Source: an uncultured Lachnospiraceae bacterium (GTDB taxonomy: Bacteria > Bacillota > Clostridia > Lachnospirales > Lachnospiraceae). Taken from it: a stretch of DNA of 64,000 nt. Shown piece after piece: positions 1 to 64,000 of the stretch; position 1 is the first letter of the stretch; every line of letters starts with the position of its first letter. The DNA lies in contig CANPYE010000001.1 in NCBI GenBank assembly GCA_947588005.1, positions 18,109 through 82,108 of the forward strand, in the 5' to 3' direction. The notes under the pieces are model-generated. The model saw nothing but the letters and a program-made list of their open reading frames with translations, made no database searches and had not been told where the DNA came from. Made by a program: the position numbers and the translations under genes.

Positions 1-2
1 TA

Positions 3-242
3 ACCGCCACTGCCTGCGCTCCGGCGACCGTTACCCTGGCTCTGAGCAGCGGCTGCGCCGTCATCGACGGCACTACCGCCTCGGCTTATGTGGCAGCAGA
101 CAACGCTTCGGTATCCGTATCCGCTTCCGGCATTGTCAATGTAACCGGCGGCATTCCGGCGGCTATTTCCCTGGTCTCACCGGCCGGTTTTGAAAACGCT
201 TCCTACAGCAACACCGCAGTAACCATCCGAAAACTGCACTGA
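3..242 (+). CDS. C-terminal fragment of a CDS truncated by the window edge, possibly a secreted repeat protein
   Basis: Open frame from base 3 to TGA at 240-242 (…ISLVSPAGFENASYSNTAVTIRKLH*), followed by a terminator hairpin. Confidence 0.5.
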   Translation, partial: TATACAPATVTLALSSGCAVIDGTTASAYVAADNASVSVSASGIVNVTGGIPAAISLVSPAGFENASYSNTAVTIRKLH

Positions 243-270
243 ACCAGGAATTTGTATAATGAGACGCAAA

Positions 271-304
271 AAGAGAACCGTGCGCCATTTCCCGGTTCTC
301 TTTT
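271..304. terminator. Rho-independent terminator
   Basis: AAGAGAACCG…CGGTTCTCTTTT inverted repeat between convergent genes. Confidence 0.8.
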
Positions 305-336
305 GTATACATTTCAGATTCGGTTCCCTGTAATCT

Positions 337-1380
337 CTACAGATCGTCCTCCAGCGCACTGCTCTTGGCATATGCCGTACTCCGCGCTTCAAAGAAATCT
401 GTCTTGATCATGTTCGCGTTGGAATACTGGGACACCCAGCGCATGCTGTCCGGCTCCTGCTCATGCCCCTCATAGATCGGATCCAGGCCGATATTCGTGC
501 AGCGCAGGTTACCCAGATATTGAATATAGTCGGTGATCATTCCCTTATTCAGTCCCTGCACATCGTCGCCGATCACATAATGTCCCCAGCGGATCTCCTG
601 CTCGCAGCCTTCCTTGATCATGCCGCGGTAGACCGCCTTCTTCTCCTCGGTGAACATCTGCGGCTCCTCCTTCTGCATTTCCAGCAAGATATTGCGGAAC
701 AGCCACAGGTGCGTATTCTCGTCGCGGTTGATGTAGCGAATCTCCTGCACGGATCCCGGCATCAGGTTATTCCGGCCCAGATTGTAGAAGAACATGAACC
801 CGCTGTAGAAATACACGCCTTCCAGAATATAGTTAGCCACCAGCGTCCTCATAAAGACATCCAGTTCCTTATCCTTCTGGAAATCATTATACAGATCGCC
901 GATGAAACGGTTTCTGGCCAGCAAATGCTCATCATCTTTCCACTGATAGAGCACGTCGTTGCGCTCCTGCGGCTCGCAGATCGTATCCAGCATGTAGCTG
1001 TAGCTCTGACTGTGGATCGCCTCCTGGAATGTCTGAATTGCCAGGCACAGATTCACCTCATTAGCTGTTACATACTCGCCGATATTCGGCAGATTGGCCG
1101 TCTGAATACTGTCCAGGAAAATAAGAAACGACAGCACCTTATCATAAGCCCGTCTCTCCGGTCCCGGCAGTCTCCGGTAATCCTTCACGTCCACGCTCAT
1201 ATTAATTTCTTCCGGAATCCAGAAATTGTTCATCGCCTGGCGGTACCAGTCGCTGACCCAGGAGTATTTCATATTATTGAAATCATTCAGATTCGTCGTG
1301 TTTCCCCCCACCATACGGCGGAACCGTACATCGGTATCGCCCTCCGGGTTAAATAACGGTTTCTTAAGCATTTCTTCCAT
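337..1380 (-). CDS. nrdB: Ribonucleoside-diphosphate reductase, class I beta subunit
   Basis: 347 aa ferritin-like R2 protein with FLIFLDSIQTANLP, EAIHSQSYSYML and NRDENTHLWLF; next to nrdA. Confidence 0.93.
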   Translation of the reverse strand: MEEMLKKPLFNPEGDTDVRFRRMVGGNTTNLNDFNNMKYSWVSDWYRQAMNNFWIPEEINMSVDVKDYRRLPGPERRAYDKVLSFLIFLDSIQTANLPNIGEYVTANEVNLCLAIQTFQEAIHSQSYSYMLDTICEPQERNDVLYQWKDDEHLLARNRFIGDLYNDFQKDKELDVFMRTLVANYILEGVYFYSGFMFFYNLGRNNLMPGSVQEIRYINRDENTHLWLFRNILLEMQKEEPQMFTEEKKAVYRGMIKEGCEQEIRWGHYVIGDDVQGLNKGMITDYIQYLGNLRCTNIGLDPIYEGHEQEPDSMRWVSQYSNANMIKTDFFEARSTAYAKSSALEDDL

Positions 1381-1533
1381 TGTTCCGCTCTCCTTTTCTC
1401 ACAAAGTATTGTATCTAAAACACAGCAGCGACTCTCATCCCAGCGTCCGCCACCGACCCAGCAGAGTTCCAAACGGACAAGCCCATCTCCGCGAACCCTT
1501 CGCGTCACCCCCCGCTCTCGGATCCCTCTCAGC

Positions 1534-4071
1534 TCAAGACGAACACGCCTCGCACTCCTCCACTTCCAGGCTCTTAGACCGAATATAATAAATCGTCTTC
1601 ACGCCTTCTTCCCACGCAAGAATATACAGCTTCAGCACCTGGCTCAGCGTAAACTCATTCGTAATGTACAGATTCATGCTCTGCGCCTGATCGATATGTC
1701 TCTGCCTCACCCCGCAGGCCCGAATCGACCAGGTCTGATCGATCAGATGCGCATTCTTATAATACCAAAACGTATCCATCGACAGCTCCGGCGCCACGCG
1801 CGGCATCAGTCCATTCTTCTTCTCCTCCAGGAAATACCGGTTCATGATCGGATCCAGTCCCGCCGTCGTCCCTGCGATAATACTGGTGCTGCTGGTGGGC
1901 GCCACCGCCAGAAGATAGCCGTTGCGCAGACCGTTGGCCGCTACTTTCGCCGCCAGCGCGCTCCACCGCTCGTCCGTCAGGTTCCGCTTCTCAAAATACG
2001 CCCCCGTCTGCCAGTCGCTTCCCTCGAAATACAGGTATTTCCCTTTCTCGATGGCATAGTCGCAGCTGGCCTCGATCGCCGCGTAATGGATATCCGCGAA
2101 CACCTTCTCCGCAAATTCCAGATGCTCCTCGCTCTCCCATTTGATATGATGCTTCGCCAGCATATGATGATAACCGCTGACGCCCAGCCCGATAGGACGG
2201 TATTTCTCATTATTGATCTTCGCGTAGGGCACCGGGAAGAAATTCAGGTCGATCACATTATCCAGGGCCCGCACCACGCTGCGGGTTACCTCGGTGATCT
2301 CCGCCCGGTTCTCCACATCGATATTGCCCAGGGACAGACTGGCCAGGTTGCAGACGACAAATTCGCCTGGCTTCGTCACCGTGACCACCACGGTCTCCCC
2401 GTCCACCGTCTCGATCCGCTGCTCCACCGACGAGATCGCGCTCATATTCTGGGCAATCTCTGTACACAGGTTGCTGCAGTAGATGACGCCTCTGTGCCCG
2501 TTGGGATTCATCCGGTTTACATGGTCCCGGTTAAATGTAAACGGCGTTCCGGTCTCCACCGCGCTCTTAAGGATCAGACGGATGATCTCTTTGATCGGGA
2601 TCACACGCTTGCTGATGCGCATATCGTTGACGCAGTCCAGATACCGCTCCGTCCACTCGTCGCCGAAATAGTCCTCCAGCGCATAGCCCTTGATCGTCAG
2701 GATCTCGTGGGGACACATCAGATACCAGTCCCCGTTCCGGTTGTCCCTGGCCTGCTGCCAGAAATAATCCGGATAGCACACTGCCGGGAACACATCGTGG
2801 GCCTTCATCCGGTCGTCGCCGTTATTGGTCCTCAGATTCAGAAACTCCGGCAGATCCCGGTGCCACACATCCAGATAGACGGCCACCGCGCCCTGGCGCA
2901 TGCCCAGCTGATCCACCGCCACCGCCGTATCATTAGCCAGACGGATCCAGCGGATGACGCCGCCGGCCGCGCCCTCGAAGCCGCGGATCGAGCTTCCATT
3001 GGCACGAACTTTTCCGAAATATAATCCCATGCCGCCGCCGAACTTGCTGACCTTGGCAAAATTGTCGATGCTGCGGTAGATTCCATTTAAGCTGTCCGGC
3101 ACTGTATCGATGAAGCAGGACGAAAGCTGGTGATAGGGCTTACGGGCGTTGGAAAGCGTCGGCGTCGCCATGGTCACCTGCAGCCTGCTCAGCATATCGT
3201 AGAACCGTTTCACCCAATACCCCCGGTTCTGCTCCTTCATCGCCAGATGCATGGCTATGCCCATGAACATCTCCTGCGGCGTCTCGACCGGCACGCCCTT
3301 GTGGGTGCGGATCACATAACGATTCAGCAGAAGCTCCAGTCCGGAGTAGTTCATCAGATTATTCCGCTCCGGATCGAGCCACTGCTCAAACTGACCGACT
3401 TCCTCCCGGGTATAATTCTGTAAAATATACGGTCCGTACAATCCCTGATCCGTCAGGTAAGCGATTTTCTCATAGAAACTATGGATATGCAGAGCATCCA
3501 TGGAATCCTTAAGCCGCGCCTCAAAGCCCAGAAGCAGAAGCCGTGCCGCGATCATCTCCCAACGGGGCGCCTCCTGGGTCGTCAGCTCCACTGCCGATTT
3601 GGTCAGAATATTTAATTTCTCCCGCTCTGTCATATCCGGCTTAGACAGAGCCTGGAACTTGGCGGAAAGGTATTCCAAATTATATTCCTCTGCGTCAAAT
3701 TCCTTCTGTACGCGAGTCAGCACCCATTCCAGCTGAGCCGCCTTCTCCGTATTCTCGAAGAACCGCATGATCTCCCGGCGGGTGCGGCGCTTCTTCGAAC
3801 GCTCCTCGCGGTATAGGATATAGCTTCGCACGACGCGGTAATGACCTTCCTCCATCAGCGTCTGCTCCACCAGGTCCTGAATCTCCTCTACGGAGAGCTT
3901 CAGCTCCTGCTGCCATCCCCCGGGGAATTTTCGCTCTACATGCAAAAGGATCCGATTCAGCTCCTCCTCGCTTACCGGAATACCCACGCTCACAAATGCT
4001 TTCGAAATGGCGTTCTTGATCTTCTCCGGGCAGTATTCCTGCTCAGAGCGGTCCCGTTTCATAATGTTCAT
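1534..4071 (-). CDS. nrdA: Ribonucleoside-diphosphate reductase, class I alpha subunit
   Basis: ATP-cone N-terminus, R1 motifs (NLCTEI, NRYFLEEKKNG) and ECEACSS C-terminus. ORF track starts at 4146; ATG at 4071 has a better Shine-Dalgarno (AGGGAGAAG). Confidence 0.93.
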   Translation of the reverse strand: MNIMKRDRSEQEYCPEKIKNAISKAFVSVGIPVSEEELNRILLHVERKFPGGWQQELKLSVEEIQDLVEQTLMEEGHYRVVRSYILYREERSKKRRTRREIMRFFENTEKAAQLEWVLTRVQKEFDAEEYNLEYLSAKFQALSKPDMTEREKLNILTKSAVELTTQEAPRWEMIAARLLLLGFEARLKDSMDALHIHSFYEKIAYLTDQGLYGPYILQNYTREEVGQFEQWLDPERNNLMNYSGLELLLNRYVIRTHKGVPVETPQEMFMGIAMHLAMKEQNRGYWVKRFYDMLSRLQVTMATPTLSNARKPYHQLSSCFIDTVPDSLNGIYRSIDNFAKVSKFGGGMGLYFGKVRANGSSIRGFEGAAGGVIRWIRLANDTAVAVDQLGMRQGAVAVYLDVWHRDLPEFLNLRTNNGDDRMKAHDVFPAVCYPDYFWQQARDNRNGDWYLMCPHEILTIKGYALEDYFGDEWTERYLDCVNDMRISKRVIPIKEIIRLILKSAVETGTPFTFNRDHVNRMNPNGHRGVIYCSNLCTEIAQNMSAISSVEQRIETVDGETVVVTVTKPGEFVVCNLASLSLGNIDVENRAEITEVTRSVVRALDNVIDLNFFPVPYAKINNEKYRPIGLGVSGYHHMLAKHHIKWESEEHLEFAEKVFADIHYAAIEASCDYAIEKGKYLYFEGSDWQTGAYFEKRNLTDERWSALAAKVAANGLRNGYLLAVAPTSSTSIIAGTTAGLDPIMNRYFLEEKKNGLMPRVAPELSMDTFWYYKNAHLIDQTWSIRACGVRQRHIDQAQSMNLYITNEFTLSQVLKLYILAWEEGVKTIYYIRSKSLEVEECEACSS

Positions 4072-4361
4072 GGCGTTCTTCTCCCTTGCTTCTCTTTTCT
4101 CTTCTGACTGCCGGATACCCGCTTTTCTGTATACTGCAATATTCATGCCCTTCGGACAAGAGCCCTCCGGGGGATGCGCCTTCGGACATGCGTGTATTTC
4201 AAACTTCTGGCGTCAGACACCCCCTGCGCGGGCTGCCGGACGCCAGAACAGCTGCTCTAATGGGTATTATAGATGAATTTTCCTGATACGGCAATATATA
4301 AAATATACTAAATATTGATTCAATTTTTTCTGATTCTACCAGATAGAGGGAAAATATTCGG

Positions 4362-5603
4362 TTATGCCTGTACCTGCCTGGCCACTTCCGCCGCCTGCCG
4401 GGCGATCTCAAGTTCCTCATTGGTGCGGATCACCAGAACGTTCACCTTGGACATGCCGTCGGATATCTTCACGGCTTCGGCAGATTCCCGGTTTTTCACT
4501 TCGTCGATATGAATACCGAGAAATTCCAGATAACTGCAGATCTCCTCGCGGATGTCCGAGTCGTTCTCGCCAACGCCGGCTGTAAAGACAATATTGTCCA
4601 CGCCGTTCATGGCCGCCGCGTAGCTGCCTACATACTTGGCCACTCTGTAAGCGAAAATCTCACGGGCCATTGCCGCCTTGTCATTATATTTGATCTCTGC
4701 GTCCTTCAGTTCCCGAAAATCACTGGACAGATTCTTGGATATGCCAAGCACGCCCGACTCCTGGTTCAGGATTTTCATAATCTGCGGCAGATCCAACTTC
4801 TCCTTCTTCGCCAGAAATTCAAGCGCTCCGGGATCCACATCGCCGGACCGGGTGCCCATAACCAACCCTTCCAGCGGCGTAAAGCCCATGGAATTATCCA
4901 CTACTTTTCCGTATTTGACAGCGCATATGCTGGCTCCGTTGCCCAAATGGCAGACAATGGTCTTCACACGCCGCGGGTCCTGATGCATAAATTCCGCCGC
5001 ACGCTGGGACACATATTTATGACTGATGCCATGAAATCCGTAACGCCGGATCTTGTATTTCTCATAATACCGATAGGGCAGACCGTAAAGAAATGCTTTC
5101 GGCTCCATAGTCTGATTGAACGCCGTGTCAAAGACCCCTACCATCAGCGTATCCGGCATCAGTTTCCTGCAGGCGTCTACGCCGATCAGATTCGCCGGAT
5201 TATGTAACGGCGCAAGGTCATTGCATTCAGTCATAGCCTGGATCACTTCATCGGTGATCACTACAGAGCCAGTAAACTTCTCTCCGCCGTGGACCAGCCG
5301 GTGCCCGATAACGTCGATCTCCGAAAAATCACCGATCACGCCCTTTTGGGGATCCACCAGCGTATCCAGAAGCACATGGACTGCCTGGGTATGGTTCTCC
5401 ATCGGAACCTGCTCTTTGATCGAGAGTCCGCTGCCCGTCTTATATGTAAATATTCCGTCGATGCCGATGCGCTCGCACACACCGCGGGCCAGAACCTGCT
5501 CGGTCTGCATATCGATTACCTGGAACTTGAGAGATGAACTCCCGCTGTTAATCACCAGAATTTTCATGGAATGTACTTCTCCTTCTGCTGGCCGAATACT
5601 CAA
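4362..5603 (-). CDS. ackA: Acetate kinase
   Basis: MKILVINSGSSSLKFQVID, HRLVHGGEKF, GFTPLEGLVMGTRSGDVDPG, FTAGVGEN. Likely start is MKILVIN inside the ORF. Confidence 0.96.
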   Translation of the reverse strand: MSIRPAEGEVHSMKILVINSGSSSLKFQVIDMQTEQVLARGVCERIGIDGIFTYKTGSGLSIKEQVPMENHTQAVHVLLDTLVDPQKGVIGDFSEIDVIGHRLVHGGEKFTGSVVITDEVIQAMTECNDLAPLHNPANLIGVDACRKLMPDTLMVGVFDTAFNQTMEPKAFLYGLPYRYYEKYKIRRYGFHGISHKYVSQRAAEFMHQDPRRVKTIVCHLGNGASICAVKYGKVVDNSMGFTPLEGLVMGTRSGDVDPGALEFLAKKEKLDLPQIMKILNQESGVLGISKNLSSDFRELKDAEIKYNDKAAMAREIFAYRVAKYVGSYAAAMNGVDNIVFTAGVGENDSDIREEICSYLEFLGIHIDEVKNRESAEAVKISDGMSKVNVLVIRTNEELEIARQAAEVARQVQA

Positions 5604-5623
5604 TGCGCCTCCCCGGGCGCGTC

Positions 5624-5875
5624 TTATTGTTCATTATAATATGACGGCATAGATTTGTCATCCCTTTGGTTCTGATTTTTTTCAACTGCTTTTTCTACCC
5701 GTTTCAGAATTTTCTCAAACTCCCCTTCCGGCGCGGCCGGTTCATCTGAACCATCAAGCCCGGCCGCGATCCGGTCATATTCTTCCGCAAGCCGTCCCTC
5801 GTCTGCTCCGAAGACCACTCTCACTTTTTTGTCCACATATTCATGTTTTGCCTGATCCTGGCCCTTTTTCTTCAC
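5624..5875 (-). CDS. Hypothetical protein, 83 aa
   Basis: Short charged ORF upstream of ackA, same strand. Confidence 0.6.
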   Translation of the reverse strand: MKKKGQDQAKHEYVDKKVRVVFGADEGRLAEEYDRIAAGLDGSDEPAAPEGEFEKILKRVEKAVEKNQNQRDDKSMPSYYNEQ

Positions 5876-5912
5876 TGTACTACCTCTCCGTCACGATTTT
5901 CCCTTTGAGGGG

Positions 5913-5943
5913 TTGACTTTTGGGGACGATTGCTTAGTATAAT
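5913..5943 (+). promoter_or_regulatory. Putative sigma-A promoter for murG
   Basis: TTGACT and TATAAT with a long 19-nt spacer, upstream of murG. Confidence 0.45.
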
Positions 5944-5972
5944 AATATGTATCTGTTTGCATACCGGAGGCA

Positions 5973-7046
5973 ATGACCATGAAAAAAATCATCCTGACCG
6001 GCGGCGGAACCGCCGGACATGTAACTCCTAACCTAGCGCTGATCCCGTCCCTGAGGGAACGCGGATATGAGATACGCTATATCGGCTCCTATCAGGGCAT
6101 CGAAAAAAATCTGATCGAAGACGCCGGTATCCCATATGACGGAATATCCTCCGGTAAACTCCGCAGGTATTTTGATCTGAAAAATTTCACCGACCCTTTC
6201 CGCGTTCTCAAAGGCTGCGGAGAGGCCCGAAAACTGTTAAAACAATACAAGCCTGATGTGGTGTTCTCCAAAGGCGGATTTGTAGCCGTCCCTGTAGTTC
6301 TGGCCGCCAGGCATTACCATATTCCCGTCATTATCCATGAATCGGATATGACGCCCGGCCTGGCGAATAAGCTTTGTATTCCGTCTGCGCGGAAGGTCTG
6401 CTGCAATTTCCCGGAAACCCTGCCGTATCTTCCGCAGGGGAAGGCGGTTCTTACCGGCTCGCCGATCCGTAAGGAACTTCTGGAAGGCGACCGGCTCGCC
6501 GGTCTCAACTACACGCAGCTTTCTGCCGCAAAACCCATTATTATGATCATCGGCGGAAGCCTAGGGGCAGTAGCCGTCAATCAGGCAGTCCGCAGGATCC
6601 TTCCCCGGCTGCTTACCGATTTCCAGGTAATACATATCTGCGGAAAAGGTCATCTGGATGAAACGCTTGAAGGAACCCCCGGATATGTACAGTTTGAATA
6701 TGTAGACGCCCCGCTTAAGCATCTCTTTGCCGCCGCGGATCTGGTTATATCGCGCGCCGGAGCCAATTCCATCTGCGAGATCCTTGCTCTGCGCAAGCCA
6801 AACGTTCTGATCCCCCTGTCAGCCGCCGCCAGCCGCGGCGATCAGATCCTGAACGCAAATTCATTTGAAAAGCAGGGTTTCAGTACCGTTCTGCAGGAAG
6901 AAAGTATGACCGATGACACGCTCTATACAGCCATTACCGATACCTACGCGCGCCGCGAGGAATTTATCCATCAGATGGAACACAGCCCTCTGAACAACGC
7001 TGTCAAAACGATTGTCGGACTGATCGAAGAATGCGCGGCCGGTTAA
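5973..7046 (+). CDS. murG: UDP-N-acetylglucosamine--N-acetylmuramyl-(pentapeptide) pyrophosphoryl-undecaprenol GlcNAc transferase
   Basis: [43 protein letters not shown]. Confidence 0.95.
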
Positions 7047-7585
7047 AACCGGCCGTCCATCCATTGGGAAAGATATCTGCGAATCCTGCATATCCGCATC
7101 CGGCAGGTCGATTCCGAAACGTTCAATATGCTGCATACTTCCTCAATAGGCCGTTCCTCAAGCATATACAAAACCACTACAGCCTGCATCTCAAGACTCA
7201 TAGACAAGACCCCTTCTCGAAGCCTTGCCACATCTTCCCTGACCGCCATAGCTCCCGCGATATCCGCCGAAACAGACTCGCAGGCCAGACGATATTCATT
7301 GCCCTGCATGAATTCCTGTATACTGATCTTAGGATGACGGTTTACGGAACGAAAATAATCCATACAGCGGTTTCGCAGTATTTTCATAAGCGTCGCTTTA
7401 ACCCGCCTGTCATTCCATTCATCCGCATTATCCAGATACATCTCCATAAATGAGCAGAACGTGTCCTGTACCGCGTCGTCCGCTTCTGCCTGAGACAGAC
7501 CATACTTATAGGCTGCAATACGGAGAACTCCCCGATGTTCCACATACAGTGCCTGCAACAATTCTTTTTGTTTCTGTTGCATCAC
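7043..7585 (-). CDS. RNA polymerase sigma-70/ECF-like factor
   Basis: Region 2-like ([20 protein letters not shown]) and region 4-like HTH ([26 protein letters not shown]). Confidence 0.8.
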
Positions 7586-7596
7586 ATCTCCTACTC

Positions 7597-8010
7597 CTAT
7601 AACTCTGCTTTTACTGCCTCAACGATCCGGATTTTATCATCATCATCCAATTCTCCCGGTTCCCAGCTCACGATCCTGGGACCTTTCTCATAACGCGGGA
7701 TAATATGCATATGGAAATGCCGTACCGTCTGACCGGCCGCCTCGCCATTATTCTGAACCAGATTGATCCCGGCGCATCCTAACGCCTTCGTCATAGCGGT
7801 GCTCAGCTTTTTCGCAAGAGGCAGCACCTTTTCCGCTGTTTCCTCCCGAATCTCACTCAGATCGGCATAATGTTCTTTCGGAAGGATAAGGGCATGTCCT
7901 CTGGACGCCGGTCCCAGATCCAGAATCACCCGGAAAACATCATCCTCATAAAGTGTCGCCGCAGGGATCTCTCCCGCCGCTATCTTACAGAAAATACAAT
8001 CATCTTTCAT
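7597..8010 (-). CDS. HIT family protein
   Basis: DDCIFCKIAAGEIPA…VRHFHMHIIPRY. Confidence 0.93.
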   Translation of the reverse strand: MKDDCIFCKIAAGEIPAATLYEDDVFRVILDLGPASRGHALILPKEHYADLSEIREETAEKVLPLAKKLSTAMTKALGCAGINLVQNNGEAAGQTVRHFHMHIIPRYEKGPRIVSWEPGELDDDDKIRIVEAVKAEL

Positions 8011-8027
8011 AGCTGTTCCTCCTGAAT

Positions 8028-8702
8028 TTAATTGAATCTATTGTTTTTTCTGGGCTTCCGGTACAGGATCAGTCCCATTATTACTCCAATTACCAGTCCG
8101 GCTATATGCGCCGCGTTATTTACACCGGTGCTGGTAAATCCAAAATACAAAGAAAACAGGATCATCACCGCAAGCTGCCGGGCACTTAAATCCTCCAGTC
8201 TGCCGCGGTTTATACTCACAGCATACAACAGTCCTCCGACCACTCCAAACACCGCTCCGGACGCCCCGGCCGATACGGAAATGGCCGTCTGCTGTAAAGC
8301 AGCCGTCTGATCGTACCACAGGGAGACACAGTTCGCTCCGATTCCGCATACCAGATACAGAACCAGATATCGGATGCTTCCAAGGGCACGCTCCAGATTA
8401 TCTCCCAGTACGTACAGAACCAGCATATTATTAATGATATGCCCGATTCCAAAGTGCATGAATACAGCCGTCAGAAGACGCCAATACTCCCCCTGCTGAA
8501 CTGCCGGCAGATATAAAGCGCCGTGAGCGATCATAAACATCGTATTTTCCGTATCCCCAATCATCTCAAGATACCCGAAATACATAAAATTGATCGCTAT
8601 AATCGTCAGGTTCACGACAGGCAGGCCGGAGTATCTGTTATCTGACATGGCTGATTCCCTCTTTCCGCTCGATACGCGCTCTAAAGCCTTCCCTGTGATC
8701 AT
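8028..8702 (-). CDS. Rhomboid family intramembrane serine protease
   Basis: GASGAVFGVVGGLLY with HFGIGHIINNM and NNAAHIAGLVIG. Confidence 0.92.
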   Translation of the reverse strand: MITGKALERVSSGKRESAMSDNRYSGLPVVNLTIIAINFMYFGYLEMIGDTENTMFMIAHGALYLPAVQQGEYWRLLTAVFMHFGIGHIINNMLVLYVLGDNLERALGSIRYLVLYLVCGIGANCVSLWYDQTAALQQTAISVSAGASGAVFGVVGGLLYAVSINRGRLEDLSARQLAVMILFSLYFGFTSTGVNNAAHIAGLVIGVIMGLILYRKPRKNNRFN

Positions 8703-8739
8703 ACCATATATCCCGCTTTTTGTTAAGTCCGATCATGGC

Positions 8740-10206
8740 CTATTCAAATTTAAAATGAAGATCCGCCAAATCCACCGTGTCGCCTATATGAAGCTGGATC
8801 ACTTCGTTGGCCTCCAGCGCACGGCCATTGACCGCGGTTCCGTTCGTTGAGTTCAGATCTGTCAGCCAGTAGGTTTCATCACGCCGGTCGAGCCGGGCGT
8901 GAAGGCGGCTAACCGTGTCTTCCTTAAGGATATAATCCGCAAGGCTCTCCTGCTTTCCGATCAGAAATGGATAATAAGAGATCGGTATCGTCTCCGCAGT
9001 CCCCCCGATCCCGCTCAGGCGGCGTATTACTGTTCCGGACACAGCCGGACGAAGCAGAACCGTATGGGTAGCGTCCTCCGGCATCGGGGGAGACGGTTCC
9101 GGCAAATGCGCCTCTCCATACTCCCGATCCGCAAAGGAATCCGTCCGGAACGGCGGATCCGGCTCCGATTCTTCAAAGACCATCTCCCATGCCTGGGGCA
9201 TGGGCGGGTCTCCTCTGCTCCTGCTTTTGATGTCCTTATTCGTTCCCGGTTCTTCAATTGCTTCACAGCGGTCGGTTCCCCTTCCGCCGGCGGAAACACA
9301 ATTTTCGTTTCCCGCAGAAGATCTTACCGGCCGGTACAAAATACCGGCTCCGGCTCCGATCACTGCAAGCACGGCAGCGCCCCCGATCACTGCCGGACCG
9401 TAACGCACAATACCCGGCGTCCCTCTCCACATCCAAAGCGACGCGGCTGCCAGCGCCGGAAGAAATAACCAGCCCATAAGCCTCCCCGGTCCAGCTCTCA
9501 GCTCCGCCTTCCGTATCTCCGCTTTCAGCGCCGCCGTATTGCTGCGTTCTTCCGTCTCCGGGCTGTCTCCGATGGCTATACCGTTTCTTCCCTCCTCCGG
9601 GACTTCTGTATCCCCGCCCGTATACGCGCGCTCCATATCCGAATAATCTTCTTTCATCAGCCATCGAAGCAGATCATTTAATCCGTAATTATCTTTAAGG
9701 CTCTCCTGATACAGCCCATAGACCAGCATAACCGCTTCCTTATCGCGGTGATCGGTCTTCCCAAGCAGGAATTGCAGAAAACCGCTAAACTCCCGCGGAA
9801 AATCTCCTTTGCGTCCCGGCACCAGGCAAAGCCCCGGCTGAAACTCCGCAAAGTCCATATAGATCAGATCCGGATCCAGGCAAATAAGCGCTTCGTTCAA
9901 CAGATAATCTTCCATGCGCGTCAACGTCTGCGCGATCCCCAAAAGCAGCCTGCGTATCTGCGGCGCTGTAATGCCTGTCCGCTCCAGCAGGCGGGACAGA
10001 GGCTGGCGGGATGTGATCTCATAGCAGAACCATAAGCGGTCGTCCTCTCTGCGGATACAGAATTTCAAAAGTCCGTCAATCGTATTGCCGGCCAGCATCC
10101 TTGCCTCAAATTTCTGCTCCAGCTCCTCCCCGGCGGCGATCATCAGATAATTCTGTCTCAGCTCTCTCTTAAACCGAATCTCTGGATTTTTATGTTCCGT
10201 CATCAC
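8740..10206 (-). CDS. DUF6382-like / FHA domain protein, Tad-locus associated
   Basis: C-terminal FHA (VSRLHARLDRR…LTDLNSTNGTAVNG), central TM segments, N-terminal DUF6382-like region. Confidence 0.8.
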   Translation of the reverse strand: MMTEHKNPEIRFKRELRQNYLMIAAGEELEQKFEARMLAGNTIDGLLKFCIRREDDRLWFCYEITSRQPLSRLLERTGITAPQIRRLLLGIAQTLTRMEDYLLNEALICLDPDLIYMDFAEFQPGLCLVPGRKGDFPREFSGFLQFLLGKTDHRDKEAVMLVYGLYQESLKDNYGLNDLLRWLMKEDYSDMERAYTGGDTEVPEEGRNGIAIGDSPETEERSNTAALKAEIRKAELRAGPGRLMGWLFLPALAAASLWMWRGTPGIVRYGPAVIGGAAVLAVIGAGAGILYRPVRSSAGNENCVSAGGRGTDRCEAIEEPGTNKDIKSRSRGDPPMPQAWEMVFEESEPDPPFRTDSFADREYGEAHLPEPSPPMPEDATHTVLLRPAVSGTVIRRLSGIGGTAETIPISYYPFLIGKQESLADYILKEDTVSRLHARLDRRDETYWLTDLNSTNGTAVNGRALEANEVIQLHIGDTVDLADLHFKFE

Positions 10207-10615
10207 GCTTATCTCCCTCTGCTAAATTATCAAAAACCGTCAGCATCCGCATCCTGCTCTCCGGCTCAAAAATACCGGATTCAATCTCCTTCTGCCAGTT
10301 TTCTCCCACCGCAGTTCCATACACTTTATCACCCTTTTTCAGGACGCTGCCTCTTACAGTCTGAAAAGAAAATTCTCCCGGTGTCTCATCCTCCCGGCAG
10401 CGCACAAACTCCACCATATGATGCAGACGCATAACTCCGGTAACTTCCCTGCATTCCTTATAAGCGGTCCGGATCAGAAAAGCCAGCGACAGAAGAACGA
10501 TTGTCATAACATAAGACGCCTCCACCGTAAAGGATGCAGGACTTCCCCGAAGCAAATTCCCGCCTCTTTGCAGCAGTTTTAAGCAGCTGCCCGTTTGATT
10601 CCGGTTCCTGTCCAT
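10190..10615 (-). CDS. TadE-like pseudopilin/hypothetical
   Basis: ASFTVEASYVMTIVLLSLAFLI TadE-like N-terminus within the pilus locus. Confidence 0.6.
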   Translation of the reverse strand: MDRNRNQTGSCLKLLQRGGNLLRGSPASFTVEASYVMTIVLLSLAFLIRTAYKECREVTGVMRLHHMVEFVRCREDETPGEFSFQTVRGSVLKKGDKVYGTAVGENWQKEIESGIFEPESRMRMLTVFDNLAEGDKRDDGT

Positions 10616-10677
10616 CCGTTCTTTTCCTCCTTATATCGCACAACATCCGAGACCACACTCCGAAATAATACCTTCCC

Positions 10678-11091
10678 TCACCGGCATACAAGCCACAATC
10701 CGGGCAGCCATGCGCACGCCAGAAAAGGGATCGTTTTGTTTCTTCGATTTTCTGTCGTCATGCAGTTTCGCAGGATGACCGCCATACTCCACGCGCAGCT
10801 GCTCCCCAAAGTCAGCAAAAACAGAAGCAGCGTCTCCCCCGGGTCCAGATAACAGGCCGACAGCAGAAAGAAAAGACCGTCCCCTGCGCCCAGCGCGCCA
10901 CCGGTTACCCAGGATATCAGAAGCATTCCCGCTCCAACAGACGCGGACCCCAGGTGCATCCAGACGCCGTCCGCAATCGCGTTTCCTATACCCGGAATCA
11001 GCCATATCCAGAAAATCCGGTACGGTAATTCCCGGCTTCTCAAATCCTCCCACGCCGCAAGCGTCAGGCCCAGCAGCCAGAACCATCTCAT
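10678..11091 (-). CDS. A24-family prepilin peptidase-like protein (first copy)
   Basis: AAWEDLRSRELPYRIF and GAGDGLFFL aspartate motifs; multiple TM segments. Confidence 0.75.
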   Translation of the reverse strand: MRWFWLLGLTLAAWEDLRSRELPYRIFWIWLIPGIGNAIADGVWMHLGSASVGAGMLLISWVTGGALGAGDGLFFLLSACYLDPGETLLLFLLTLGSSCAWSMAVILRNCMTTENRRNKTIPFLACAWLPGLWLVCR

Positions 11092-11094
11092 CTT

Positions 11095-11877
11095 TTAACC
11101 TCCCGAGCAATACGAGCACGGCCCCAGATATTCCACTTCCGAGCGGTGCACCGCACGCACATACGCGACAATCGCGCTGCAGGTACGGCTGCTGTGATAA
11201 CTCTCTCCATACGGCATGATATAAACTGTCCCGGCTGCATGACCGCCGCAGCGGTCACATGCTTTATAACGGTGCCCGCTTTCATTCCGGTAATCCCCGA
11301 TTCGGCCGGCCGGTACCGCAGAAAGCCGGTTATACAGATAATGGCAGAAGGAACTGTTATGATAACGCGTACTGTCCTTGCCCACATAAACAATCGGATC
11401 CTCATCCGCGGTTTCTCCTTCCCCCATTTCCGATACGCCATCGATTCCGACCCACGCGCGCAGCCAGCACCGGCAGCTGCGTTTTACATTGCCCAGTCCG
11501 AATACAGAAAATGGCAGTTTCATCTGATAATTCACGATCAGATCCACGGTTTCTCCGTCCTCCAGAAGAGACGAATCCGCCAGCGACAGCCAGCGCACAG
11601 GAAGGCCGTCTGACCTCATGCGCACAGCGCCTTCCGCATAGGCAAACGCCGCGGCGCTTCCAACCCATCCGCCTTCCTCCGGCGCCAGATACGCCGTCTG
11701 ACTGATTTCTTCTCCGACAGACATAACGATCGCCTGCATCTGCCGTTCCACATCCAGAATCCGAAAGGGCATCATAAGGAGAACTCCCGCAAATAGAAAC
11801 AGCGGCAGTACCAGCGCGGCTTCCACCGTCATACTGGCAGGGGCAGAAAGGAATGCCCTTTTTCTGTTCCGTCTCAT
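11095..11877 (-). CDS. TadE-like pilus assembly protein
   Basis: APASMTVEAALVLPLFLFAGVLL N-terminus; Cys/His-rich C-terminus. Start MRRNRKR chosen over the longer ORF (to 11991). Confidence 0.65.
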   Translation of the reverse strand: MRRNRKRAFLSAPASMTVEAALVLPLFLFAGVLLMMPFRILDVERQMQAIVMSVGEEISQTAYLAPEEGGWVGSAAAFAYAEGAVRMRSDGLPVRWLSLADSSLLEDGETVDLIVNYQMKLPFSVFGLGNVKRSCRCWLRAWVGIDGVSEMGEGETADEDPIVYVGKDSTRYHNSSFCHYLYNRLSAVPAGRIGDYRNESGHRYKACDRCGGHAAGTVYIMPYGESYHSSRTCSAIVAYVRAVHRSEVEYLGPCSYCSGG

Positions 11878-12019
11878 TTTCGAAGGGATTCGTACCTGGA
11901 GAGCTGCTATTTTATTTAAATAGCAATGCAAAATTACATTTATGGCAGGAAAGGGAGAACGATCCTGCATATATTCACAGAAAAAGGACATTCTTTTCTA
12001 CCTCCTCTCTTATCTGATT

Positions 12020-13996
12020 TTAATAAGCCCGTTCCGCAGGCGCTTCCAACGGGTATGCACCCGCTTTTCCGGTATATTTTTCCACAATTGGAAGAGCGAA
12101 AAATACATGTTTTCCACTGGCCCTTCCGGTTATCCCCAGCCGGTATGCGCATTTATCTATAGAAAAGCCTTCCTCCTGCCGTTTAAGATTCATCTCCATC
12201 ATGTCCAGGATCCGCATCTGCAGATCCTGATGATCTGTCAGAAAAAGCAGCAGTTTCAGGTAAGTTTCATAGGCGCAGCCTTTTTCACTTTCCGTCCGTC
12301 CGGGAGAGGCCCCCTCTTTCCCCATCTTCAAAAGCCCTTCCAGCGAAAGCTTCCAATCCTCCCGGTTCTTCCATAATGGTACTCTGCCCCCAGCGTACAG
12401 TGTCCGCAGATCCGCAACGGCTTCTCCCATTGCCCATACGCACATGATAAAGCATGCCGTTATCTCCACCAGAGGCGCCAGCCCGGTTACCCCCACGATG
12501 CCTGCCGCCATCCCTCTCGCTTCATCGCGTTTGGCCGGGTCGGACAAAATATGAATCAGATTCAGTCCCTGCCGTATCAGAAGCAGCTGCGTCATCGTCT
12601 CCTGAAGATTATCCCGGTCGCTTTGCTTTCCCTGAAGCAGGTATTCCAGCTCATACTGCACCTGCTTCTTCTCCTCACTTACGGCATTTGTAAAAAAATG
12701 CCCGCAGTATTCATGGAGCAGCACCCGTTCCACCGGCCCGGGCGCCTGAACGCTCCGGCCTGCCGCGCGATGGGATGGAAGCGCTCCTGCCGCGATTACT
12801 CCCGCCGATACCTGCATATCCGCCGGAAGCACCAGCTCCAAAAGGCTGTTCTGCGCAAGCTTCTTTACCTGCTCCAATAACCCCTTCTTCTCCGTATCGC
12901 CCTCGCTGTACTCCAGCTTCAAGCCGCTCCGTTTATATCCGCTCCAGTGTTCGGCCGCGGCGGCAAGCGACAGCTCCGCGTCCATAGCCGCCGTCTGCCC
13001 GCCGCCTTCCGTCGTTTTCACCGTCTGCCCGTCGCCTTCCTCTGCCGCCTTTTCCGCCCGCCTGGCAGCCTGTCTTGCTTCCTCCCAGGCGATTTCCGCG
13101 TCACGGACGAGCCCCTCCGTCTGTTTAAGCCTTTCCAGATTCTCCTTCCCCGTCTCAAGCTGCGTCAGAATTTCCCGCCTTCTGACGCCATCGGCGTCTG
13201 TATAATCATGATACGGATTCATCTGTTCTTCGAAAAGCGCCGCCCGATCCCCCTGCCAGCTTTCCGCGGCTTCCGTCAGCGTTCTTTCCGTATCCGCAAG
13301 CTTCTCCGCAAGCCTTTCCGCCTGCCTCTCATAATTCGCAGCAAGCCCGTCCATCCGCCCTGCTTCCTTACGAAAATCAGATGCGCCGGCCCGAAATCCC
13401 GCCGCGTCGTTGGCTGCCAGCCTGGATGCAATCTCCGCCGCGTATTCCTCCTGACGGCTCACACAATCGACAAGCTTCTCTACCGCCTGCTCCAGCTTCT
13501 GCACTTCCGCAGTCTGCGCGTCGTAAGCCTCCGTCAGTCCTCCGGCGGCGGCCGCCTCGCTGATATCCCGAAGAAATTGTCCGCCGTCGTCCGGCGAAAG
13601 CTCCAGATTTCCCCACACGCCGAACCTCATATAATCCACGATCTCCTGCGCCAGATAATCGCCTCCCTGATCCGCAATGCCTGTCCATTCCGTAATTTCC
13701 ACGCTTTTCAGCTCCATCGGGTACCAGTTTTCCACCTCCAGATATTTCTCTGTATAAGACCGCAGCTGATCCGCGGCAGCCTGCCGGGACTCGCAGGGGA
13801 GCCCCAGCACCCGGTACTGCTGCCACAGCCGCCTGTGATAGCGGCTAAACAGACTGTCAAGCGCGCCGCCCACAGCGGTCTGAAAATAATACCTCGACCC
13901 GGCCGTCCTGACCGATTCCGCCATCACGCAGAGAAGAGCGGCCACACACAGAATACACAAACTTAAAAACACCGTGATCTCTCCTCTGTTCTTCAT
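12020..13996 (-). CDS. DUF5702-like Tad-locus protein
   Basis: MKNRGEITVFLSLCILCVAALLCVMAESVR N-terminus; long coiled-coil region; pilus cluster context. Confidence 0.7.
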   Translation of the reverse strand: MKNRGEITVFLSLCILCVAALLCVMAESVRTAGSRYYFQTAVGGALDSLFSRYHRRLWQQYRVLGLPCESRQAAADQLRSYTEKYLEVENWYPMELKSVEITEWTGIADQGGDYLAQEIVDYMRFGVWGNLELSPDDGGQFLRDISEAAAAGGLTEAYDAQTAEVQKLEQAVEKLVDCVSRQEEYAAEIASRLAANDAAGFRAGASDFRKEAGRMDGLAANYERQAERLAEKLADTERTLTEAAESWQGDRAALFEEQMNPYHDYTDADGVRRREILTQLETGKENLERLKQTEGLVRDAEIAWEEARQAARRAEKAAEEGDGQTVKTTEGGGQTAAMDAELSLAAAAEHWSGYKRSGLKLEYSEGDTEKKGLLEQVKKLAQNSLLELVLPADMQVSAGVIAAGALPSHRAAGRSVQAPGPVERVLLHEYCGHFFTNAVSEEKKQVQYELEYLLQGKQSDRDNLQETMTQLLLIRQGLNLIHILSDPAKRDEARGMAAGIVGVTGLAPLVEITACFIMCVWAMGEAVADLRTLYAGGRVPLWKNREDWKLSLEGLLKMGKEGASPGRTESEKGCAYETYLKLLLFLTDHQDLQMRILDMMEMNLKRQEEGFSIDKCAYRLGITGRASGKHVFFALPIVEKYTGKAGAYPLEAPAERAY

Positions 13997-14112
13997 CCTT
14001 CCAGTGCTCTCCCCTCTCTTTGCATATCCGTCCGCCGCTTCCCGGCTGTCCGCTCCAGCCTTCTCCCCGGACCGGATCACCCTTTACAATCTTTCTCCAC
14101 CGCTTAATACGA

Positions 14113-14292
14113 TCAGTATACTTCTTTCGCAGAACTGTTGATCTGCTTAAAAATAGATTCCAGAAGCGTTGTGATCTGCTTTTTGAATATAATGACCAGC
14201 CCGATTAAAACTACAAGGATCAGAACGATCTCAATTGTCCCAAGTCCGCTCTCATCTTTCATAAACTCTTTATATTCGTCCCATAATCTCAT
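14113..14292 (-). CDS. flp: Flp-type (type IVb) pilin
   Basis: 59 aa: MRLWDEYKEFMKDESG|LGTIEIVLILVVLIGLVIIFKKQI, with a G/xxxxE prepilin-type site. Track ORF 14113-14628 overextends. Confidence 0.82.
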   Translation of the reverse strand: MRLWDEYKEFMKDESGLGTIEIVLILVVLIGLVIIFKKQITTLLESIFKQINSSAKEVY

Positions 14293-14345
14293 TATCTTCT
14301 CCTCCTGTTTCCGTTCCTTTTCTATTCTGAATCGCAGTTCTTTTC

Positions 14346-15632
14346 TTACTGCATCGACAGCATCGCCGGAACCATAATGATCACCATCACGACCAGAAGC
14401 AGCAGCATAAGCGGCAGCATCAGTTTCGTCCCGGCTTCTTCGCCAAGCCTTCTGGCTATGGTTTTTTGTTGTTCCCACGCGGACTCCATCTCCTGATGCA
14501 GAAGCTGCGTCAGGTTCTTCGTTCCAGTCCGCCTGTTCTGTTCCAGAAGACTGCTCAGCTTCAGATATTGCTGCAGGCCGCACCTCCTGCCGAACTGTGC
14601 AATCGCCTGTCCTTCCGGAACTCCGCACTGCATCTGCGACTGGGCATCTGCCATCTCCTCATAGGCCGGCCGTTCGGATACACGTCCCTCCTGCCGGCGT
14701 TTTTCATAACTCTGCACGATTCGTTCCCATGCACGCGGTACCGTAAGCCCCGCTCCGACAAACACCATCAGCTGATATACCACATCCGCGTAATCGATCT
14801 GCAGCTGCTGCCGGCGTCTTTTTTTTTCGTCTTCTCCCCTGCTTTTGTCGCGGGCATAGAAGAGCACCGCCAGCAGGATCCCGAGAAACGGGATCGCTTC
14901 ATAACCGCCATTCTCCTGATAATACCGCAGTCTCCGCCCTTCATAGGTCTCCGGCAGTTTTACCGCCGTTTCCGTCAGGGTTGTCTCGCTCTCCCTTTGG
15001 ATCGCCTCTCCAACGGCTGCTGCCAGCCGTTCCGCCTGCGTGAGCGTCCTGGGATATACCGTCACTGCCAAAGCCCGTTCCGCCTGATGCACTCCGTCGC
15101 TCAGCTTCACCGTCAGCCAGACAGACGCGCCTTCTTCCGGACAGTCCGTATCCTGAACCGTCCCATAAGAGTCCAGTATCTCCGGCGCGTCGCTGTACCA
15201 TTCCGCAGTAATGCCGCCATCAAATGAATCCGGCAGCGCAAGATCCGTCTCTACCCGTGACAGACTCTCGTTCTCTCCGCGGATCCGGTCCGGAAGCGTA
15301 TCCAGAATCCCCCCAAATATCCTTTCCGCCTCCGCATCCGTATACTGGCGCGCCGGAATGTCCACCTGACAGGCGAGCGGCTCGTCCGCTAATCCTTCCA
15401 CCATAAACTCATACGTCGTCGTCCCCTCCCCATACTCTCCCCGCTCCAGATATCCCCCGGATACGTCGTCAGCCGCTGCCAGGCCGCTGACGATCACGCC
15501 ATAGAGCAGGAACCCACCCGCAACGCATAGAATCTGTACCTTCCATTTTCTCCAAAGCTTCGCTGCCTTCATGTTCCATCTCCCCAATCTTAAGCATTTT
15601 TCGCCGGCCGCTTCGTTTCCCCCTATATTCAA
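14346..15632 (-). CDS. Tad-locus membrane protein with type II secretion F-like C-terminus (TadC-like)
   Basis: C-terminal helical F-like region (GAGLTVPRAWERIV…EEAGTKLMLPLMLLLLVVMVIIMVPAM). Start may be MKAAKLWRKWK. Confidence 0.7.
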   Translation of the reverse strand: MNIGGNEAAGEKCLRLGRWNMKAAKLWRKWKVQILCVAGGFLLYGVIVSGLAAADDVSGGYLERGEYGEGTTTYEFMVEGLADEPLACQVDIPARQYTDAEAERIFGGILDTLPDRIRGENESLSRVETDLALPDSFDGGITAEWYSDAPEILDSYGTVQDTDCPEEGASVWLTVKLSDGVHQAERALAVTVYPRTLTQAERLAAAVGEAIQRESETTLTETAVKLPETYEGRRLRYYQENGGYEAIPFLGILLAVLFYARDKSRGEDEKKRRRQQLQIDYADVVYQLMVFVGAGLTVPRAWERIVQSYEKRRQEGRVSERPAYEEMADAQSQMQCGVPEGQAIAQFGRRCGLQQYLKLSSLLEQNRRTGTKNLTQLLHQEMESAWEQQKTIARRLGEEAGTKLMLPLMLLLLVVMVIIMVPAMLSMQ

Positions 15633-15690
15633 GCGATTTCCCGCCGGCCTCTCCGCGTTCCCCCTATACTCAAGCGGTTTCCCGCCGGCC
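15602..15690. repeat. Tandem repeat, 40-41 bp period
   Basis: CGCCGGCC…CCCCCTATA(T/C)TCAAGCG..TTCC(C): units begin at 15602, 15642 and (partial) 15683. Confidence 0.75.
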
Positions 15691-15703
15691 GCCGGTCATG
15701 CCC

Positions 15704-16426
15704 CTACGCCACCGAAATATCCAGAATCCGCTTTGCCAGCCGGCAGGCCAGCAGATACACGGCCAGACATGCCGTCATGATCAGCCTTCCGAACGCCGTC
15801 GTATACATCATGTCAAAGAAGCCGGGCGAAGTGCCGTCAATATAAATGATCATCAGAAACGGCATGGCATTCATCACCTTCTGTTCAAACTGTTTCGATG
15901 TCGTCAGCGTCCGTATCTCCTCCTTAACGGCAAACCGGTCGTCCATGACCTGCACCGTATGAGCGATGACCGGCACCAGCTGTCCCCCGCTTCTCTTGGC
16001 GATCTGGAAAATCCTCGCAAAATTCTCAATCTCCTGCAGCCCGCTGCGCCCGGCGAAATCATTCATCAGCTCCTCCACCGGCCGGTTCATCTTCATCTGC
16101 CGGACCATATTGGACAGCTCCCGGCACATCATTGCGCCGGATCCGTACATCAGCTCCATCTCTCTTTCCGCGGACGCGATGGCGTTCTCCACGGACAGCC
16201 CTGCGTTCAGCGATGTGGAAATGATCTGGATCGCCTCTTTGAACTGGATCTCCAGCTGCCTCAGCCGCTTTTCCTGCCGGATCTCCCGCATATAGGGCGG
16301 CATGTACACGAAGGCCGGAACAAGCAGCAGAAAAAATATGATCCAACTCCGGTAAAAGGCATACGATACAAGCCCGGCGAGTCCCGCTCCCGCTGCCAAT
16401 GCTTCCGCCCATTCCAGCGCGTTCAT
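15704..16426 (-). CDS. Type II secretion F family protein (TadB-like)
   Basis: STSLNAGLSVENAIASAEREM and SGLQEIENFARIFQIAKRSGGQL. Start uncertain. Confidence 0.8.
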   Translation of the reverse strand: MNALEWAEALAAGAGLAGLVSYAFYRSWIIFFLLLVPAFVYMPPYMREIRQEKRLRQLEIQFKEAIQIISTSLNAGLSVENAIASAEREMELMYGSGAMMCRELSNMVRQMKMNRPVEELMNDFAGRSGLQEIENFARIFQIAKRSGGQLVPVIAHTVQVMDDRFAVKEEIRTLTTSKQFEQKVMNAMPFLMIIYIDGTSPGFFDMMYTTAFGRLIMTACLAVYLLACRLAKRILDISVA

Positions 16427-16502
16427 TTGATACCGACTGTAGTCGGCGGCGCCGCTCGTCCCGCCTTTCTTCTCTGGCGCTCCGGCGTAATCATCCCTCG
16501 CG

Positions 16503-17765
16503 TCATTCCTCCCCTGCGTCCTGCAGTTTCCGCCGGTTTTCAAGTTCCCCGCATTTCTTAAGCTCCCCGTCTTCAAACTGATAGAGTGTATGGAGCCCGA
16601 TCTCGCCATCCTCATACCCCTTCACCTCCACGATCCACAGAACCTTTCGGCTTTTATCCTTGATCCGCCCCAAATGGATCAAAATATCCAGCGCCGACGC
16701 GATCTGACTGCGGATAGCCGTCAGAGGCAGATTCGCGCCCATAAGCACCATCGTCTCCAGGCGGGCCAGCATGTCCCGCGGACTGTTCCCATGCGCGCTT
16801 GAAATTCCTCCATCGTGACCGGTGTTATACGAACTAAGGAGCTCAAGCGCCTCTTTTCCTCTTACTTCCCCCACAATGATCCTGCTGGGATTCATCCGCA
16901 GCGACGCCCGGATCAGATCCCCGATGCCGATAGCCCCTTCCCCCTGGGAATTAGCCGCGCGGGTCTCCATCCGCACCAGATTCTGCACATGCTGTATCTG
17001 CAGCTCCGCCGAATCTTCAATGGTGACCACTCTCTCATCCTCCGGTATGTACGCTGACAGGGCATTCAGAAATGTTGTTTTTCCGGAGTTCGTTCCGCCG
17101 CTTACAAAAATGTTGTATCCCGCACGCACCAGCTTCTTTAAAAACTCCGCCGCTTCCCGGCTCAGTGTGCCGCTTTCGACCATCATATCCATGGTAATGA
17201 CCCGCGGGAACTTCCGGATGGTCATGACCGGTCCGTCCAGGGATACGGGCGGCAGCACCACATGGACGCGGGATCCGTCCTCCAGCCTGGCATCCGCGAT
17301 CGGAGAAGCCACATTCACCACCCGGTTGACACGGCTGACTACCTGTTGAATCATGTCCTCCAGCTGCTCATCTGATTCAAACCCGTAATCCCACCGGTGC
17401 ATCAGACCCTTTTCCTCCACGAAAATATTCTCCCGGCCATTGATCATTACCTCCGTGATATCCGGATTATCCATGACCTGCTGCAGCACATCCAGCCTGC
17501 GAAACGAATTGAACAAAGATGTCCGCAGCTGCAGCCGTTCCTTTAAAGGCAGGTATTCCCGCTCCGCCAGTTCCATGATATGCCTGTCGATCACCTCGCA
17601 GAGTTCGCTGTCGTTTATCTGCCTGACGCCGTTTATTTCCTCCCGGATCGCTTCTCTGAGCCTTTGCCGGATTCCTTTTTCCGGCCGTGCGGCGTCTTGC
17701 TGCGCGGGTTCCGCCTTTCCTTCCGAAACCGGCTCTCTCATGCTTCCATGCTTCCAGACGCTCAT
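16503..17765 (-). CDS. cpaF: CpaF/TadA-family pilus assembly ATPase
   Basis: Walker A SGGTNSGKTTFLNAL, IIVGEVRGKEALELLSSYNTGHDGGISSAHGNS. ATG at 17765 overlaps the upstream gene stop (ATGA). Confidence 0.93.
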   Translation of the reverse strand: MSVWKHGSMREPVSEGKAEPAQQDAARPEKGIRQRLREAIREEINGVRQINDSELCEVIDRHIMELAEREYLPLKERLQLRTSLFNSFRRLDVLQQVMDNPDITEVMINGRENIFVEEKGLMHRWDYGFESDEQLEDMIQQVVSRVNRVVNVASPIADARLEDGSRVHVVLPPVSLDGPVMTIRKFPRVITMDMMVESGTLSREAAEFLKKLVRAGYNIFVSGGTNSGKTTFLNALSAYIPEDERVVTIEDSAELQIQHVQNLVRMETRAANSQGEGAIGIGDLIRASLRMNPSRIIVGEVRGKEALELLSSYNTGHDGGISSAHGNSPRDMLARLETMVLMGANLPLTAIRSQIASALDILIHLGRIKDKSRKVLWIVEVKGYEDGEIGLHTLYQFEDGELKKCGELENRRKLQDAGEE

Positions 17766-18769
17766 TTCCACGGCTCTCCTTTCAGAAGCTTCCTCACGTA
17801 ATCTCCCAGTTCGCTCCACAGGATCTGTTCCAGGTAATCGCCGCTCCGCTTCAGATTCTCCCGAAATGGCAGTTTTATCCGCCGGATACGTTCCGCCACC
17901 CTCTGACGCCCGGTCGTGTTCAAATACGCGCTGAACTCCTTAAGCTTCGCCGCCGACACTTCGTCGTCCAGCACCGGCATATAGATCACATCACAGCATT
18001 CCAGAACCGGCGTCAGGTTCCGGCCAGGTCTTCCAACATCCACCACCACATATTCATAACCGCATTCCGAAGCCAGCTTCTCGATCAGCTGCCCGGCCTC
18101 GTCGCCGCTCATCTGCTCCAGGTCCTCCGGATACCGGACCGGCGCGATATAATCCATATCCTTCCATGTGTAGACCAGGCTGCGCAGCCGCACCACATTA
18201 AAGCTTCCCTGCCGCAGATAATAGAGCACGTCCGACAGATCGTTCTTCTGCTCGCCCCCGATGATCTGCTGCAGGCCTGAAAATTCTTCGAATCCGACAT
18301 AGATCGTCTTGCCCTCCCGGGCAAGCTGCTGTCCCAGAAGCAGAGCCATGGAAGTTTTGAAGCACCGGCCCACCGGCGAATAGACCCCCAGGATCCTGGC
18401 CCTCTGTCCCAGCACCATGAACATCTTCTCCGAAGGCCGGTCGCAATATTTTGCCATTACTTCCCGGATCACACTGTCCGCAGACTGATACTTATAGACG
18501 GCCGGATAGTCCGTCTCCGTCACCGATATCACGTCTCCCTCCGCCAGCGTCACCACAGAATTTGCCTCGATGCCGTTTACATCCTCCCGCGGCACCATGT
18601 CGCTGATCAGCAGGATCTCGATCCGATGCCTGCCCGCAAACTCGCGCAGCAGCTCCAGGGATGTGAACGGCACTACCGTAAACGGCACCTTCTCCTTCTG
18701 ATTCACCACGTCGGCAAACCGCTGGGCATATTCGCGGTCCACATCGTAAACCGCCATGATCTTCTCCAT
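17762..18769 (-). CDS. CpaE/TadZ-like protein
   Basis: Receiver-like N-terminus and MinD/ParA-like C-terminus (GVYSPVGRCFKTSMALLLGQQLA, VVVDVG), adjacent to cpaF. Confidence 0.8.
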   Translation of the reverse strand: MEKIMAVYDVDREYAQRFADVVNQKEKVPFTVVPFTSLELLREFAGRHRIEILLISDMVPREDVNGIEANSVVTLAEGDVISVTETDYPAVYKYQSADSVIREVMAKYCDRPSEKMFMVLGQRARILGVYSPVGRCFKTSMALLLGQQLAREGKTIYVGFEEFSGLQQIIGGEQKNDLSDVLYYLRQGSFNVVRLRSLVYTWKDMDYIAPVRYPEDLEQMSGDEAGQLIEKLASECGYEYVVVDVGRPGRNLTPVLECCDVIYMPVLDDEVSAAKLKEFSAYLNTTGRQRVAERIRRIKLPFRENLKRSGDYLEQILWSELGDYVRKLLKGEPWK

Positions 18770-18823
18770 AAAGTCCCCCCTCACGCATCAATCTGTATTT
18801 CCTATAGTTTCTTTTCCGCCCGG

Positions 18824-19351
18824 TCACACACCCCACAGCAGATACCCCGCATACCCAACAAACAGACAAAAAGCAAACGGTATTACCACACCATACCCGT
18901 CGCACTCCGCCCTGTAGTATGGCACGATCTCTTTTGTCAGGAACAGCCGCCCGAAATAGGCAAGCAGATAATTGAGACGCTGCCGCAGATTTCTCTGAAA
19001 AAGCAGCTTTACAAGGGCAAGACATGCCCCTACAACGCATCCATATGCAATCGCCTTAAGACCGCTTCCCCACCCCAGGAAGCCGGCCATAACGGCCATC
19101 AGCTTGATATCCCCCGCGCCTACCATCCGGAGTATGTAAAGCGGGAACAGTACCGCGGTATACGCCGATATCCGAAGAAGGTAGCCTCCTACGGCCTGGC
19201 CCGCATACCCGGTCTCCGCATCCAGCGCCACAAGCGCCAGTCCGATGAAAAAACCGGCCAGAATCCACAGGTTCGGGATCCGGCGATCCCGGATATCCGT
19301 AAAGGCGCTGCCAAGCAGAATGACCAGAAGAAGCCCTCTGCGCGCAAAAAT
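18824..19351 (-). CDS. A24-family prepilin peptidase (second copy); 5' end anomalous
   Basis: Frame reads FARRGLLLVILLGSAFTDIRDRRIPNLWILAGFFIG…RMVGAGDIKLMAVMAGFLGWG, but has no ATG/GTG/TTG before the motif. Putative ATT start at 19351. Confidence 0.7.
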   Translation of the reverse strand: MFARRGLLLVILLGSAFTDIRDRRIPNLWILAGFFIGLALVALDAETGYAGQAVGGYLLRISAYTAVLFPLYILRMVGAGDIKLMAVMAGFLGWGSGLKAIAYGCVVGACLALVKLLFQRNLRQRLNYLLAYFGRLFLTKEIVPYYRAECDGYGVVIPFAFCLFVGYAGYLLWGV

Positions 19352-19459
19352 ACCGCATCACCCCCTTGAATCCTTATCGCTTTCGGAATCAATGCCCGAT
19401 CAGGGCGGTAAAAAATATGAATGCTTTTGAATAAAACTGACTGATGTTGAGTGGTTATC

Positions 19460-19487
19460 ATTATAACCCATTGCGGAAAAACTTCAA
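19460..19487 (-). promoter_or_regulatory. Putative promoter for the Tad locus
   Basis: TTGAAG-N16-TATAAT on the minus strand. Confidence 0.45.
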
Positions 19488-19571
19488 TGGTCAAATTAGC
19501 CAAAAATCGCCTCAAAATTTCTACACCGGAATTTTTCCGTATTTTGGTCGCAGAACCTTCTCACTTATACA

Positions 19572-19600
19572 TTGACCAAAACGTCGGAAAATGGTAAACT
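19572..19600 (+). promoter_or_regulatory. Putative promoter for the DUF2508-like gene
   Basis: TTGACC-N17-TAAACT. Confidence 0.55.
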
Positions 19601-19658
19601 AATCGTGTGCATATTTTTCCCATTTCCCAGAAATACTAGAATTATCAATTTCCGGGAG

Positions 19659-19898
19659 ATGACAAGAATGATTTTATGGAAAAAACGGCGCGAAGCGCTG
19701 GCCGGTCTAAAACGGCAGGAATTAAGGACACAGATCGAAAATACAAGACATACCATCGATTCCGTCCGCAACCACTTCGAGCAGGAGGTGGATCCGACGC
19801 TGATCGACTGCTGTATCTACGAGCTGAACGCCGCCCAGCTGCGGTACCAGTTTCTGCTGCGGCAATTTAAAGACTTGGAAGGCGTGAGCTATTATTGA
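19659..19898 (+). CDS. DUF2508/YaaL-like small protein
   Basis: ENTRHTIDSVRNHFEQEVDPTLIDCCIYELNAAQLRYQFLLRQFK. The track start at 19572 lies in the promoter. Confidence 0.7.
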   Translation: MTRMILWKKRREALAGLKRQELRTQIENTRHTIDSVRNHFEQEVDPTLIDCCIYELNAAQLRYQFLLRQFKDLEGVSYY

Positions 19899-20079
19899 GT
19901 TACATCTGACACTCAGAGTTTGGCACTTTTCACTGTCAGCCGATCAGTCTGGTGTCATACTGTATCCTGCGCCTGCCGGATCAGGTGCTGCAGTATCCTG
20001 AACCGCCCATGGCCAGGCCGCTGAACTTGCGGCGCCGCGCGCCCGCACAACTACACAATTTCGGAGGACATTCCATATT

Positions 20080-21417
20080 ATGAGCACCTGGTATGACCAA
20101 GCTGTCTTCTACCATATTTACCCGCTGGGGCTGACCGGCGCGCCGAAGCAGAACCCGCCTGAGGAGCCGATAGTCCACCGTTTCGACGAACTGATCCGCT
20201 GGATCCCTCATATCCGCGCGATGAACTGCAGCGCCGTCTACATCGGCCCCTTATTCGAATCGTCCGGCCACGGTTACGACACCCGCGATTATAAGCAGGT
20301 GGACCGCCGCCTGGGCGACAATAATGATTTTAAAAAATTCGTCCGCCTCTGCCACGACGCCGGCATCAAGGTCGTGGTGGACGGCGTCTTCAACCATACG
20401 GGCCGCGAATTTTTCGCCTTCCGCGATATTCAGGAGAAGCGCGATGCGTCCCCGTACAAGGACTGGTACAAGGGCGTGAATTTCGGCTGGGGAAGCCCCT
20501 TCGGCGACCCGTTCGGCTACGAGGCCTGGCAGGGACATTATGAACTTCCCTGCCTAAATCCCTGGAACCCTCAGGTGCGCGAATACATTTTCGATGTGAT
20601 CCGCTTCTGGATCAACGAATTCGATATCGACGGCATCCGCCTGGACTGCGCCAACGTGCTAGACTTTGATTTTATGAAGGAAATGCGCTGGCGCACCGCG
20701 CAGATGAAGCCGGATTTCTGGCTCATGGGCGAAGTGATCCACGGCGAATACGCCCGCTGGGTGAATCCGGAGATGCTTCACTCCGTAACCAATTACGAAC
20801 TACATAAGGGACTGTATTCCGGCCACAACGACCACAACTATTTCGAGATCGCCCACACCATAAGGCGTCTTGCACAGGTGGCGGACCGGCTTTACACCTT
20901 CGTAGACAACCACGACGAGGACCGCCTGGCAAGCAAACTGCGGGACAGGGCCCAGCTGTATTCGGTCTATACCCTGCTCTACACGCTGCCGGGTATTCCA
21001 TCCATCTATTATGGAAGCGAGTGGGCTATCGAGGGCCAGCGCACAAGAGAAAGCGACGACGCCCTGCGGCCCTGTATCGCAATTGCCGGCGAGGCGCAGC
21101 TTCACAATGATCTGACCGATTATATCGCGAAGCTGGGGCGGATCCATCTGGACAACGACGCTCTCCACGGCGGCCGCTACCAGGAACTGACGCTGACCAC
21201 GCGCCAGTACTCCTTCGCCCGTTTCGGCAGCGGTCAGGTCATTCTGACCGCAGTGAATAACGATGAGAATCCGGCTGAGATGTATGTGCCGGTACCGATT
21301 AACGGTTCGGAAGCCGTTGACCTCATAAACGGAATCACCTTCCCCGTCTCTGACGGGCACATTCACATCACAGTCGCGGGCGGCAGGGGTGCCGTCCTGA
21401 AGATCAAGGGGGTATAA
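20080..21417 (+). CDS. Alpha-amylase family (GH13) glycoside hydrolase, cyclomaltodextrinase-like
   Basis: GVFNHTGREFFAF, DGIRLDCANVLDF, MGEVIHG, FVDNHDEDR. Confidence 0.9.
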   Translation: MSTWYDQAVFYHIYPLGLTGAPKQNPPEEPIVHRFDELIRWIPHIRAMNCSAVYIGPLFESSGHGYDTRDYKQVDRRLGDNNDFKKFVRLCHDAGIKVVVDGVFNHTGREFFAFRDIQEKRDASPYKDWYKGVNFGWGSPFGDPFGYEAWQGHYELPCLNPWNPQVREYIFDVIRFWINEFDIDGIRLDCANVLDFDFMKEMRWRTAQMKPDFWLMGEVIHGEYARWVNPEMLHSVTNYELHKGLYSGHNDHNYFEIAHTIRRLAQVADRLYTFVDNHDEDRLASKLRDRAQLYSVYTLLYTLPGIPSIYYGSEWAIEGQRTRESDDALRPCIAIAGEAQLHNDLTDYIAKLGRIHLDNDALHGGRYQELTLTTRQYSFARFGSGQVILTAVNNDENPAEMYVPVPINGSEAVDLINGITFPVSDGHIHITVAGGRGAVLKIKGV

Positions 21418-21421
21418 GAAC

Positions 21422-23599
21422 ATGGCAAGACCGAAGAAGAATCTGGAAAATGAAACCGCTGTCGAGGCCGCTGCCGCGGAATCCGCAGCAATCTCTGCTG
21501 ATGCAGCCGTGTCAGCTGCGGGAACTGCCAAAACACCGAAGCGCCGCGGCCGGCAGCCGAAAGCTTCGGCCACAGAAGCCGCCGCAGCTACGGCGGCCGC
21601 TGAAACGCCTAAACGCCGCGGCCGGCGGCCGAAAGCAGCAGCCGAAACCGCGCCGGCTGCAGAGTACGTCCATACCGGCAAGCGGGGCCGTCCCCGCAAG
21701 GTGATCCCCATCGGCACGAATTTCATCACCGAAACGGACCGCTACCTGTTCGGCCAGGGCACCCATTACAACATCTATGAGAAGCTGGGCGCGCACCCGA
21801 AGAACTATCAGGGCCAGGACGGCATGTATTTCGCGGTTTGGGCTCCCCGCGCGGCGGGCGTATCCCTGGTAGGCGATTTCAACGGCTGGAACCCGGATGC
21901 CAACCCGATGACGGTGCTCGGCACTTCCGGCATCTACGAGATCTTCGTCCCCGGCATGGGCCTGGGCCAGCTTTACAAATACGCGGTCACCACGAAGACC
22001 GGAGCGATCCTTTTTAAAGCGGATCCATTCGCCTTCGAGGCGGAATACCGTCCCGGCACAGCCTCCATCACCGCCGACATCGACGGTTTTAAGTGGAAGG
22101 ATGAGAAATGGATGGAAGCCCGCAGGAATACGGACATCCTCAAAGCTCCCTTATCCATTTACGAAGTTCATATCGGTTCCTGGCGCAAGAAGCAGCGTCC
22201 GGAGAAGGACGGCTGCTACACCTACATAGAAGCGGCCCACGAGCTGGCGGAATACGTTAAGCAGATGGGCTACACCCATGTAGAGCTGATGGGCATCGCC
22301 GAGCATCCCTTCGACGGCTCCTGGGGCTATCAGGTGACCGGCTACTACGCCCCCACCTCCCGCTACGGCCAGGCGAAGGACTTCATGTATTTCGTCAATT
22401 ACCTGCACCGGGAAGGCATCGGCGTCATCCTGGACTGGGTGCCGGCCCATTTCCCGAGAGACGCCCACGGACTGGCCGACTTCGACGGCGAGCCGCTGTT
22501 TGAGTACGCCGATTCCCGCAAGGGCGAGCATCCCGACTGGGGCACCAAGGTCTTCGACTACTCGAAGAACGAAGTGAAGAATTTCCTGATCGGCAACGCC
22601 CTCTACTGGATCGACCGCTACCACATCGACGGCCTGCGCGTGGACGCCGTGGCCTCCATGCTGTATCTGGATTACGGCCGCTCCGCCGGCAACTGGGTGC
22701 CCAACATCTACGGCGGCAACCAGAACCTGGAGGCTATCGAATTCTTCAAGCACATCAACAGCGTGATCACCGGCCGACACGACGGCACCATGATCATCGC
22801 CGAGGAATCGACGGCCTGGCCGAAGATCACCAGGTCGCCGGAAGAGGACGGCCTTGGCTTTAAGTTCAAATGGAACATGGGCTGGATGCACGACTTCCTG
22901 GAATACATGAAGCTGGATCCCTATTTCCGCAAATACAACCACAACAAGATGACCTTCGCCATGACCTATTCCACCAGCGAGAATTTCATTCTGGTGCTGT
23001 CCCACGACGAGGTGGTCCATCTGAAGTGCTCCATGATCAGCAAGATGCCCGGCATCTACGAGGACAAGTTCGCCAACTTAAAGGTAGGCTACACCTTCAT
23101 GATCGGCCATCCCGGCAAGAAGCTGCTGTTCATGGGCCAGGACTTCGCCCAGTGGCATGAGTGGGACGAGAAGGTTTCTCTGGACTGGCATCTGGCCGAC
23201 GAGCCGCTTCATAAGGATGTGCAGAAATATTTCAGCGACCTGCTGCATATCTACCGTCAGTACCCGGCCCTGTACTCCCTGGACTACGACTGGAATGGCT
23301 TTGCCTGGGTCAACGCCGACGACGCCGACCGCAGTATTTTCAGCTTCATCCGCTACGACGAGACGAAGAAAAAGAGCCTGCTGTTCGTCTGCAATTTCAC
23401 GCCGATGGAGCGGTCCGACTACCGGGTAGGCGTGCCGAAGCGCGGCGATTATACGCTGATCCTGGACCAGACCCACGGCGCGTACCTGCGCGGCGAGGAA
23501 AAGAAGGTCTTCAAGGCCAGTAAGAGCGAATGCGACGGCCAGCCCTACTCCTTCTCCTACCCGCTGCCGCCCTACGGAACCGCGATCTTCCGGTTCTGA
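21422..23599 (+). CDS. glgB: 1,4-alpha-glucan branching enzyme with Ala-rich, AT-hook-like N-terminal extension
   Basis: GDFNGWNPDANPM, DWVPAHFPRDAHGLADFDG, DGLRVDAVASMLYLDYGR, IIAEESTAWP, LSHDEVVH; N-terminus has KRRGRQPKA, KRRGRRPKA and KRGRPRKV. Confidence 0.95.
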   Translation: MARPKKNLENETAVEAAAAESAAISADAAVSAAGTAKTPKRRGRQPKASATEAAAATAAAETPKRRGRRPKAAAETAPAAEYVHTGKRGRPRKVIPIGTNFITETDRYLFGQGTHYNIYEKLGAHPKNYQGQDGMYFAVWAPRAAGVSLVGDFNGWNPDANPMTVLGTSGIYEIFVPGMGLGQLYKYAVTTKTGAILFKADPFAFEAEYRPGTASITADIDGFKWKDEKWMEARRNTDILKAPLSIYEVHIGSWRKKQRPEKDGCYTYIEAAHELAEYVKQMGYTHVELMGIAEHPFDGSWGYQVTGYYAPTSRYGQAKDFMYFVNYLHREGIGVILDWVPAHFPRDAHGLADFDGEPLFEYADSRKGEHPDWGTKVFDYSKNEVKNFLIGNALYWIDRYHIDGLRVDAVASMLYLDYGRSAGNWVPNIYGGNQNLEAIEFFKHINSVITGRHDGTMIIAEESTAWPKITRSPEEDGLGFKFKWNMGWMHDFLEYMKLDPYFRKYNHNKMTFAMTYSTSENFILVLSHDEVVHLKCSMISKMPGIYEDKFANLKVGYTFMIGHPGKKLLFMGQDFAQWHEWDEKVSLDWHLADEPLHKDVQKYFSDLLHIYRQYPALYSLDYDWNGFAWVNADDADRSIFSFIRYDETKKKSLLFVCNFTPMERSDYRVGVPKRGDYTLILDQTHGAYLRGEEKKVFKASKSECDGQPYSFSYPLPPYGTAIFRF

Positions 23600-23680
23600 G
23601 AACGTAATTCACTCCGCGCCGGGACTTTCCCGCAGTCATAGGCGAATCCCCGGCGCGGATCATCCTTTCACGAAGGCGAG

Positions 23681-24385
23681 GTGCTTTCCATGCAGACAAT
23701 TCTGGTCTGTGACGACGACAAACAGATCGTCGAAGCGATTGACATTTACCTGACGGGCGAAGGCTTCCGGGTGATCAAAGCCTACGACGGCTATGAAGCC
23801 CTGGAGCTTCTGGAGACCAACCAGGTGGATCTGATGGTGGTAGACGTAATGATGCCAGGTCTCGACGGCATCCGCACGACCCTCAAGGTCCGCGAGACCA
23901 GCAGCATCCCGATCATCATTCTCTCCGCCAAGTCTGAGGATAACGACAAGATCCTGGGACTCAATATCGGCGCGGACGATTACATTTCCAAGCCCTTCAA
24001 TCCGCTGGAGCTGGTGGCCCGGGTCAAATCCCACCTGCGCCGCTACACCCAGCTGGGCAATTTAACCACCCAGACAGCCGAAAACGTCTACAAATGCGGC
24101 GGCCTGCAGATCAACGACGACAACAAGGAGGTTCTGGTGGACGGCGAGCTGATCAAGCTCACGCCCATCGAGTACAATATCCTTCTTCTTCTGGTGAAGA
24201 ACGCCGGCAAGGTGTTCTCCATCGACGAGATCTACGAGCAGATCTGGAACGAGGAAGCCATCGGCGCCGACAACACGGTGGCCGTCCATATCCGCCATAT
24301 CCGCGAGAAGATCGAAATCAACCCGCGCGAACCGCGCTACTTAAAAGTAGTCTGGGGCGTCGGCTATAAGATTGAAAAACAGTAG
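23681..24385 (+). CDS. OmpR/VanR-family response regulator
   Basis: Receiver (ILVCDDDKQIVEAI, VVDVMMPGLDGI, KPFNPLELVARV) plus winged-helix output. Real start probably MQTILVCDDD at 23690. Confidence 0.94.
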   Translation: MLSMQTILVCDDDKQIVEAIDIYLTGEGFRVIKAYDGYEALELLETNQVDLMVVDVMMPGLDGIRTTLKVRETSSIPIIILSAKSEDNDKILGLNIGADDYISKPFNPLELVARVKSHLRRYTQLGNLTTQTAENVYKCGGLQINDDNKEVLVDGELIKLTPIEYNILLLLVKNAGKVFSIDEIYEQIWNEEAIGADNTVAVHIRHIREKIEINPREPRYLKVVWGVGYKIEKQ

Positions 24386-24394
24386 GAGATACAT

Positions 24395-26698
24395 ATGAAG
24401 CACGAACCCATTCCCATCGCTATCCGGAAACAGACGGTGATCTTCCTTCACCTTCTGTTTTTGTGCTTAAGCTTCGCCGGCATTACGTTCATTATCTTTA
24501 ATCCGAACTACGGGCGGGGCTTAAACTGGCTGCAGGAGGAAGACTATGCCGACACCCATTCCTTCTCCCGGCAGCTGGAGGAGGATGTGGACAACGTCTT
24601 CCGCTACGTCCGTTATAAGGACCTTCTGGAGCTGGATGGGGACGTGAATCTGGACGCGGAAATGTTCTGCGTTACCTTCAGCTCCGGCAATACCAAGATA
24701 TATACTCTGGGCGAAGCCGTCAGCTACGCGCGTCGGCTGGGCTATTATCTGAACGACGATTTTGAAGTCGCCGGCGGACCGGACGTTCATGAATGGGACT
24801 CGCCGGGACCTTCCATGCCGTTTCTTGAGTGGAAAACCTACAGCCCGGAGGAAACCGTAAACTACGAAGGCCCCGGCGACGGTTTCGTTTCCGTCGAGGA
24901 GCTCTCCGTTCAGGTGATGAACGTGCTGGGAGAGTATTACCAGGTCCGCTACAACTATATCGACAAGCCCTCCAACCTGTATTTCCGCGTCTCCTACGTG
25001 GACGATATGGGAAATGAACTTCTCTATACCAACGCCGGCCAGCGCAGCAACGAAGAACTGCGGGAACTCGGCCGCTATCTCTATATGTCCGGCGAATCTC
25101 TTTTCGTGGACAATAATCTCCGGCATGTCCCGGAGAATGTGATCTCCCTTCTGTCGACCAATAACCGCTACGGGAACCAGGACTATTATATCCTCCTGGC
25201 CGTAGACATCGATTTCCCCAATCCGGATCCGTACGCGGAAGCGCAGGCGAACTACCGGCGCTTCCGGACTGAATACATCGGCGGAGCGATCATGTTCCTT
25301 CTGGGCGCGGCCGGACTGCTGATCACATTAATACAAATGGCGCTTCTGACCGGCCATACGGACGGCGACCGGTCAAGGATCGTGCGGCACTATTATGACG
25401 AGCTTCCCGTGGAATGCCTCGCCGCCGCCTGTCTGGCTGCCCTGTGGCTGGCGCGGCTGGCCTTAAACACGGTCATTCCGCGGATCATCCGGCTGATCAT
25501 CAGCAGCTCCTATCAGGATTACGCCAGGAAAATGATCCGCTATATCCTGATCTACCTGATCCTTCTGTTCGCGTTCTTAAGCGTACTGCGCAATTACAAA
25601 GCGCATACGCTCTGGAAGGGAAGTCTCCTCTACCGGGGACTCCACCGTATCCTGCCCGCGCTGTCGGGGCTTCCGGTTCCGCTGCGCTTTACATGCGCGT
25701 TCATCGGATACCTTCTGGCGGACGTCTGTCTCCTGAGCGGGTTCTATTTCCTGTACACCCAGCGTGAGTCGCTGGGGATCCCTTATCTCTACCTGATCCC
25801 GCTGCTCGTCCTTGCGGCATTTCAGGTATGGATCTATCTTCTGCTTTACCGGGGACGCGTTGAGAATCAGAAAATTGCCGAAGGGATCTTTAAGATGTCC
25901 GCCGGAGACGCCGGTTACAAGATCGATTCCGACGGCTTCTCGGAAACGGCGGAACGGGTCAGCCAGGCGCTCAATTCCCTGAGCGACGGCCTGGAGACCG
26001 CGCTGTCGGAGCAGGTAAAAAGCGAGCGTCTGAAAGCCGATCTGATCACCAATGTATCGCACGACATCAAGACGCCCCTCACATCCATTATCAATTACGT
26101 GGATCTGCTGAAAAGGGAGAAGATCAGCGATCCGAAGATCCAGAGCTATCTGGATGTCCTCGACCAGAAATCCCAGCGCCTCAAGACGCTGACGGAAGAT
26201 CTGGTGGAAGCGTCCAAGGCCAGCTCCGGCAATATTAAACTGGAAATTTCCGAGATCGATCTGGTAGAGCTCGTGCAGCAGGCAGGCGGAGAGTTTGAGG
26301 AACGATTCGCCATCCGCCATCTGGATCTGGTGTCCTCCCTGCCGGATGAAGACGTTCTGATCGCCGCAGACGGAAGGCGGCTGTGGAGAGTGCTCGAAAA
26401 TCTTTATAACAACGCGTTCAAATACGCGATGGAAAACAGCCGGATCTACGTAGATGTGGAGAAAAAGGACGGATACGCGTATTTTACGATCAAGAATGTA
26501 TCCGCCAGTCCGCTAAATATTAACGCGGACGAACTGACTGAGCGGTTCGTCCGCGGAGATGTTGCCAGAACCACCGAGGGCAGCGGCCTCGGACTTTCGA
26601 TCGCAAAGAGCCTGACGCAGCTGCAGGGCGGAAGCTTTGAAATCTATATCGACGGGGATCTGTTCAAGGCGCAGGTAGGTTTCCCGGTTCTGAATTAA
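24395..26698 (+). CDS. Sensor histidine kinase
   Basis: NVSHDIKTPLTSIINYVDLL H-box, N-box LENLYNNAFKYA, GSGLGLSIAKSL; multiple TM segments. Confidence 0.94.
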   Translation: MKHEPIPIAIRKQTVIFLHLLFLCLSFAGITFIIFNPNYGRGLNWLQEEDYADTHSFSRQLEEDVDNVFRYVRYKDLLELDGDVNLDAEMFCVTFSSGNTKIYTLGEAVSYARRLGYYLNDDFEVAGGPDVHEWDSPGPSMPFLEWKTYSPEETVNYEGPGDGFVSVEELSVQVMNVLGEYYQVRYNYIDKPSNLYFRVSYVDDMGNELLYTNAGQRSNEELRELGRYLYMSGESLFVDNNLRHVPENVISLLSTNNRYGNQDYYILLAVDIDFPNPDPYAEAQANYRRFRTEYIGGAIMFLLGAAGLLITLIQMALLTGHTDGDRSRIVRHYYDELPVECLAAACLAALWLARLALNTVIPRIIRLIISSSYQDYARKMIRYILIYLILLFAFLSVLRNYKAHTLWKGSLLYRGLHRILPALSGLPVPLRFTCAFIGYLLADVCLLSGFYFLYTQRESLGIPYLYLIPLLVLAAFQVWIYLLLYRGRVENQKIAEGIFKMSAGDAGYKIDSDGFSETAERVSQALNSLSDGLETALSEQVKSERLKADLITNVSHDIKTPLTSIINYVDLLKREKISDPKIQSYLDVLDQKSQRLKTLTEDLVEASKASSGNIKLEISEIDLVELVQQAGGEFEERFAIRHLDLVSSLPDEDVLIAADGRRLWRVLENLYNNAFKYAMENSRIYVDVEKKDGYAYFTIKNVSASPLNINADELTERFVRGDVARTTEGSGLGLSIAKSLTQLQGGSFEIYIDGDLFKAQVGFPVLN

Positions 26699-26806
26699 GT
26701 AACGATAGCTTCTCAGAGCTGTTCCCTGATTCCGCCCCGTCCAGCCCGGCCGCTGGGCCGCGGCCACTGGCGCAGGCGTTCATTCGCCCGGTGAAAATGC
26801 TCCTTG

Positions 26807-28348
26807 CTAGCCGAAGATTCTCCATCCGCAGATAAAATTATTTCTGAACCAGCTTCCCATCGTACGGTGAACCACCTTTCCGTTACCGGAGGACGCGTCC
26901 ACTACCGTTCCGTTCTCGGCGACGATACCCACGTGTCCGGTCACGACAATGATATCTCCGGCGCGCAGGTTATTGAAGCTGGTGACCTTCGTATATTTGC
27001 CTACGGAACGCCAGCCATAGGAGGTCAGATAGCTCTGTTTGACTCCCACCTGATTCAGACACCAGTAGACAAAGCCGGAACAGTCGAACTGATTGGGTCC
27101 CTTCGCGCCCCAGACGTAACGGCAGCCCAGCTTGGACTTGGCTGCCGAGATCAGCGCCGCCGCGCTGCCGGACGCCGTACCGGTATTCGCCGAACCTCCC
27201 GAAGAAGAACTTCCGGAACCGGATGACGAATACCGCCGCACATCGGAGCCGGTCAGCTTCGCCATCGTCAGAACGCCCACGGAGCCGTCGCTGGCAAGGC
27301 CGTTGGCGCTCTGGAAATTCTTGACCGCTTTCTCGGTCACTTCCCCGAAATATCCTGTTACATTGGCTGAGGACAGATAACCATACTGGCTTAAAAGCTT
27401 CTGGATCTGGGTCACATTCTCATTCTGGTCGCCCAGAGAGATTCCGTTGGGAACCGCGTCGGAGCTGTTTAACGCTACGCGGGTCGACGGTCCCAGATAA
27501 CCGTCTACCACCAGGTCATTCTTCGACTGGAACTGCTTGACGGCTATCACCGTATCGTCGCCGTACTTGCCGTCAGGCGTGGTCGTCATATATCCCAGGG
27601 CCTTCAGCCGCTCCTGCGCGGCCTGGACCACATCGCTGTGCTCGCCGTAAACCAGCATGTTGGGCTGGACGATATCACTGTAAAGCAGGTTCATCGTCTG
27701 GCGGCCCACCTTGCCGTCCTGGGTAATGCCGTTGATCTCCTGAAGCTTCTTCACCGCTTCCTCGGTCTTATCGCCGAAATTGCCGGTCACCTGATCCTCA
27801 CTGGCAAGATATCCCAGCTCGTAGAGACGCCCCTGGATCCGCTCGATATCGCTGCCCTGCTCTCCCTTGGACGCGGCATAATACTTCGCTTCCAGATCCA
27901 TGATAGCTGCCAGCGTATCCGGCCCCACAACGCCGTCCTCCCGCAGGCCGTTCTGCCTCTGAAAGATCTGTACGGCCGCGCGGGTGACCTCGCCGTAATA
28001 CTCGGTCGGCTCATCATTGTCCATAAAGCCCAGCTCCATCAGACGGTCCTGCAGATCCGCCACCAGTTCATAAGACTCTCCAATACGAATATACTCCGGC
28101 GGAGCTTCCGTCTCCGGCACCGGAAGATTCTTAAGCGTATCGTAATCCGGTCCGTCCATGGTCAGAGGGCTTAACCCCTCGATCGCCGGCGAGGTCTCCG
28201 GCGCCGTCTCCGCGATCACCACGGACGCAGCTTCCTCCGTCTCTCCCGGAGCAGTCTGCGCCGTGCCGGAGGCCGGACTTCCGCAAGCGGATAGCCCCAA
28301 CGCAAGCGCCAGGGCTAAAAATATGTACATCTTTCTTCTGTATCTCAT
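26807..28348 (-). CDS. Lipoprotein with peptidoglycan-binding repeats and NlpC/P60 domain
   Basis: Lipobox-like LGLSACGS, repeated VxxxQxRLxxLGY PG-binding units, C-terminal CRYVWGAKGPNQFDCSGFVYW…GHVGIV. Confidence 0.92.
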   Translation of the reverse strand: MRYRRKMYIFLALALALGLSACGSPASGTAQTAPGETEEAASVVIAETAPETSPAIEGLSPLTMDGPDYDTLKNLPVPETEAPPEYIRIGESYELVADLQDRLMELGFMDNDEPTEYYGEVTRAAVQIFQRQNGLREDGVVGPDTLAAIMDLEAKYYAASKGEQGSDIERIQGRLYELGYLASEDQVTGNFGDKTEEAVKKLQEINGITQDGKVGRQTMNLLYSDIVQPNMLVYGEHSDVVQAAQERLKALGYMTTTPDGKYGDDTVIAVKQFQSKNDLVVDGYLGPSTRVALNSSDAVPNGISLGDQNENVTQIQKLLSQYGYLSSANVTGYFGEVTEKAVKNFQSANGLASDGSVGVLTMAKLTGSDVRRYSSSGSGSSSSGGSANTGTASGSAAALISAAKSKLGCRYVWGAKGPNQFDCSGFVYWCLNQVGVKQSYLTSYGWRSVGKYTKVTSFNNLRAGDIIVVTGHVGIVAENGTVVDASSGNGKVVHRTMGSWFRNNFICGWRIFG

Positions 28349-28517
28349 AATATGTTCGGTCTTCCTTACTGTTTCAGTTCTTTCTTCTCCTGTTTGACCA
28401 GTCCTTTTTCTTAAACAAAGCCCTTACTGCCCTTTCTCAGAGAAGTACATAAAAAAGTATAACGCGAACCGTCGTTTCTTGCAAGAAAAAATTGATACGG
28501 TTCTTCCTCGTACGCCG

Positions 28518-28612
28518 CACGAAAAAAAGCACCGGCCCCGCGGCAATTCCGCAAAACCAGTACTTTCAGTGCGCCCTCAGGGACTCGAACCCTGGACAAA
28601 TAGATTAAGAGT
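28518..28612. repeat. Left attachment repeat (attL/attR-type), 95 bp
   Basis: Imperfect direct repeat with 48102-48195; includes 3' 43 nt of tRNA-Lys (28570-28612) and its 3' flank. Confidence 0.9.
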
Positions 28613-28711
28613 TCCTTCAGGACGTTTTTTAGTCTCACTTTTCGTCCTTTCCCGTTATTTTTCGTGTGAAACTGGTCATTTCGCGGCGTATAAAAATATC
28701 AATTATCTTTC

Positions 28712-28737
28712 AATCTGCAACAAAACTGCAACATTTT
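28712..28737. repeat. Putative integrase arm-type site, left
   Basis: AATCTGCAACAAAACTGCAACATTTT, identical to 47959-47984; contains CTGCAAC twice at 11-bp spacing. Confidence 0.65.
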
Positions 28738-28771
28738 CACCTTGAATCTCTGCTAATCTCCGTCCTGCCAT

Positions 28772-29050
28772 TCAACAATAGAACTCAACCGATCCAAAAT
28801 AGGAATACCACTTTTGAATAATCTCCTGGCTCCTGGCCTCAATTACTCGCATAATATTCCTTAACACGCCATCCGGTATCCTGGACTTATTATTGCATAA
28901 AAGGCACTTCCCCGTTTGAGTAATCCATATTTTTGTAGAATTAGCATTCGGACTCCCCTGAGACACATGGACATGTACCGGTTCCAATGGCTCGCTTTCA
29001 TTGGCCCAAAAGTATACCCAGTACGAACCGATCTTAAAAATTTGAGGCAT
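28772..29050 (-). CDS. DUF4160-like protein
   Basis: MPQIFKIGSYWVYFWANESEPLEPVHVHVSQGSPNANSTKIWI; DUF4160-like HVHV motif. Confidence 0.75.
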   Translation of the reverse strand: MPQIFKIGSYWVYFWANESEPLEPVHVHVSQGSPNANSTKIWITQTGKCLLCNNKSRIPDGVLRNIMRVIEARSQEIIQKWYSYFGSVEFYC

Positions 29051-29330
29051 TCGCAAATCCTCCCTTTTGCGAAAATTCAAGGACCAGATGGGCCGTAGAC
29101 CGGATAATCTCCCGATACCGCTCCATCTCACTCTCTGAGAATCCGTAAATATCTTCCCATTCATACCCAGGCAAGTAGCAGGTCGCATGATGGAAGCAGT
29201 CCTTCTCGTCCGGCTTCTCGATATAAACCTTAACTTTCCCATCTGGAAACATCTGAGAATGTACAATCTCTGTCTCGTCATCCAACGTTAAAAACGGATA
29301 CATCAACGGTTTTCCACCCCCCTGTTGCAT
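29034..29330 (-). CDS. Hypothetical protein, probable partner of the DUF4160-like gene
   Basis: 98 aa ORF overlapping the DUF4160-like start by 17 bp. Confidence 0.65.
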   Translation of the reverse strand: MQQGGGKPLMYPFLTLDDETEIVHSQMFPDGKVKVYIEKPDEKDCFHHATCYLPGYEWEDIYGFSESEMERYREIIRSTAHLVLEFSQKGGFANASNF

Positions 29331-29438
29331 TTATTATCTTCTCCATTGTCATGCACATATACGCAACGCTGACTTCATCTTTACATGATTTATTATACTC
29401 CAACCAACAGATGCCTTGCAATAGTTTTATAACAGCTT

Positions 29439-30830
29439 TCACGCGGGCAATTTGATCGACCGACAGTCATCAAGTATCTTCATGGCCGTTTTCGATGAAT
29501 CCGGGAACAGGCCACCATAAATCTTTAAGGTGACCGTCGGATCAGAATGCCCTACTATCGCGCAAACATCCAGCACGCTGACTCCTTCCCCTCGCTTCTG
29601 ACTTTCCTTCACGAGTAAACTTACGAAGGTGTGCCTGAGATCATGGAACCGATGCTGAGCAATGCCGGCCTCCTGCAACAGCCGCTGGAACTCTTTCAAA
29701 ACTTTCCATGGTCGGAGATAATCACCATATTCATCTGCGAAAAGGAGGCCCTTGTCTATATAGTCATCCCCTGCTTCCTTCTTCTCTCTCTCAATTTGAG
29801 CCATCTGGTACTTGTAAATCTGGCGCAGATTCTGGTTATATGGGACCTTTCGCTCCTTGCCGTTTTTAGGCTTCTTAAGTATTGGAACCACTACTGCCGA
29901 AATCTCAGGATTGCGATTTTTAACAAAGGCCAAGCTTCTCCTTACCAAAACATAATCCGAATCCACTGACGCGCACACCCGTTTTAATCCAAGGCATTCT
30001 CCCTGACGCATACCACTGTTTACAGCCCACGCAAACAAACCCGCGAGGCGGGAATGAGAGTAGGCATAACTCAAGAAGCGCTCAACATCCTCCATCGGAA
30101 GCACCTTCTGCAAGGCATCTGTATCATCACTGTCACTATCCAGATCCTCTTGATCAGTGTCCAGCATCGCCGCTGTACCTGCCTTAAATGGTTTTATAGA
30201 AGCATGCGGATTTACTGAAATAATGTGCTTTTCTATTGCATATTGAAACGTATTCGCTATAACAAACCGTATATGATTGATCGTAGTTATACTGAGGGGC
30301 TTTACGTTTAACGCTTTACCTTCCTTGTCTTTTGGCAGCCTCTTTCTCCCTTTTTTTCTCATTTCTGAATAAAAGTCCAAAAGCTGATCTTCAGTAATAT
30401 CCGCTATTGCCATCCCGCCCAAAGGGTGTTTCTCTACATAGCCCTGATAGTACGTTTCGTAATTATCCGATGTAGAAATCTGCGCACTAACCTGCGTTCG
30501 TTTCAAATTCATATAAAAAGCTTGATTCAAAGTTGTTTTGGCATCCCCTGTAACTGGCTTAAATGGAGTCACCGAATCATTGGCTGTAATCTCTATCTCC
30601 GTAGGCGGCTCCTTCTCAGCCAATCTGCTGCGAAGTTTTTTCTCCCAAGCCTCAGCATTCTTATTCCTTTTTCTTATAGCTTTTGTCTCTGTTGCCCCCG
30701 TGCCCGATATCCGCCGTGTATACGATTTTCCATCTACCACCACTGTATAGTATTGCTGAGAAATATATCGGTTCCCATCTTGATAGGTAGTCCCTTTCCC
30801 ATAAGTTGTCTTTTTTATTTCAACCGCCAT
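29439..30830 (-). CDS. int: Site-specific tyrosine recombinase/integrase
   Basis: GMRQGECLGLKR…HRFHDLRHTFVSLLV…VCAIVGHSDPTVTLKIYG. Confidence 0.95.
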   Translation of the reverse strand: MAVEIKKTTYGKGTTYQDGNRYISQQYYTVVVDGKSYTRRISGTGATETKAIRKRNKNAEAWEKKLRSRLAEKEPPTEIEITANDSVTPFKPVTGDAKTTLNQAFYMNLKRTQVSAQISTSDNYETYYQGYVEKHPLGGMAIADITEDQLLDFYSEMRKKGRKRLPKDKEGKALNVKPLSITTINHIRFVIANTFQYAIEKHIISVNPHASIKPFKAGTAAMLDTDQEDLDSDSDDTDALQKVLPMEDVERFLSYAYSHSRLAGLFAWAVNSGMRQGECLGLKRVCASVDSDYVLVRRSLAFVKNRNPEISAVVVPILKKPKNGKERKVPYNQNLRQIYKYQMAQIEREKKEAGDDYIDKGLLFADEYGDYLRPWKVLKEFQRLLQEAGIAQHRFHDLRHTFVSLLVKESQKRGEGVSVLDVCAIVGHSDPTVTLKIYGGLFPDSSKTAMKILDDCRSIKLPA

Positions 30831-30890
30831 AAATAATCCCCTCTTTCCATTTAATTTATGGCGGAGGGAACACCCTCCGCCATCTTTGCA

Positions 30891-31064
30891 TTATGCATTG
30901 AGATACTCCTCCAGCTTCCGAACCGGGATCAGAATGCGCGTCCCGATTACGACCCGTGGAAAGTCTGGGTTTCTTTTTAGCTCCTGATAGAGCAAATTTT
31001 TAGATATCCCAATACGTTCCGCCGCCTCCGGGACCGAATACGTAATCGCCCGATCATTCACCAT
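30891..31064 (-). CDS. Excisionase-like helix-turn-helix protein
   Basis: YSVPEAAERIGISKNLLYQELKRNPDFPRVVIGTRILIPVRKLEEYL directly upstream of int. Confidence 0.8.
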   Translation of the reverse strand: MVNDRAITYSVPEAAERIGISKNLLYQELKRNPDFPRVVIGTRILIPVRKLEEYLNA

Positions 31065-32874
31065 CTGTGCATAGCACCTCGCTTTCATTCGCCCCATAAT
31101 CTTTTCCCGTTTCTCGTAACGCTCTTAAGACCCACCCCTGTTTTCCGCTTTCAAGAATGAAACCCAGTTCGGCATGTTCTCTAAGACACTTTTTCATGAT
31201 ATCCAGGCCATAGACTTGATTCTCTGATTTGTCCGTCTTCCTGTTACCAAAAACCCTCTTGAATTTTTCGGAAAATCCATTTTTGAACTTATCCTTATCG
31301 TCACCCGCAATTATTTTTTCTTTCCAGGCTTCCAAATAATCCCTAAGATCATTTTGGGCAGTGATAAGCTCCAAGCACCCCCTCCAGGCGTCATCGGAGA
31401 AATCTTTTCCCAACCAAGAAAATTTCTCACGAATCAAAGCGTTTGCATCGCCTTGCTGAATCCGTTGAAAAATCGATTGCCAAAATGGAATATCGTACGC
31501 ACCAATTTTTGTACCCAGCAGGCTATTCACGTGCGCGTTTCTGTTATCTAGGATGGTCAGCGCGTTTCTCATATTCACGATTGGGTTCGGATTCGCAATG
31601 TATCGCCGATAAAACTCTGTCGGGGAACTGTCGTATACCGTAAGTGCCTGTTGCATCGCTATTGAACTTTTATACATAGACAACATTTGCTCGGGGTCAG
31701 GCGAATGGATGTAGACATTCAAAGTTCCTATCGACGACATTCTCCGTACCCGTCCCAATTCCTGCAAAAAAACGGTTCTGTCATTGCTGAAAATCGCCAT
31801 ATTTTTGATTTTGGCATCGCAAATGTTCACTCCGTTCTCCAAAACTTTTGTTGTTATCAACACCCGCGAATCAAATTTTTCGTTCACAACTACATTCCGA
31901 TATTCTTCGCCATCTGACTCGCGACTTTCTTTGCTAGCAGCCGTAACCAATGCTCCCTCATCTAATAACTCAAGCAATCTTTCTCCCTTCCTAATACTTT
32001 CGACGAAAACAATCCATTTTCCATCTGAACGTTTTATTATGTCAACCAAATCATCCAAATCCCTAAATGCAAACGGACGCAATGACGCATCATAATCATC
32101 GTCGAATTCATAAAGCAGCCAGTCATACACATTCACGCTGGGATTCCATACGGGTTTTTCATTATGGGGCGTGAAGTACTTCAGTAATGGAAAAACCTGT
32201 TCAGGTGTGGCCGACATGTAAATTTTTACTGCACGACGAAATTGGTGCGTTACAATATCAAAGGAAAAGTCCGTAAAAGGGTTGAATGCCGCGTCATCTA
32301 AAAAATAGTGCGGTTCGTCAATGACCACAAAAGCAAACTCTCGCTTCAACAATTGATTATATTCCGATTTTTCCACATTGAAATAATTTTCCAGTTGCTG
32401 ATATGAAAGTGCTGTAACGCAGCCGAAATTTTTTACAATATCCAATCCCTCATCGGTGTAAAGCTCCAGCTGGCGCTCCATTCCGAAAATTTTTGCCAAG
32501 CGATTTTTCTCCTGCCGTCCCAGCGTAACGCGATTACTTATATATAGACACTTCAAGCCATTTTCTTTGCACCACGGAATTACGTAATTCTCAAAAAAGT
32601 AGTTTTTACCACCTCCTGTCTGGCACTTGATCATGACATCACATTCGGGGCGCCACCGAGGAAATTCCTCCTTTAATGCTTCACTAACATAAGTTGCTGG
32701 TAACTCAACCCGATACACATCTTCCATCGTTTTCACGTCCTCATACCGATATAGGTTTCTTTTCTCAATCCACACCCGAGGATTTCCAGCGGGAGGGATT
32801 GGTGCCCTGTCATTTGCATTTGGGTACGCGCTGATCTCACCTTCCCACATATTCCGCGCCCCCTTCCGCTCCAT
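31054..32874 (-). CDS. DEAD/DEAH-like superfamily 2 helicase
   Basis: MIKCQTGGGKNYFF (Walker A-like), FVVIDEPHYF (DExH-like), KIYMSATPEQ, VFLQELGRVRRMSS (motif VI-like). Start at 32874 or 32850; track start 33102 overlaps the divergent gene. Confidence 0.8.
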   Translation of the reverse strand: MERKGARNMWEGEISAYPNANDRAPIPPAGNPRVWIEKRNLYRYEDVKTMEDVYRVELPATYVSEALKEEFPRWRPECDVMIKCQTGGGKNYFFENYVIPWCKENGLKCLYISNRVTLGRQEKNRLAKIFGMERQLELYTDEGLDIVKNFGCVTALSYQQLENYFNVEKSEYNQLLKREFAFVVIDEPHYFLDDAAFNPFTDFSFDIVTHQFRRAVKIYMSATPEQVFPLLKYFTPHNEKPVWNPSVNVYDWLLYEFDDDYDASLRPFAFRDLDDLVDIIKRSDGKWIVFVESIRKGERLLELLDEGALVTAASKESRESDGEEYRNVVVNEKFDSRVLITTKVLENGVNICDAKIKNMAIFSNDRTVFLQELGRVRRMSSIGTLNVYIHSPDPEQMLSMYKSSIAMQQALTVYDSSPTEFYRRYIANPNPIVNMRNALTILDNRNAHVNSLLGTKIGAYDIPFWQSIFQRIQQGDANALIREKFSWLGKDFSDDAWRGCLELITAQNDLRDYLEAWKEKIIAGDDKDKFKNGFSEKFKRVFGNRKTDKSENQVYGLDIMKKCLREHAELGFILESGKQGWVLRALRETGKDYGANESEVLCTDGE

Positions 32875-32890
32875 GTTTGATATGCTCCAT
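32837..32890 (-). CDS. Putative 17-aa leader peptide (MEHIKHGAEGGAEYVGR)
   Basis: ATG preceded by AAAGGAGGTAAAAAAAA, out of frame with and overlapping the helicase start. Confidence 0.35.
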   Translation of the reverse strand: MEHIKHGAEGGAEYVGR

Positions 32891-33057
32891 TTTTTTTTAC
32901 CTCCTTTTTTTTGATACAACCATTTTACCTCCGTCCTTTCCAATCCGTGTTCACCGCCCAACTCCTTTTCATCTATTAACACCTTATCACACCTCTCAAC
33001 GTCTTGACATTTTTCTAACCTTCCAGTAATCTTTATATATAAGAAGAAAGGGGAGTC

Positions 33058-34548
33058 ATGATGATTCACGGCAACGATTATATTTCTAAGGCGGAGCTTC
33101 AAAAAATTGTCCTTGCAAACTGTCAGGAAAATACATTAGGCGGACTGTGTAGAGAGATTCTGAAATTATACTCCAGAAAGAATAGTATCTGTGATGATAT
33201 ATACTGCAATTTCGCGTTACGTGATAATCTTATAGCAGAGCTTTATCTCCAAATATTTAGCTACCTTTCAACCAAGACCCCAAAATTTCTTTCTTCTGTT
33301 GAAACATTTTTGGACAAAACGCGATTTCAAAATATAGCAGACAAAAAACTGACTTACAGCAGCAGAATAACTGCGCAAGCATTCATCGACAAATTACACT
33401 ATTTTGACTATTACGAACCAATTCAACTAATCCCTGCCATTACCTCTGATAAATTGAAAGAATCCGTACCATACAGTGGTGAGGGATATACTGTTAGATC
33501 TAATCCTTATATTATTGAAAACTCGCCTTTGTATCAGTATATATATTCTCATATTTTGACCAAAACTACGAATACTCCCCAAATTTCCAATGATGCCTTT
33601 ATTAAAGAGCTCAAGAATAGTCCTTCTAACACAGAGAAGGACCGTTCATATAAATATAGATTCCACTTTTTGTATAATGGCCGCTATTTTACTTCTATAT
33701 TAATGATGCTTATTGGAAGTTGTAATCCTCCATACACCCAGGGCTATCTTAATACAAACCCGCTTCCAGAGATTAATACAGTATTTGACAGGCTATTTAC
33801 CGCATATATACAACCAGAACTGAAACAAGACTTTGAGTCATTATTATTTTTACATTCTGCTGAAAGTATTTTTCAAGTCTCTTTTTTGCTGGAGTTGTAT
33901 TCTCTATGGAATAATCTCTTCGACACAAAACGAAATAATACATTAGAACGGTTTTATTATTCCTTTCTCTGCTCCGTCCTTTTAAGAGACTGCCCTTTTC
34001 ATTCTATTAAGCTTTACTTTTTAGACAAAATCAAATCTTTTTGTGAAGACGAATGCGTAAATTTTGCGACCATACCAAATTTCGTCAACCCATTTTTAGA
34101 CATAGACCATATTTTCAGTACAGACCCTGAAACAGAATTTTCCATTCTTTTTTATCAGATCCGTGATACTATCAATCTTTTGAACGAACTCTGTCATACG
34201 CTTTATGAGTGTCTTATAGAGACATATATAACTATTGATCAGAACGATTCCATAACTGATTCCATTCCCAAGCTGCTCCATCTATTATGGTATCAATTAA
34301 CGGGAGCCCAACAATTCAACTGGAGCATGCTTGAACGCTTTAAAAATACTGAACCCCGAAAGAGAAACCTTAGTGATTACCATTTGCGCAGTCTTCTGGA
34401 CAACTATATCGATTTTTATACACTAAGGCGATTTTTTGATATTAATATCCCTAAAAATTTTGGCCCCCAAAACACCATGTCAAATTTTGCTAACCACTTA
34501 TTTCAGGACGAATACATGCAATATTTAAGAAGGATTAAACAAATTTAA
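33058..34548 (+). CDS. Uncharacterised 496 aa protein
   Basis: Long AT-rich ORF with Shine-Dalgarno AAAGGGGAG, divergent from the helicase; no recognised domain. Confidence 0.8.
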   Translation: MMIHGNDYISKAELQKIVLANCQENTLGGLCREILKLYSRKNSICDDIYCNFALRDNLIAELYLQIFSYLSTKTPKFLSSVETFLDKTRFQNIADKKLTYSSRITAQAFIDKLHYFDYYEPIQLIPAITSDKLKESVPYSGEGYTVRSNPYIIENSPLYQYIYSHILTKTTNTPQISNDAFIKELKNSPSNTEKDRSYKYRFHFLYNGRYFTSILMMLIGSCNPPYTQGYLNTNPLPEINTVFDRLFTAYIQPELKQDFESLLFLHSAESIFQVSFLLELYSLWNNLFDTKRNNTLERFYYSFLCSVLLRDCPFHSIKLYFLDKIKSFCEDECVNFATIPNFVNPFLDIDHIFSTDPETEFSILFYQIRDTINLLNELCHTLYECLIETYITIDQNDSITDSIPKLLHLLWYQLTGAQQFNWSMLERFKNTEPRKRNLSDYHLRSLLDNYIDFYTLRRFFDINIPKNFGPQNTMSNFANHLFQDEYMQYLRRIKQI

Positions 34549-34631
34549 TTCATTAGTGTAATAACCTACACATTATTACCCTCTCCATATAAGGCCCTCA
34601 GTTAATGGTAAAATGTCCCATACATTCCCCC

Positions 34632-34671
34632 AAAAGGGGCAGTAAGTCCATCAGGACTTATTACCCCTTTT
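34632..34671. terminator. Bidirectional terminator-like hairpin
   Basis: AAAAGGGG.AGTAAGTCC ATCA GGACTTATT.CCCCTTTT between convergent genes. Confidence 0.8.
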
Positions 34672-35296
34672 GCTCACGCTCATACCGCTTCTGCAGATAT
34701 TTGAAGCGGTCCACGCTTATCCCCATCTGCTCCAAAATATAGCTCCGGGTCAGTTCCTTCTTCTTATACCGCCCATAATATATCTCCCAGTCTTTTGGAA
34801 ACCCCTTTTCAGGTCTCCCAAAACGCACTCCCGCAGTTCTGGCCGCATCGATCCCTTCCCTCTGACGTTTGCGAATCGTATGTCTTTCTTCCTCCGCGAT
34901 ACTTGCCAAAACTTCGATCAGAATATTATTGACCATATCCTGAATCCATTCTTGCCCTTCCTGCAGCTGTATCATAGTTGTCGGGACATCTATGATCTGA
35001 AGCCGGATTCCCTGCGCCTTAAACCACTGAAGCTCTGTCTTGATATCGTCCTTATTCCTGCTCAGCCTGTCCAGGGACTTTATCACCAGCACATCCCCGC
35101 GCCGAAGGCCCAGGGCACCTTTAAGCGCCTGGTATCCAGGCCTGAGCAAATCCTTCCCGCTCTGCTTATCGACGATGATATTCTCTTCTGGGACATATTT
35201 TCTCAACGCTTCCATCTGACGGTCCAGCTTCTGCCCTGTTGAACTGACTCTCGCATAGCCAAATATCCTCTGCGACAATACATCCTCTTTCCCCAT
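34661..35296 (-). CDS. Serine recombinase/resolvase
   Basis: RIFGYARVSSTGQKLDRQMEAL…LVIKSLDRLSRNKDD…EEERHTIRKRQREGI. Confidence 0.92.
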   Translation of the reverse strand: MGKEDVLSQRIFGYARVSSTGQKLDRQMEALRKYVPEENIIVDKQSGKDLLRPGYQALKGALGLRRGDVLVIKSLDRLSRNKDDIKTELQWFKAQGIRLQIIDVPTTMIQLQEGQEWIQDMVNNILIEVLASIAEEERHTIRKRQREGIDAARTAGVRFGRPEKGFPKDWEIYYGRYKKKELTRSYILEQMGISVDRFKYLQKRYEREQKG

Positions 35297-35339
35297 ATCC
35301 CATGCTCTCTTTCTATTCTCCAGACCTTTGCAGTCATGT

Positions 35340-35624
35340 CTATACATCTATAATAGACTTCAAAAGTCGGATTCCATCTTTAAGGCCGCCAAGATACGCC
35401 GTCCGTTCATACTCCATCATATCCTCCGTAAGCATATCCATATATGCCTTTACTTTCTCCCCATCCCGACCGGTCAATCCGGCAATCACTTCATCCCCTT
35501 CCCGTATAATACGATCTCCCATCTCATCATCGTGTCTGTTATGGGGCAGCAGCTTAAGGCGCTCATCCAGCACCATATCAAAAAACTCCTTATCAGGAAC
35601 CTTATCAGATAACTGCTTTGTCAT
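35340..35624 (-). CDS. Hypothetical protein
   Basis: 94 aa ORF in compact minus-strand operon. Confidence 0.6.
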   Translation of the reverse strand: MTKQLSDKVPDKEFFDMVLDERLKLLPHNRHDDEMGDRIIREGDEVIAGLTGRDGEKVKAYMDMLTEDMMEYERTAYLGGLKDGIRLLKSIIDV

Positions 35625-36633
35625 ATGCTTCCTCCTTTGCGATAGTCTCTAACTCTGTCAGATAAAACACTCCTGTTCCATCGATCGTTTTCTGCCCAAA
35701 CAACCGTATGCTGTTATAATCCCTGTCATACAGATAGATATTATCCGCCAGCCATTCCTCCCTTTTCACCTCACTCCTATTGATCTCCATGACCATATCC
35801 TTCAGATCCTTCAGATCTATCTCATCATCCCACGGCACCAGAATCGTTTCGTGTATGCTTGAAGGAAGGATGACCAGATTTTCACCTATAATCTCAGCGA
35901 AGTGCTTCAATATATTTGGGTACAGAATCGCTGCTGCCCCATAAGTCCCTGATGAATTGGTCAGAACATACATGGGCTTCCTTTCTATCCCAAGCAGGGC
36001 AGCATTTAGCAGCTGCCCCGCCTGTTCCTTTTTATAGCCATTCTGTTCTGCTATCTCCAAATAAACGCTCTCCATATCCTTCAAAGACACAGGCAGAAGG
36101 ACCGGCGTGTTTCTGAGCGCGGCTCCCAGCAGGTCATTTTCTCTGATTCCCCAACTGTCCATCACTTTGGAGGTAATCCTTGTCCACATATTATAGCCTT
36201 CATCTGCGTCCAGTTTAACACAGAATATCAGTGCAAGGTCAAGTATCCTTATATATGGGACATCCTTGAGGCTGTCCTCATTCATGGTCGCACTGACTAA
36301 CCGAAATACGATCCGGTGCCTGGCTTTTTCAAAATTACTTAATATACAGCGGTGCCTGTCAGCATATGACGCGATACTTACCACCTGTCTTTTATACTGC
36401 CGGCAGATATACTCCGCAATCATATCTAACCCCACGTCTTCGCAGAAATCTTCATAATAAGAATCGATATAGATAAGACAGCCGCTACGGCTGCCTGTAT
36501 CTGTGATCTCCAGGACATTTTCGCTTTTATCATTATTTTTATAGAGAGAGGTTGCCCTGACAACGGCACTTTCCCCTAAAATACCGGACACTCTTTCTAC
36601 GAGTTCCTTTATGAAATTCTCCTTATCTTTCAT
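35605..36633 (-). CDS. DUF5688-like protein
   Basis: MKDKENFIKELVERVSGILGESAVVRATSLYKNN…; resembles DUF5688 proteins of Clostridial elements. Confidence 0.65.
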   Translation of the reverse strand: MKDKENFIKELVERVSGILGESAVVRATSLYKNNDKSENVLEITDTGSRSGCLIYIDSYYEDFCEDVGLDMIAEYICRQYKRQVVSIASYADRHRCILSNFEKARHRIVFRLVSATMNEDSLKDVPYIRILDLALIFCVKLDADEGYNMWTRITSKVMDSWGIRENDLLGAALRNTPVLLPVSLKDMESVYLEIAEQNGYKKEQAGQLLNAALLGIERKPMYVLTNSSGTYGAAAILYPNILKHFAEIIGENLVILPSSIHETILVPWDDEIDLKDLKDMVMEINRSEVKREEWLADNIYLYDRDYNSIRLFGQKTIDGTGVFYLTELETIAKEEAYDKAVI

Positions 36634-36721
36634 AGATGATCTCCTCTTAAATAGTAAATGGCCGGAGGCAGCAACAGGGCTGCATGTCACCGTTATTTCT
36701 CCTGCCTTTTGCATATGGTTA

Positions 36722-37567
36722 CTATGCGGCTGCCTGCGCACTGCGCGATTTCTTCAAGCCCCGCATCGCTTTGTTATACATATCCCCGGTCATTTCATTG
36801 ATATCCCCAATGCCGTAGCGCTCCAGCACCTTATCAAGAACCACTCCGGTCCGCTGAAGCTCCCGTTCCATCGCGGCCCGCTGACCAGCGGTGATGCCCT
36901 GTTCCTCATTACTGCCCTGCTTGCTGCTCCCGGCCTTAGCACCGCCTTTTTCTGTGTCCCCTGTAGCGCCATCGGCCCCGGACCGCCCGCTTTTCTGCGC
37001 TTGGCCTGTACCGGCATTGCTGACCGCCCCAGTACTGCTGACTGCCCCGGCACTGCTGACCGCCGGGGCTAACACATACACCGGCTGATGCTTCCCGTTC
37101 TCGATCACCAGGGAAGTAATCGATCGGTTTTCATCATAGCCGATGGACGCCACGCTGAACCGTTCATATGTGAAGTACTTTCCGCCCTTGTCCTCGATCT
37201 TTACCCTGCCCGCCGGTATCCAGATAAACGGGGCCTCGTAAAGTTCACGGCCAATTCCCCAGTTGAAGCAGGCCCGCTTAAAACTGTCCGATGCCTGGCT
37301 CTTCTCTGCCTCGGCATATCCCGCAGTACCCACATCCTGTTTCGATACCCACTGTTTCAGATCACCATCCCATACCTCTACGGTACAGTACAGGTTTCCC
37401 CCGATCTCCTGATGGCTCCGTTTCCATCCCATCGGCCCGAATGTTTCATCCAGTATCTTCTGGTCCACCCGTGCGTCCTTAAAAAGCAGGAGGTTCAGCC
37501 CTTTCTCATTGATCGAACCGACGCGGCACTCGATCTCATCAGCACGCAATGTTCTGATCGTAACCAT
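36722..37567 (-). CDS. Rad52/Rad22-like single-strand annealing protein
   Basis: YCTVEVWDG…GTAGYAEAEKSQASDSFKRACFNWGIGRELYEAPFIW matches Rad52-type SSAP signatures. Confidence 0.75.
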   Translation of the reverse strand: MVTIRTLRADEIECRVGSINEKGLNLLLFKDARVDQKILDETFGPMGWKRSHQEIGGNLYCTVEVWDGDLKQWVSKQDVGTAGYAEAEKSQASDSFKRACFNWGIGRELYEAPFIWIPAGRVKIEDKGGKYFTYERFSVASIGYDENRSITSLVIENGKHQPVYVLAPAVSSAGAVSSTGAVSNAGTGQAQKSGRSGADGATGDTEKGGAKAGSSKQGSNEEQGITAGQRAAMERELQRTGVVLDKVLERYGIGDINEMTGDMYNKAMRGLKKSRSAQAAA

Positions 37568-37910
37568 GGTCTCCCAGCCTCCTTTCTGACGATGCCCTTC
37601 TGTTCTTCTCAAGGAGCATCTTTATAACACCATTGATGTCCTCCCATGTAAGATAACTGAGATGCTCATATCTCAGATAAGTCTCCCAAAGGGAATAAAT
37701 CGGCCTTCTGCAGGATGAGAGCAGCGCGTAATACTTCATTGGTATCTGGTCATTATACTGAAAGTACTCAAATACGCAGCAGTAGAAATGGATCCTGCCG
37801 CTGGCCTCCCAGACCTCCGGCTGGGGCTTTCTATACATCGATGCCCGAAATCTGCTAAAATCCCTGCGGACCGCTCTGTTTACTGTTTTTCTCAGCGTAT
37901 TCTTTACCAT
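37539..37910 (-). CDS. Hypothetical protein
   Basis: 123 aa ORF between SSAP and YqaJ genes; overlaps the SSAP start. Confidence 0.55.
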   Translation of the reverse strand: MVKNTLRKTVNRAVRRDFSRFRASMYRKPQPEVWEASGRIHFYCCVFEYFQYNDQIPMKYYALLSSCRRPIYSLWETYLRYEHLSYLTWEDINGVIKMLLEKNRRASSERRLGDHGYDQNIAC

Positions 37911-37925
37911 ATCCTCCTTCTCCTT

Positions 37926-38852
37926 TCAAGCCGCCTTGATCGTCAGCCGTCTGGCCGTGGTGGTATTAGAAAAGTTCTCGTATATCTCTGGTTTCTCTGC
38001 TTTAAGTCGCTTCACATCAATACGGACAGATTCTACACTGGCCCATGAAATACGGTAGCCATCTGCATATGCAGCCTCATTGTCAGCCATATACAGCTTG
38101 ATCTCCTGCTCGATCTGCTTCTGCTCCGCTTCAAGACTCTCTATCTTGCTTACAAGTTCCTCCCTGTGCTTCAGCTTTTCATCAAAACCAATGAGCGGGA
38201 TTGCGTCCTTTTTACCTCCCGGGAAGCAGTCTTTTAGTACATCATCGCAGTCCTTAGACCCATCTGGAGACGGCATAATATGAGGGACCACATGACGCTC
38301 CCAAAATGCCCTTTCAATCTGTATCAGACTCCAGATAGTCTTATCATCCCACTCAATTTTTGCATACTTGAAATCCCTCCCAAGAATCGCAACTGCAATA
38401 TACCATGACTTCCTTCCTGTGACGGCCATATAATGGTAGCATTGCATCAGATAATGGAGCGGCACCTGACCGTCCTTCCACTTATCTGTGCTGTACGCAC
38501 TGGCTGTCTTGCACTCCAGGCCGGCGTCCTCCCCGACGACCAGCCGGTCCACATCTGCGATCATAAACGGGTACTCCCGGCTCCGATACATCATATTGGA
38601 ACGACGCACCTTAAGGCCTGTGGCCTCGCAGAACCGTCTTGCAACATATTCCTCCAGGTCGCGTCCCTGTCGCATCGTCTCGTTATCTACATCCTCGGCA
38701 TCCTCTGATACTTTGCTCTTATAAACACTCATGGCACTGGCATATGGATTCAAACCACAGATAGCTCCAGCGTCAGAACCCCCGATGCCCGTTTTTCTGA
38801 GCCGGAGCCATTCTCCGCGGTCCATGCCCAGTGTTGATATCGTTTCATACAT
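37926..38852 (-). CDS. YqaJ-family (lambda exonuclease-like) recombinase nuclease
   Basis: RKTGIGGSDAGAICGLNPYASAMSVYKSKV…MIADVDRLVVGEDAGLECKTAS. Confidence 0.88.
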   Translation of the reverse strand: MYETISTLGMDRGEWLRLRKTGIGGSDAGAICGLNPYASAMSVYKSKVSEDAEDVDNETMRQGRDLEEYVARRFCEATGLKVRRSNMMYRSREYPFMIADVDRLVVGEDAGLECKTASAYSTDKWKDGQVPLHYLMQCYHYMAVTGRKSWYIAVAILGRDFKYAKIEWDDKTIWSLIQIERAFWERHVVPHIMPSPDGSKDCDDVLKDCFPGGKKDAIPLIGFDEKLKHREELVSKIESLEAEQKQIEQEIKLYMADNEAAYADGYRISWASVESVRIDVKRLKAEKPEIYENFSNTTTARRLTIKAA

Positions 38853-38920
38853 ATTATTTGGGTCTCCTTTTCGATCAAAAATATCTGTTACAGGTCTAAC
38901 TTCTTCATACTAACGCTATA

Positions 38921-38947
38921 AAAATAGGAGTGCCGTTTTGGCACTCC
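38921..38947 (-). terminator. Terminator hairpin downstream of the DUF932 gene
   Basis: GGAGTGCC AAAAC GGCACTCC TATTTTTAT on the minus strand. Confidence 0.7.
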
Positions 38948-39006
38948 ATTCATAGGCGGCTGTCCTTTCAATATTGCTGATTTCACGATAACTAATAATC
39001 TTCCTT

Positions 39007-39939
39007 CTAAGCCGCACTCACCAGTTCATACGCCCGGTCAATCAATGCGTTACCATCTACAGTCCGTGTAAAAAGGTTCTCCCTGTAATTGGACCGCTCC
39101 TTCAACGGCCTAGCGTGGGTCGCAAAATCAGAGACAGCGTTTACGAACCGATAGGCGTTTCTCCCGACATACTGTAAATCAGGAGCTTCTCGATAACGTG
39201 TAAGTACGTCCTCTTTCATCTGCAGGATATTCTTGCTTTGCAGTTCAGTCGCACCACTCAGAATAGGGAACAGGGCATCGAGATATTCAAATACCTGCCT
39301 GTCTGATAACTTCTGGTGGTTTAACCTGTCTATGACCTTACCCAATTCGGCCATGTATTTCTCTGCATATAAAAGGGTATCAGAAGCATCCTGCAGCTTG
39401 CCTTGAATATCGCCGGTATGGTGGGTAGCCCAACTCCGTTTAGCAGTCGCCAGAGCCAAGTTCAAAGTATTCTGGCATACAACCCTAATCGGAGTCATGG
39501 CCGCTTTGATAGAACTGCTGCCATCATGACTGTTCATGAAGACCAGGTAAGGCGCAATCTCATCGCCAGATATGATATAACGCTTGGGGAGCCGCGCCAG
39601 GAGCCAGGTACGGCGACCATTCTGCAGACTCCCCGCCGTTTCATAAGTAACGCCCTCACCCAACAGCGCGTCTGTAAAGGCGAAGGCGTCTTCATTCTGA
39701 ACCACTTTGTAACGGTTTGTTACAATACCGAGAACCTGACCGTCGGTATCTCGGACATTGGCTTTGAAGCCGGAGATAAGAGAACCTTCATTGGTCATAA
39801 CAGGCTTCTGGACCACCTGCCAGTCAAGGCCGGCAAGCCTTAAGGCTTCCTTCGATTCAGGGGCCTCCATTACCATCGTACCGAGGCCGTGCCAGGGTTT
39901 CTCTCTGTGATAAAACATGGTTTCAACATCTGCTGACAT
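39007..39939 (-). CDS. DUF932 domain protein
   Basis: FYHREKPWHGLGTMV…MTPIRVVCQNTLNLAL. Confidence 0.85.
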   Translation of the reverse strand: MSADVETMFYHREKPWHGLGTMVMEAPESKEALRLAGLDWQVVQKPVMTNEGSLISGFKANVRDTDGQVLGIVTNRYKVVQNEDAFAFTDALLGEGVTYETAGSLQNGRRTWLLARLPKRYIISGDEIAPYLVFMNSHDGSSSIKAAMTPIRVVCQNTLNLALATAKRSWATHHTGDIQGKLQDASDTLLYAEKYMAELGKVIDRLNHQKLSDRQVFEYLDALFPILSGATELQSKNILQMKEDVLTRYREAPDLQYVGRNAYRFVNAVSDFATHARPLKERSNYRENLFTRTVDGNALIDRAYELVSAA

Positions 39940-40022
39940 ATAGATTACCTCCTTGAAAATATATTGTTATTGCTATTCAAAGTAATAATATATAATTAAA
40001 ATTATATTATTTCACAAAAAAA

Positions 40023-40056
40023 GAGCTGTTGCCTGACAACACATTGGCAACAGCTC
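40023..40056 (-). terminator. Rho-independent terminator
   Basis: GAGCTGTTGCC…GGCAACAGCTC followed by TTTTTTT on the minus strand. Confidence 0.85.
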
Positions 40057-40094
40057 CATAATCACACTGACAGATTACCTCTCTATTTTCTATA

Positions 40095-42317
40095 TTACTG
40101 AATCCATCGTCCATCTGCATCTACAGCAAAACCATCCGGTGTGGTGGTATTCACATAGAGCGCACCCTTGTAACCATCTGAAACCTCATTAAAGTAATAC
40201 CAAATCCCATCAATCGGTTTCCATCCAGTGACCATCGCTCCCTGCGTACCATCCGAAACCGGGTTCAAATAATAGCGGCGGCCGTCTGTATCGGTAAACC
40301 ATCCGGTCTGCATGTATCCTTTTTCATCAAAATGATACCAAGCCGTTTTTCCACTATAACTGAGTTCTGCCCAGGCATTCACCGGATATGACCCGTCCGG
40401 TTTTTTATACCACCAGCCGATCTCATCCTGTTCCCAGCTTCCCGTCTGTGCGGCTGCCTTGACAGTGGAGGTATTTCTTGACGAAGAGCCAGAACCGCCA
40501 GAATATGTCGGCGTTTCTGGTTGCGGTGTCGTCTCTGGCTTAAGTTGTTTCTCAGCAAAAAGGTACATACTGTATTTGTCAGCCACAAAAGTTATCGTAT
40601 CATCCCCGCTGTTATAAGTATAATTGACTGTTTCCTGTTTGCCATCATGGACATGGTACAGTTCCAGGTTCGCGGCATTAATACCAGTTGGGCAGGGAAG
40701 CGTAATGACAGCCGGGATAGCAAGACTTGATATCTTCTTATCGTTCTGGTACACACTCAGATCCAAAGGCTGTATCCGATAACCAGACTGGAATTCCTCT
40801 GGAACGGCCTCGTCTGATGCCGCCACTTTCAGCACGATCTTGGAATTCTCGCTGGCCGAAAGGCCAAGACCTGTTACCGACACAAGGCCGCTGTCAATCA
40901 GTTCCGTCGCAGAAGCATCTACCTCGGAGGAAGCGGTTATCTTCTTCTCGGAATTGTACTGGCTTTCCAGTTCTGTAAGCTTATCCGCAATATCATTAAT
41001 ACCTGTTTCCATTGCACCTTTCAGGCCGTCTCCAGCTTTTTTCAGATAATCTACCGCATCTGTCGCAGACAGCTTAAACTGATCGTCTGAAGTAAAATTG
41101 TCCAAAACCCCCTCCAGAATGCTTTCTGCTGCCGTTTCGGAATCATCATCTTTCGACTCATAACTGCAGATAATACCGAAGTCATCCGATTCTATTGAGC
41201 CAAACGAACCTGCCCCTATCTGCAGATTACCAAACACTGCTCCCGGATCTGTGATCGGCACCAAAAGGACCTGGCGATCCCAGTCAATATCAAACTTTGT
41301 CTCTACCGCATAACGAAGGTTAGACTTTCCTTCTTCATAATAAGTCTGAGGAACGCCCACATTGACCCTATATTCATGGCTTACGTCAAATGCATGGCGG
41401 AAAACATCGTAATCTGTCTCCTGCTCAACCCATTTCTCAGCATTTCCCGGTGATGCAATGGATACAGCCTCTACAGTAATCGTAAACGGTATTTCTACGG
41501 TCTCACCTACAGTGGCCGTCTTAGAATATTCTCCCAATTCAATAGATTTAACCCTAATATCAGAATATGCAACCTCCTCTTCGCTGACATAACCATCCGT
41601 GCCAAAATCATATTCCTGGCCATCTATGGTCTGCTGTCCGAAAACCTGTTTGCCATCGCTTCCAAAGTAGTACCACCTGCCCTGAGTTTGAATCCAGCGA
41701 TCAACAGCAGCTGACGAGTCTCTCATTCGATAATATCCATCGACAATTGATCCATCACCAAAAAGAATCGCGTCGTAGCCATCGTATGGCTTAAAATAAT
41801 AAAAGAAACCGTTAATCTCCTGAAAACCGGTGAGATATTTTCCATCCTGTCCAATATAAACCCACCCATTGGTCGCACTATCATCCCTGTCAATAATACC
41901 CATTTGAAAGAGTGTTCTCCAACCGTTTGTAGTTATATAAATATCTGTCACATCCTTCAATTCCACTGGATTCCCGTCCGCATCTTTTCCCATTGGATTA
42001 ACGTGCATGTTCTTATCAACGTCAAAAAATGCTCCACCGATCTCTATGGTAGTATCACTTACAATGTATCCTTCTTTATCAGCATAATAGTAATTTCCTT
42101 TGAAATTTATTACGGTATCATACACCGCATATCCATCCTTGTTTACATAACTCCATCTTCCAGCATAATTAACAAGCTTATTTTTCAGATGTTCACCATT
42201 CTCACCGATAAATACCCACTCATCTCCCTCTGTCTGCCAACCATATGCAAACGCCGGTATAACAGCCAATATTGACAAAACAATAGCTAATATACAAGAT
42301 ATAACTCGTTTTTTCAT
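40095..42317 (-). CDS. Secreted cell-wall-binding repeat protein
   Basis: Signal peptide (MKKRVISCILAIVLSILAVIPAFA); W/Y-G choline-binding-like repeats at both ends (GWYYF, TGW…YYLN); Ser/Thr-rich central region. Confidence 0.85.
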   Translation of the reverse strand: MKKRVISCILAIVLSILAVIPAFAYGWQTEGDEWVFIGENGEHLKNKLVNYAGRWSYVNKDGYAVYDTVINFKGNYYYADKEGYIVSDTTIEIGGAFFDVDKNMHVNPMGKDADGNPVELKDVTDIYITTNGWRTLFQMGIIDRDDSATNGWVYIGQDGKYLTGFQEINGFFYYFKPYDGYDAILFGDGSIVDGYYRMRDSSAAVDRWIQTQGRWYYFGSDGKQVFGQQTIDGQEYDFGTDGYVSEEEVAYSDIRVKSIELGEYSKTATVGETVEIPFTITVEAVSIASPGNAEKWVEQETDYDVFRHAFDVSHEYRVNVGVPQTYYEEGKSNLRYAVETKFDIDWDRQVLLVPITDPGAVFGNLQIGAGSFGSIESDDFGIICSYESKDDDSETAAESILEGVLDNFTSDDQFKLSATDAVDYLKKAGDGLKGAMETGINDIADKLTELESQYNSEKKITASSEVDASATELIDSGLVSVTGLGLSASENSKIVLKVAASDEAVPEEFQSGYRIQPLDLSVYQNDKKISSLAIPAVITLPCPTGINAANLELYHVHDGKQETVNYTYNSGDDTITFVADKYSMYLFAEKQLKPETTPQPETPTYSGGSGSSSRNTSTVKAAAQTGSWEQDEIGWWYKKPDGSYPVNAWAELSYSGKTAWYHFDEKGYMQTGWFTDTDGRRYYLNPVSDGTQGAMVTGWKPIDGIWYYFNEVSDGYKGALYVNTTTPDGFAVDADGRWIQ

Positions 42318-42582
42318 GATAGGATCCTCCAAAATATTTTTTAATCTCTGCCAATACTGCAATTTCTTCTCCGGCTGATTGTCTGCGCATGATTAGTAAC
42401 CCGTTGCTTCTAGCCCCCTTTCTTATCCTGCTTTCAGCCGCAGCTTCCGTATTACCTATATTGCAATATCCATAATACTTTGCTGTTCATGATTATATCA
42501 TGTATTTATCATATTTTCCATATATATTTCGTGTAATTTTATCTCTTCGTTTAGTTACAATAAGAATAGATGGGGTGATTAT

Positions 42583-42891
42583 ATGGATGCTGAATATATC
42601 AGAAGTCGAATTACTGAACTGCGTATGAAAAAGGGAATTGCAGAACATCGCATGAGTATTGAACTGGGACATAGCAGGTCCTATATGCAGGGCATATCAA
42701 GCGGCCGTGCGCTTCCCAGTATGGCAGAATTTCTGGCGATTTGCGACTATCTCGATGTCACCCCCAAAGAATTCTTCGAAGATGAGAATGTCAATCCGTC
42801 ATTATACAGAGACACCCTCGAAAAAATAATTCACCTAACGGAGGAGGATTTAGAAATTATCAATATCATAGCTGATCGAATGTTGCGCTAA
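42583..42891 (+). CDS. XRE-family HTH regulator
   Basis: RITELRMKKGIAEHRMSIELGHSRSYMQGISSGRALPSMAEFLAICDYL. Confidence 0.85.
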   Translation: MDAEYIRSRITELRMKKGIAEHRMSIELGHSRSYMQGISSGRALPSMAEFLAICDYLDVTPKEFFEDENVNPSLYRDTLEKIIHLTEEDLEIINIIADRMLR

Positions 42892-43027
42892 AAAATACTC
42901 CCCTTGTTCCTCTATCGACATCATATTTAATAGAGTGAACAGCCTATATTTCGAAATATATATTTTATCAGCTACATCGACATGAACCGAATGCCTTGAC
43001 AGTAAACCACTGAAATACAAACGAAGC

Positions 43028-43177
43028 TTATCTAACGTTCCCAGCAGAACCTTCTGATATCTGTCCCTCTACAGGCCGTCCTTCCAGGAAAATCACGATA
43101 ACGCTGGCCTTCTTCAAAGGGGCTGCCACTTCGAACTGAAGCCGTCCGTTATCATATACACACCGTACTGCTGTCAT
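43028..43177 (-). CDS. Small protein, 49 aa (antitoxin-like?)
   Basis: Below the track cutoff: MTAVRCVYDNGRLQFEVAAPLKKASVIVIFLEGRPVEGQISEGSAGNVR; resembles short 'YDNG' antitoxin-family N-termini. Confidence 0.45.
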   Translation of the reverse strand: MTAVRCVYDNGRLQFEVAAPLKKASVIVIFLEGRPVEGQISEGSAGNVR

Positions 43178-43261
43178 CCTTCGCCCTTCCCATGCAAGTC
43201 CTATATAACTATACTATATGTAATTCACGCCTTTATTACAAGAAAAAATAGCTTCATCTCT

Positions 43262-43551
43262 TCATCCTGCCTCTAATATGGCAATCTGGTGTCCATAGTC
43301 ATACATTCTCTCACAAAGATAATGGATTATCTCAGCATATCCTTCCTGAACAGTCTCCATATCTTCTTCTGTTCCTGAGCCGCTACTAAGTCTGAGTAAC
43401 GCTTCATATATGACTTCATATAACCTGTCATATTGGCTCCCAGCCTCAAACTCATTATGGACAGTAATGCTGATCTCCCCCTTGAGTTCCTTCTCTGTAA
43501 AACCATTCATAAGTTCAAATACCCTTTCCCTGACATCCTGATAGCGATCCA
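43262..43551 (-). CDS. Hypothetical protein
   Basis: MDRYQDVRERVFELMNGFTEKELKGEI…; downstream of an HTH gene. Start uncertain. Confidence 0.6.
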
Positions 43552-43623
43552 TTGTCTCAGCACCTCCCATGAAAAAAGAAACAGTCCTTTCGGACTGCTT
43601 CACTGATCTGCTATAATGAACCA

Positions 43624-43989
43624 TTATCGGATACTGTCAATAAACTTTAGAAGCATCTTACGTTTATCTGGAGTAAACTCTTCCCAGACCTGAAGAAGCT
43701 TCCTTTGCTGGTCAGAAAGTCCACCCATTGCATCCTCATCGTCAGAGAAGAACTGCATGAGCGAGATCCCAAACGCATCGCATAGGATGCTGAGTGTAGC
43801 AAGTGTCGGCATGGACTTGCCCAAAAGAATATGCGCTACTGTCGTCTGCGACAGACCGGTAATCTGGGCTATTCGATACCGGGTCATATGGTTCTTCTCA
43901 CACAGCTGCTTCAGCTTACTGACAACATACTCGTCTATTGACACTGGCAATGCTCCCTTCCCATGTAGTAATAATACCATTTTAACCAA
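43624..43989 (-). CDS. XRE-family HTH regulator
   Basis: RYRIAQITGLSQTTVAHILLGKSMPTLATLSILCDAFGISL. Confidence 0.88.
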   Translation of the reverse strand: MVKMVLLLHGKGALPVSIDEYVVSKLKQLCEKNHMTRYRIAQITGLSQTTVAHILLGKSMPTLATLSILCDAFGISLMQFFSDDEDAMGGLSDQQRKLLQVWEEFTPDKRKMLLKFIDSIR

Positions 43990-44512
43990 TACTATCTGGG
44001 ATGATTAGATACATTATCGTGTCATGATTTTACTGTATTACAATGGAGTATTATGGTAAAATAAATAGCGGTTCAGCCGCAGTCCTAATATTATCTTACC
44101 ACTTTTCTTCTGCTGATACTAGCAATATCAACCGCAAGTTTCGACATGATTAGACAGAGCCTGCCAGGGGCTGTACCGCTTTTGAGAAGGGGGATATTAA
44201 ACGGTAAAGGTCCTGGCATAACTAGGGGGCCTCCCTATTATAGCTCTTTAGTTATCGGGCCTCCGGATTCACATCTGTCTAGTACAGATTGAACTCATAT
44301 CTATAATATATATTCATAGTCATTGATATTACCATAATTCGGGATATTAAGTTTTAAACTCTGTTAATATAGCTGATTTCCAATCTATGGACCCAGACTC
44401 AGGGCATCTGTCAAATGCTGTATCTGACCACCTTGTTTTAGAATCTATATCTTTAACTAAATTCTGAACATTAAAGCTTACACTACTTATATCTATGGGA
44501 TCAGTTCTTGCC

Positions 44513-44553
44513 AAAGGATGCTCCGCTGTCTCTACGACAGCGGTCTATCCTTT
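44513..44553. other. Long two-step hairpin, candidate oriT or RNA element
   Basis: AAAGGAT gct CCGCTGTC tctac GACAGCGG tct ATCCTTT; no adjacent U-run. Confidence 0.6.
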
Positions 44554-44601
44554 GCATTGTGCCACCATTATAGCCACTTAAGCCTTCTGTTTATCTCAGT
44601 T

Positions 44602-45102
44602 CTATACAGCATTCTTACAGCTGTCATTTATTAGCTTCCAATGATCATCTTCAAATGTATCTTTCATATGGTTGTATAGCTCTGAGCTGTTGCTATAAGT
44701 CTCAGTAAGTCTTTTGCCATCCATATAGTTGATCGTGTTGACAGCCATATGGACATGCATGTATCTGGGATCACTGCGTGATCCGGTATGTATTACATAA
44801 ACATTCTGAAAGCCCTTATCATAGAAAAACTCAGAAGCAGCCTCAGCACGTTCGATCATATCTAATTCACAGAGTCCTTCATTCTTCGTACCGATTATAA
44901 TATGCGTGACCTGCTTCCTATCGTCCTTCTCATACATCTGTTTCGTGAATTCAAAATCCTCTATAATGCCCTGGGTTGAGTACCCAAAGATTCCTCTGCC
45001 TCCATGTACTCCTGCATACCTTGAATCAAACATATAATTTATTACATTGTCTAAAGCATCCTCATTCCTGTGGCTTCCCTGTTTATATATAAGCTCCGGC
45101 AT
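44602..45102 (-). CDS. Small relaxase/mobilization nuclease domain protein
   Basis: THIIIGTKNEG…RYMHVHMAVNTINYMDGKRL (HxH relaxase-type motif). Confidence 0.75.
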   Translation of the reverse strand: MPELIYKQGSHRNEDALDNVINYMFDSRYAGVHGGRGIFGYSTQGIIEDFEFTKQMYEKDDRKQVTHIIIGTKNEGLCELDMIERAEAASEFFYDKGFQNVYVIHTGSRSDPRYMHVHMAVNTINYMDGKRLTETYSNSSELYNHMKDTFEDDHWKLINDSCKNAV

Positions 45103-45332
45103 AATTCTCTCCCCGCCTTCTCTAATCTCAATATAGTCTCTAAGCCATCGTATCTCTCTTTCAAATCATTGACACAGTCCATAAGTTCAATACAGTTCTT
45201 CATAATATTCTGTCGATCAGCATATTCATCCTGAAGGATATATCCTTCCATCAATTTTGTCACGGATACGTTTCGAGCAGCTGCTTGCTGCCTGGCCAGT
45301 TCTTCATGGCGTCCTTGTAGTAATATTTTCAT
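45051..45332 (-). CDS. Mobilization accessory protein (RHH-like)
   Basis: ELARQQAAARNVSVTKLMEGYIL; overlaps relaxase start. Confidence 0.6.
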   Translation of the reverse strand: MKILLQGRHEELARQQAAARNVSVTKLMEGYILQDEYADRQNIMKNCIELMDCVNDLKERYDGLETILRLEKAGRELCRSLYINREATGMRML

Positions 45333-45607
45333 ATTGGCTTCTCCCTCGTATAATTATCTTTTTGTTATAATGAAACCTTATAAATGATCTCGTCCCATCG
45401 TCTTTTCATTATTATTATCTATATGTAACATTCTCTGCTCTTAATTAAATTAATACTTATTACATTCCATGAATGCAGCTTCTTCAATCCGTTCTTCTCA
45501 GATTCAGATACCTTCAAGATGGCCTTCCATGGTGATTAAGTTAGATTATCTCGCATTATCTCTTCCCGCCGTATATATATCAATTCATTATCTACTATTA
45601 TATATCT

Positions 45608-45665
45608 ATAGTACTAATACTATATAGTATAGCTATATCTACTATACTTAGTAATATAGTAGATA
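45608..45665. repeat. AT-rich inverted repeat cluster
   Basis: ATAGTA-CTAA-TACTAT (45608-45623) and TATCTACTATA-N8-TATAGTAGATA (45636-45665) between divergent genes. Confidence 0.65.
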
Positions 45666-45856
45666 GGATAATATATATTAAAAATACATAATTCGAACAA
45701 GAAGGAATATCGGTGTACCATGTCCCCTATTTCACCTATCCTCCTTCTTTATTCTATATGTTACATATATTAATAAATTGTAAGCAACCCCTTTTCTTCC
45801 CTTATAAAATGATTCTTGATTAACATAATAGTAAAAAAAATAAGGAGGTTCATACT

Positions 45857-46117
45857 ATGAGACACAAAAGAACCGGCAGGTTTCTTAACGTCGATGAGCT
45901 TTGTGAAACACTTGAAATAGGAAGAAACACCGCTTACAACTTGTTGAACAGTCACGAGATCCATGCATTAAAGATTGGGGGAACCTGGAAGATTCCAAAA
46001 GAATCTCTTGAGGATTATATTTATGGAAGATCCCATTCTCAAGTAACAACGCGGCCAGGCGCAGCAGTCGGCCAAGATATGCTCGACCCTATCCAGCATC
46101 CATACTCTGGATCATAA
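45857..46117 (+). CDS. Excisionase/MerR-like HTH protein
   Basis: RFLNVDELCETLEIGRNTAYNLLNSHEIHALKIGGTWKIPKESLEDYI. Confidence 0.82.
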   Translation: MRHKRTGRFLNVDELCETLEIGRNTAYNLLNSHEIHALKIGGTWKIPKESLEDYIYGRSHSQVTTRPGAAVGQDMLDPIQHPYSGS

Positions 46118-46278
46118 AACAGAATTCCATCTCATATTAAATACTACGTCTAGTCATATTCCATGGCATTTCTATAGAACTAATACAGAATGTAGTTTTT
46201 TTATCACATGGAATCCGCATAGCAAGCACAAGAATTTTTTATGGAGAGAGAATGCCTATTCTCTCTCCGCTCCTCTGC

Positions 46279-46515
46279 TTATACACTAGATTTCAACTGC
46301 TTCATCATCTGCCTTGCAGTCCCAATCGGCTTCTCGCAGCTGATACAGTACGCATATCTTCTGGTACGGTATTCCAAAGCCTTGTCATACATCTCTCCGT
46401 TATCTAGTTCTTCCCCGTTATACCCATGCTGATATGGAACCCCTATATAATCAGTCCTTGTGAAAAAGCCTTCCTTACTCCCACAATGCGGGCAACAGGT
46501 GATTTTTCTTACCAT
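46279..46515 (-). CDS. Small Cys-rich (zinc-ribbon-like) protein
   Basis: CCPHCGSKEGFF…YCISCEKPIG. Confidence 0.65.
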   Translation of the reverse strand: MVRKITCCPHCGSKEGFFTRTDYIGVPYQHGYNGEELDNGEMYDKALEYRTRRYAYCISCEKPIGTARQMMKQLKSSV

Positions 46516-47141
46516 TTTCGTTTTATATCCTCACTTCCTGATAAATTATACAGTTCGCCATTAACCACCTCTGATGGCATCCTGCGTGGCGTGAAGTCCA
46601 TGTTGAAGGTATCGCCGTATGCCGCTACGCCGTTCCAGTCGTCATAACGAACCTTTTCCCGCTGGCCGTCGCACTCAAATATGAGATTGGCCCTCACCTC
46701 GTTCCCATCCTCCGGCATTCTGCGTTTCCCGCATTCATACCATTTTGCGAACGTCTCTCGGGGAAAGAAGTTATCTCGCAGGAAGTATCTACCGGTTTCC
46801 ACCTCTTTGTAGACTTCTCTGCCGGTCCCTCCCTCTATACCGCAAAACCTCACCCGGATAACCTTTTCCGGGTTGCGCTCTGGGTCGTTATAGTAGTCGT
46901 TCTCCGAAAGTTTCGCGTACCAGCTACTAAGGGCCTCGCTGTAGTACATCTCGGTGTGGGAACGTATATATGCCTCCCCGAGCCTGTCTACCGTTTTCTG
47001 CTCTACGAAAAGCTCCGCCGTATTGCCTACTTCGTTGGAAAGGACGATTTTCACTCTCCCTTCGAGGCAAACCGCACTCCCGAGTGCATCAGTAAATGAT
47101 CTGTAGTCGCTCTCCGTCGGCTTTGTAAATTCAATCTTCAT
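46509..47141 (-). CDS. Hypothetical protein, possibly DUF6329-like
   Basis: 210 aa ORF; overlaps neighbours at both ends. Confidence 0.65.
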   Translation of the reverse strand: MKIEFTKPTESDYRSFTDALGSAVCLEGRVKIVLSNEVGNTAELFVEQKTVDRLGEAYIRSHTEMYYSEALSSWYAKLSENDYYNDPERNPEKVIRVRFCGIEGGTGREVYKEVETGRYFLRDNFFPRETFAKWYECGKRRMPEDGNEVRANLIFECDGQREKVRYDDWNGVAAYGDTFNMDFTPRRMPSEVVNGELYNLSGSEDIKRKW

Positions 47142-47689
47142 ACATCCCCCTTATGGCAGGAGCCTTCGTTATCGTATACTGTAATCTTACGTGTAGCATT
47201 GTTTCTCACCGTAACCCGTGGATACTTCTCTAGAAGCTCCTTCTTTATTTTTTCCATGCCCTTTTGATTACAACAGGTATATCCCCATTCCAAACGATTC
47301 CCAGACACATCATAAGCATATACATCAAAGCCCTCCCATGTAAAATCGTCGAGATGCCCATTGACGTACTCGTGCATCTCCATGATAAAATCTGCCGGCA
47401 GCTTCGCCATGGCCCACATTGCCGTCTGGTCAGTGCAAAGCGTTTTTATCGTCCCTAATTCAAGGTAGACCTGTTCACCGTCCTTATAATATTCGATGCC
47501 GATATCCAGATATATCCCTTCACTTCTACCATAATCCAGATTGTTTCTGATATTGAATTCATATGTAGAAATAGGTCGTTCTTCTCGTTCCGGCAAACTG
47601 TAGTCCAGAATATCCGGCAAAAGCCCTTTCTCTCTCAGAATACCTTCGATCTTTTCAAACAGTTCCTTTGTAGTCATCGGTCTTTTCAT
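47138..47689 (-). CDS. Hypothetical protein
   Basis: 183 aa ORF; stop overlaps the next start (ATGA-type). Confidence 0.65.
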   Translation of the reverse strand: MKRPMTTKELFEKIEGILREKGLLPDILDYSLPEREERPISTYEFNIRNNLDYGRSEGIYLDIGIEYYKDGEQVYLELGTIKTLCTDQTAMWAMAKLPADFIMEMHEYVNGHLDDFTWEGFDVYAYDVSGNRLEWGYTCCNQKGMEKIKKELLEKYPRVTVRNNATRKITVYDNEGSCHKGDV

Positions 47690-47716
47690 CTGTTCCTCCT
47701 TCTTCTCATAAAAATG

Positions 47717-47744
47717 GCAGGATAGAAGTTAATCTACCCTGCCG
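47717..47744. terminator. Hairpin upstream of the cargo operon
   Basis: GGCAGGaTAGA agttaa TCTAcCCTGCC. Confidence 0.5.
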
Positions 47745-47958
47745 ACACACATCTGTTTACTCATATAGACAATCCAACTCACCACCAACCAGCAAATCAC
47801 CCCCTCTCTATATAACCGCACAATAGTACATATTACACCAATGGTCTCTGCCGTGACACATCAACCACAGGAAGCAAAATAATAAAATTTGAATTATTTG
47901 GAAAATCACCAAGATAATGGTAAGAACCTCCGGCCTGCCGTCAGAGCATTTGCATTCA

Positions 47959-47984
47959 AATCTGCAACAAAACTGCAACATTTT
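47959..47984. repeat. Putative integrase arm-type site, right
   Basis: Identical 26-mer to 28712-28737, same orientation. Confidence 0.65.
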
Positions 47985-48101
47985 TTTGCCCGGCTCCGCA
48001 GCCGGCTTACGCAAACGCCCCGAACGCCCCGGAAAAATGCTTATAAAGAGAGATATCGCCAGTCTCAGGAACCCCCGAAAACCACGCATTTAAGCCATTC
48101 C

Positions 48102-48195
48102 CACGAAAAAAAGCACCGGCCCCGCGGCAAATCCGCAAAACCAGTACTTTAGTGCGCCCTCAGGGACTCGAACCCTGGACAAATAGATTAAGAGT
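48102..48195. repeat. Right attachment repeat, 94 bp
   Basis: Imperfect direct repeat with 28518-28612. Confidence 0.9.
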
Positions 48196-48225
48196 CTACT
48201 GCTCTACCAACTGAGCTAAGGGCGC
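48153..48225 (-). tRNA. tRNA-Lys (CTT)
   Basis: Minus strand GCGCCCTTAGCTCAGTTGGTAGAGCAGTAGACTCTTAATCTATTTGTCCAGGGTTCGAGTCCCTGAGGGCGCA folds as a cloverleaf; loop CUCUUAA gives anticodon CUU. Confidence 0.93.
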
Positions 48226-48384
48226 ATTCTATGCTGTTTTTCTCGAACACTCGACTATTTTAGCGCAGGGGCTGACAAATGTCAACCCCCTTTTTATATT
48301 TTTTAAGAAAATTTTCGGCAGCGCCGTCTGACAGCCGGCGCTGCATCGCAAATATTCCGGCAGACAGACGGCGCGCAGATATTC

Positions 48385-48702
48385 CTACAGCGCCGCGTCC
48401 AGAGCGCCTGCCAGGGTCTTCTTGTCCTGCATACCGATGAATTTGGCCGCGGGTTCTTCCCCTTTGAACACAATAAACGTGGGGATCGACATAACGCCGT
48501 ACTTCACCGCCATGTCCTGGCTGTCGTCCACATTGATCTTCACGACCTTGGCGCGTCCCTCGTATTCGCCCGCCAGCGCCTCTACCACAGGACCCATAGC
48601 CTTACAGGGGCCGCACCAGTCGGCGTAGAAATCCACCAGCACCGGCATGCCTGCCTTATACACCTCCGCGTCAAAATTCTCAGTCGTTACCATCTTTGCC
48701 AT
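48385..48702 (-). CDS. trxA: Thioredoxin
   Basis: VLVDFYADWCGPCKAMGPVVEALA, MSIPTFIVFKGEE. Confidence 0.97.
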   Translation of the reverse strand: MAKMVTTENFDAEVYKAGMPVLVDFYADWCGPCKAMGPVVEALAGEYEGRAKVVKINVDDSQDMAVKYGVMSIPTFIVFKGEEPAAKFIGMQDKKTLAGALDAAL

Positions 48703-48727
48703 ATTGTACTCCTCCTCGTTTTGTATA

Positions 48728-48874
48728 CTATTTTCCTTTGCCGTCTCCGCCGCCCTGTATGGCCTTCTCCACCGCCTTAAGCGACTTCCAGATCCGCAGA
48801 AACTTCCGGTTCAGCTCCGGTTTATCGCAGGTAGCCTGCTGCAGCTTCACAAGAACCGTCTCGCGCATCCCCAT
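48728..48874 (-). CDS. Small protein, 48 aa
   Basis: Below the track cutoff: MGMRETVLVKLQQATCDKPELNRKFLRIWKSLKAVEKAIQGGGDGKGK, between trmB and trxA. Confidence 0.4.
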   Translation of the reverse strand: MGMRETVLVKLQQATCDKPELNRKFLRIWKSLKAVEKAIQGGGDGKGK

Positions 48875-48906
48875 CCATATCACCAGTTTTACCACTTTTC
48901 TATATT

Positions 48907-49554
48907 TTACTCCATTTTCCGCCGGGTTGCAACCAGTTTACAGATCGGTTTTCCCTCCGATGCGAATTTCTCCTCGTATTCCGTCATCACATTGCCTTCG
49001 GCATACTCGCTGTGGTGCAGATCGAAGGTGAAATAAAGGATCTCCCACCCGGCCGCCGGGATCGATTCCAGAGAATATTCAAAAAGACCTCTGTTGTCCG
49101 TCTTAAATTCCACCGTGCCGTCCGCCGCCAGGATCCGGTCATAAACCGCCAGAAACTGCGGCGATGTCAGACGCCGCTTGGCGTGCCGGTCCTTCGGCCA
49201 GGGATCGGAAAAATTCAGATAGATCTTCGCCGCTTCGCCGGGCCCCAGAATATCCGCAAGCTTCATCGCGTCCACGCAGAGGAAGCGGACGTTGGGCAGC
49301 TGTTCTTCCTCCTGCTTCTGCAGCGCCTTTAAGAGTACGGAGGAATAGAGCTCCACGCCCAGGTAATTGATCTGCGGGTTCTGCCGCGCCAGGTCCATCA
49401 GGAACTTCCCTTTTCCCATGCCGATCTCCACATGGATCGGGCTGCTGTTCCCATACACCTCCGGCCACCGGCGCCGGTACGTTTCCGGCTCCGAAACCAC
49501 ATGGATGCTCTCGGCGATCCGCTGTTCCGCGCCTGTGATATGGCGTAATCTCAT
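48907..49554 (-). CDS. trmB: tRNA (guanine-N7-)-methyltransferase
   Basis: HVEIGMGKGKFLMDLARQNPQINYLGVE, YLNFSDPWPKDRHAKRRLTSPQFL. Confidence 0.96.
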   Translation of the reverse strand: MRLRHITGAEQRIAESIHVVSEPETYRRRWPEVYGNSSPIHVEIGMGKGKFLMDLARQNPQINYLGVELYSSVLLKALQKQEEEQLPNVRFLCVDAMKLADILGPGEAAKIYLNFSDPWPKDRHAKRRLTSPQFLAVYDRILAADGTVEFKTDNRGLFEYSLESIPAAGWEILYFTFDLHHSEYAEGNVMTEYEEKFASEGKPICKLVATRRKME

Positions 49555-49797
49555 AATTTCTGTCTCCTTATGCCGCTTTCTGCTTCATTCTCAGTTCATC
49601 GCGGCCAGTATATCATTACTTTTTTCCTATTTCAACCAATATTTTCCTCACATTTTTAAATTTTTCTTTAATTTTCGAAAATTATTAGTGCATATTTTGT
49701 CGATTAATAGTATAATGAAAAAAAGGTGTGCCGCCATGCCGCATCCGGCAGGCCAAGCCACCCGTACGATACGGAATCGCCGAGAAGGAGGGTATCT

Positions 49798-50712
49798 ATG
49801 CCAGCACCAGTTTCGGGTAATAATTGGGATAAGATCCGTCAGGGGCTTAAAGACGCCCAGATGTTAAACAGCCAGCGAAAATATAATCTGTCCATGGTCA
49901 AGTGCCGCCAGACGCTGGAGTTCATGGTGCAGGATCTGTGCAGCAAGGCTTCCATCACTACCACCAATGCGAATCAGGATCTGGCGTCCCTGATCGACGA
50001 GCTTTATTCCAACCGCTGGATCAGCAAAACCACCTGTGAACATTACCACAAGATCCGTATGCTTGGCAATAAAGCCGTACACGAAGGCAATGAAAACGCC
50101 TACGACGCGAATCAGGCCTGCCAGCTGCTCTCCCATGAAGCGGTTACATTTTCCAAAGATTATATGAACGATTCCCGGCAGCGGCCCCAGCAGCGCAGCT
50201 CTCAGCAGAGACCGGCGCAGCAGCAGCGGGCGGCGGGCGGAAGCGGTCAGTCCAGACCCCGTTCTTCCGCTTCGTCCAGAAGCCGCAGGCGCTCCCAGGA
50301 TGGCTTCCCTCTTTCCAGCACGGATCTGATGCGCATTGCTATCGTGATCATCGCAGTGATCGTCGTAATTGCGCTTGTACGCCTGCTTCGTTCCGGCGAG
50401 CCTTCCACGGACGAAACGACTCCCGCGGTATCGACGGAATCCCTGGCTGACGAACCGACGTCCGCGGCCGAGGAGGATGTTCCGACGACCGCAGCGCCTG
50501 AAACCATGGCCGAGACGACGCCGGCTCCGGTCTATAAGACCACCGATTACCTGAACGTCCGCTCAGAACCGAGTACCAGCAGCCGCCGGTTAGGCGTTCT
50601 GGACGCGGATACGGTAGTCGAATATTTAGGCGATTACGACGCAACCTGGGCCATCATTGACTATGAAGGCACGCAGGCATATGTATCGAAGCAATATCTG
50701 ACGCAGGATTAA
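49798..50712 (+). CDS. Membrane protein with DUF4145-like N-terminus and SH3-like C-terminus
   Basis: N-terminal helical region (RMLGNKAVHEG), TM segment, C-terminal YLNVRSEPSTSSRRLGVL SH3b motif. Start MPAPVSGNNW. Confidence 0.8.
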   Translation: MPAPVSGNNWDKIRQGLKDAQMLNSQRKYNLSMVKCRQTLEFMVQDLCSKASITTTNANQDLASLIDELYSNRWISKTTCEHYHKIRMLGNKAVHEGNENAYDANQACQLLSHEAVTFSKDYMNDSRQRPQQRSSQQRPAQQQRAAGGSGQSRPRSSASSRSRRRSQDGFPLSSTDLMRIAIVIIAVIVVIALVRLLRSGEPSTDETTPAVSTESLADEPTSAAEEDVPTTAAPETMAETTPAPVYKTTDYLNVRSEPSTSSRRLGVLDADTVVEYLGDYDATWAIIDYEGTQAYVSKQYLTQD

Positions 50713-50735
50713 CCCATAGTGGGAGTAAAGATACG

Positions 50736-50877
50736 AAAGAGCGCCGCAGGGTGCTCTTTCCGTATTTCCATGCGAGCCGGACGCCGGCGACGCCTTGCTT
50801 GTATTTCCACGAAAGCAGACCACCGGCGGCGGTTCTGCCCGTATTTCTGCCGGTGTGCCGGCGCGCAGAACCGCGCC
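50736..50877. repeat. Tandem array of ~39-40 bp hairpin units (minus-oriented)
   Basis: GTATTTC boundaries at 50762, 50801 and 50841; arms flank a short CCGGCG-type core. Confidence 0.7.
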
Positions 50878-50881
50878 CTCA

Positions 50882-50910
50882 TTGACAAACAAGCTGTTTT
50901 CTACTATACT
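50882..50910 (+). promoter_or_regulatory. Sigma-A-type promoter
   Basis: TTGACA-N17-TATACT upstream of 50947 CDS. Confidence 0.8.
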
Positions 50911-50946
50911 GAAAGAAAGTTTTATAATCGAATCGAGGGGATATTC

Positions 50947-51645
50947 ATGAAATATATCCACTACGGCCTGGGCATTCTGCTGACCTTCTGCCTGATGATC
51001 GCCCTTCTGCTCACCTCCGTGGAAGCTGTCGCCTACTGGACGCCGGGCTATTATGAAAAAGAATATACGAAATATAACGTCACCGACGCCGTGCATATGG
51101 AGATGGACGACCTGCTGGACGTTACGCACGAGATGATGGCGTACCTGCGCGGCAGGCGCGAGGATCTGCATGTGCCGACAATCGTGGACGGACAGCCCAG
51201 GGAATTTTTCAACGACCGCGAGATCGCGCATATGGAGGACGTGCGCGGCCTGTTCATCGGCGGTCTGCGGCTGCGGCTTATATGCCTCGCTGTTATCGTG
51301 ATCTGTCTGGCCGTTATGGCCGCGACGAAGGCGAACCTGCGGCACGTGCTTCCGAGGGCTGTCTGCGCGGGGACCGGGCTGTTCTTCGCCGGGGTCTGTA
51401 TACTGGCGGCGGTTATATTTTCGGATTTTTCGAAATACTTTATCATCTTCCACCACATTTTCTTCGATAACGACCTGTGGATTCTCGATCCCCGGACCGA
51501 TCTGCTGATCAACATTGTACCGGAGCCGTTCTTTATGGACACGGCGGCACGGATCGCGCTGGTCTACGGTATCTCTGTGGCAGCCGTCTTTCTGGTATGC
51601 CTCGGGATCGTACTGACCGGACGGCGCAAAAAGAAAGCACAGTAA
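50947..51645 (+). CDS. TIGR01906/DUF1461-like membrane protein
   Basis: MKYIHYGLGILLTFCLMIALLLTS…NDREIAHMEDVRGLF, several TM segments, LLINIVPEPFFMD. Confidence 0.8.
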   Translation: MKYIHYGLGILLTFCLMIALLLTSVEAVAYWTPGYYEKEYTKYNVTDAVHMEMDDLLDVTHEMMAYLRGRREDLHVPTIVDGQPREFFNDREIAHMEDVRGLFIGGLRLRLICLAVIVICLAVMAATKANLRHVLPRAVCAGTGLFFAGVCILAAVIFSDFSKYFIIFHHIFFDNDLWILDPRTDLLINIVPEPFFMDTAARIALVYGISVAAVFLVCLGIVLTGRRKKKAQ

Positions 51646-51694
51646 CCGCGAAACCTTCCGCTTTATATAGCAAGAAAGGATCAGCCTATCATTT

Positions 51695-53200
51695 ATGAAG
51701 AAAATCATTTCCGTTCTTCTGTGCCTTGTTCTGATCTTCGGCCTGCTGCCGGCGCGGGAAGTCCGCGCGGAAGGAGACTGGCCGGAGAACGTGAGCATCG
51801 AAGCGGAAGGCGGCATCGTCATAGACGCCTCCACCGGAGCGATCCTCTATGGCAGGAACATCCACAACACCTACTACCCCGCCAGCATCACAAAGATCCT
51901 GACGGCTCTTATTGTACTGGAAAACTGCAGTCTGGACGAAACCGTCCTGTTCTCCCACAACGCGGTCTACAATGTAGAAGCCGGCAGCACAAGCGCGGGC
52001 CTGGACGAAGGCGATACGTTAAGCGTCCGCGACTGTCTCTACGCCCTTCTTTTAAAATCAGCCAATGAAGTCGCTAACGCCCTTGCGGAGCATGTGGCCG
52101 GAAGCATCGACGATTTCGCCGTGATGATGAACGAAAAGGCCCGCTCCCTGGGCTGTGTGGACTCCCATTTCGCCAATCCGAGCGGACTGAATAACGACCA
52201 GCACTATACCTCCGCCTACGATATGGCCCTGATCGGCCGGGCGGCGCTTCAGAACGAGACGTTCATGAAGATCGATTCCACGCTTTACTACGATCTTCCC
52301 GTCACGAAGCGGAACCCGGAGGGCGTGCGCATTTATCCGGGACATAAGATGCTAAAGAAAAATATGCCCGAATACTACAGCGGCTGTCTGGGCGGCAAGA
52401 CCGGCTATACTTCGCTGGCGGGCAATACGCTGGTCACCTTTGCGGAGCGGGACGGCATGCGCCTGGTCGCCGTCGTACTGAACGGACACCAATCCCACTA
52501 CCGGGATACAAAGGCTCTCCTGGATTTCGGTTTTAATAATTTTCAGACCGTCAAAGCAGCGGATTTTGATTCCGCCTATACGGCGGTGGAGAATGATATG
52601 GTCATTGCGGGGCTTCCCGCGGCGGAGCTGTCCGGCCTGCAGCTGGATCCTGCTGGCGCGCTGACGCTGCCGCGGTCCGGCGATCCGGCCTCCGTGACTT
52701 CGCATCTGACCTATGAGCTGACGGAAAACGCGCCGTCCGGCGCCATCGCTCGGGTCGATTATCAATGGGGCGACCGAATGCTTGGCTGCGCCTACCTCAC
52801 CATGAATACGGTCGGAGGAGACGCTTCCGCCATTCCCGCTTCCATGCTGGAGGAGATCCGCGATATCACGCTTCATGCGGAGAGCGACGCCGCGGAATCC
52901 ACAGCCGCAGCACAGCCGGAACGGGCGCCCTTCTATATCCCGCCGATCGTATTCACCGTGCTTGGCATTATTGCGGCGCTCGGAGCGGTCTGCGCGGTCT
53001 TCGTGGCCATACGGGCTTATCAGGAGAAAAAAGAAGCGGAAGCCCGCATGCGCCGGCGGCAGAAGCGCATGGCACGCATGGGCGACGGGGTCTCCGCAGC
53101 GGATATCGATCTGGAAATGGAGCGCCGCCGGAATTATTACACCGCTAAGAAGCGGTCCCGCGGAAAACGGCCAAAACGGCCGGGGGATACCTTCTTATAA
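51695..53200 (+). CDS. D-alanyl-D-alanine carboxypeptidase (serine-type)
   Basis: YPASITKILTALIVLENC (SxxK), KSANEVANALAEH (SxN), GKTGYTSLAGNT (KTG), C-terminal TM. Confidence 0.95.
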   Translation: MKKIISVLLCLVLIFGLLPAREVRAEGDWPENVSIEAEGGIVIDASTGAILYGRNIHNTYYPASITKILTALIVLENCSLDETVLFSHNAVYNVEAGSTSAGLDEGDTLSVRDCLYALLLKSANEVANALAEHVAGSIDDFAVMMNEKARSLGCVDSHFANPSGLNNDQHYTSAYDMALIGRAALQNETFMKIDSTLYYDLPVTKRNPEGVRIYPGHKMLKKNMPEYYSGCLGGKTGYTSLAGNTLVTFAERDGMRLVAVVLNGHQSHYRDTKALLDFGFNNFQTVKAADFDSAYTAVENDMVIAGLPAAELSGLQLDPAGALTLPRSGDPASVTSHLTYELTENAPSGAIARVDYQWGDRMLGCAYLTMNTVGGDASAIPASMLEEIRDITLHAESDAAESTAAAQPERAPFYIPPIVFTVLGIIAALGAVCAVFVAIRAYQEKKEAEARMRRRQKRMARMGDGVSAADIDLEMERRRNYYTAKKRSRGKRPKRPGDTFL

Positions 53201-53246
53201 ACAGAGATGCGGCATCGGTACGTCTTTCGCATACGGATCTCATGGA

Positions 53247-53271
53247 AAAGCGGCGGTAATTCCGCCGCTTT
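53247..53271. terminator. Bidirectional terminator
   Basis: AAAGCGGCGG taatt CCGCCGCTTT between convergent genes. Confidence 0.8.
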
Positions 53272-54280
53272 ACTCATGCTTTTTCGCAGCCAGCCGTCTC
53301 TCCCGGCTGTGCTCCCGTTTCCTCTGCCGCTGCTCCTCCCGCTTTTCAAAAATCTCCCGGGCGGCTGCTTCGTCCACCAGCTTCATGGTCTTCACCACAT
53401 AGACGCTGTCGTCGTCCTTTTCCTTCTTCCGAATACGGATCTTACCGCGCACATAGCCGTGCTCCGGGCACACCGCCAGACAAAGGTACTGCCTGGAATT
53501 GACCGCGAACCACTGGAATTTCTTCCGGAGCATCCGCCGGCATTCCCGGCAGACCATATCGGTCACATTCTTATCCGCAAGGGCGTCGTCCCGCGACGCG
53601 AATTCCCGCGACACATATTTCAGATACGTCGGAAACTCCAGCCGCAGTTCCTCGTCCGCGTCCCGCGGCAGCCGGTAATAATCCACCGACAGATAATCCT
53701 TAAGCGTTCCGAAATCCAGCGCCTGCATCACCTTGCCGGTATAGTAAGCGTCATCCAGCGCCCGGTGGAAAGGCCGCTCCTCCTCCAGTCCCAGCTCCTC
53801 GACCACCCGGTCCAGCGACAACTTCTCGCTGCTTTCGCCAAGCTGGAGCGCGTACAGCTTCTGTATGTCATAATAGCACAGCGGGAACGCGAAAGGATTC
53901 TCCATCCCGTAGAAATCCATATTCCGCTGGAGCTCCACCAGATCCATGGAGCCCCATGTGCAGAATATGGCTCCCTCTCCGCACCATTTAAAAAAGTTTC
54001 CCACGGCATCCGGAAAATAACTTCCCTGGCTTACCAGATCCTTCATATGCAGGTGGGTCACCTGAATAATCCGATAATGCAGCTGCGTATACACCTGAGG
54101 CGTCACCAGCTGATGGTATTCGGAAATGATCTGGAGCCGCTCGTTCAGCTTCACCGCGCCGATTTCGATGATCTCAAAGGGAAAATGCTCTATGGAGTTT
54201 TCTTTTCCGCTCGGACTCTGGTTCCATTCCAGGTCGAACACAATGTACGAACTGCTCATCATGCGCCCTGCCCGCTTCAC
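53270..54280 (-). CDS. DnaQ-like 3'-5' exonuclease domain protein
   Basis: YIVFDLEWNQSPSG, EIIEIGAVKL, HRALDDAYYTGKVM. Confidence 0.88.
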   Translation of the reverse strand: MKRAGRMMSSSYIVFDLEWNQSPSGKENSIEHFPFEIIEIGAVKLNERLQIISEYHQLVTPQVYTQLHYRIIQVTHLHMKDLVSQGSYFPDAVGNFFKWCGEGAIFCTWGSMDLVELQRNMDFYGMENPFAFPLCYYDIQKLYALQLGESSEKLSLDRVVEELGLEEERPFHRALDDAYYTGKVMQALDFGTLKDYLSVDYYRLPRDADEELRLEFPTYLKYVSREFASRDDALADKNVTDMVCRECRRMLRKKFQWFAVNSRQYLCLAVCPEHGYVRGKIRIRKKEKDDDSVYVVKTMKLVDEAAAREIFEKREEQRQRKREHSRERRLAAKKHE

Positions 54281-54387
54281 AATTTAAACGACACCGTAGG
54301 AGATATCTGTGTGGACAGTATAGCACAGTTTTCAGCTTGTGTACAGAGATTATATAAATAAAAACCTATAGAAGACAACCGGCAATT

Positions 54388-55464
54388 TTAATATGTAAAC
54401 ATCTGCGTCCAATATTTTACGCCGCCCTGCTCATAATATCCGACGCCCAGCTTTGTATAGCGGCTGTCCAGGATGTTCGCCCGGTGGCCGGCGCTGTTCA
54501 TCCATTCCGTCATGACGCGTTCCGGCGTATCGTAACCATAAGCAATGTTCTCGCCGGCTCCGTTGTAGGAGATTCCCCGCTGATCCAGAACCGTATTGAA
54601 ATACGTTCCGTTCGGACGGTAATGGGAGAAATTCCCCACGATTTCCTGCGCGCGTACATCCGCCGCCGCCGAAAGCGCTGCAGACGCCGTTACCGGAGAA
54701 AGCCCGGCCGCTGCCCGCTGAACGTTAACCAGCTCTACGATGCGGGTGATGTAGGACGCCATCTCGCCGCCGTCCCCGGACTGCCCGCCTGTACCCGTTC
54801 CCGGCTGCTGCCCGGCGCCGCCATTGTTCTGACCGTTATTCTGGCCGCTGTTCTGACCGTTATTCTGGCCGCTGTTCTGACCATTATTCTGGCCGCCGGA
54901 CTGTGAGTTGTTTCCCTGACCGGAACCATTCCACAACCAGAAATCCTTCCAGTCGCCGTCCTGCTGCCAGAAATCACGGTTCTGCCCGCCAAGCCACGGA
55001 AACCAGCTGGTCCATGGACTCTGTAAGTCCGGGAGCTGCGTATCTGGTTCCTGAATATCCGGCGATTCTCCCGCAGCCGGCCCCTGTCCCGGGAACCACT
55101 CAGCTCCGGGCGCCTGTGTCTCCGGCGCCTGTACCTCCGGCATCTGCCCCGCATCCGGTCCCTGACCCGGGAACCACTCGGCCCCGGGCGTCTGCGTCCC
55201 CGGCGTCTGTACTTCCGGCGTCTGCCCTGCATCTGGCCCCTGTCCCGGGAACCACTCGGCTCCGGGCGCCTGTGTCTCCGGCGCCTGCACTTCCGGCGTC
55301 TGCGCCATCCACGAACCCTGTCCCGGAAACCACTCGCTGCCCTGCTCCTGCACCACATTCCCGCAGCCTGCTGCGCACGGCGGCGCAGCTCCCCGGGCCG
55401 GTTTCGCCAGCACACTCGATATAAAGATTCCTACTGCCGCCGCGTAAAAAATAATCCTTTTCAT
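54388..55464 (-). CDS. CAP-domain secreted protein with two repeat regions
   Basis: C-terminal CAP domain (LVNVQRAAAGLSPV…GENIAYGYDTPERVMTEWMNSAGHRANILDSRYTKLGVGYYEQGGVKYWTQMF); APGAEWFPGQGPDAGQTPEVQ and GQNNGQNS repeats. Confidence 0.92.
   Translation of the reverse strand: MKRIIFYAAAVGIFISSVLAKPARGAAPPCAAGCGNVVQEQGSEWFPGQGSWMAQTPEVQAPETQAPGAEWFPGQGPDAGQTPEVQTPGTQTPGAEWFPGQGPDAGQMPEVQAPETQAPGAEWFPGQGPAAGESPDIQEPDTQLPDLQSPWTSWFPWLGGQNRDFWQQDGDWKDFWLWNGSGQGNNSQSGGQNNGQNSGQNNGQNSGQNNGQNNGGAGQQPGTGTGGQSGDGGEMASYITRIVELVNVQRAAAGLSPVTASAALSAAADVRAQEIVGNFSHYRPNGTYFNTVLDQRGISYNGAGENIAYGYDTPERVMTEWMNSAGHRANILDSRYTKLGVGYYEQGGVKYWTQMFTY
54815..55330. repeat. Coding tandem repeats in the CAP protein (approximate limits)
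   Basis: 78-bp (26 aa) units, about 3-4 copies, plus 24-bp GQNNGQNS units. Confidence 0.8.
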
Positions 55465-55727
55465 CCGCTTTCCTCCTGTATTACATATGTTTTACATTTC
55501 TGTTACAAAATTATCGTATCATACAGCCTCTGGAAATTCCATAGGAAACGGCTGGAAGGATTACCAGCGCTTTCATAGCGGCAGGCGGCAGACCGGCGGC
55601 AGGCCTTACAAATCTTTCTTGTAATTTATTTCCGCGTTTTGTATAATATAGCTTAATCGGAAGAAACGGTGTTTTGCACAAGCGTGTCCGGAGGACATGA
55701 TATAACACACCTCAGGAAAGGACTAAA

Positions 55728-56618
55728 ATGACTATGAAGAAATCTGCCTTTCACCGTGCAGCCGCATTTGCCCTGGCGCTGGCACTTGGAACGATGATGC
55801 CGGTCATTGCCCAGGCGGCCGTGATCCGGACTCCATCCGCCGACGGGAGCGTTACTTACGGCAACGGCAGCGCGGTGATCGACGCCTCTCATACTTCAGA
55901 CGGCTACGTCATGATTCGGTATAGCGGCAGCGCTAAGAGAATCAAGGTACGCATTACAAAGAACACTCAGTACACATACGACCTGAATGTATCCGGCGCC
56001 TATGAGACATTTCCGCTGACGGAGGGCGACGGCGCTTATTCCGTTGCGATTTTCGAGCAGGTAGAAGGAAGCATGTACGCGCAGGCGGTAAACCAAACGA
56101 TCAATGTCTCCCTCTCCAACGACAAGCTGCCGTTCCTGTATCCGAACCAGTTCTGTAACTACAACGCCATGTCCGCCGTGGTCGGCGTGTCCGACACGGT
56201 ATGCGCCGGCGTCACGGATCCGCTCCAGAAGGTTGCCGCCATATACAATTACGCGGTGAATAATCTTTCTTACGACTATAATAAAGCGGCTACCGTCCAG
56301 AGCGGCTACCTGCCAAACATCGACAGCACGCTGGCAGCCCGCAGCGGTATCTGCTTCGATTACGCGTCCATGATGGTCGCCATGCTTCGGCTGCAGGATA
56401 TTCCTTCCAAACTGGTCATCGGCTACACCGGCGGCCAATACCACGCCTGGGTCAGCGTCTACACCGACGCCCAGGGCTGGATCGATAATGTTATCTTTTT
56501 TAACGGCAATGACTGGCGGTTCATGGATCCGACCTTTGCTTCTACCGGCAAGGGGAATCCTTCCGTCATTGAGCATATCAAAAACTCCGCAAATTACTCC
56601 GCGAAGTTTACCTACTGA
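55728..56618 (+). CDS. Secreted transglutaminase-like domain protein
   Basis: Signal peptide; GICFDYASMMVAMLRLQDIPSKLVIGYTGGQYHAWVSVY…WRFMDPTFAS. Confidence 0.92.
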   Translation: MTMKKSAFHRAAAFALALALGTMMPVIAQAAVIRTPSADGSVTYGNGSAVIDASHTSDGYVMIRYSGSAKRIKVRITKNTQYTYDLNVSGAYETFPLTEGDGAYSVAIFEQVEGSMYAQAVNQTINVSLSNDKLPFLYPNQFCNYNAMSAVVGVSDTVCAGVTDPLQKVAAIYNYAVNNLSYDYNKAATVQSGYLPNIDSTLAARSGICFDYASMMVAMLRLQDIPSKLVIGYTGGQYHAWVSVYTDAQGWIDNVIFFNGNDWRFMDPTFASTGKGNPSVIEHIKNSANYSAKFTY

Positions 56619-56638
56619 TACGAACGGAGGTTTCCCGT

Positions 56639-57688
56639 ATGGCGAAGACAAAATCACCGTTTAAAGGCCTGGCCCTGGCCGGCTTCTGTATGCAGATCTC
56701 CCTGCTGTTCAAATCCGCCGTTCCGATTTACGAAGGCCTGACGGTCATGGCAGAAGACGCCGCCGATGAAAATGAAAAGAAGATCCTCACCGGTATGTCC
56801 GACAAGATCCGGATGGGCGGTTCCTTCAGTCAGGCCGTCACTGAAGCGGACTGCTTTCCTCCCTATATGGTCGAAATGATCGTTCTGGGCGAGCGCACCG
56901 GTACGCTGGATGTAACCCTGGAAGGACTTTCCGATTACTATGAGCGTGAAACCAGACTGGCCGAGAGCCTGCGGAGGGCTCTCACCTATCCGGCCATGAT
57001 GGTATTTATGCTTCTTGTGATCTTATTTATCCTGTTTACAAGAATCATGCCTGTCTTCTCCGGCGTCTATGAGCAGCTGGGCGCGGCGATTCCGCCGGTG
57101 GCTCAGGCCGCCATCCGGATCGGCGGCATCTTAAGCGGCGTGGCTCTGGCGGTCATCATCATTCTCGCTGCAGCCATCATCTTCATCCGCCTTTTAAGCA
57201 GCGGCAGCAAACAGCCGGCCTTCGCCGCTGCCGTCATAAATTTCATAAACTCCCATTCAAATATCAGCCGGATGTCTGCTCTGCGCCGTTTCTGCAGCAC
57301 TATTTCCGTGACGCTGCGCTGCGGCCTGCGGCTGGAGGAAGGTATGAATATGGCGGAAAAGCTGGCGGACCATCCGCAGATATCCGCATCCATTAAGAAG
57401 GCCAACGAACTGGTGCTTAATGGCAGCAGCTTCTATGACGCAGTGAAGGACGCGGAACTGTTCTCCGGTTTTGACCTGCAGCTTCTGCGCGTGGCCAGCC
57501 GGGCCGGTCAGCTTGAATCCATCCTGCGCAGGCTGGCGGACGATTACGACCAGAAGACGGAAGACGCTCTGGATTCCATGGTGGCCCGCCTGGAGCCGGC
57601 CATCGTTACGGTTCTTGCCGTCGCCGTCGGTCTGGTGCTTCTGTCCGTCATGCTTCCGTTAGCCGGCATCCTGTCCGCGATCGGTTAG
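56639..57688 (+). CDS. Type II secretion/type IV pilus F (PilC-like) protein
   Basis: VLGERTGTLDVTLEGLSDYYERETRLAESLRRALTYPAMM and repeated F-domain RVASRAGQLESILRRLADDYDQKTEDALDSMVARLEPAI. Confidence 0.92.
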   Translation: MAKTKSPFKGLALAGFCMQISLLFKSAVPIYEGLTVMAEDAADENEKKILTGMSDKIRMGGSFSQAVTEADCFPPYMVEMIVLGERTGTLDVTLEGLSDYYERETRLAESLRRALTYPAMMVFMLLVILFILFTRIMPVFSGVYEQLGAAIPPVAQAAIRIGGILSGVALAVIIILAAAIIFIRLLSSGSKQPAFAAAVINFINSHSNISRMSALRRFCSTISVTLRCGLRLEEGMNMAEKLADHPQISASIKKANELVLNGSSFYDAVKDAELFSGFDLQLLRVASRAGQLESILRRLADDYDQKTEDALDSMVARLEPAIVTVLAVAVGLVLLSVMLPLAGILSAIG

Positions 57689-57700
57689 GAGGCGTTTGCT

Positions 57701-58039
57701 ATGATACATGTGGTTCGGCAGAAGAAGAAATTTCCGATCATCGGCCTTCTGGGCTCCGCGGTCCTCATCGCGGCCTGCCTCTATCTGTTTGCGGCAGGAA
57801 CCGGAAGCATAGCCGAACGGACGAAGGAAGAAAATCTGAACACACTGACAGAAGCTGTAAAACGCGCTGCTGTGCAGTGTTATGCCATTGAAGGGCGGTA
57901 TCCGCCCAGCGTGGAATATCTTGAGGAACACTACGGCATTTCCATCGACCGGGAAGTCTATCATGTGTTTTACAGCGGATGGGCCAGCAACATCATGCCT
58001 GACATCACCATAATCCCGGCAGAAAAGGAGGCAGAGTGA
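57701..58039 (+). CDS. Pilus-locus hypothetical protein, pseudopilin-like
   Basis: N-terminal TM; AVKRAAVQCYAIEGRYPPSVEYLEEHYG. Confidence 0.65.
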   Translation: MIHVVRQKKKFPIIGLLGSAVLIAACLYLFAAGTGSIAERTKEENLNTLTEAVKRAAVQCYAIEGRYPPSVEYLEEHYGISIDREVYHVFYSGWASNIMPDITIIPAEKEAE

Positions 58040-58635
58040 TGGCGGCGAATACAAGCAAGGCGTCACTGGCGCCTTGCTTGCATGGAAATACAAGCAAAGC
58101 GTCACTGGCGCTCTCCTCGCATGGAAACCCAAAAACCTCCGGGCGGTCCTCGCAGGGAGCGGAGCAGCTTTTCCCGGCTCTGCTGTTTTTTGTATTTCTG
58201 ATCTGCACGATATTTACGATTCTGATCGGCAGCCGCGTCTATGAAAATATCCGCGGGCGTGACAATGCTTCCTTCGAGACAGACACAGCGCTTGCTTATA
58301 TTACCAATAAGGTCCGCCAGAGCGATAAATTGGACGCTGTCGAAGTCCGCGACATCGACGGCTGTTCCGTGCTTGTCATGCTTTCCCGTTACGGCAATAC
58401 CGATTATGAAACCTGGATCTATGAAAGCGGCGGTCAGCTGAAGCTTAAGGAGCTGTTTGCCCGGGCCGACAGCGGCCTGGGCGTAGACGACGGCCTGGAG
58501 ATTATGGACTGTCCGTCTCTGACCTTCTCAATTGAAGAAAAAGACAGCGGGGACCGCGTACTGATCATTTCCCTGGGCGACGCAGAAGAAGCCAGACTGC
58601 TTCTGCGCAGCGGCCGCAAAGGAGGCGCGTCATGA
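58036..58635 (+). CDS. DUF4860-like pilus-locus protein with repeat-derived N-terminus
   Basis: TM LLFFVFLICTIFTILIGSRVYENI; first residues MAANTSKASLAPCLHGNTSKASLALSSHGN derive from two 39-bp repeats. ATGA-type overlap with the upstream stop. Confidence 0.75.
   Translation: MMAANTSKASLAPCLHGNTSKASLALSSHGNPKTSGRSSQGAEQLFPALLFFVFLICTIFTILIGSRVYENIRGRDNASFETDTALAYITNKVRQSDKLDAVEVRDIDGCSVLVMLSRYGNTDYETWIYESGGQLKLKELFARADSGLGVDDGLEIMDCPSLTFSIEEKDSGDRVLIISLGDAEEARLLLRSGRKGGAS
58048..58125. repeat. Two in-frame 39-bp hairpin repeat units
   Basis: AATACAAGCAAGGCGTCACTGGCGCCTTGCTTGCATGGA and AATACAAGCAAAGCGTCACTGGCGCTCTCCTCGCATGGA. Confidence 0.85.
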
Positions 58636-59255
58636 AGAAACGCCAGCGTCCTTCTTATGCTTTTCTGATGGAAATGATGTGGGTGTGCGCATTTTTCCTG
58701 ATCTGCGCCTGTATCTTTGTTCTGGCATTTGCTAAAGCGGAACAGATGAGCCGTAAAGCGGAAACACTGAATAAGGCAACGCTTGCGGCCTCTAACGCTA
58801 TGGAAGATGTCTATGCGGCGTTTGACGGCGCGGTGAGCGGCGGCGCAGCCGGAACGGCAGGCAGCGGCTCTGAATCCGACACGGCGAGCTCCGGCTCTGA
58901 CGCGGCAAGCAGCGGTCCTGAAACCGGTACGGCGAACTCCGATTCTGACGCGGCAAGCAGCGGTCCTAAATCTGCAGCAAACAGCAGCCCCGGAAGCGAT
59001 GCGGCAGACGGCGGCCCGGCCGGATTCGCAGCAGAAGTCGAAAGCATCCGGGCCAACTACTCCTCTGAGACGTTCACGCTGGACATTCGTACAGACATAA
59101 CCGACGGTCTCCTGACCGTCGTTGTCGAAGCGACCGACGTGCGGGACGGCGAAGTTTTATGCACGTTAAACGGCGCACGTGCGGCGCTTTCTTCCGCCCG
59201 CTCCGATGGCATGGAAGCGTCTGCCGCCATAGCCGCAGAAGGGAGACCATTATGA
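58632..59255 (+). CDS. Pilus-locus membrane-anchored protein with Ser/Gly/Ala-rich repeats
   Basis: N-terminal TM; SGSDAASSGPETGTANSDSDAASSGP repeats. Confidence 0.7.
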   Translation: MKKRQRPSYAFLMEMMWVCAFFLICACIFVLAFAKAEQMSRKAETLNKATLAASNAMEDVYAAFDGAVSGGAAGTAGSGSESDTASSGSDAASSGPETGTANSDSDAASSGPKSAANSSPGSDAADGGPAGFAAEVESIRANYSSETFTLDIRTDITDGLLTVVVEATDVRDGEVLCTLNGARAALSSARSDGMEASAAIAAEGRPL

Positions 59256-59728
59256 AGAACCGCATCAGCATCGGCATCTCCTCGATCGTGTTGATTTTCC
59301 TGATTCTGTGTCTGGCTGTATTCAGCCTCCTGAGCTTAAGCGACGCCAAAACGGCGCTGTCATTCTCAGAACGCCACACGGACGCGGTGCGCATCTACTA
59401 CGCGGCAGACGCCCAGGCGCAGACATTTATCCGCGATTACCGGAAAGCGCTGGCCGCCGGGGCTGCGTTATCTTCTGTTTCGCAGGAAAGCGCCTCTGCG
59501 GCAGCACAGACGGCGGCCCAGGCGCTCCCGGAAGGCAATGCGGTTTCCGTCTCGGAAGACGGCGTTGTCCGCTGCGATGTGCCGCTTGCCAACGGCCAGA
59601 CGCTCCGCATGGAGCTGGACGCCTCCGGTCGTGATGTTCTGTCCTATTACGTCTTCAACAGCACCGAGTATGTCATTGACACGCGCATGCCTGTGTTCGG
59701 CGCCGACCTGACCCAGCCGTCCCAGTAG
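59253..59728 (+). CDS. Pilus-locus hypothetical protein (pseudopilin-like)
   Basis: MKNRISIGISSIVLIFLILCLAVFSLLSLSDAK…; overlaps the upstream stop. Track start 59159 is too early. Confidence 0.7.
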
Positions 59729-59820
59729 CGCCCTGGGCCTTTATACCGGCCGCGGAACTGTAGACTGATACTGCGGGATGCCCTATTAATTACGACTATT
59801 CAGGAAAGGAAACCTCCACT

Positions 59821-60879
59821 ATGAACATACAGGAAATCTTGAAACAGGCAGTCGATCAGGAAGCCTCCGACATCTTTATGATTCCCGGCATTCCGATTTC
59901 CATGAAGATCCACGGCCAGATCCGCCCGATGAATGACGAACGCGTTTTCCCGGATGAGATGGACAAACTGATCACGGAAATTTATGAAGTCAGCAATCAC
60001 CGCAGGATGGATCATATCCTGGATACCGGCGACGACGATTTTTCCTTCGCCATTCCCGGGCTCTCCCGTTTCCGCGCCAGCATTCTGAAGCAGCGCGGCT
60101 CTCTGGGCGCAATCATCCGAATCGTTCGGTTCGAGCTTCCGGATTACACCCAGTTAGGCATCCCGGACGGCGTCATGAAGATCTCGACGCTTAAAAAGGG
60201 GCTGGTGCTGGTGACCGGCGCAGCGGGCAGCGGCAAATCCACGACGCTGGCCTGCGTCATCGACAAGATCAATCATGAGCGCGGCGCCCACATCATCACG
60301 CTGGAGGATCCGATCGAGTACCTGCACCGCCATGATAAATCTGTCGTGACCCAGCGCGAGATCGGCCAGGATACCGAGAGCTATGTCAATGGCCTCCGCG
60401 CCGCCCTGCGGCAGGCGCCGGACGTCATTCTTCTGGGAGAAATGCGCGACTACGAGACGATCCGCATCGCCATGACGGCGGCGGAGACAGGCCACCTGGT
60501 CATTTCCACTCTGCATACCGTCGGCGCGGCCAACACCATCGACCGCATCGTGGACGTGTTCCCGCCGGACGGCCAGCAGCAGATCCGCGTTCAGCTGTCC
60601 ATGGTGCTGCAGGCGGTCATTTCCCAACAGCTTCTGACTGCAAAGGACGGCAGGCTGGCTCCCGCGTTCGAGATAATGTACCTGAACAGCGCCATCCGCA
60701 ATATGATCCGCGAGAACAAGATCCACCAGATCGATAATGTGATTGCGACCGGCATGTCAGAGGGCATGGTCAGCATGAACAACAGCCTTCTGCGCCTGTT
60801 CCAGCAGGGCCGAATCGACAAAGAGACCTGCATCAGCTACAGCACGGATTCGGAACAGATGCGGATGCGGCTGGTCTGA
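59821..60879 (+). CDS. PilT-like type IV pilus ATPase
   Basis: Walker A VLVTGAAGSGKSTTLACVID, HIITLEDPIEYLH, DVILLGEMRDYETI, ETGHLVISTLHT. Confidence 0.93.
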   Translation: MNIQEILKQAVDQEASDIFMIPGIPISMKIHGQIRPMNDERVFPDEMDKLITEIYEVSNHRRMDHILDTGDDDFSFAIPGLSRFRASILKQRGSLGAIIRIVRFELPDYTQLGIPDGVMKISTLKKGLVLVTGAAGSGKSTTLACVIDKINHERGAHIITLEDPIEYLHRHDKSVVTQREIGQDTESYVNGLRAALRQAPDVILLGEMRDYETIRIAMTAAETGHLVISTLHTVGAANTIDRIVDVFPPDGQQQIRVQLSMVLQAVISQQLLTAKDGRLAPAFEIMYLNSAIRNMIRENKIHQIDNVIATGMSEGMVSMNNSLLRLFQQGRIDKETCISYSTDSEQMRMRLV

Positions 60880-60890
60880 TGATAATAATG

Positions 60891-60919
60891 CGAGGAGAGC
60901 GTCACTGGCGCTCTCCTCG
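60891..60919. repeat. Dispersed hairpin repeat, third locus
   Basis: CGAGGAGAGCG-TCACTGG-CGCTCTCCTCG followed by CATGGAAATACAA. Confidence 0.85.
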
Positions 60920-60930
60920 CATGGAAATAC

Positions 60931-60977
60931 AAACGCACGCATACGCCATTGTGTCCGATATAGCGCTGCGTGCGTTT
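60931..60977. terminator. Terminator hairpin
   Basis: AAACGCACGCA…TGCGTGCGTTT followed by AAATTTTATTT. Confidence 0.65.
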
Positions 60978-60982
60978 AAATT

Positions 60983-62590
60983 TTATTTAACGATCGTATA
61001 TCCCTCGTAAACTGCCGTAAATTCCGCCACCGGGTCATTCGCGTGGATCTCGTCTCCCAGCCGGTATATTGAATAAACCGCTCCCTCCGGCTTCGTGGAA
61101 GAACCGTTTGCTCCGGCCGATGCCGCAGGAGAACCGTCTGTTCGAGCCGCCTTCGCAGCAGAACCATTCGCCCCGCTGCTATTTCCCGCCAGCACGTCCA
61201 CCGCATCTGCATCAAATTCATCCGCAATATAGACCGGAATCACCGACAGAAGAATATCTGCACAGCCCATGCTGCCGTCGTAGGAATACGATACCAGACT
61301 GCTGATGGAATTCCGGCACAGGCCATCCTGCGGATCGATATAGGGGGTCCGCATCTCTCCGCCGTCCATCTGATAATAGCGCTGCTGGTCCATGGAAGTT
61401 ATCGCGTAATCATGCAGATACACCAGACTTATCGGGCCGTAGTATTGCATGATCGCCAGCTGGCGGATCTGACCGTCTTCCCCGGAACTCTCAGCCCCTG
61501 TTACCGCTCTGTCATAAAGATTAAAAGAATAACTCACATCCCGCCCATCCAGATTCCGCACGAATCCGTCATAGCTTGAGATGCTTCCGTTGGTAAATCC
61601 GGCATCCATAAGCGACTCTGCCAGATAATCCGCGATAAACGCGTTTTTCATCCAGTAAAAATCGATAAAACTGTCGATGCCATTTTCCGCCGCAAAAACA
61701 AGATATTCATCCGACACAGAAAGCCGCACCCGGTTATCTCCCAGAAGCTCCAGCTCCACCGCATCCGGGTCATTCGCGTACGCCAGAACTTCCTTAAAAT
61801 ACGCGGCCACCTCTTCATTCACCCGCGGATCAAATTCAGCGGCTATCGGGTCTGCCTCGCTGGCGAAAAGATTGTTATACGTCTGGTAGACAGCCGGCAG
61901 GTACAGCCACCGGCCGCCTGCAGCGTCCAGCTTCGCAAACGCCTCATATAACGGCGCGTCGATCGTGATTTCTTCATTCGGATGATCGTTAATGAAACGG
62001 ACACTTCCTGCCGCCCGAACAGCAGCTTTTCCGTTCGCGGCTTCCGCGACTGCGCAGCCGTGGATCTCGTTCGCATACACGGCAGCATCGTTTCCATATG
62101 TTTCTGCCTGCCCGGTGCCGTCAGCCGCTGTTTCCGCGCCGCTTCCCTCATCCTCGGCCGCCGTTCCAGCCGCGTCTGCAGCCCCGGCTTCTTCCTGCCG
62201 CCCAGCCGCGCCGCTTCCGTCGTCCTCTTCCGCAAAATCTCCCGCCGCCCGCACATTTTCAAACATCCAGTACGCCTTCTCCGCCGCCGCTGTGTACGCC
62301 GCGGTCACGTCGCGCTTCTCGCTCTGCGCCGATCCGCCGTCCGCTCCCACCTCGTACAGAAAGACGAAATCACCGCCGCAATTCACCCTCGACGACAGCG
62401 CCGTGATCTCCGTCCAGCCGGGCTCACCCCGCACCAGTCCCACGATAAAATACGCAAACGCCCCAATCCCGATCAGAAGAAACACGGCCGCAGCGATAAC
62501 TCTGCGGCCGATGTGTTTCTCGGAAACCTCGATTTTCTCTACCGGCTCCAGATAGGGCTTAGGGCTTTCATGATTCGCTCTTCTGCCCAT
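60983..62590 (-). CDS. Large membrane-anchored hypothetical protein
   Basis: N-terminal TM (RRVIAAAVFLLIGIGAFAYFIVGLV); long extracellular-like region with Ala/Gly-rich segment. Confidence 0.75.
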   Translation of the reverse strand: MGRRANHESPKPYLEPVEKIEVSEKHIGRRVIAAAVFLLIGIGAFAYFIVGLVRGEPGWTEITALSSRVNCGGDFVFLYEVGADGGSAQSEKRDVTAAYTAAAEKAYWMFENVRAAGDFAEEDDGSGAAGRQEEAGAADAAGTAAEDEGSGAETAADGTGQAETYGNDAAVYANEIHGCAVAEAANGKAAVRAAGSVRFINDHPNEEITIDAPLYEAFAKLDAAGGRWLYLPAVYQTYNNLFASEADPIAAEFDPRVNEEVAAYFKEVLAYANDPDAVELELLGDNRVRLSVSDEYLVFAAENGIDSFIDFYWMKNAFIADYLAESLMDAGFTNGSISSYDGFVRNLDGRDVSYSFNLYDRAVTGAESSGEDGQIRQLAIMQYYGPISLVYLHDYAITSMDQQRYYQMDGGEMRTPYIDPQDGLCRNSISSLVSYSYDGSMGCADILLSVIPVYIADEFDADAVDVLAGNSSGANGSAAKAARTDGSPAASAGANGSSTKPEGAVYSIYRLGDEIHANDPVAEFTAVYEGYTIVK

Positions 62591-63919
62591 CTAGATCACC
62601 GCCAGCAGCAACAATAGCAGGAACACCACCAGGAGCACCGCGATCACGATCAGACCGATGACAGCGCCTTTAAAGCAGGACCTTGCGTTCCTCTTGAAAT
62701 GGAAATGTTTAAACACAGCTCCCCCGATCAGGCCGAGCAGCGGCAGGAAGAAGGAGATAAGCGCGTACCAGAAGCTTCCGGTATCGCGGGTCGGAGCCGC
62801 CAGGAATTCCTCCAGCTCCTTCTCCATCTTCTTCGACTGCAGCGCATCATTGGCCTTCCGGGCCGCGGCCGCCTTCTCCACCTCATCCGGAGAAATGATC
62901 GTGACGGCCTTTACCGGCTCGCCCTTCTCGCGGAGTTCCTTATACTTCTCAATCTCTGCCTTATTGCCGTAGACCCAGTGGTCATGGCCGATGTTCACAA
63001 ACTCCGGCTTATCCACGCTGTAATCATGGATTGACGGGTCATACACATACTGCACCTTGTTCTTCTCCAGCTGCGGATCCGGGATCGGGATCGCGGAGAT
63101 CAGCGAGTGGGTGTAAGGATGCAGCGGGAAGTCGAACAGTTCTTCGGCTTCCGCCACCTCCACGATCCTCCCCTTGTAAATCACGCCGATCCGGTCGGAT
63201 ATGAACCGGACCACGCTCAGATCGTGGGCGATGAACAGGTAAGTAACGTCCTTCTCCCTCTGGAACTGCTTCATCAGATTCAGCACCTGCGCGCGGATGG
63301 ACACATCCAGCGCGGAGATCGGCTCGTCGGCCACCACCAGCTCCGGCTCCATGACCATGGCGCGGGCGATTCCGATACGCTGACGCTGGCCGCCGGAGAA
63401 CTCGTGGGGGTAACGGGTCAGGTGCTCCGGCAGAAGGCCAACCTGATGGATCATGTTCTCCACCTTCTGCACGCGATCCGCCTCATTCTCAAAGAGGCCG
63501 AAGTTGTAAAGTCCCTCAGAAATGATATAATCCACGGTGGCACGCTCATTCAGCGACGCGGCCGGGTCCTGGAATACCATCTGTACGTTGCGGATGACCT
63601 CCCGGTCCAGGGCGTGCGGGATCTTTCCGGAAATCCGGACCCCCTTGTACTGGATCTCGCCGGCCGCCAGCGGGTTCACGCGGATGACCGCGCGGCCGAT
63701 GGTGGTCTTGCCGGAACCGGACTCGCCGACCAGGGAGAATGTCTCGCCCTTGTAGATGTCAAAAGATGCATCCGTAACGGCACGGACGGCATTATCGCCC
63801 TTGCCGAATGTAATATCAATATCTTTGATCGACAGCAGGATCTCCCTGCCGTTTTCTGCGATCGGACCGTGCTCGGGGAAGAGGGAACGGCCTTTTTTCT
63901 TTGTTTCTGTATTCGCCAT
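62591..63919 (-). CDS. Oligopeptide/dipeptide ABC transporter ATP-binding protein (OppF-like)
   Basis: [55 protein letters not shown]; extra C-terminal TM segments. Confidence 0.93.
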
Positions 63920-63933
63920 CTTACCTTCCTCCC

Positions 63934-64000
63934 TTAAATATTAAATGCTTCCATGAGCTTGCCGTGGATATCGTGAATGCCTTCCGGCTTCTCGATCTTC
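63934..64000 (-). CDS. C-terminal end of upstream CDS, probably the paired OppD-like ATPase (truncated)
   Basis: Frame reads …[20 protein letters not shown] or equivalent before the stop at 63934; position upstream of the OppF-like gene. Confidence 0.4.

Follow-up and report, generated by a model that had tools for sequence, protein, structure and literature searches.

A family of short palindromic repeats in uncultured Lachnospiraceae, with units inserted in frame into protein genes

The window, a 64,000-nt stretch of DNA from an uncultured Lachnospiraceae bacterium, contains a pilus/secretion-type locus on the plus strand, comprising a T2SSF gene (PF00482; 56639–57688), a DUF4860 gene (PF16152, E 7.6e-25; 58039–58635) and a T2SSE ATPase gene (PF00437; 59821–60879). 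The DUF4860 gene carries a 26-residue repeat insertion after codon 3. Read from the ATG at 58039, the protein begins MAA-NTSKASLAPCLHG-NTSKASLALSSHG-NPK..., with residues 4–29 encoded by two adjacent 39-bp units (58048–58086 and 58087–58125, plus strand; 87% identity), and both the coordinates and the in-frame fusion given in the preliminary description were confirmed. The ORF adjoining the DUF4860 gene (58632–59255) includes Ser/Gly/Ala/Asp-rich direct repeats of about 48 bp (58854–58990, plus strand). On the minus strand, ORF 54388–55464 shows, by eye, tandem PGAEWFPGQGP-type repeats, an N/G/Q-rich stretch and then a CAP/SCP-like C-terminal part.

Unit 1 consists of AATAC, a type-A 7-nt arm, the core GCGTCACTGGCGC (58060–58072), the matching arm and GCATGGA. 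Its 11-bp arms, CAAGCAAGGCG and CGCCTTGCTTG, flank TCACTGG and are fully complementary, and its DNA fold has an energy of -14.9 kcal/mol (z = -5.8). Unit 2 shares the core (58099–58111) and joins a type-A left arm (AAGCAAA) to a type-B right arm (TCTCCTC), which places CAAGCAAAGCG opposite CGCTCTCCTCG; its fold is at the level of shuffled sequence (z = -0.5). The units had been described as a perfect hairpin and a mosaic, respectively, and the arm sequences and folds bear this out. A third family member, a near-perfect type-B hairpin (60887–60925, plus strand; fold z = -8.8), lies directly 3′ of the T2SSE gene, between convergent genes, and a degenerate one, AATACAAGCAAGGCGTCGCCGGCGTCCGGCTCGCATG, is found on the minus strand at about 50769–50805.

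The unit is not limited to this locus. In the 3.05-Mb genome, the core has 96 exact occurrences and 176 with at most one mismatch, as against 0 and 10, respectively, for a reversed-pattern control; the frequency of the 39-bp family is far above chance. A weight-matrix census of the 419 kb around known copies identified 98 arrays, of which 50 hold one unit, 30 two, 16 three and 2 four, for a total of at least 166 units; these counts are lower bounds, and tandem copy number may be collapsed in them because the genomes bearing the family are short-read draft MAGs. Neighboring units were spaced by 39 bp in 54 cases and by 44 bp in 6. Units begin with AATAC, a 7-nt arm, GCGTCACTGGCGC and the complementary arm, followed by either GCATGGA (39-bp form) or GCATACTGACGT (44-bp form); they abut with a constant linker, and the unique spacers that separate CRISPR repeats were not present. 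Across the genome the core is constant and the arms fall into a few discrete types, with true mosaics among the units, as had been proposed from the window. Right arms of the GTTTTTT type were followed by GCATACTGACGT in 22 cases and by GCATGG in 2 (10 unclear), and those of the AAGCAAG type by GCATGG in 120 cases and by GCATACTGACGT in 3 (35 unclear). When extra type-A references were used, overlap erased the type-B class, and class counts were taken from the other classification.

The two arms of a unit normally co-vary. Watson-Crick pairing across the 7 arm positions was 73–91%, compared with expectations under independence of 40–63% at six positions and 89% at the seventh, which is nearly invariant. 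The mean number of arm mismatches was 1.4 in 7, whereas shuffling the right arms raised it to 2.9. The earlier proposal that arms are exchanged at the conserved loop holds in that true mosaics exist, but such exchange is not the rule. Strict mosaics, each joining two arms that are common in perfect hairpins, represented 6 of the 166 units, unit 2 of the window being additional; a few looser cases add to these, and mosaics account for about 4–6% of units. In all six strict mosaics the linker was the one proper to the right arm, which fits recombination between tandem units better than dedicated arm-swapping. Because arrays of unlike units are common, the simplest account of the mosaics would be recombination or deletion between neighboring tandem units at the identical 13-bp core, with the right arm and its linker carried together. 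We infer this origin rather than observe it, since no uncollapsed precursor of the mosaic unit was found in the relatives, whose sites are empty or too degenerate. Template switching between arms may afterwards restore pairing. The whole arm pair may also differ at orthologous positions; at position 60887, two sister species have other arm types with the flank unchanged.

A scan of about 85,000 species, with one genome per species, returned the pattern from no genomes other than MAGs of uncultured Lachnospiraceae with isolate names of the form "Lapin...", a prefix that we read as rabbit and hence as indicating a rabbit-gut origin. Among the sampled relatives, about ten species, all of one genus, carry the repeats in abundance and the others have essentially none; the family does not extend beyond this genus of rabbit-gut Lachnospiraceae. 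No family match was obtained in the viral, plasmid and phage sets, and a literature search for the core sequence returned no paper. Many copies are intergenic, such as the hairpin at 60887–60925, and this could suggest conserved regulatory RNA or terminator elements. We regard such a role as improbable: an Rfam search of window positions 50000–64000 gave no match, no T-run was seen behind those hairpins that were inspected, presence differs between close species, and copies also occur inside genes.

Comparison with orthologues bears on the copies inside genes. The DUF4860 orthologues of at least 12 sister species start without the 26 residues, which are missing from all readable sister orthologues; the sister genes (about 85% identical) open with ATGGCG-AAC or similar, whereas the window genome has ATGGCGGCG plus 78 bp. 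Neither observation that the preliminary description had named as refuting it was made, the orthologues lacking this N-terminus and the unit occurring beyond this locus. The clearest insertion case is NadD. In the window genome (G000), the gene reads GAATAC, 78 bp, AAATAC and GGG, corresponding to 26 extra residues. The other 25 genomes of the genus search all gave a NadD match, one of them a 37-residue fragment; the remaining 24 were readable and all had an uninterrupted REY motif, which reads GAATAC in most of the relatives' DNA that was inspected. In the AlphaFold model of the NadD of the window genome, the insert (136–164) is the sole internal segment with pLDDT below 50, and the rest of the fold is well predicted. 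The claim that repeats enter coding sequence without frameshift was thus supported at both DUF4860 and NadD by empty orthologues.

The DUF4860 extension could alternatively be functional in the pilus-locus protein and under selection, its encoding by a repeat being incidental; it is indeed in frame, and the ATGA that overlaps the upstream gene is kept. Its absence from all readable sister orthologues, and the reading of the same repeat DNA in three frames in unrelated proteins (NTSKASLAPCLHG, YKQGVTGALLAWK and IQARRHWRLACME), leave very little room for this explanation.

Arrays were assigned as coding by open frames and Pfam domains, and in the case of DUF4860 and NadD additionally by comparison with empty orthologues; the remaining in-frame cases are open frames, mostly without an empty-orthologue comparison. 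They include a HelD-like helicase, a CobQ-type amidotransferase, a heparinase-like protein and antiporter-type membrane proteins in the window genome, and AnmK, a NusG-like protein and a beta-galactosidase in relatives. One open frame of 1283 residues (L099, G000:C69:8000-15000) combines the HelD-like helicase with a C-terminal part that looks unrelated; three separate hairpin arrays (7 units) lie within it. Of the six reading frames, five are open in the consensus 39-bp unit and none in the consensus 44-bp unit, where each contains a stop; the 44-bp linker occurred in 0 of 11 coding arrays vs. 24 of 87 others (Fisher test, p = 0.06). The insertions add a number of bases divisible by three, so that the protein is lengthened by blocks of 13 residues and is not broken. 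Copy number at orthologous sites varies between genomes in 39-bp steps: a surface protein has one unit in the window genome and two at the same codon in a relative, and other orthologous sites have 4 vs. 1 and 3 vs. 1 vs. 0 units.

Given that the family was found in draft MAGs, short-read misassembly might be suspected of having put repeats into genes. We find this hardly credible, as 39-bp units are shorter than typical reads, the flanks are syntenic on both sides, the insertions are whole-unit and in frame, and the in-gene insertion in CobQ is common to two independent bins (G000 and G002).

The junctions of empty sites read AATAC (NadD and C122), AATAA or GATAC, with weaker cases of TATGC and AACGC. 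Filled sites have AATAC-like sequence on both sides, and the gain consists of whole units. Judged from these junctions, copies appear to spread by whole-unit insertion at AATAC-like targets, an interpretation that goes beyond the preliminary description. Each insertion would be flanked on either side by AATAC, which reads GTATT on the other strand; the element would in this way regenerate its own target, and head-to-tail arrays could grow, whether by re-insertion or by slippage.

An IS200-type element of roughly 826 bp occurs in three sister species with 93–95% identity (L307:2284-3109, minus strand; also L303 and L302), and truncated or contig-end copies are present in others. Contig-end fragments in G023, G004 and G025 suggest that multi-copy elements have been collapsed by the assembly. 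Of ten readable left-end junctions, a count that includes contig-end fragments in which the other IS end is not visible, four stop exactly at the foot of a hairpin (GTATT), and one right-end junction runs on into CGTCAGTATGC and a hairpin; the remaining targets are TATT-like or T-rich. Because the IS abuts the hairpin foot at these left-end junctions, its TnpA is a candidate mobilizer of the hairpins: either the IS enzyme also moves them, or the IS homes on them as targets. When the short targets are compared, those of the IS200-type element are TATT-like and the empty sites of hairpins are AATAC, AATAA or GATAC, some of them only weakly alike. The left and right IS ends (ACGGGCTTTAGCCCG and CCACCCGTTTTACGGGTGGCGGCGACT) have no sequence in common with the hairpin. 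The distributions of the IS200-type element and the hairpins agree in part only, and IS content, like tandem copy number, is uncertain in draft MAGs. No Y1 transposase (Y1_Tnp) was detected in the window genome (81% complete), in which the only match to the IS200-type element is 68 bp long at 77%; G002 and G012 have hairpins and no detected IS, and G025 has the IS and only 2 exact cores. The idea that copy number simply tracks the presence of a RAYT/Y1 transposase was rejected, Y1_Tnp being absent in several copy-rich genomes.

Whole-unit variation in copy number at orthologous sites, together with the lack of an enzyme in the window genome, would also be compatible with fixed chromosomal repeats that spread by recombination, slippage and gene conversion only, with no transposition, the IS200-type element using hairpin feet as insertion sites. 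Known insertion sequences, including IS1397 and IS621, target REPs in this way (PMC1525189). We nevertheless consider fixed repeats unlikely, because isolated copies occur at loci that are unrelated to one another and for which many relatives have a clean empty site (NadD); such copies require insertion at new sites, and slippage does not provide it. In our judgment, the units probably represent a short, non-autonomous, mobile palindromic element specific to the genus, the DUF4860 N-terminus being one insertion, with TnpA acting in trans and recombination between tandem units as its putative steps. An IS200/IS605-type TnpA with TATT-like targets may mobilize the hairpins in trans as single-stranded DNA. 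A more specific version, which is conceivable if somewhat doubtful, holds that the IS200-type TnpA moves the hairpin in trans, that GTATT is both the target and the right end of the hairpin, so that insertion recreates the target, that the frame-neutral 39-bp form has been selected for passing through genes, and that half-units reshuffle at the core.

Rickettsia is the best-known source of in-frame palindromic insertions, which have been hard to explain mechanistically. Like the Rickettsia palindromic elements (RPEs; reviewed in PMC10969869), the family is dispersed palindromic DNA that lies in frame in unrelated protein genes and adds a peptide, as in DUF4860 and NadD. RPEs, however, are about 150 bp long, whereas the present units, from Lachnospiraceae (Bacillota), are 39 bp, form head-to-tail arrays of 1–4 and have interchangeable arms around a fixed core. 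With REP/BIME sequences (GTAG and CGTC families; RAYT), which can be intragenic (PMC3733652), the family shares short, imperfect, high-copy hairpins with a fixed foot motif that are clustered and sometimes intragenic. The tandem order here is direct, not head-to-head, and the feet are AATAC and GCATGGA or GCATACTGACGT, with no unpaired GTAG or CGTC tag at one foot. No RAYT gene between two inverted REPs was found: the window genome has no detected Y1_Tnp, and the sister IS200-type TnpA, which has a hairpin on one side only, lacks by eye the NP(L/V)(R/K)xG motif (PMC2817692). The only associated enzyme is an ordinary IS200-type TnpA, unlike in REP/RAYT systems.

IS200/IS605 elements recognize a hairpin and insert on the 3′ side of a fixed short sequence, which here is TATT-like, and a mechanism of this kind would account for the insertion site; unlike these elements, the hairpin shares no sequence with the IS ends and encodes no protein, and mobilization is a candidate step only. 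PARCELs resemble the family in being tandem, frame-keeping coding repeats with dyad symmetry, but a PARCEL repeat is amphipathic, spans 25 residues and lies in ORFs with no assigned function, many of which have membrane-targeting signals, whereas the units described here are of 13 residues, are read in three frames and lie mostly outside genes. On this comparison, the family behaves most like RPEs and intragenic REPs, yet is a member of neither, since size, foot motif, direct tandem order and the lack of a RAYT differ; we file it as an interspersed palindromic repeat variant.

The clade offers about a dozen species with differing copy numbers, many pairs of empty and filled sites, insertions in core enzymes (NadD) and a candidate single-strand transposase, and these resources make the entry of repeats into genes, and their tolerance there, directly testable.
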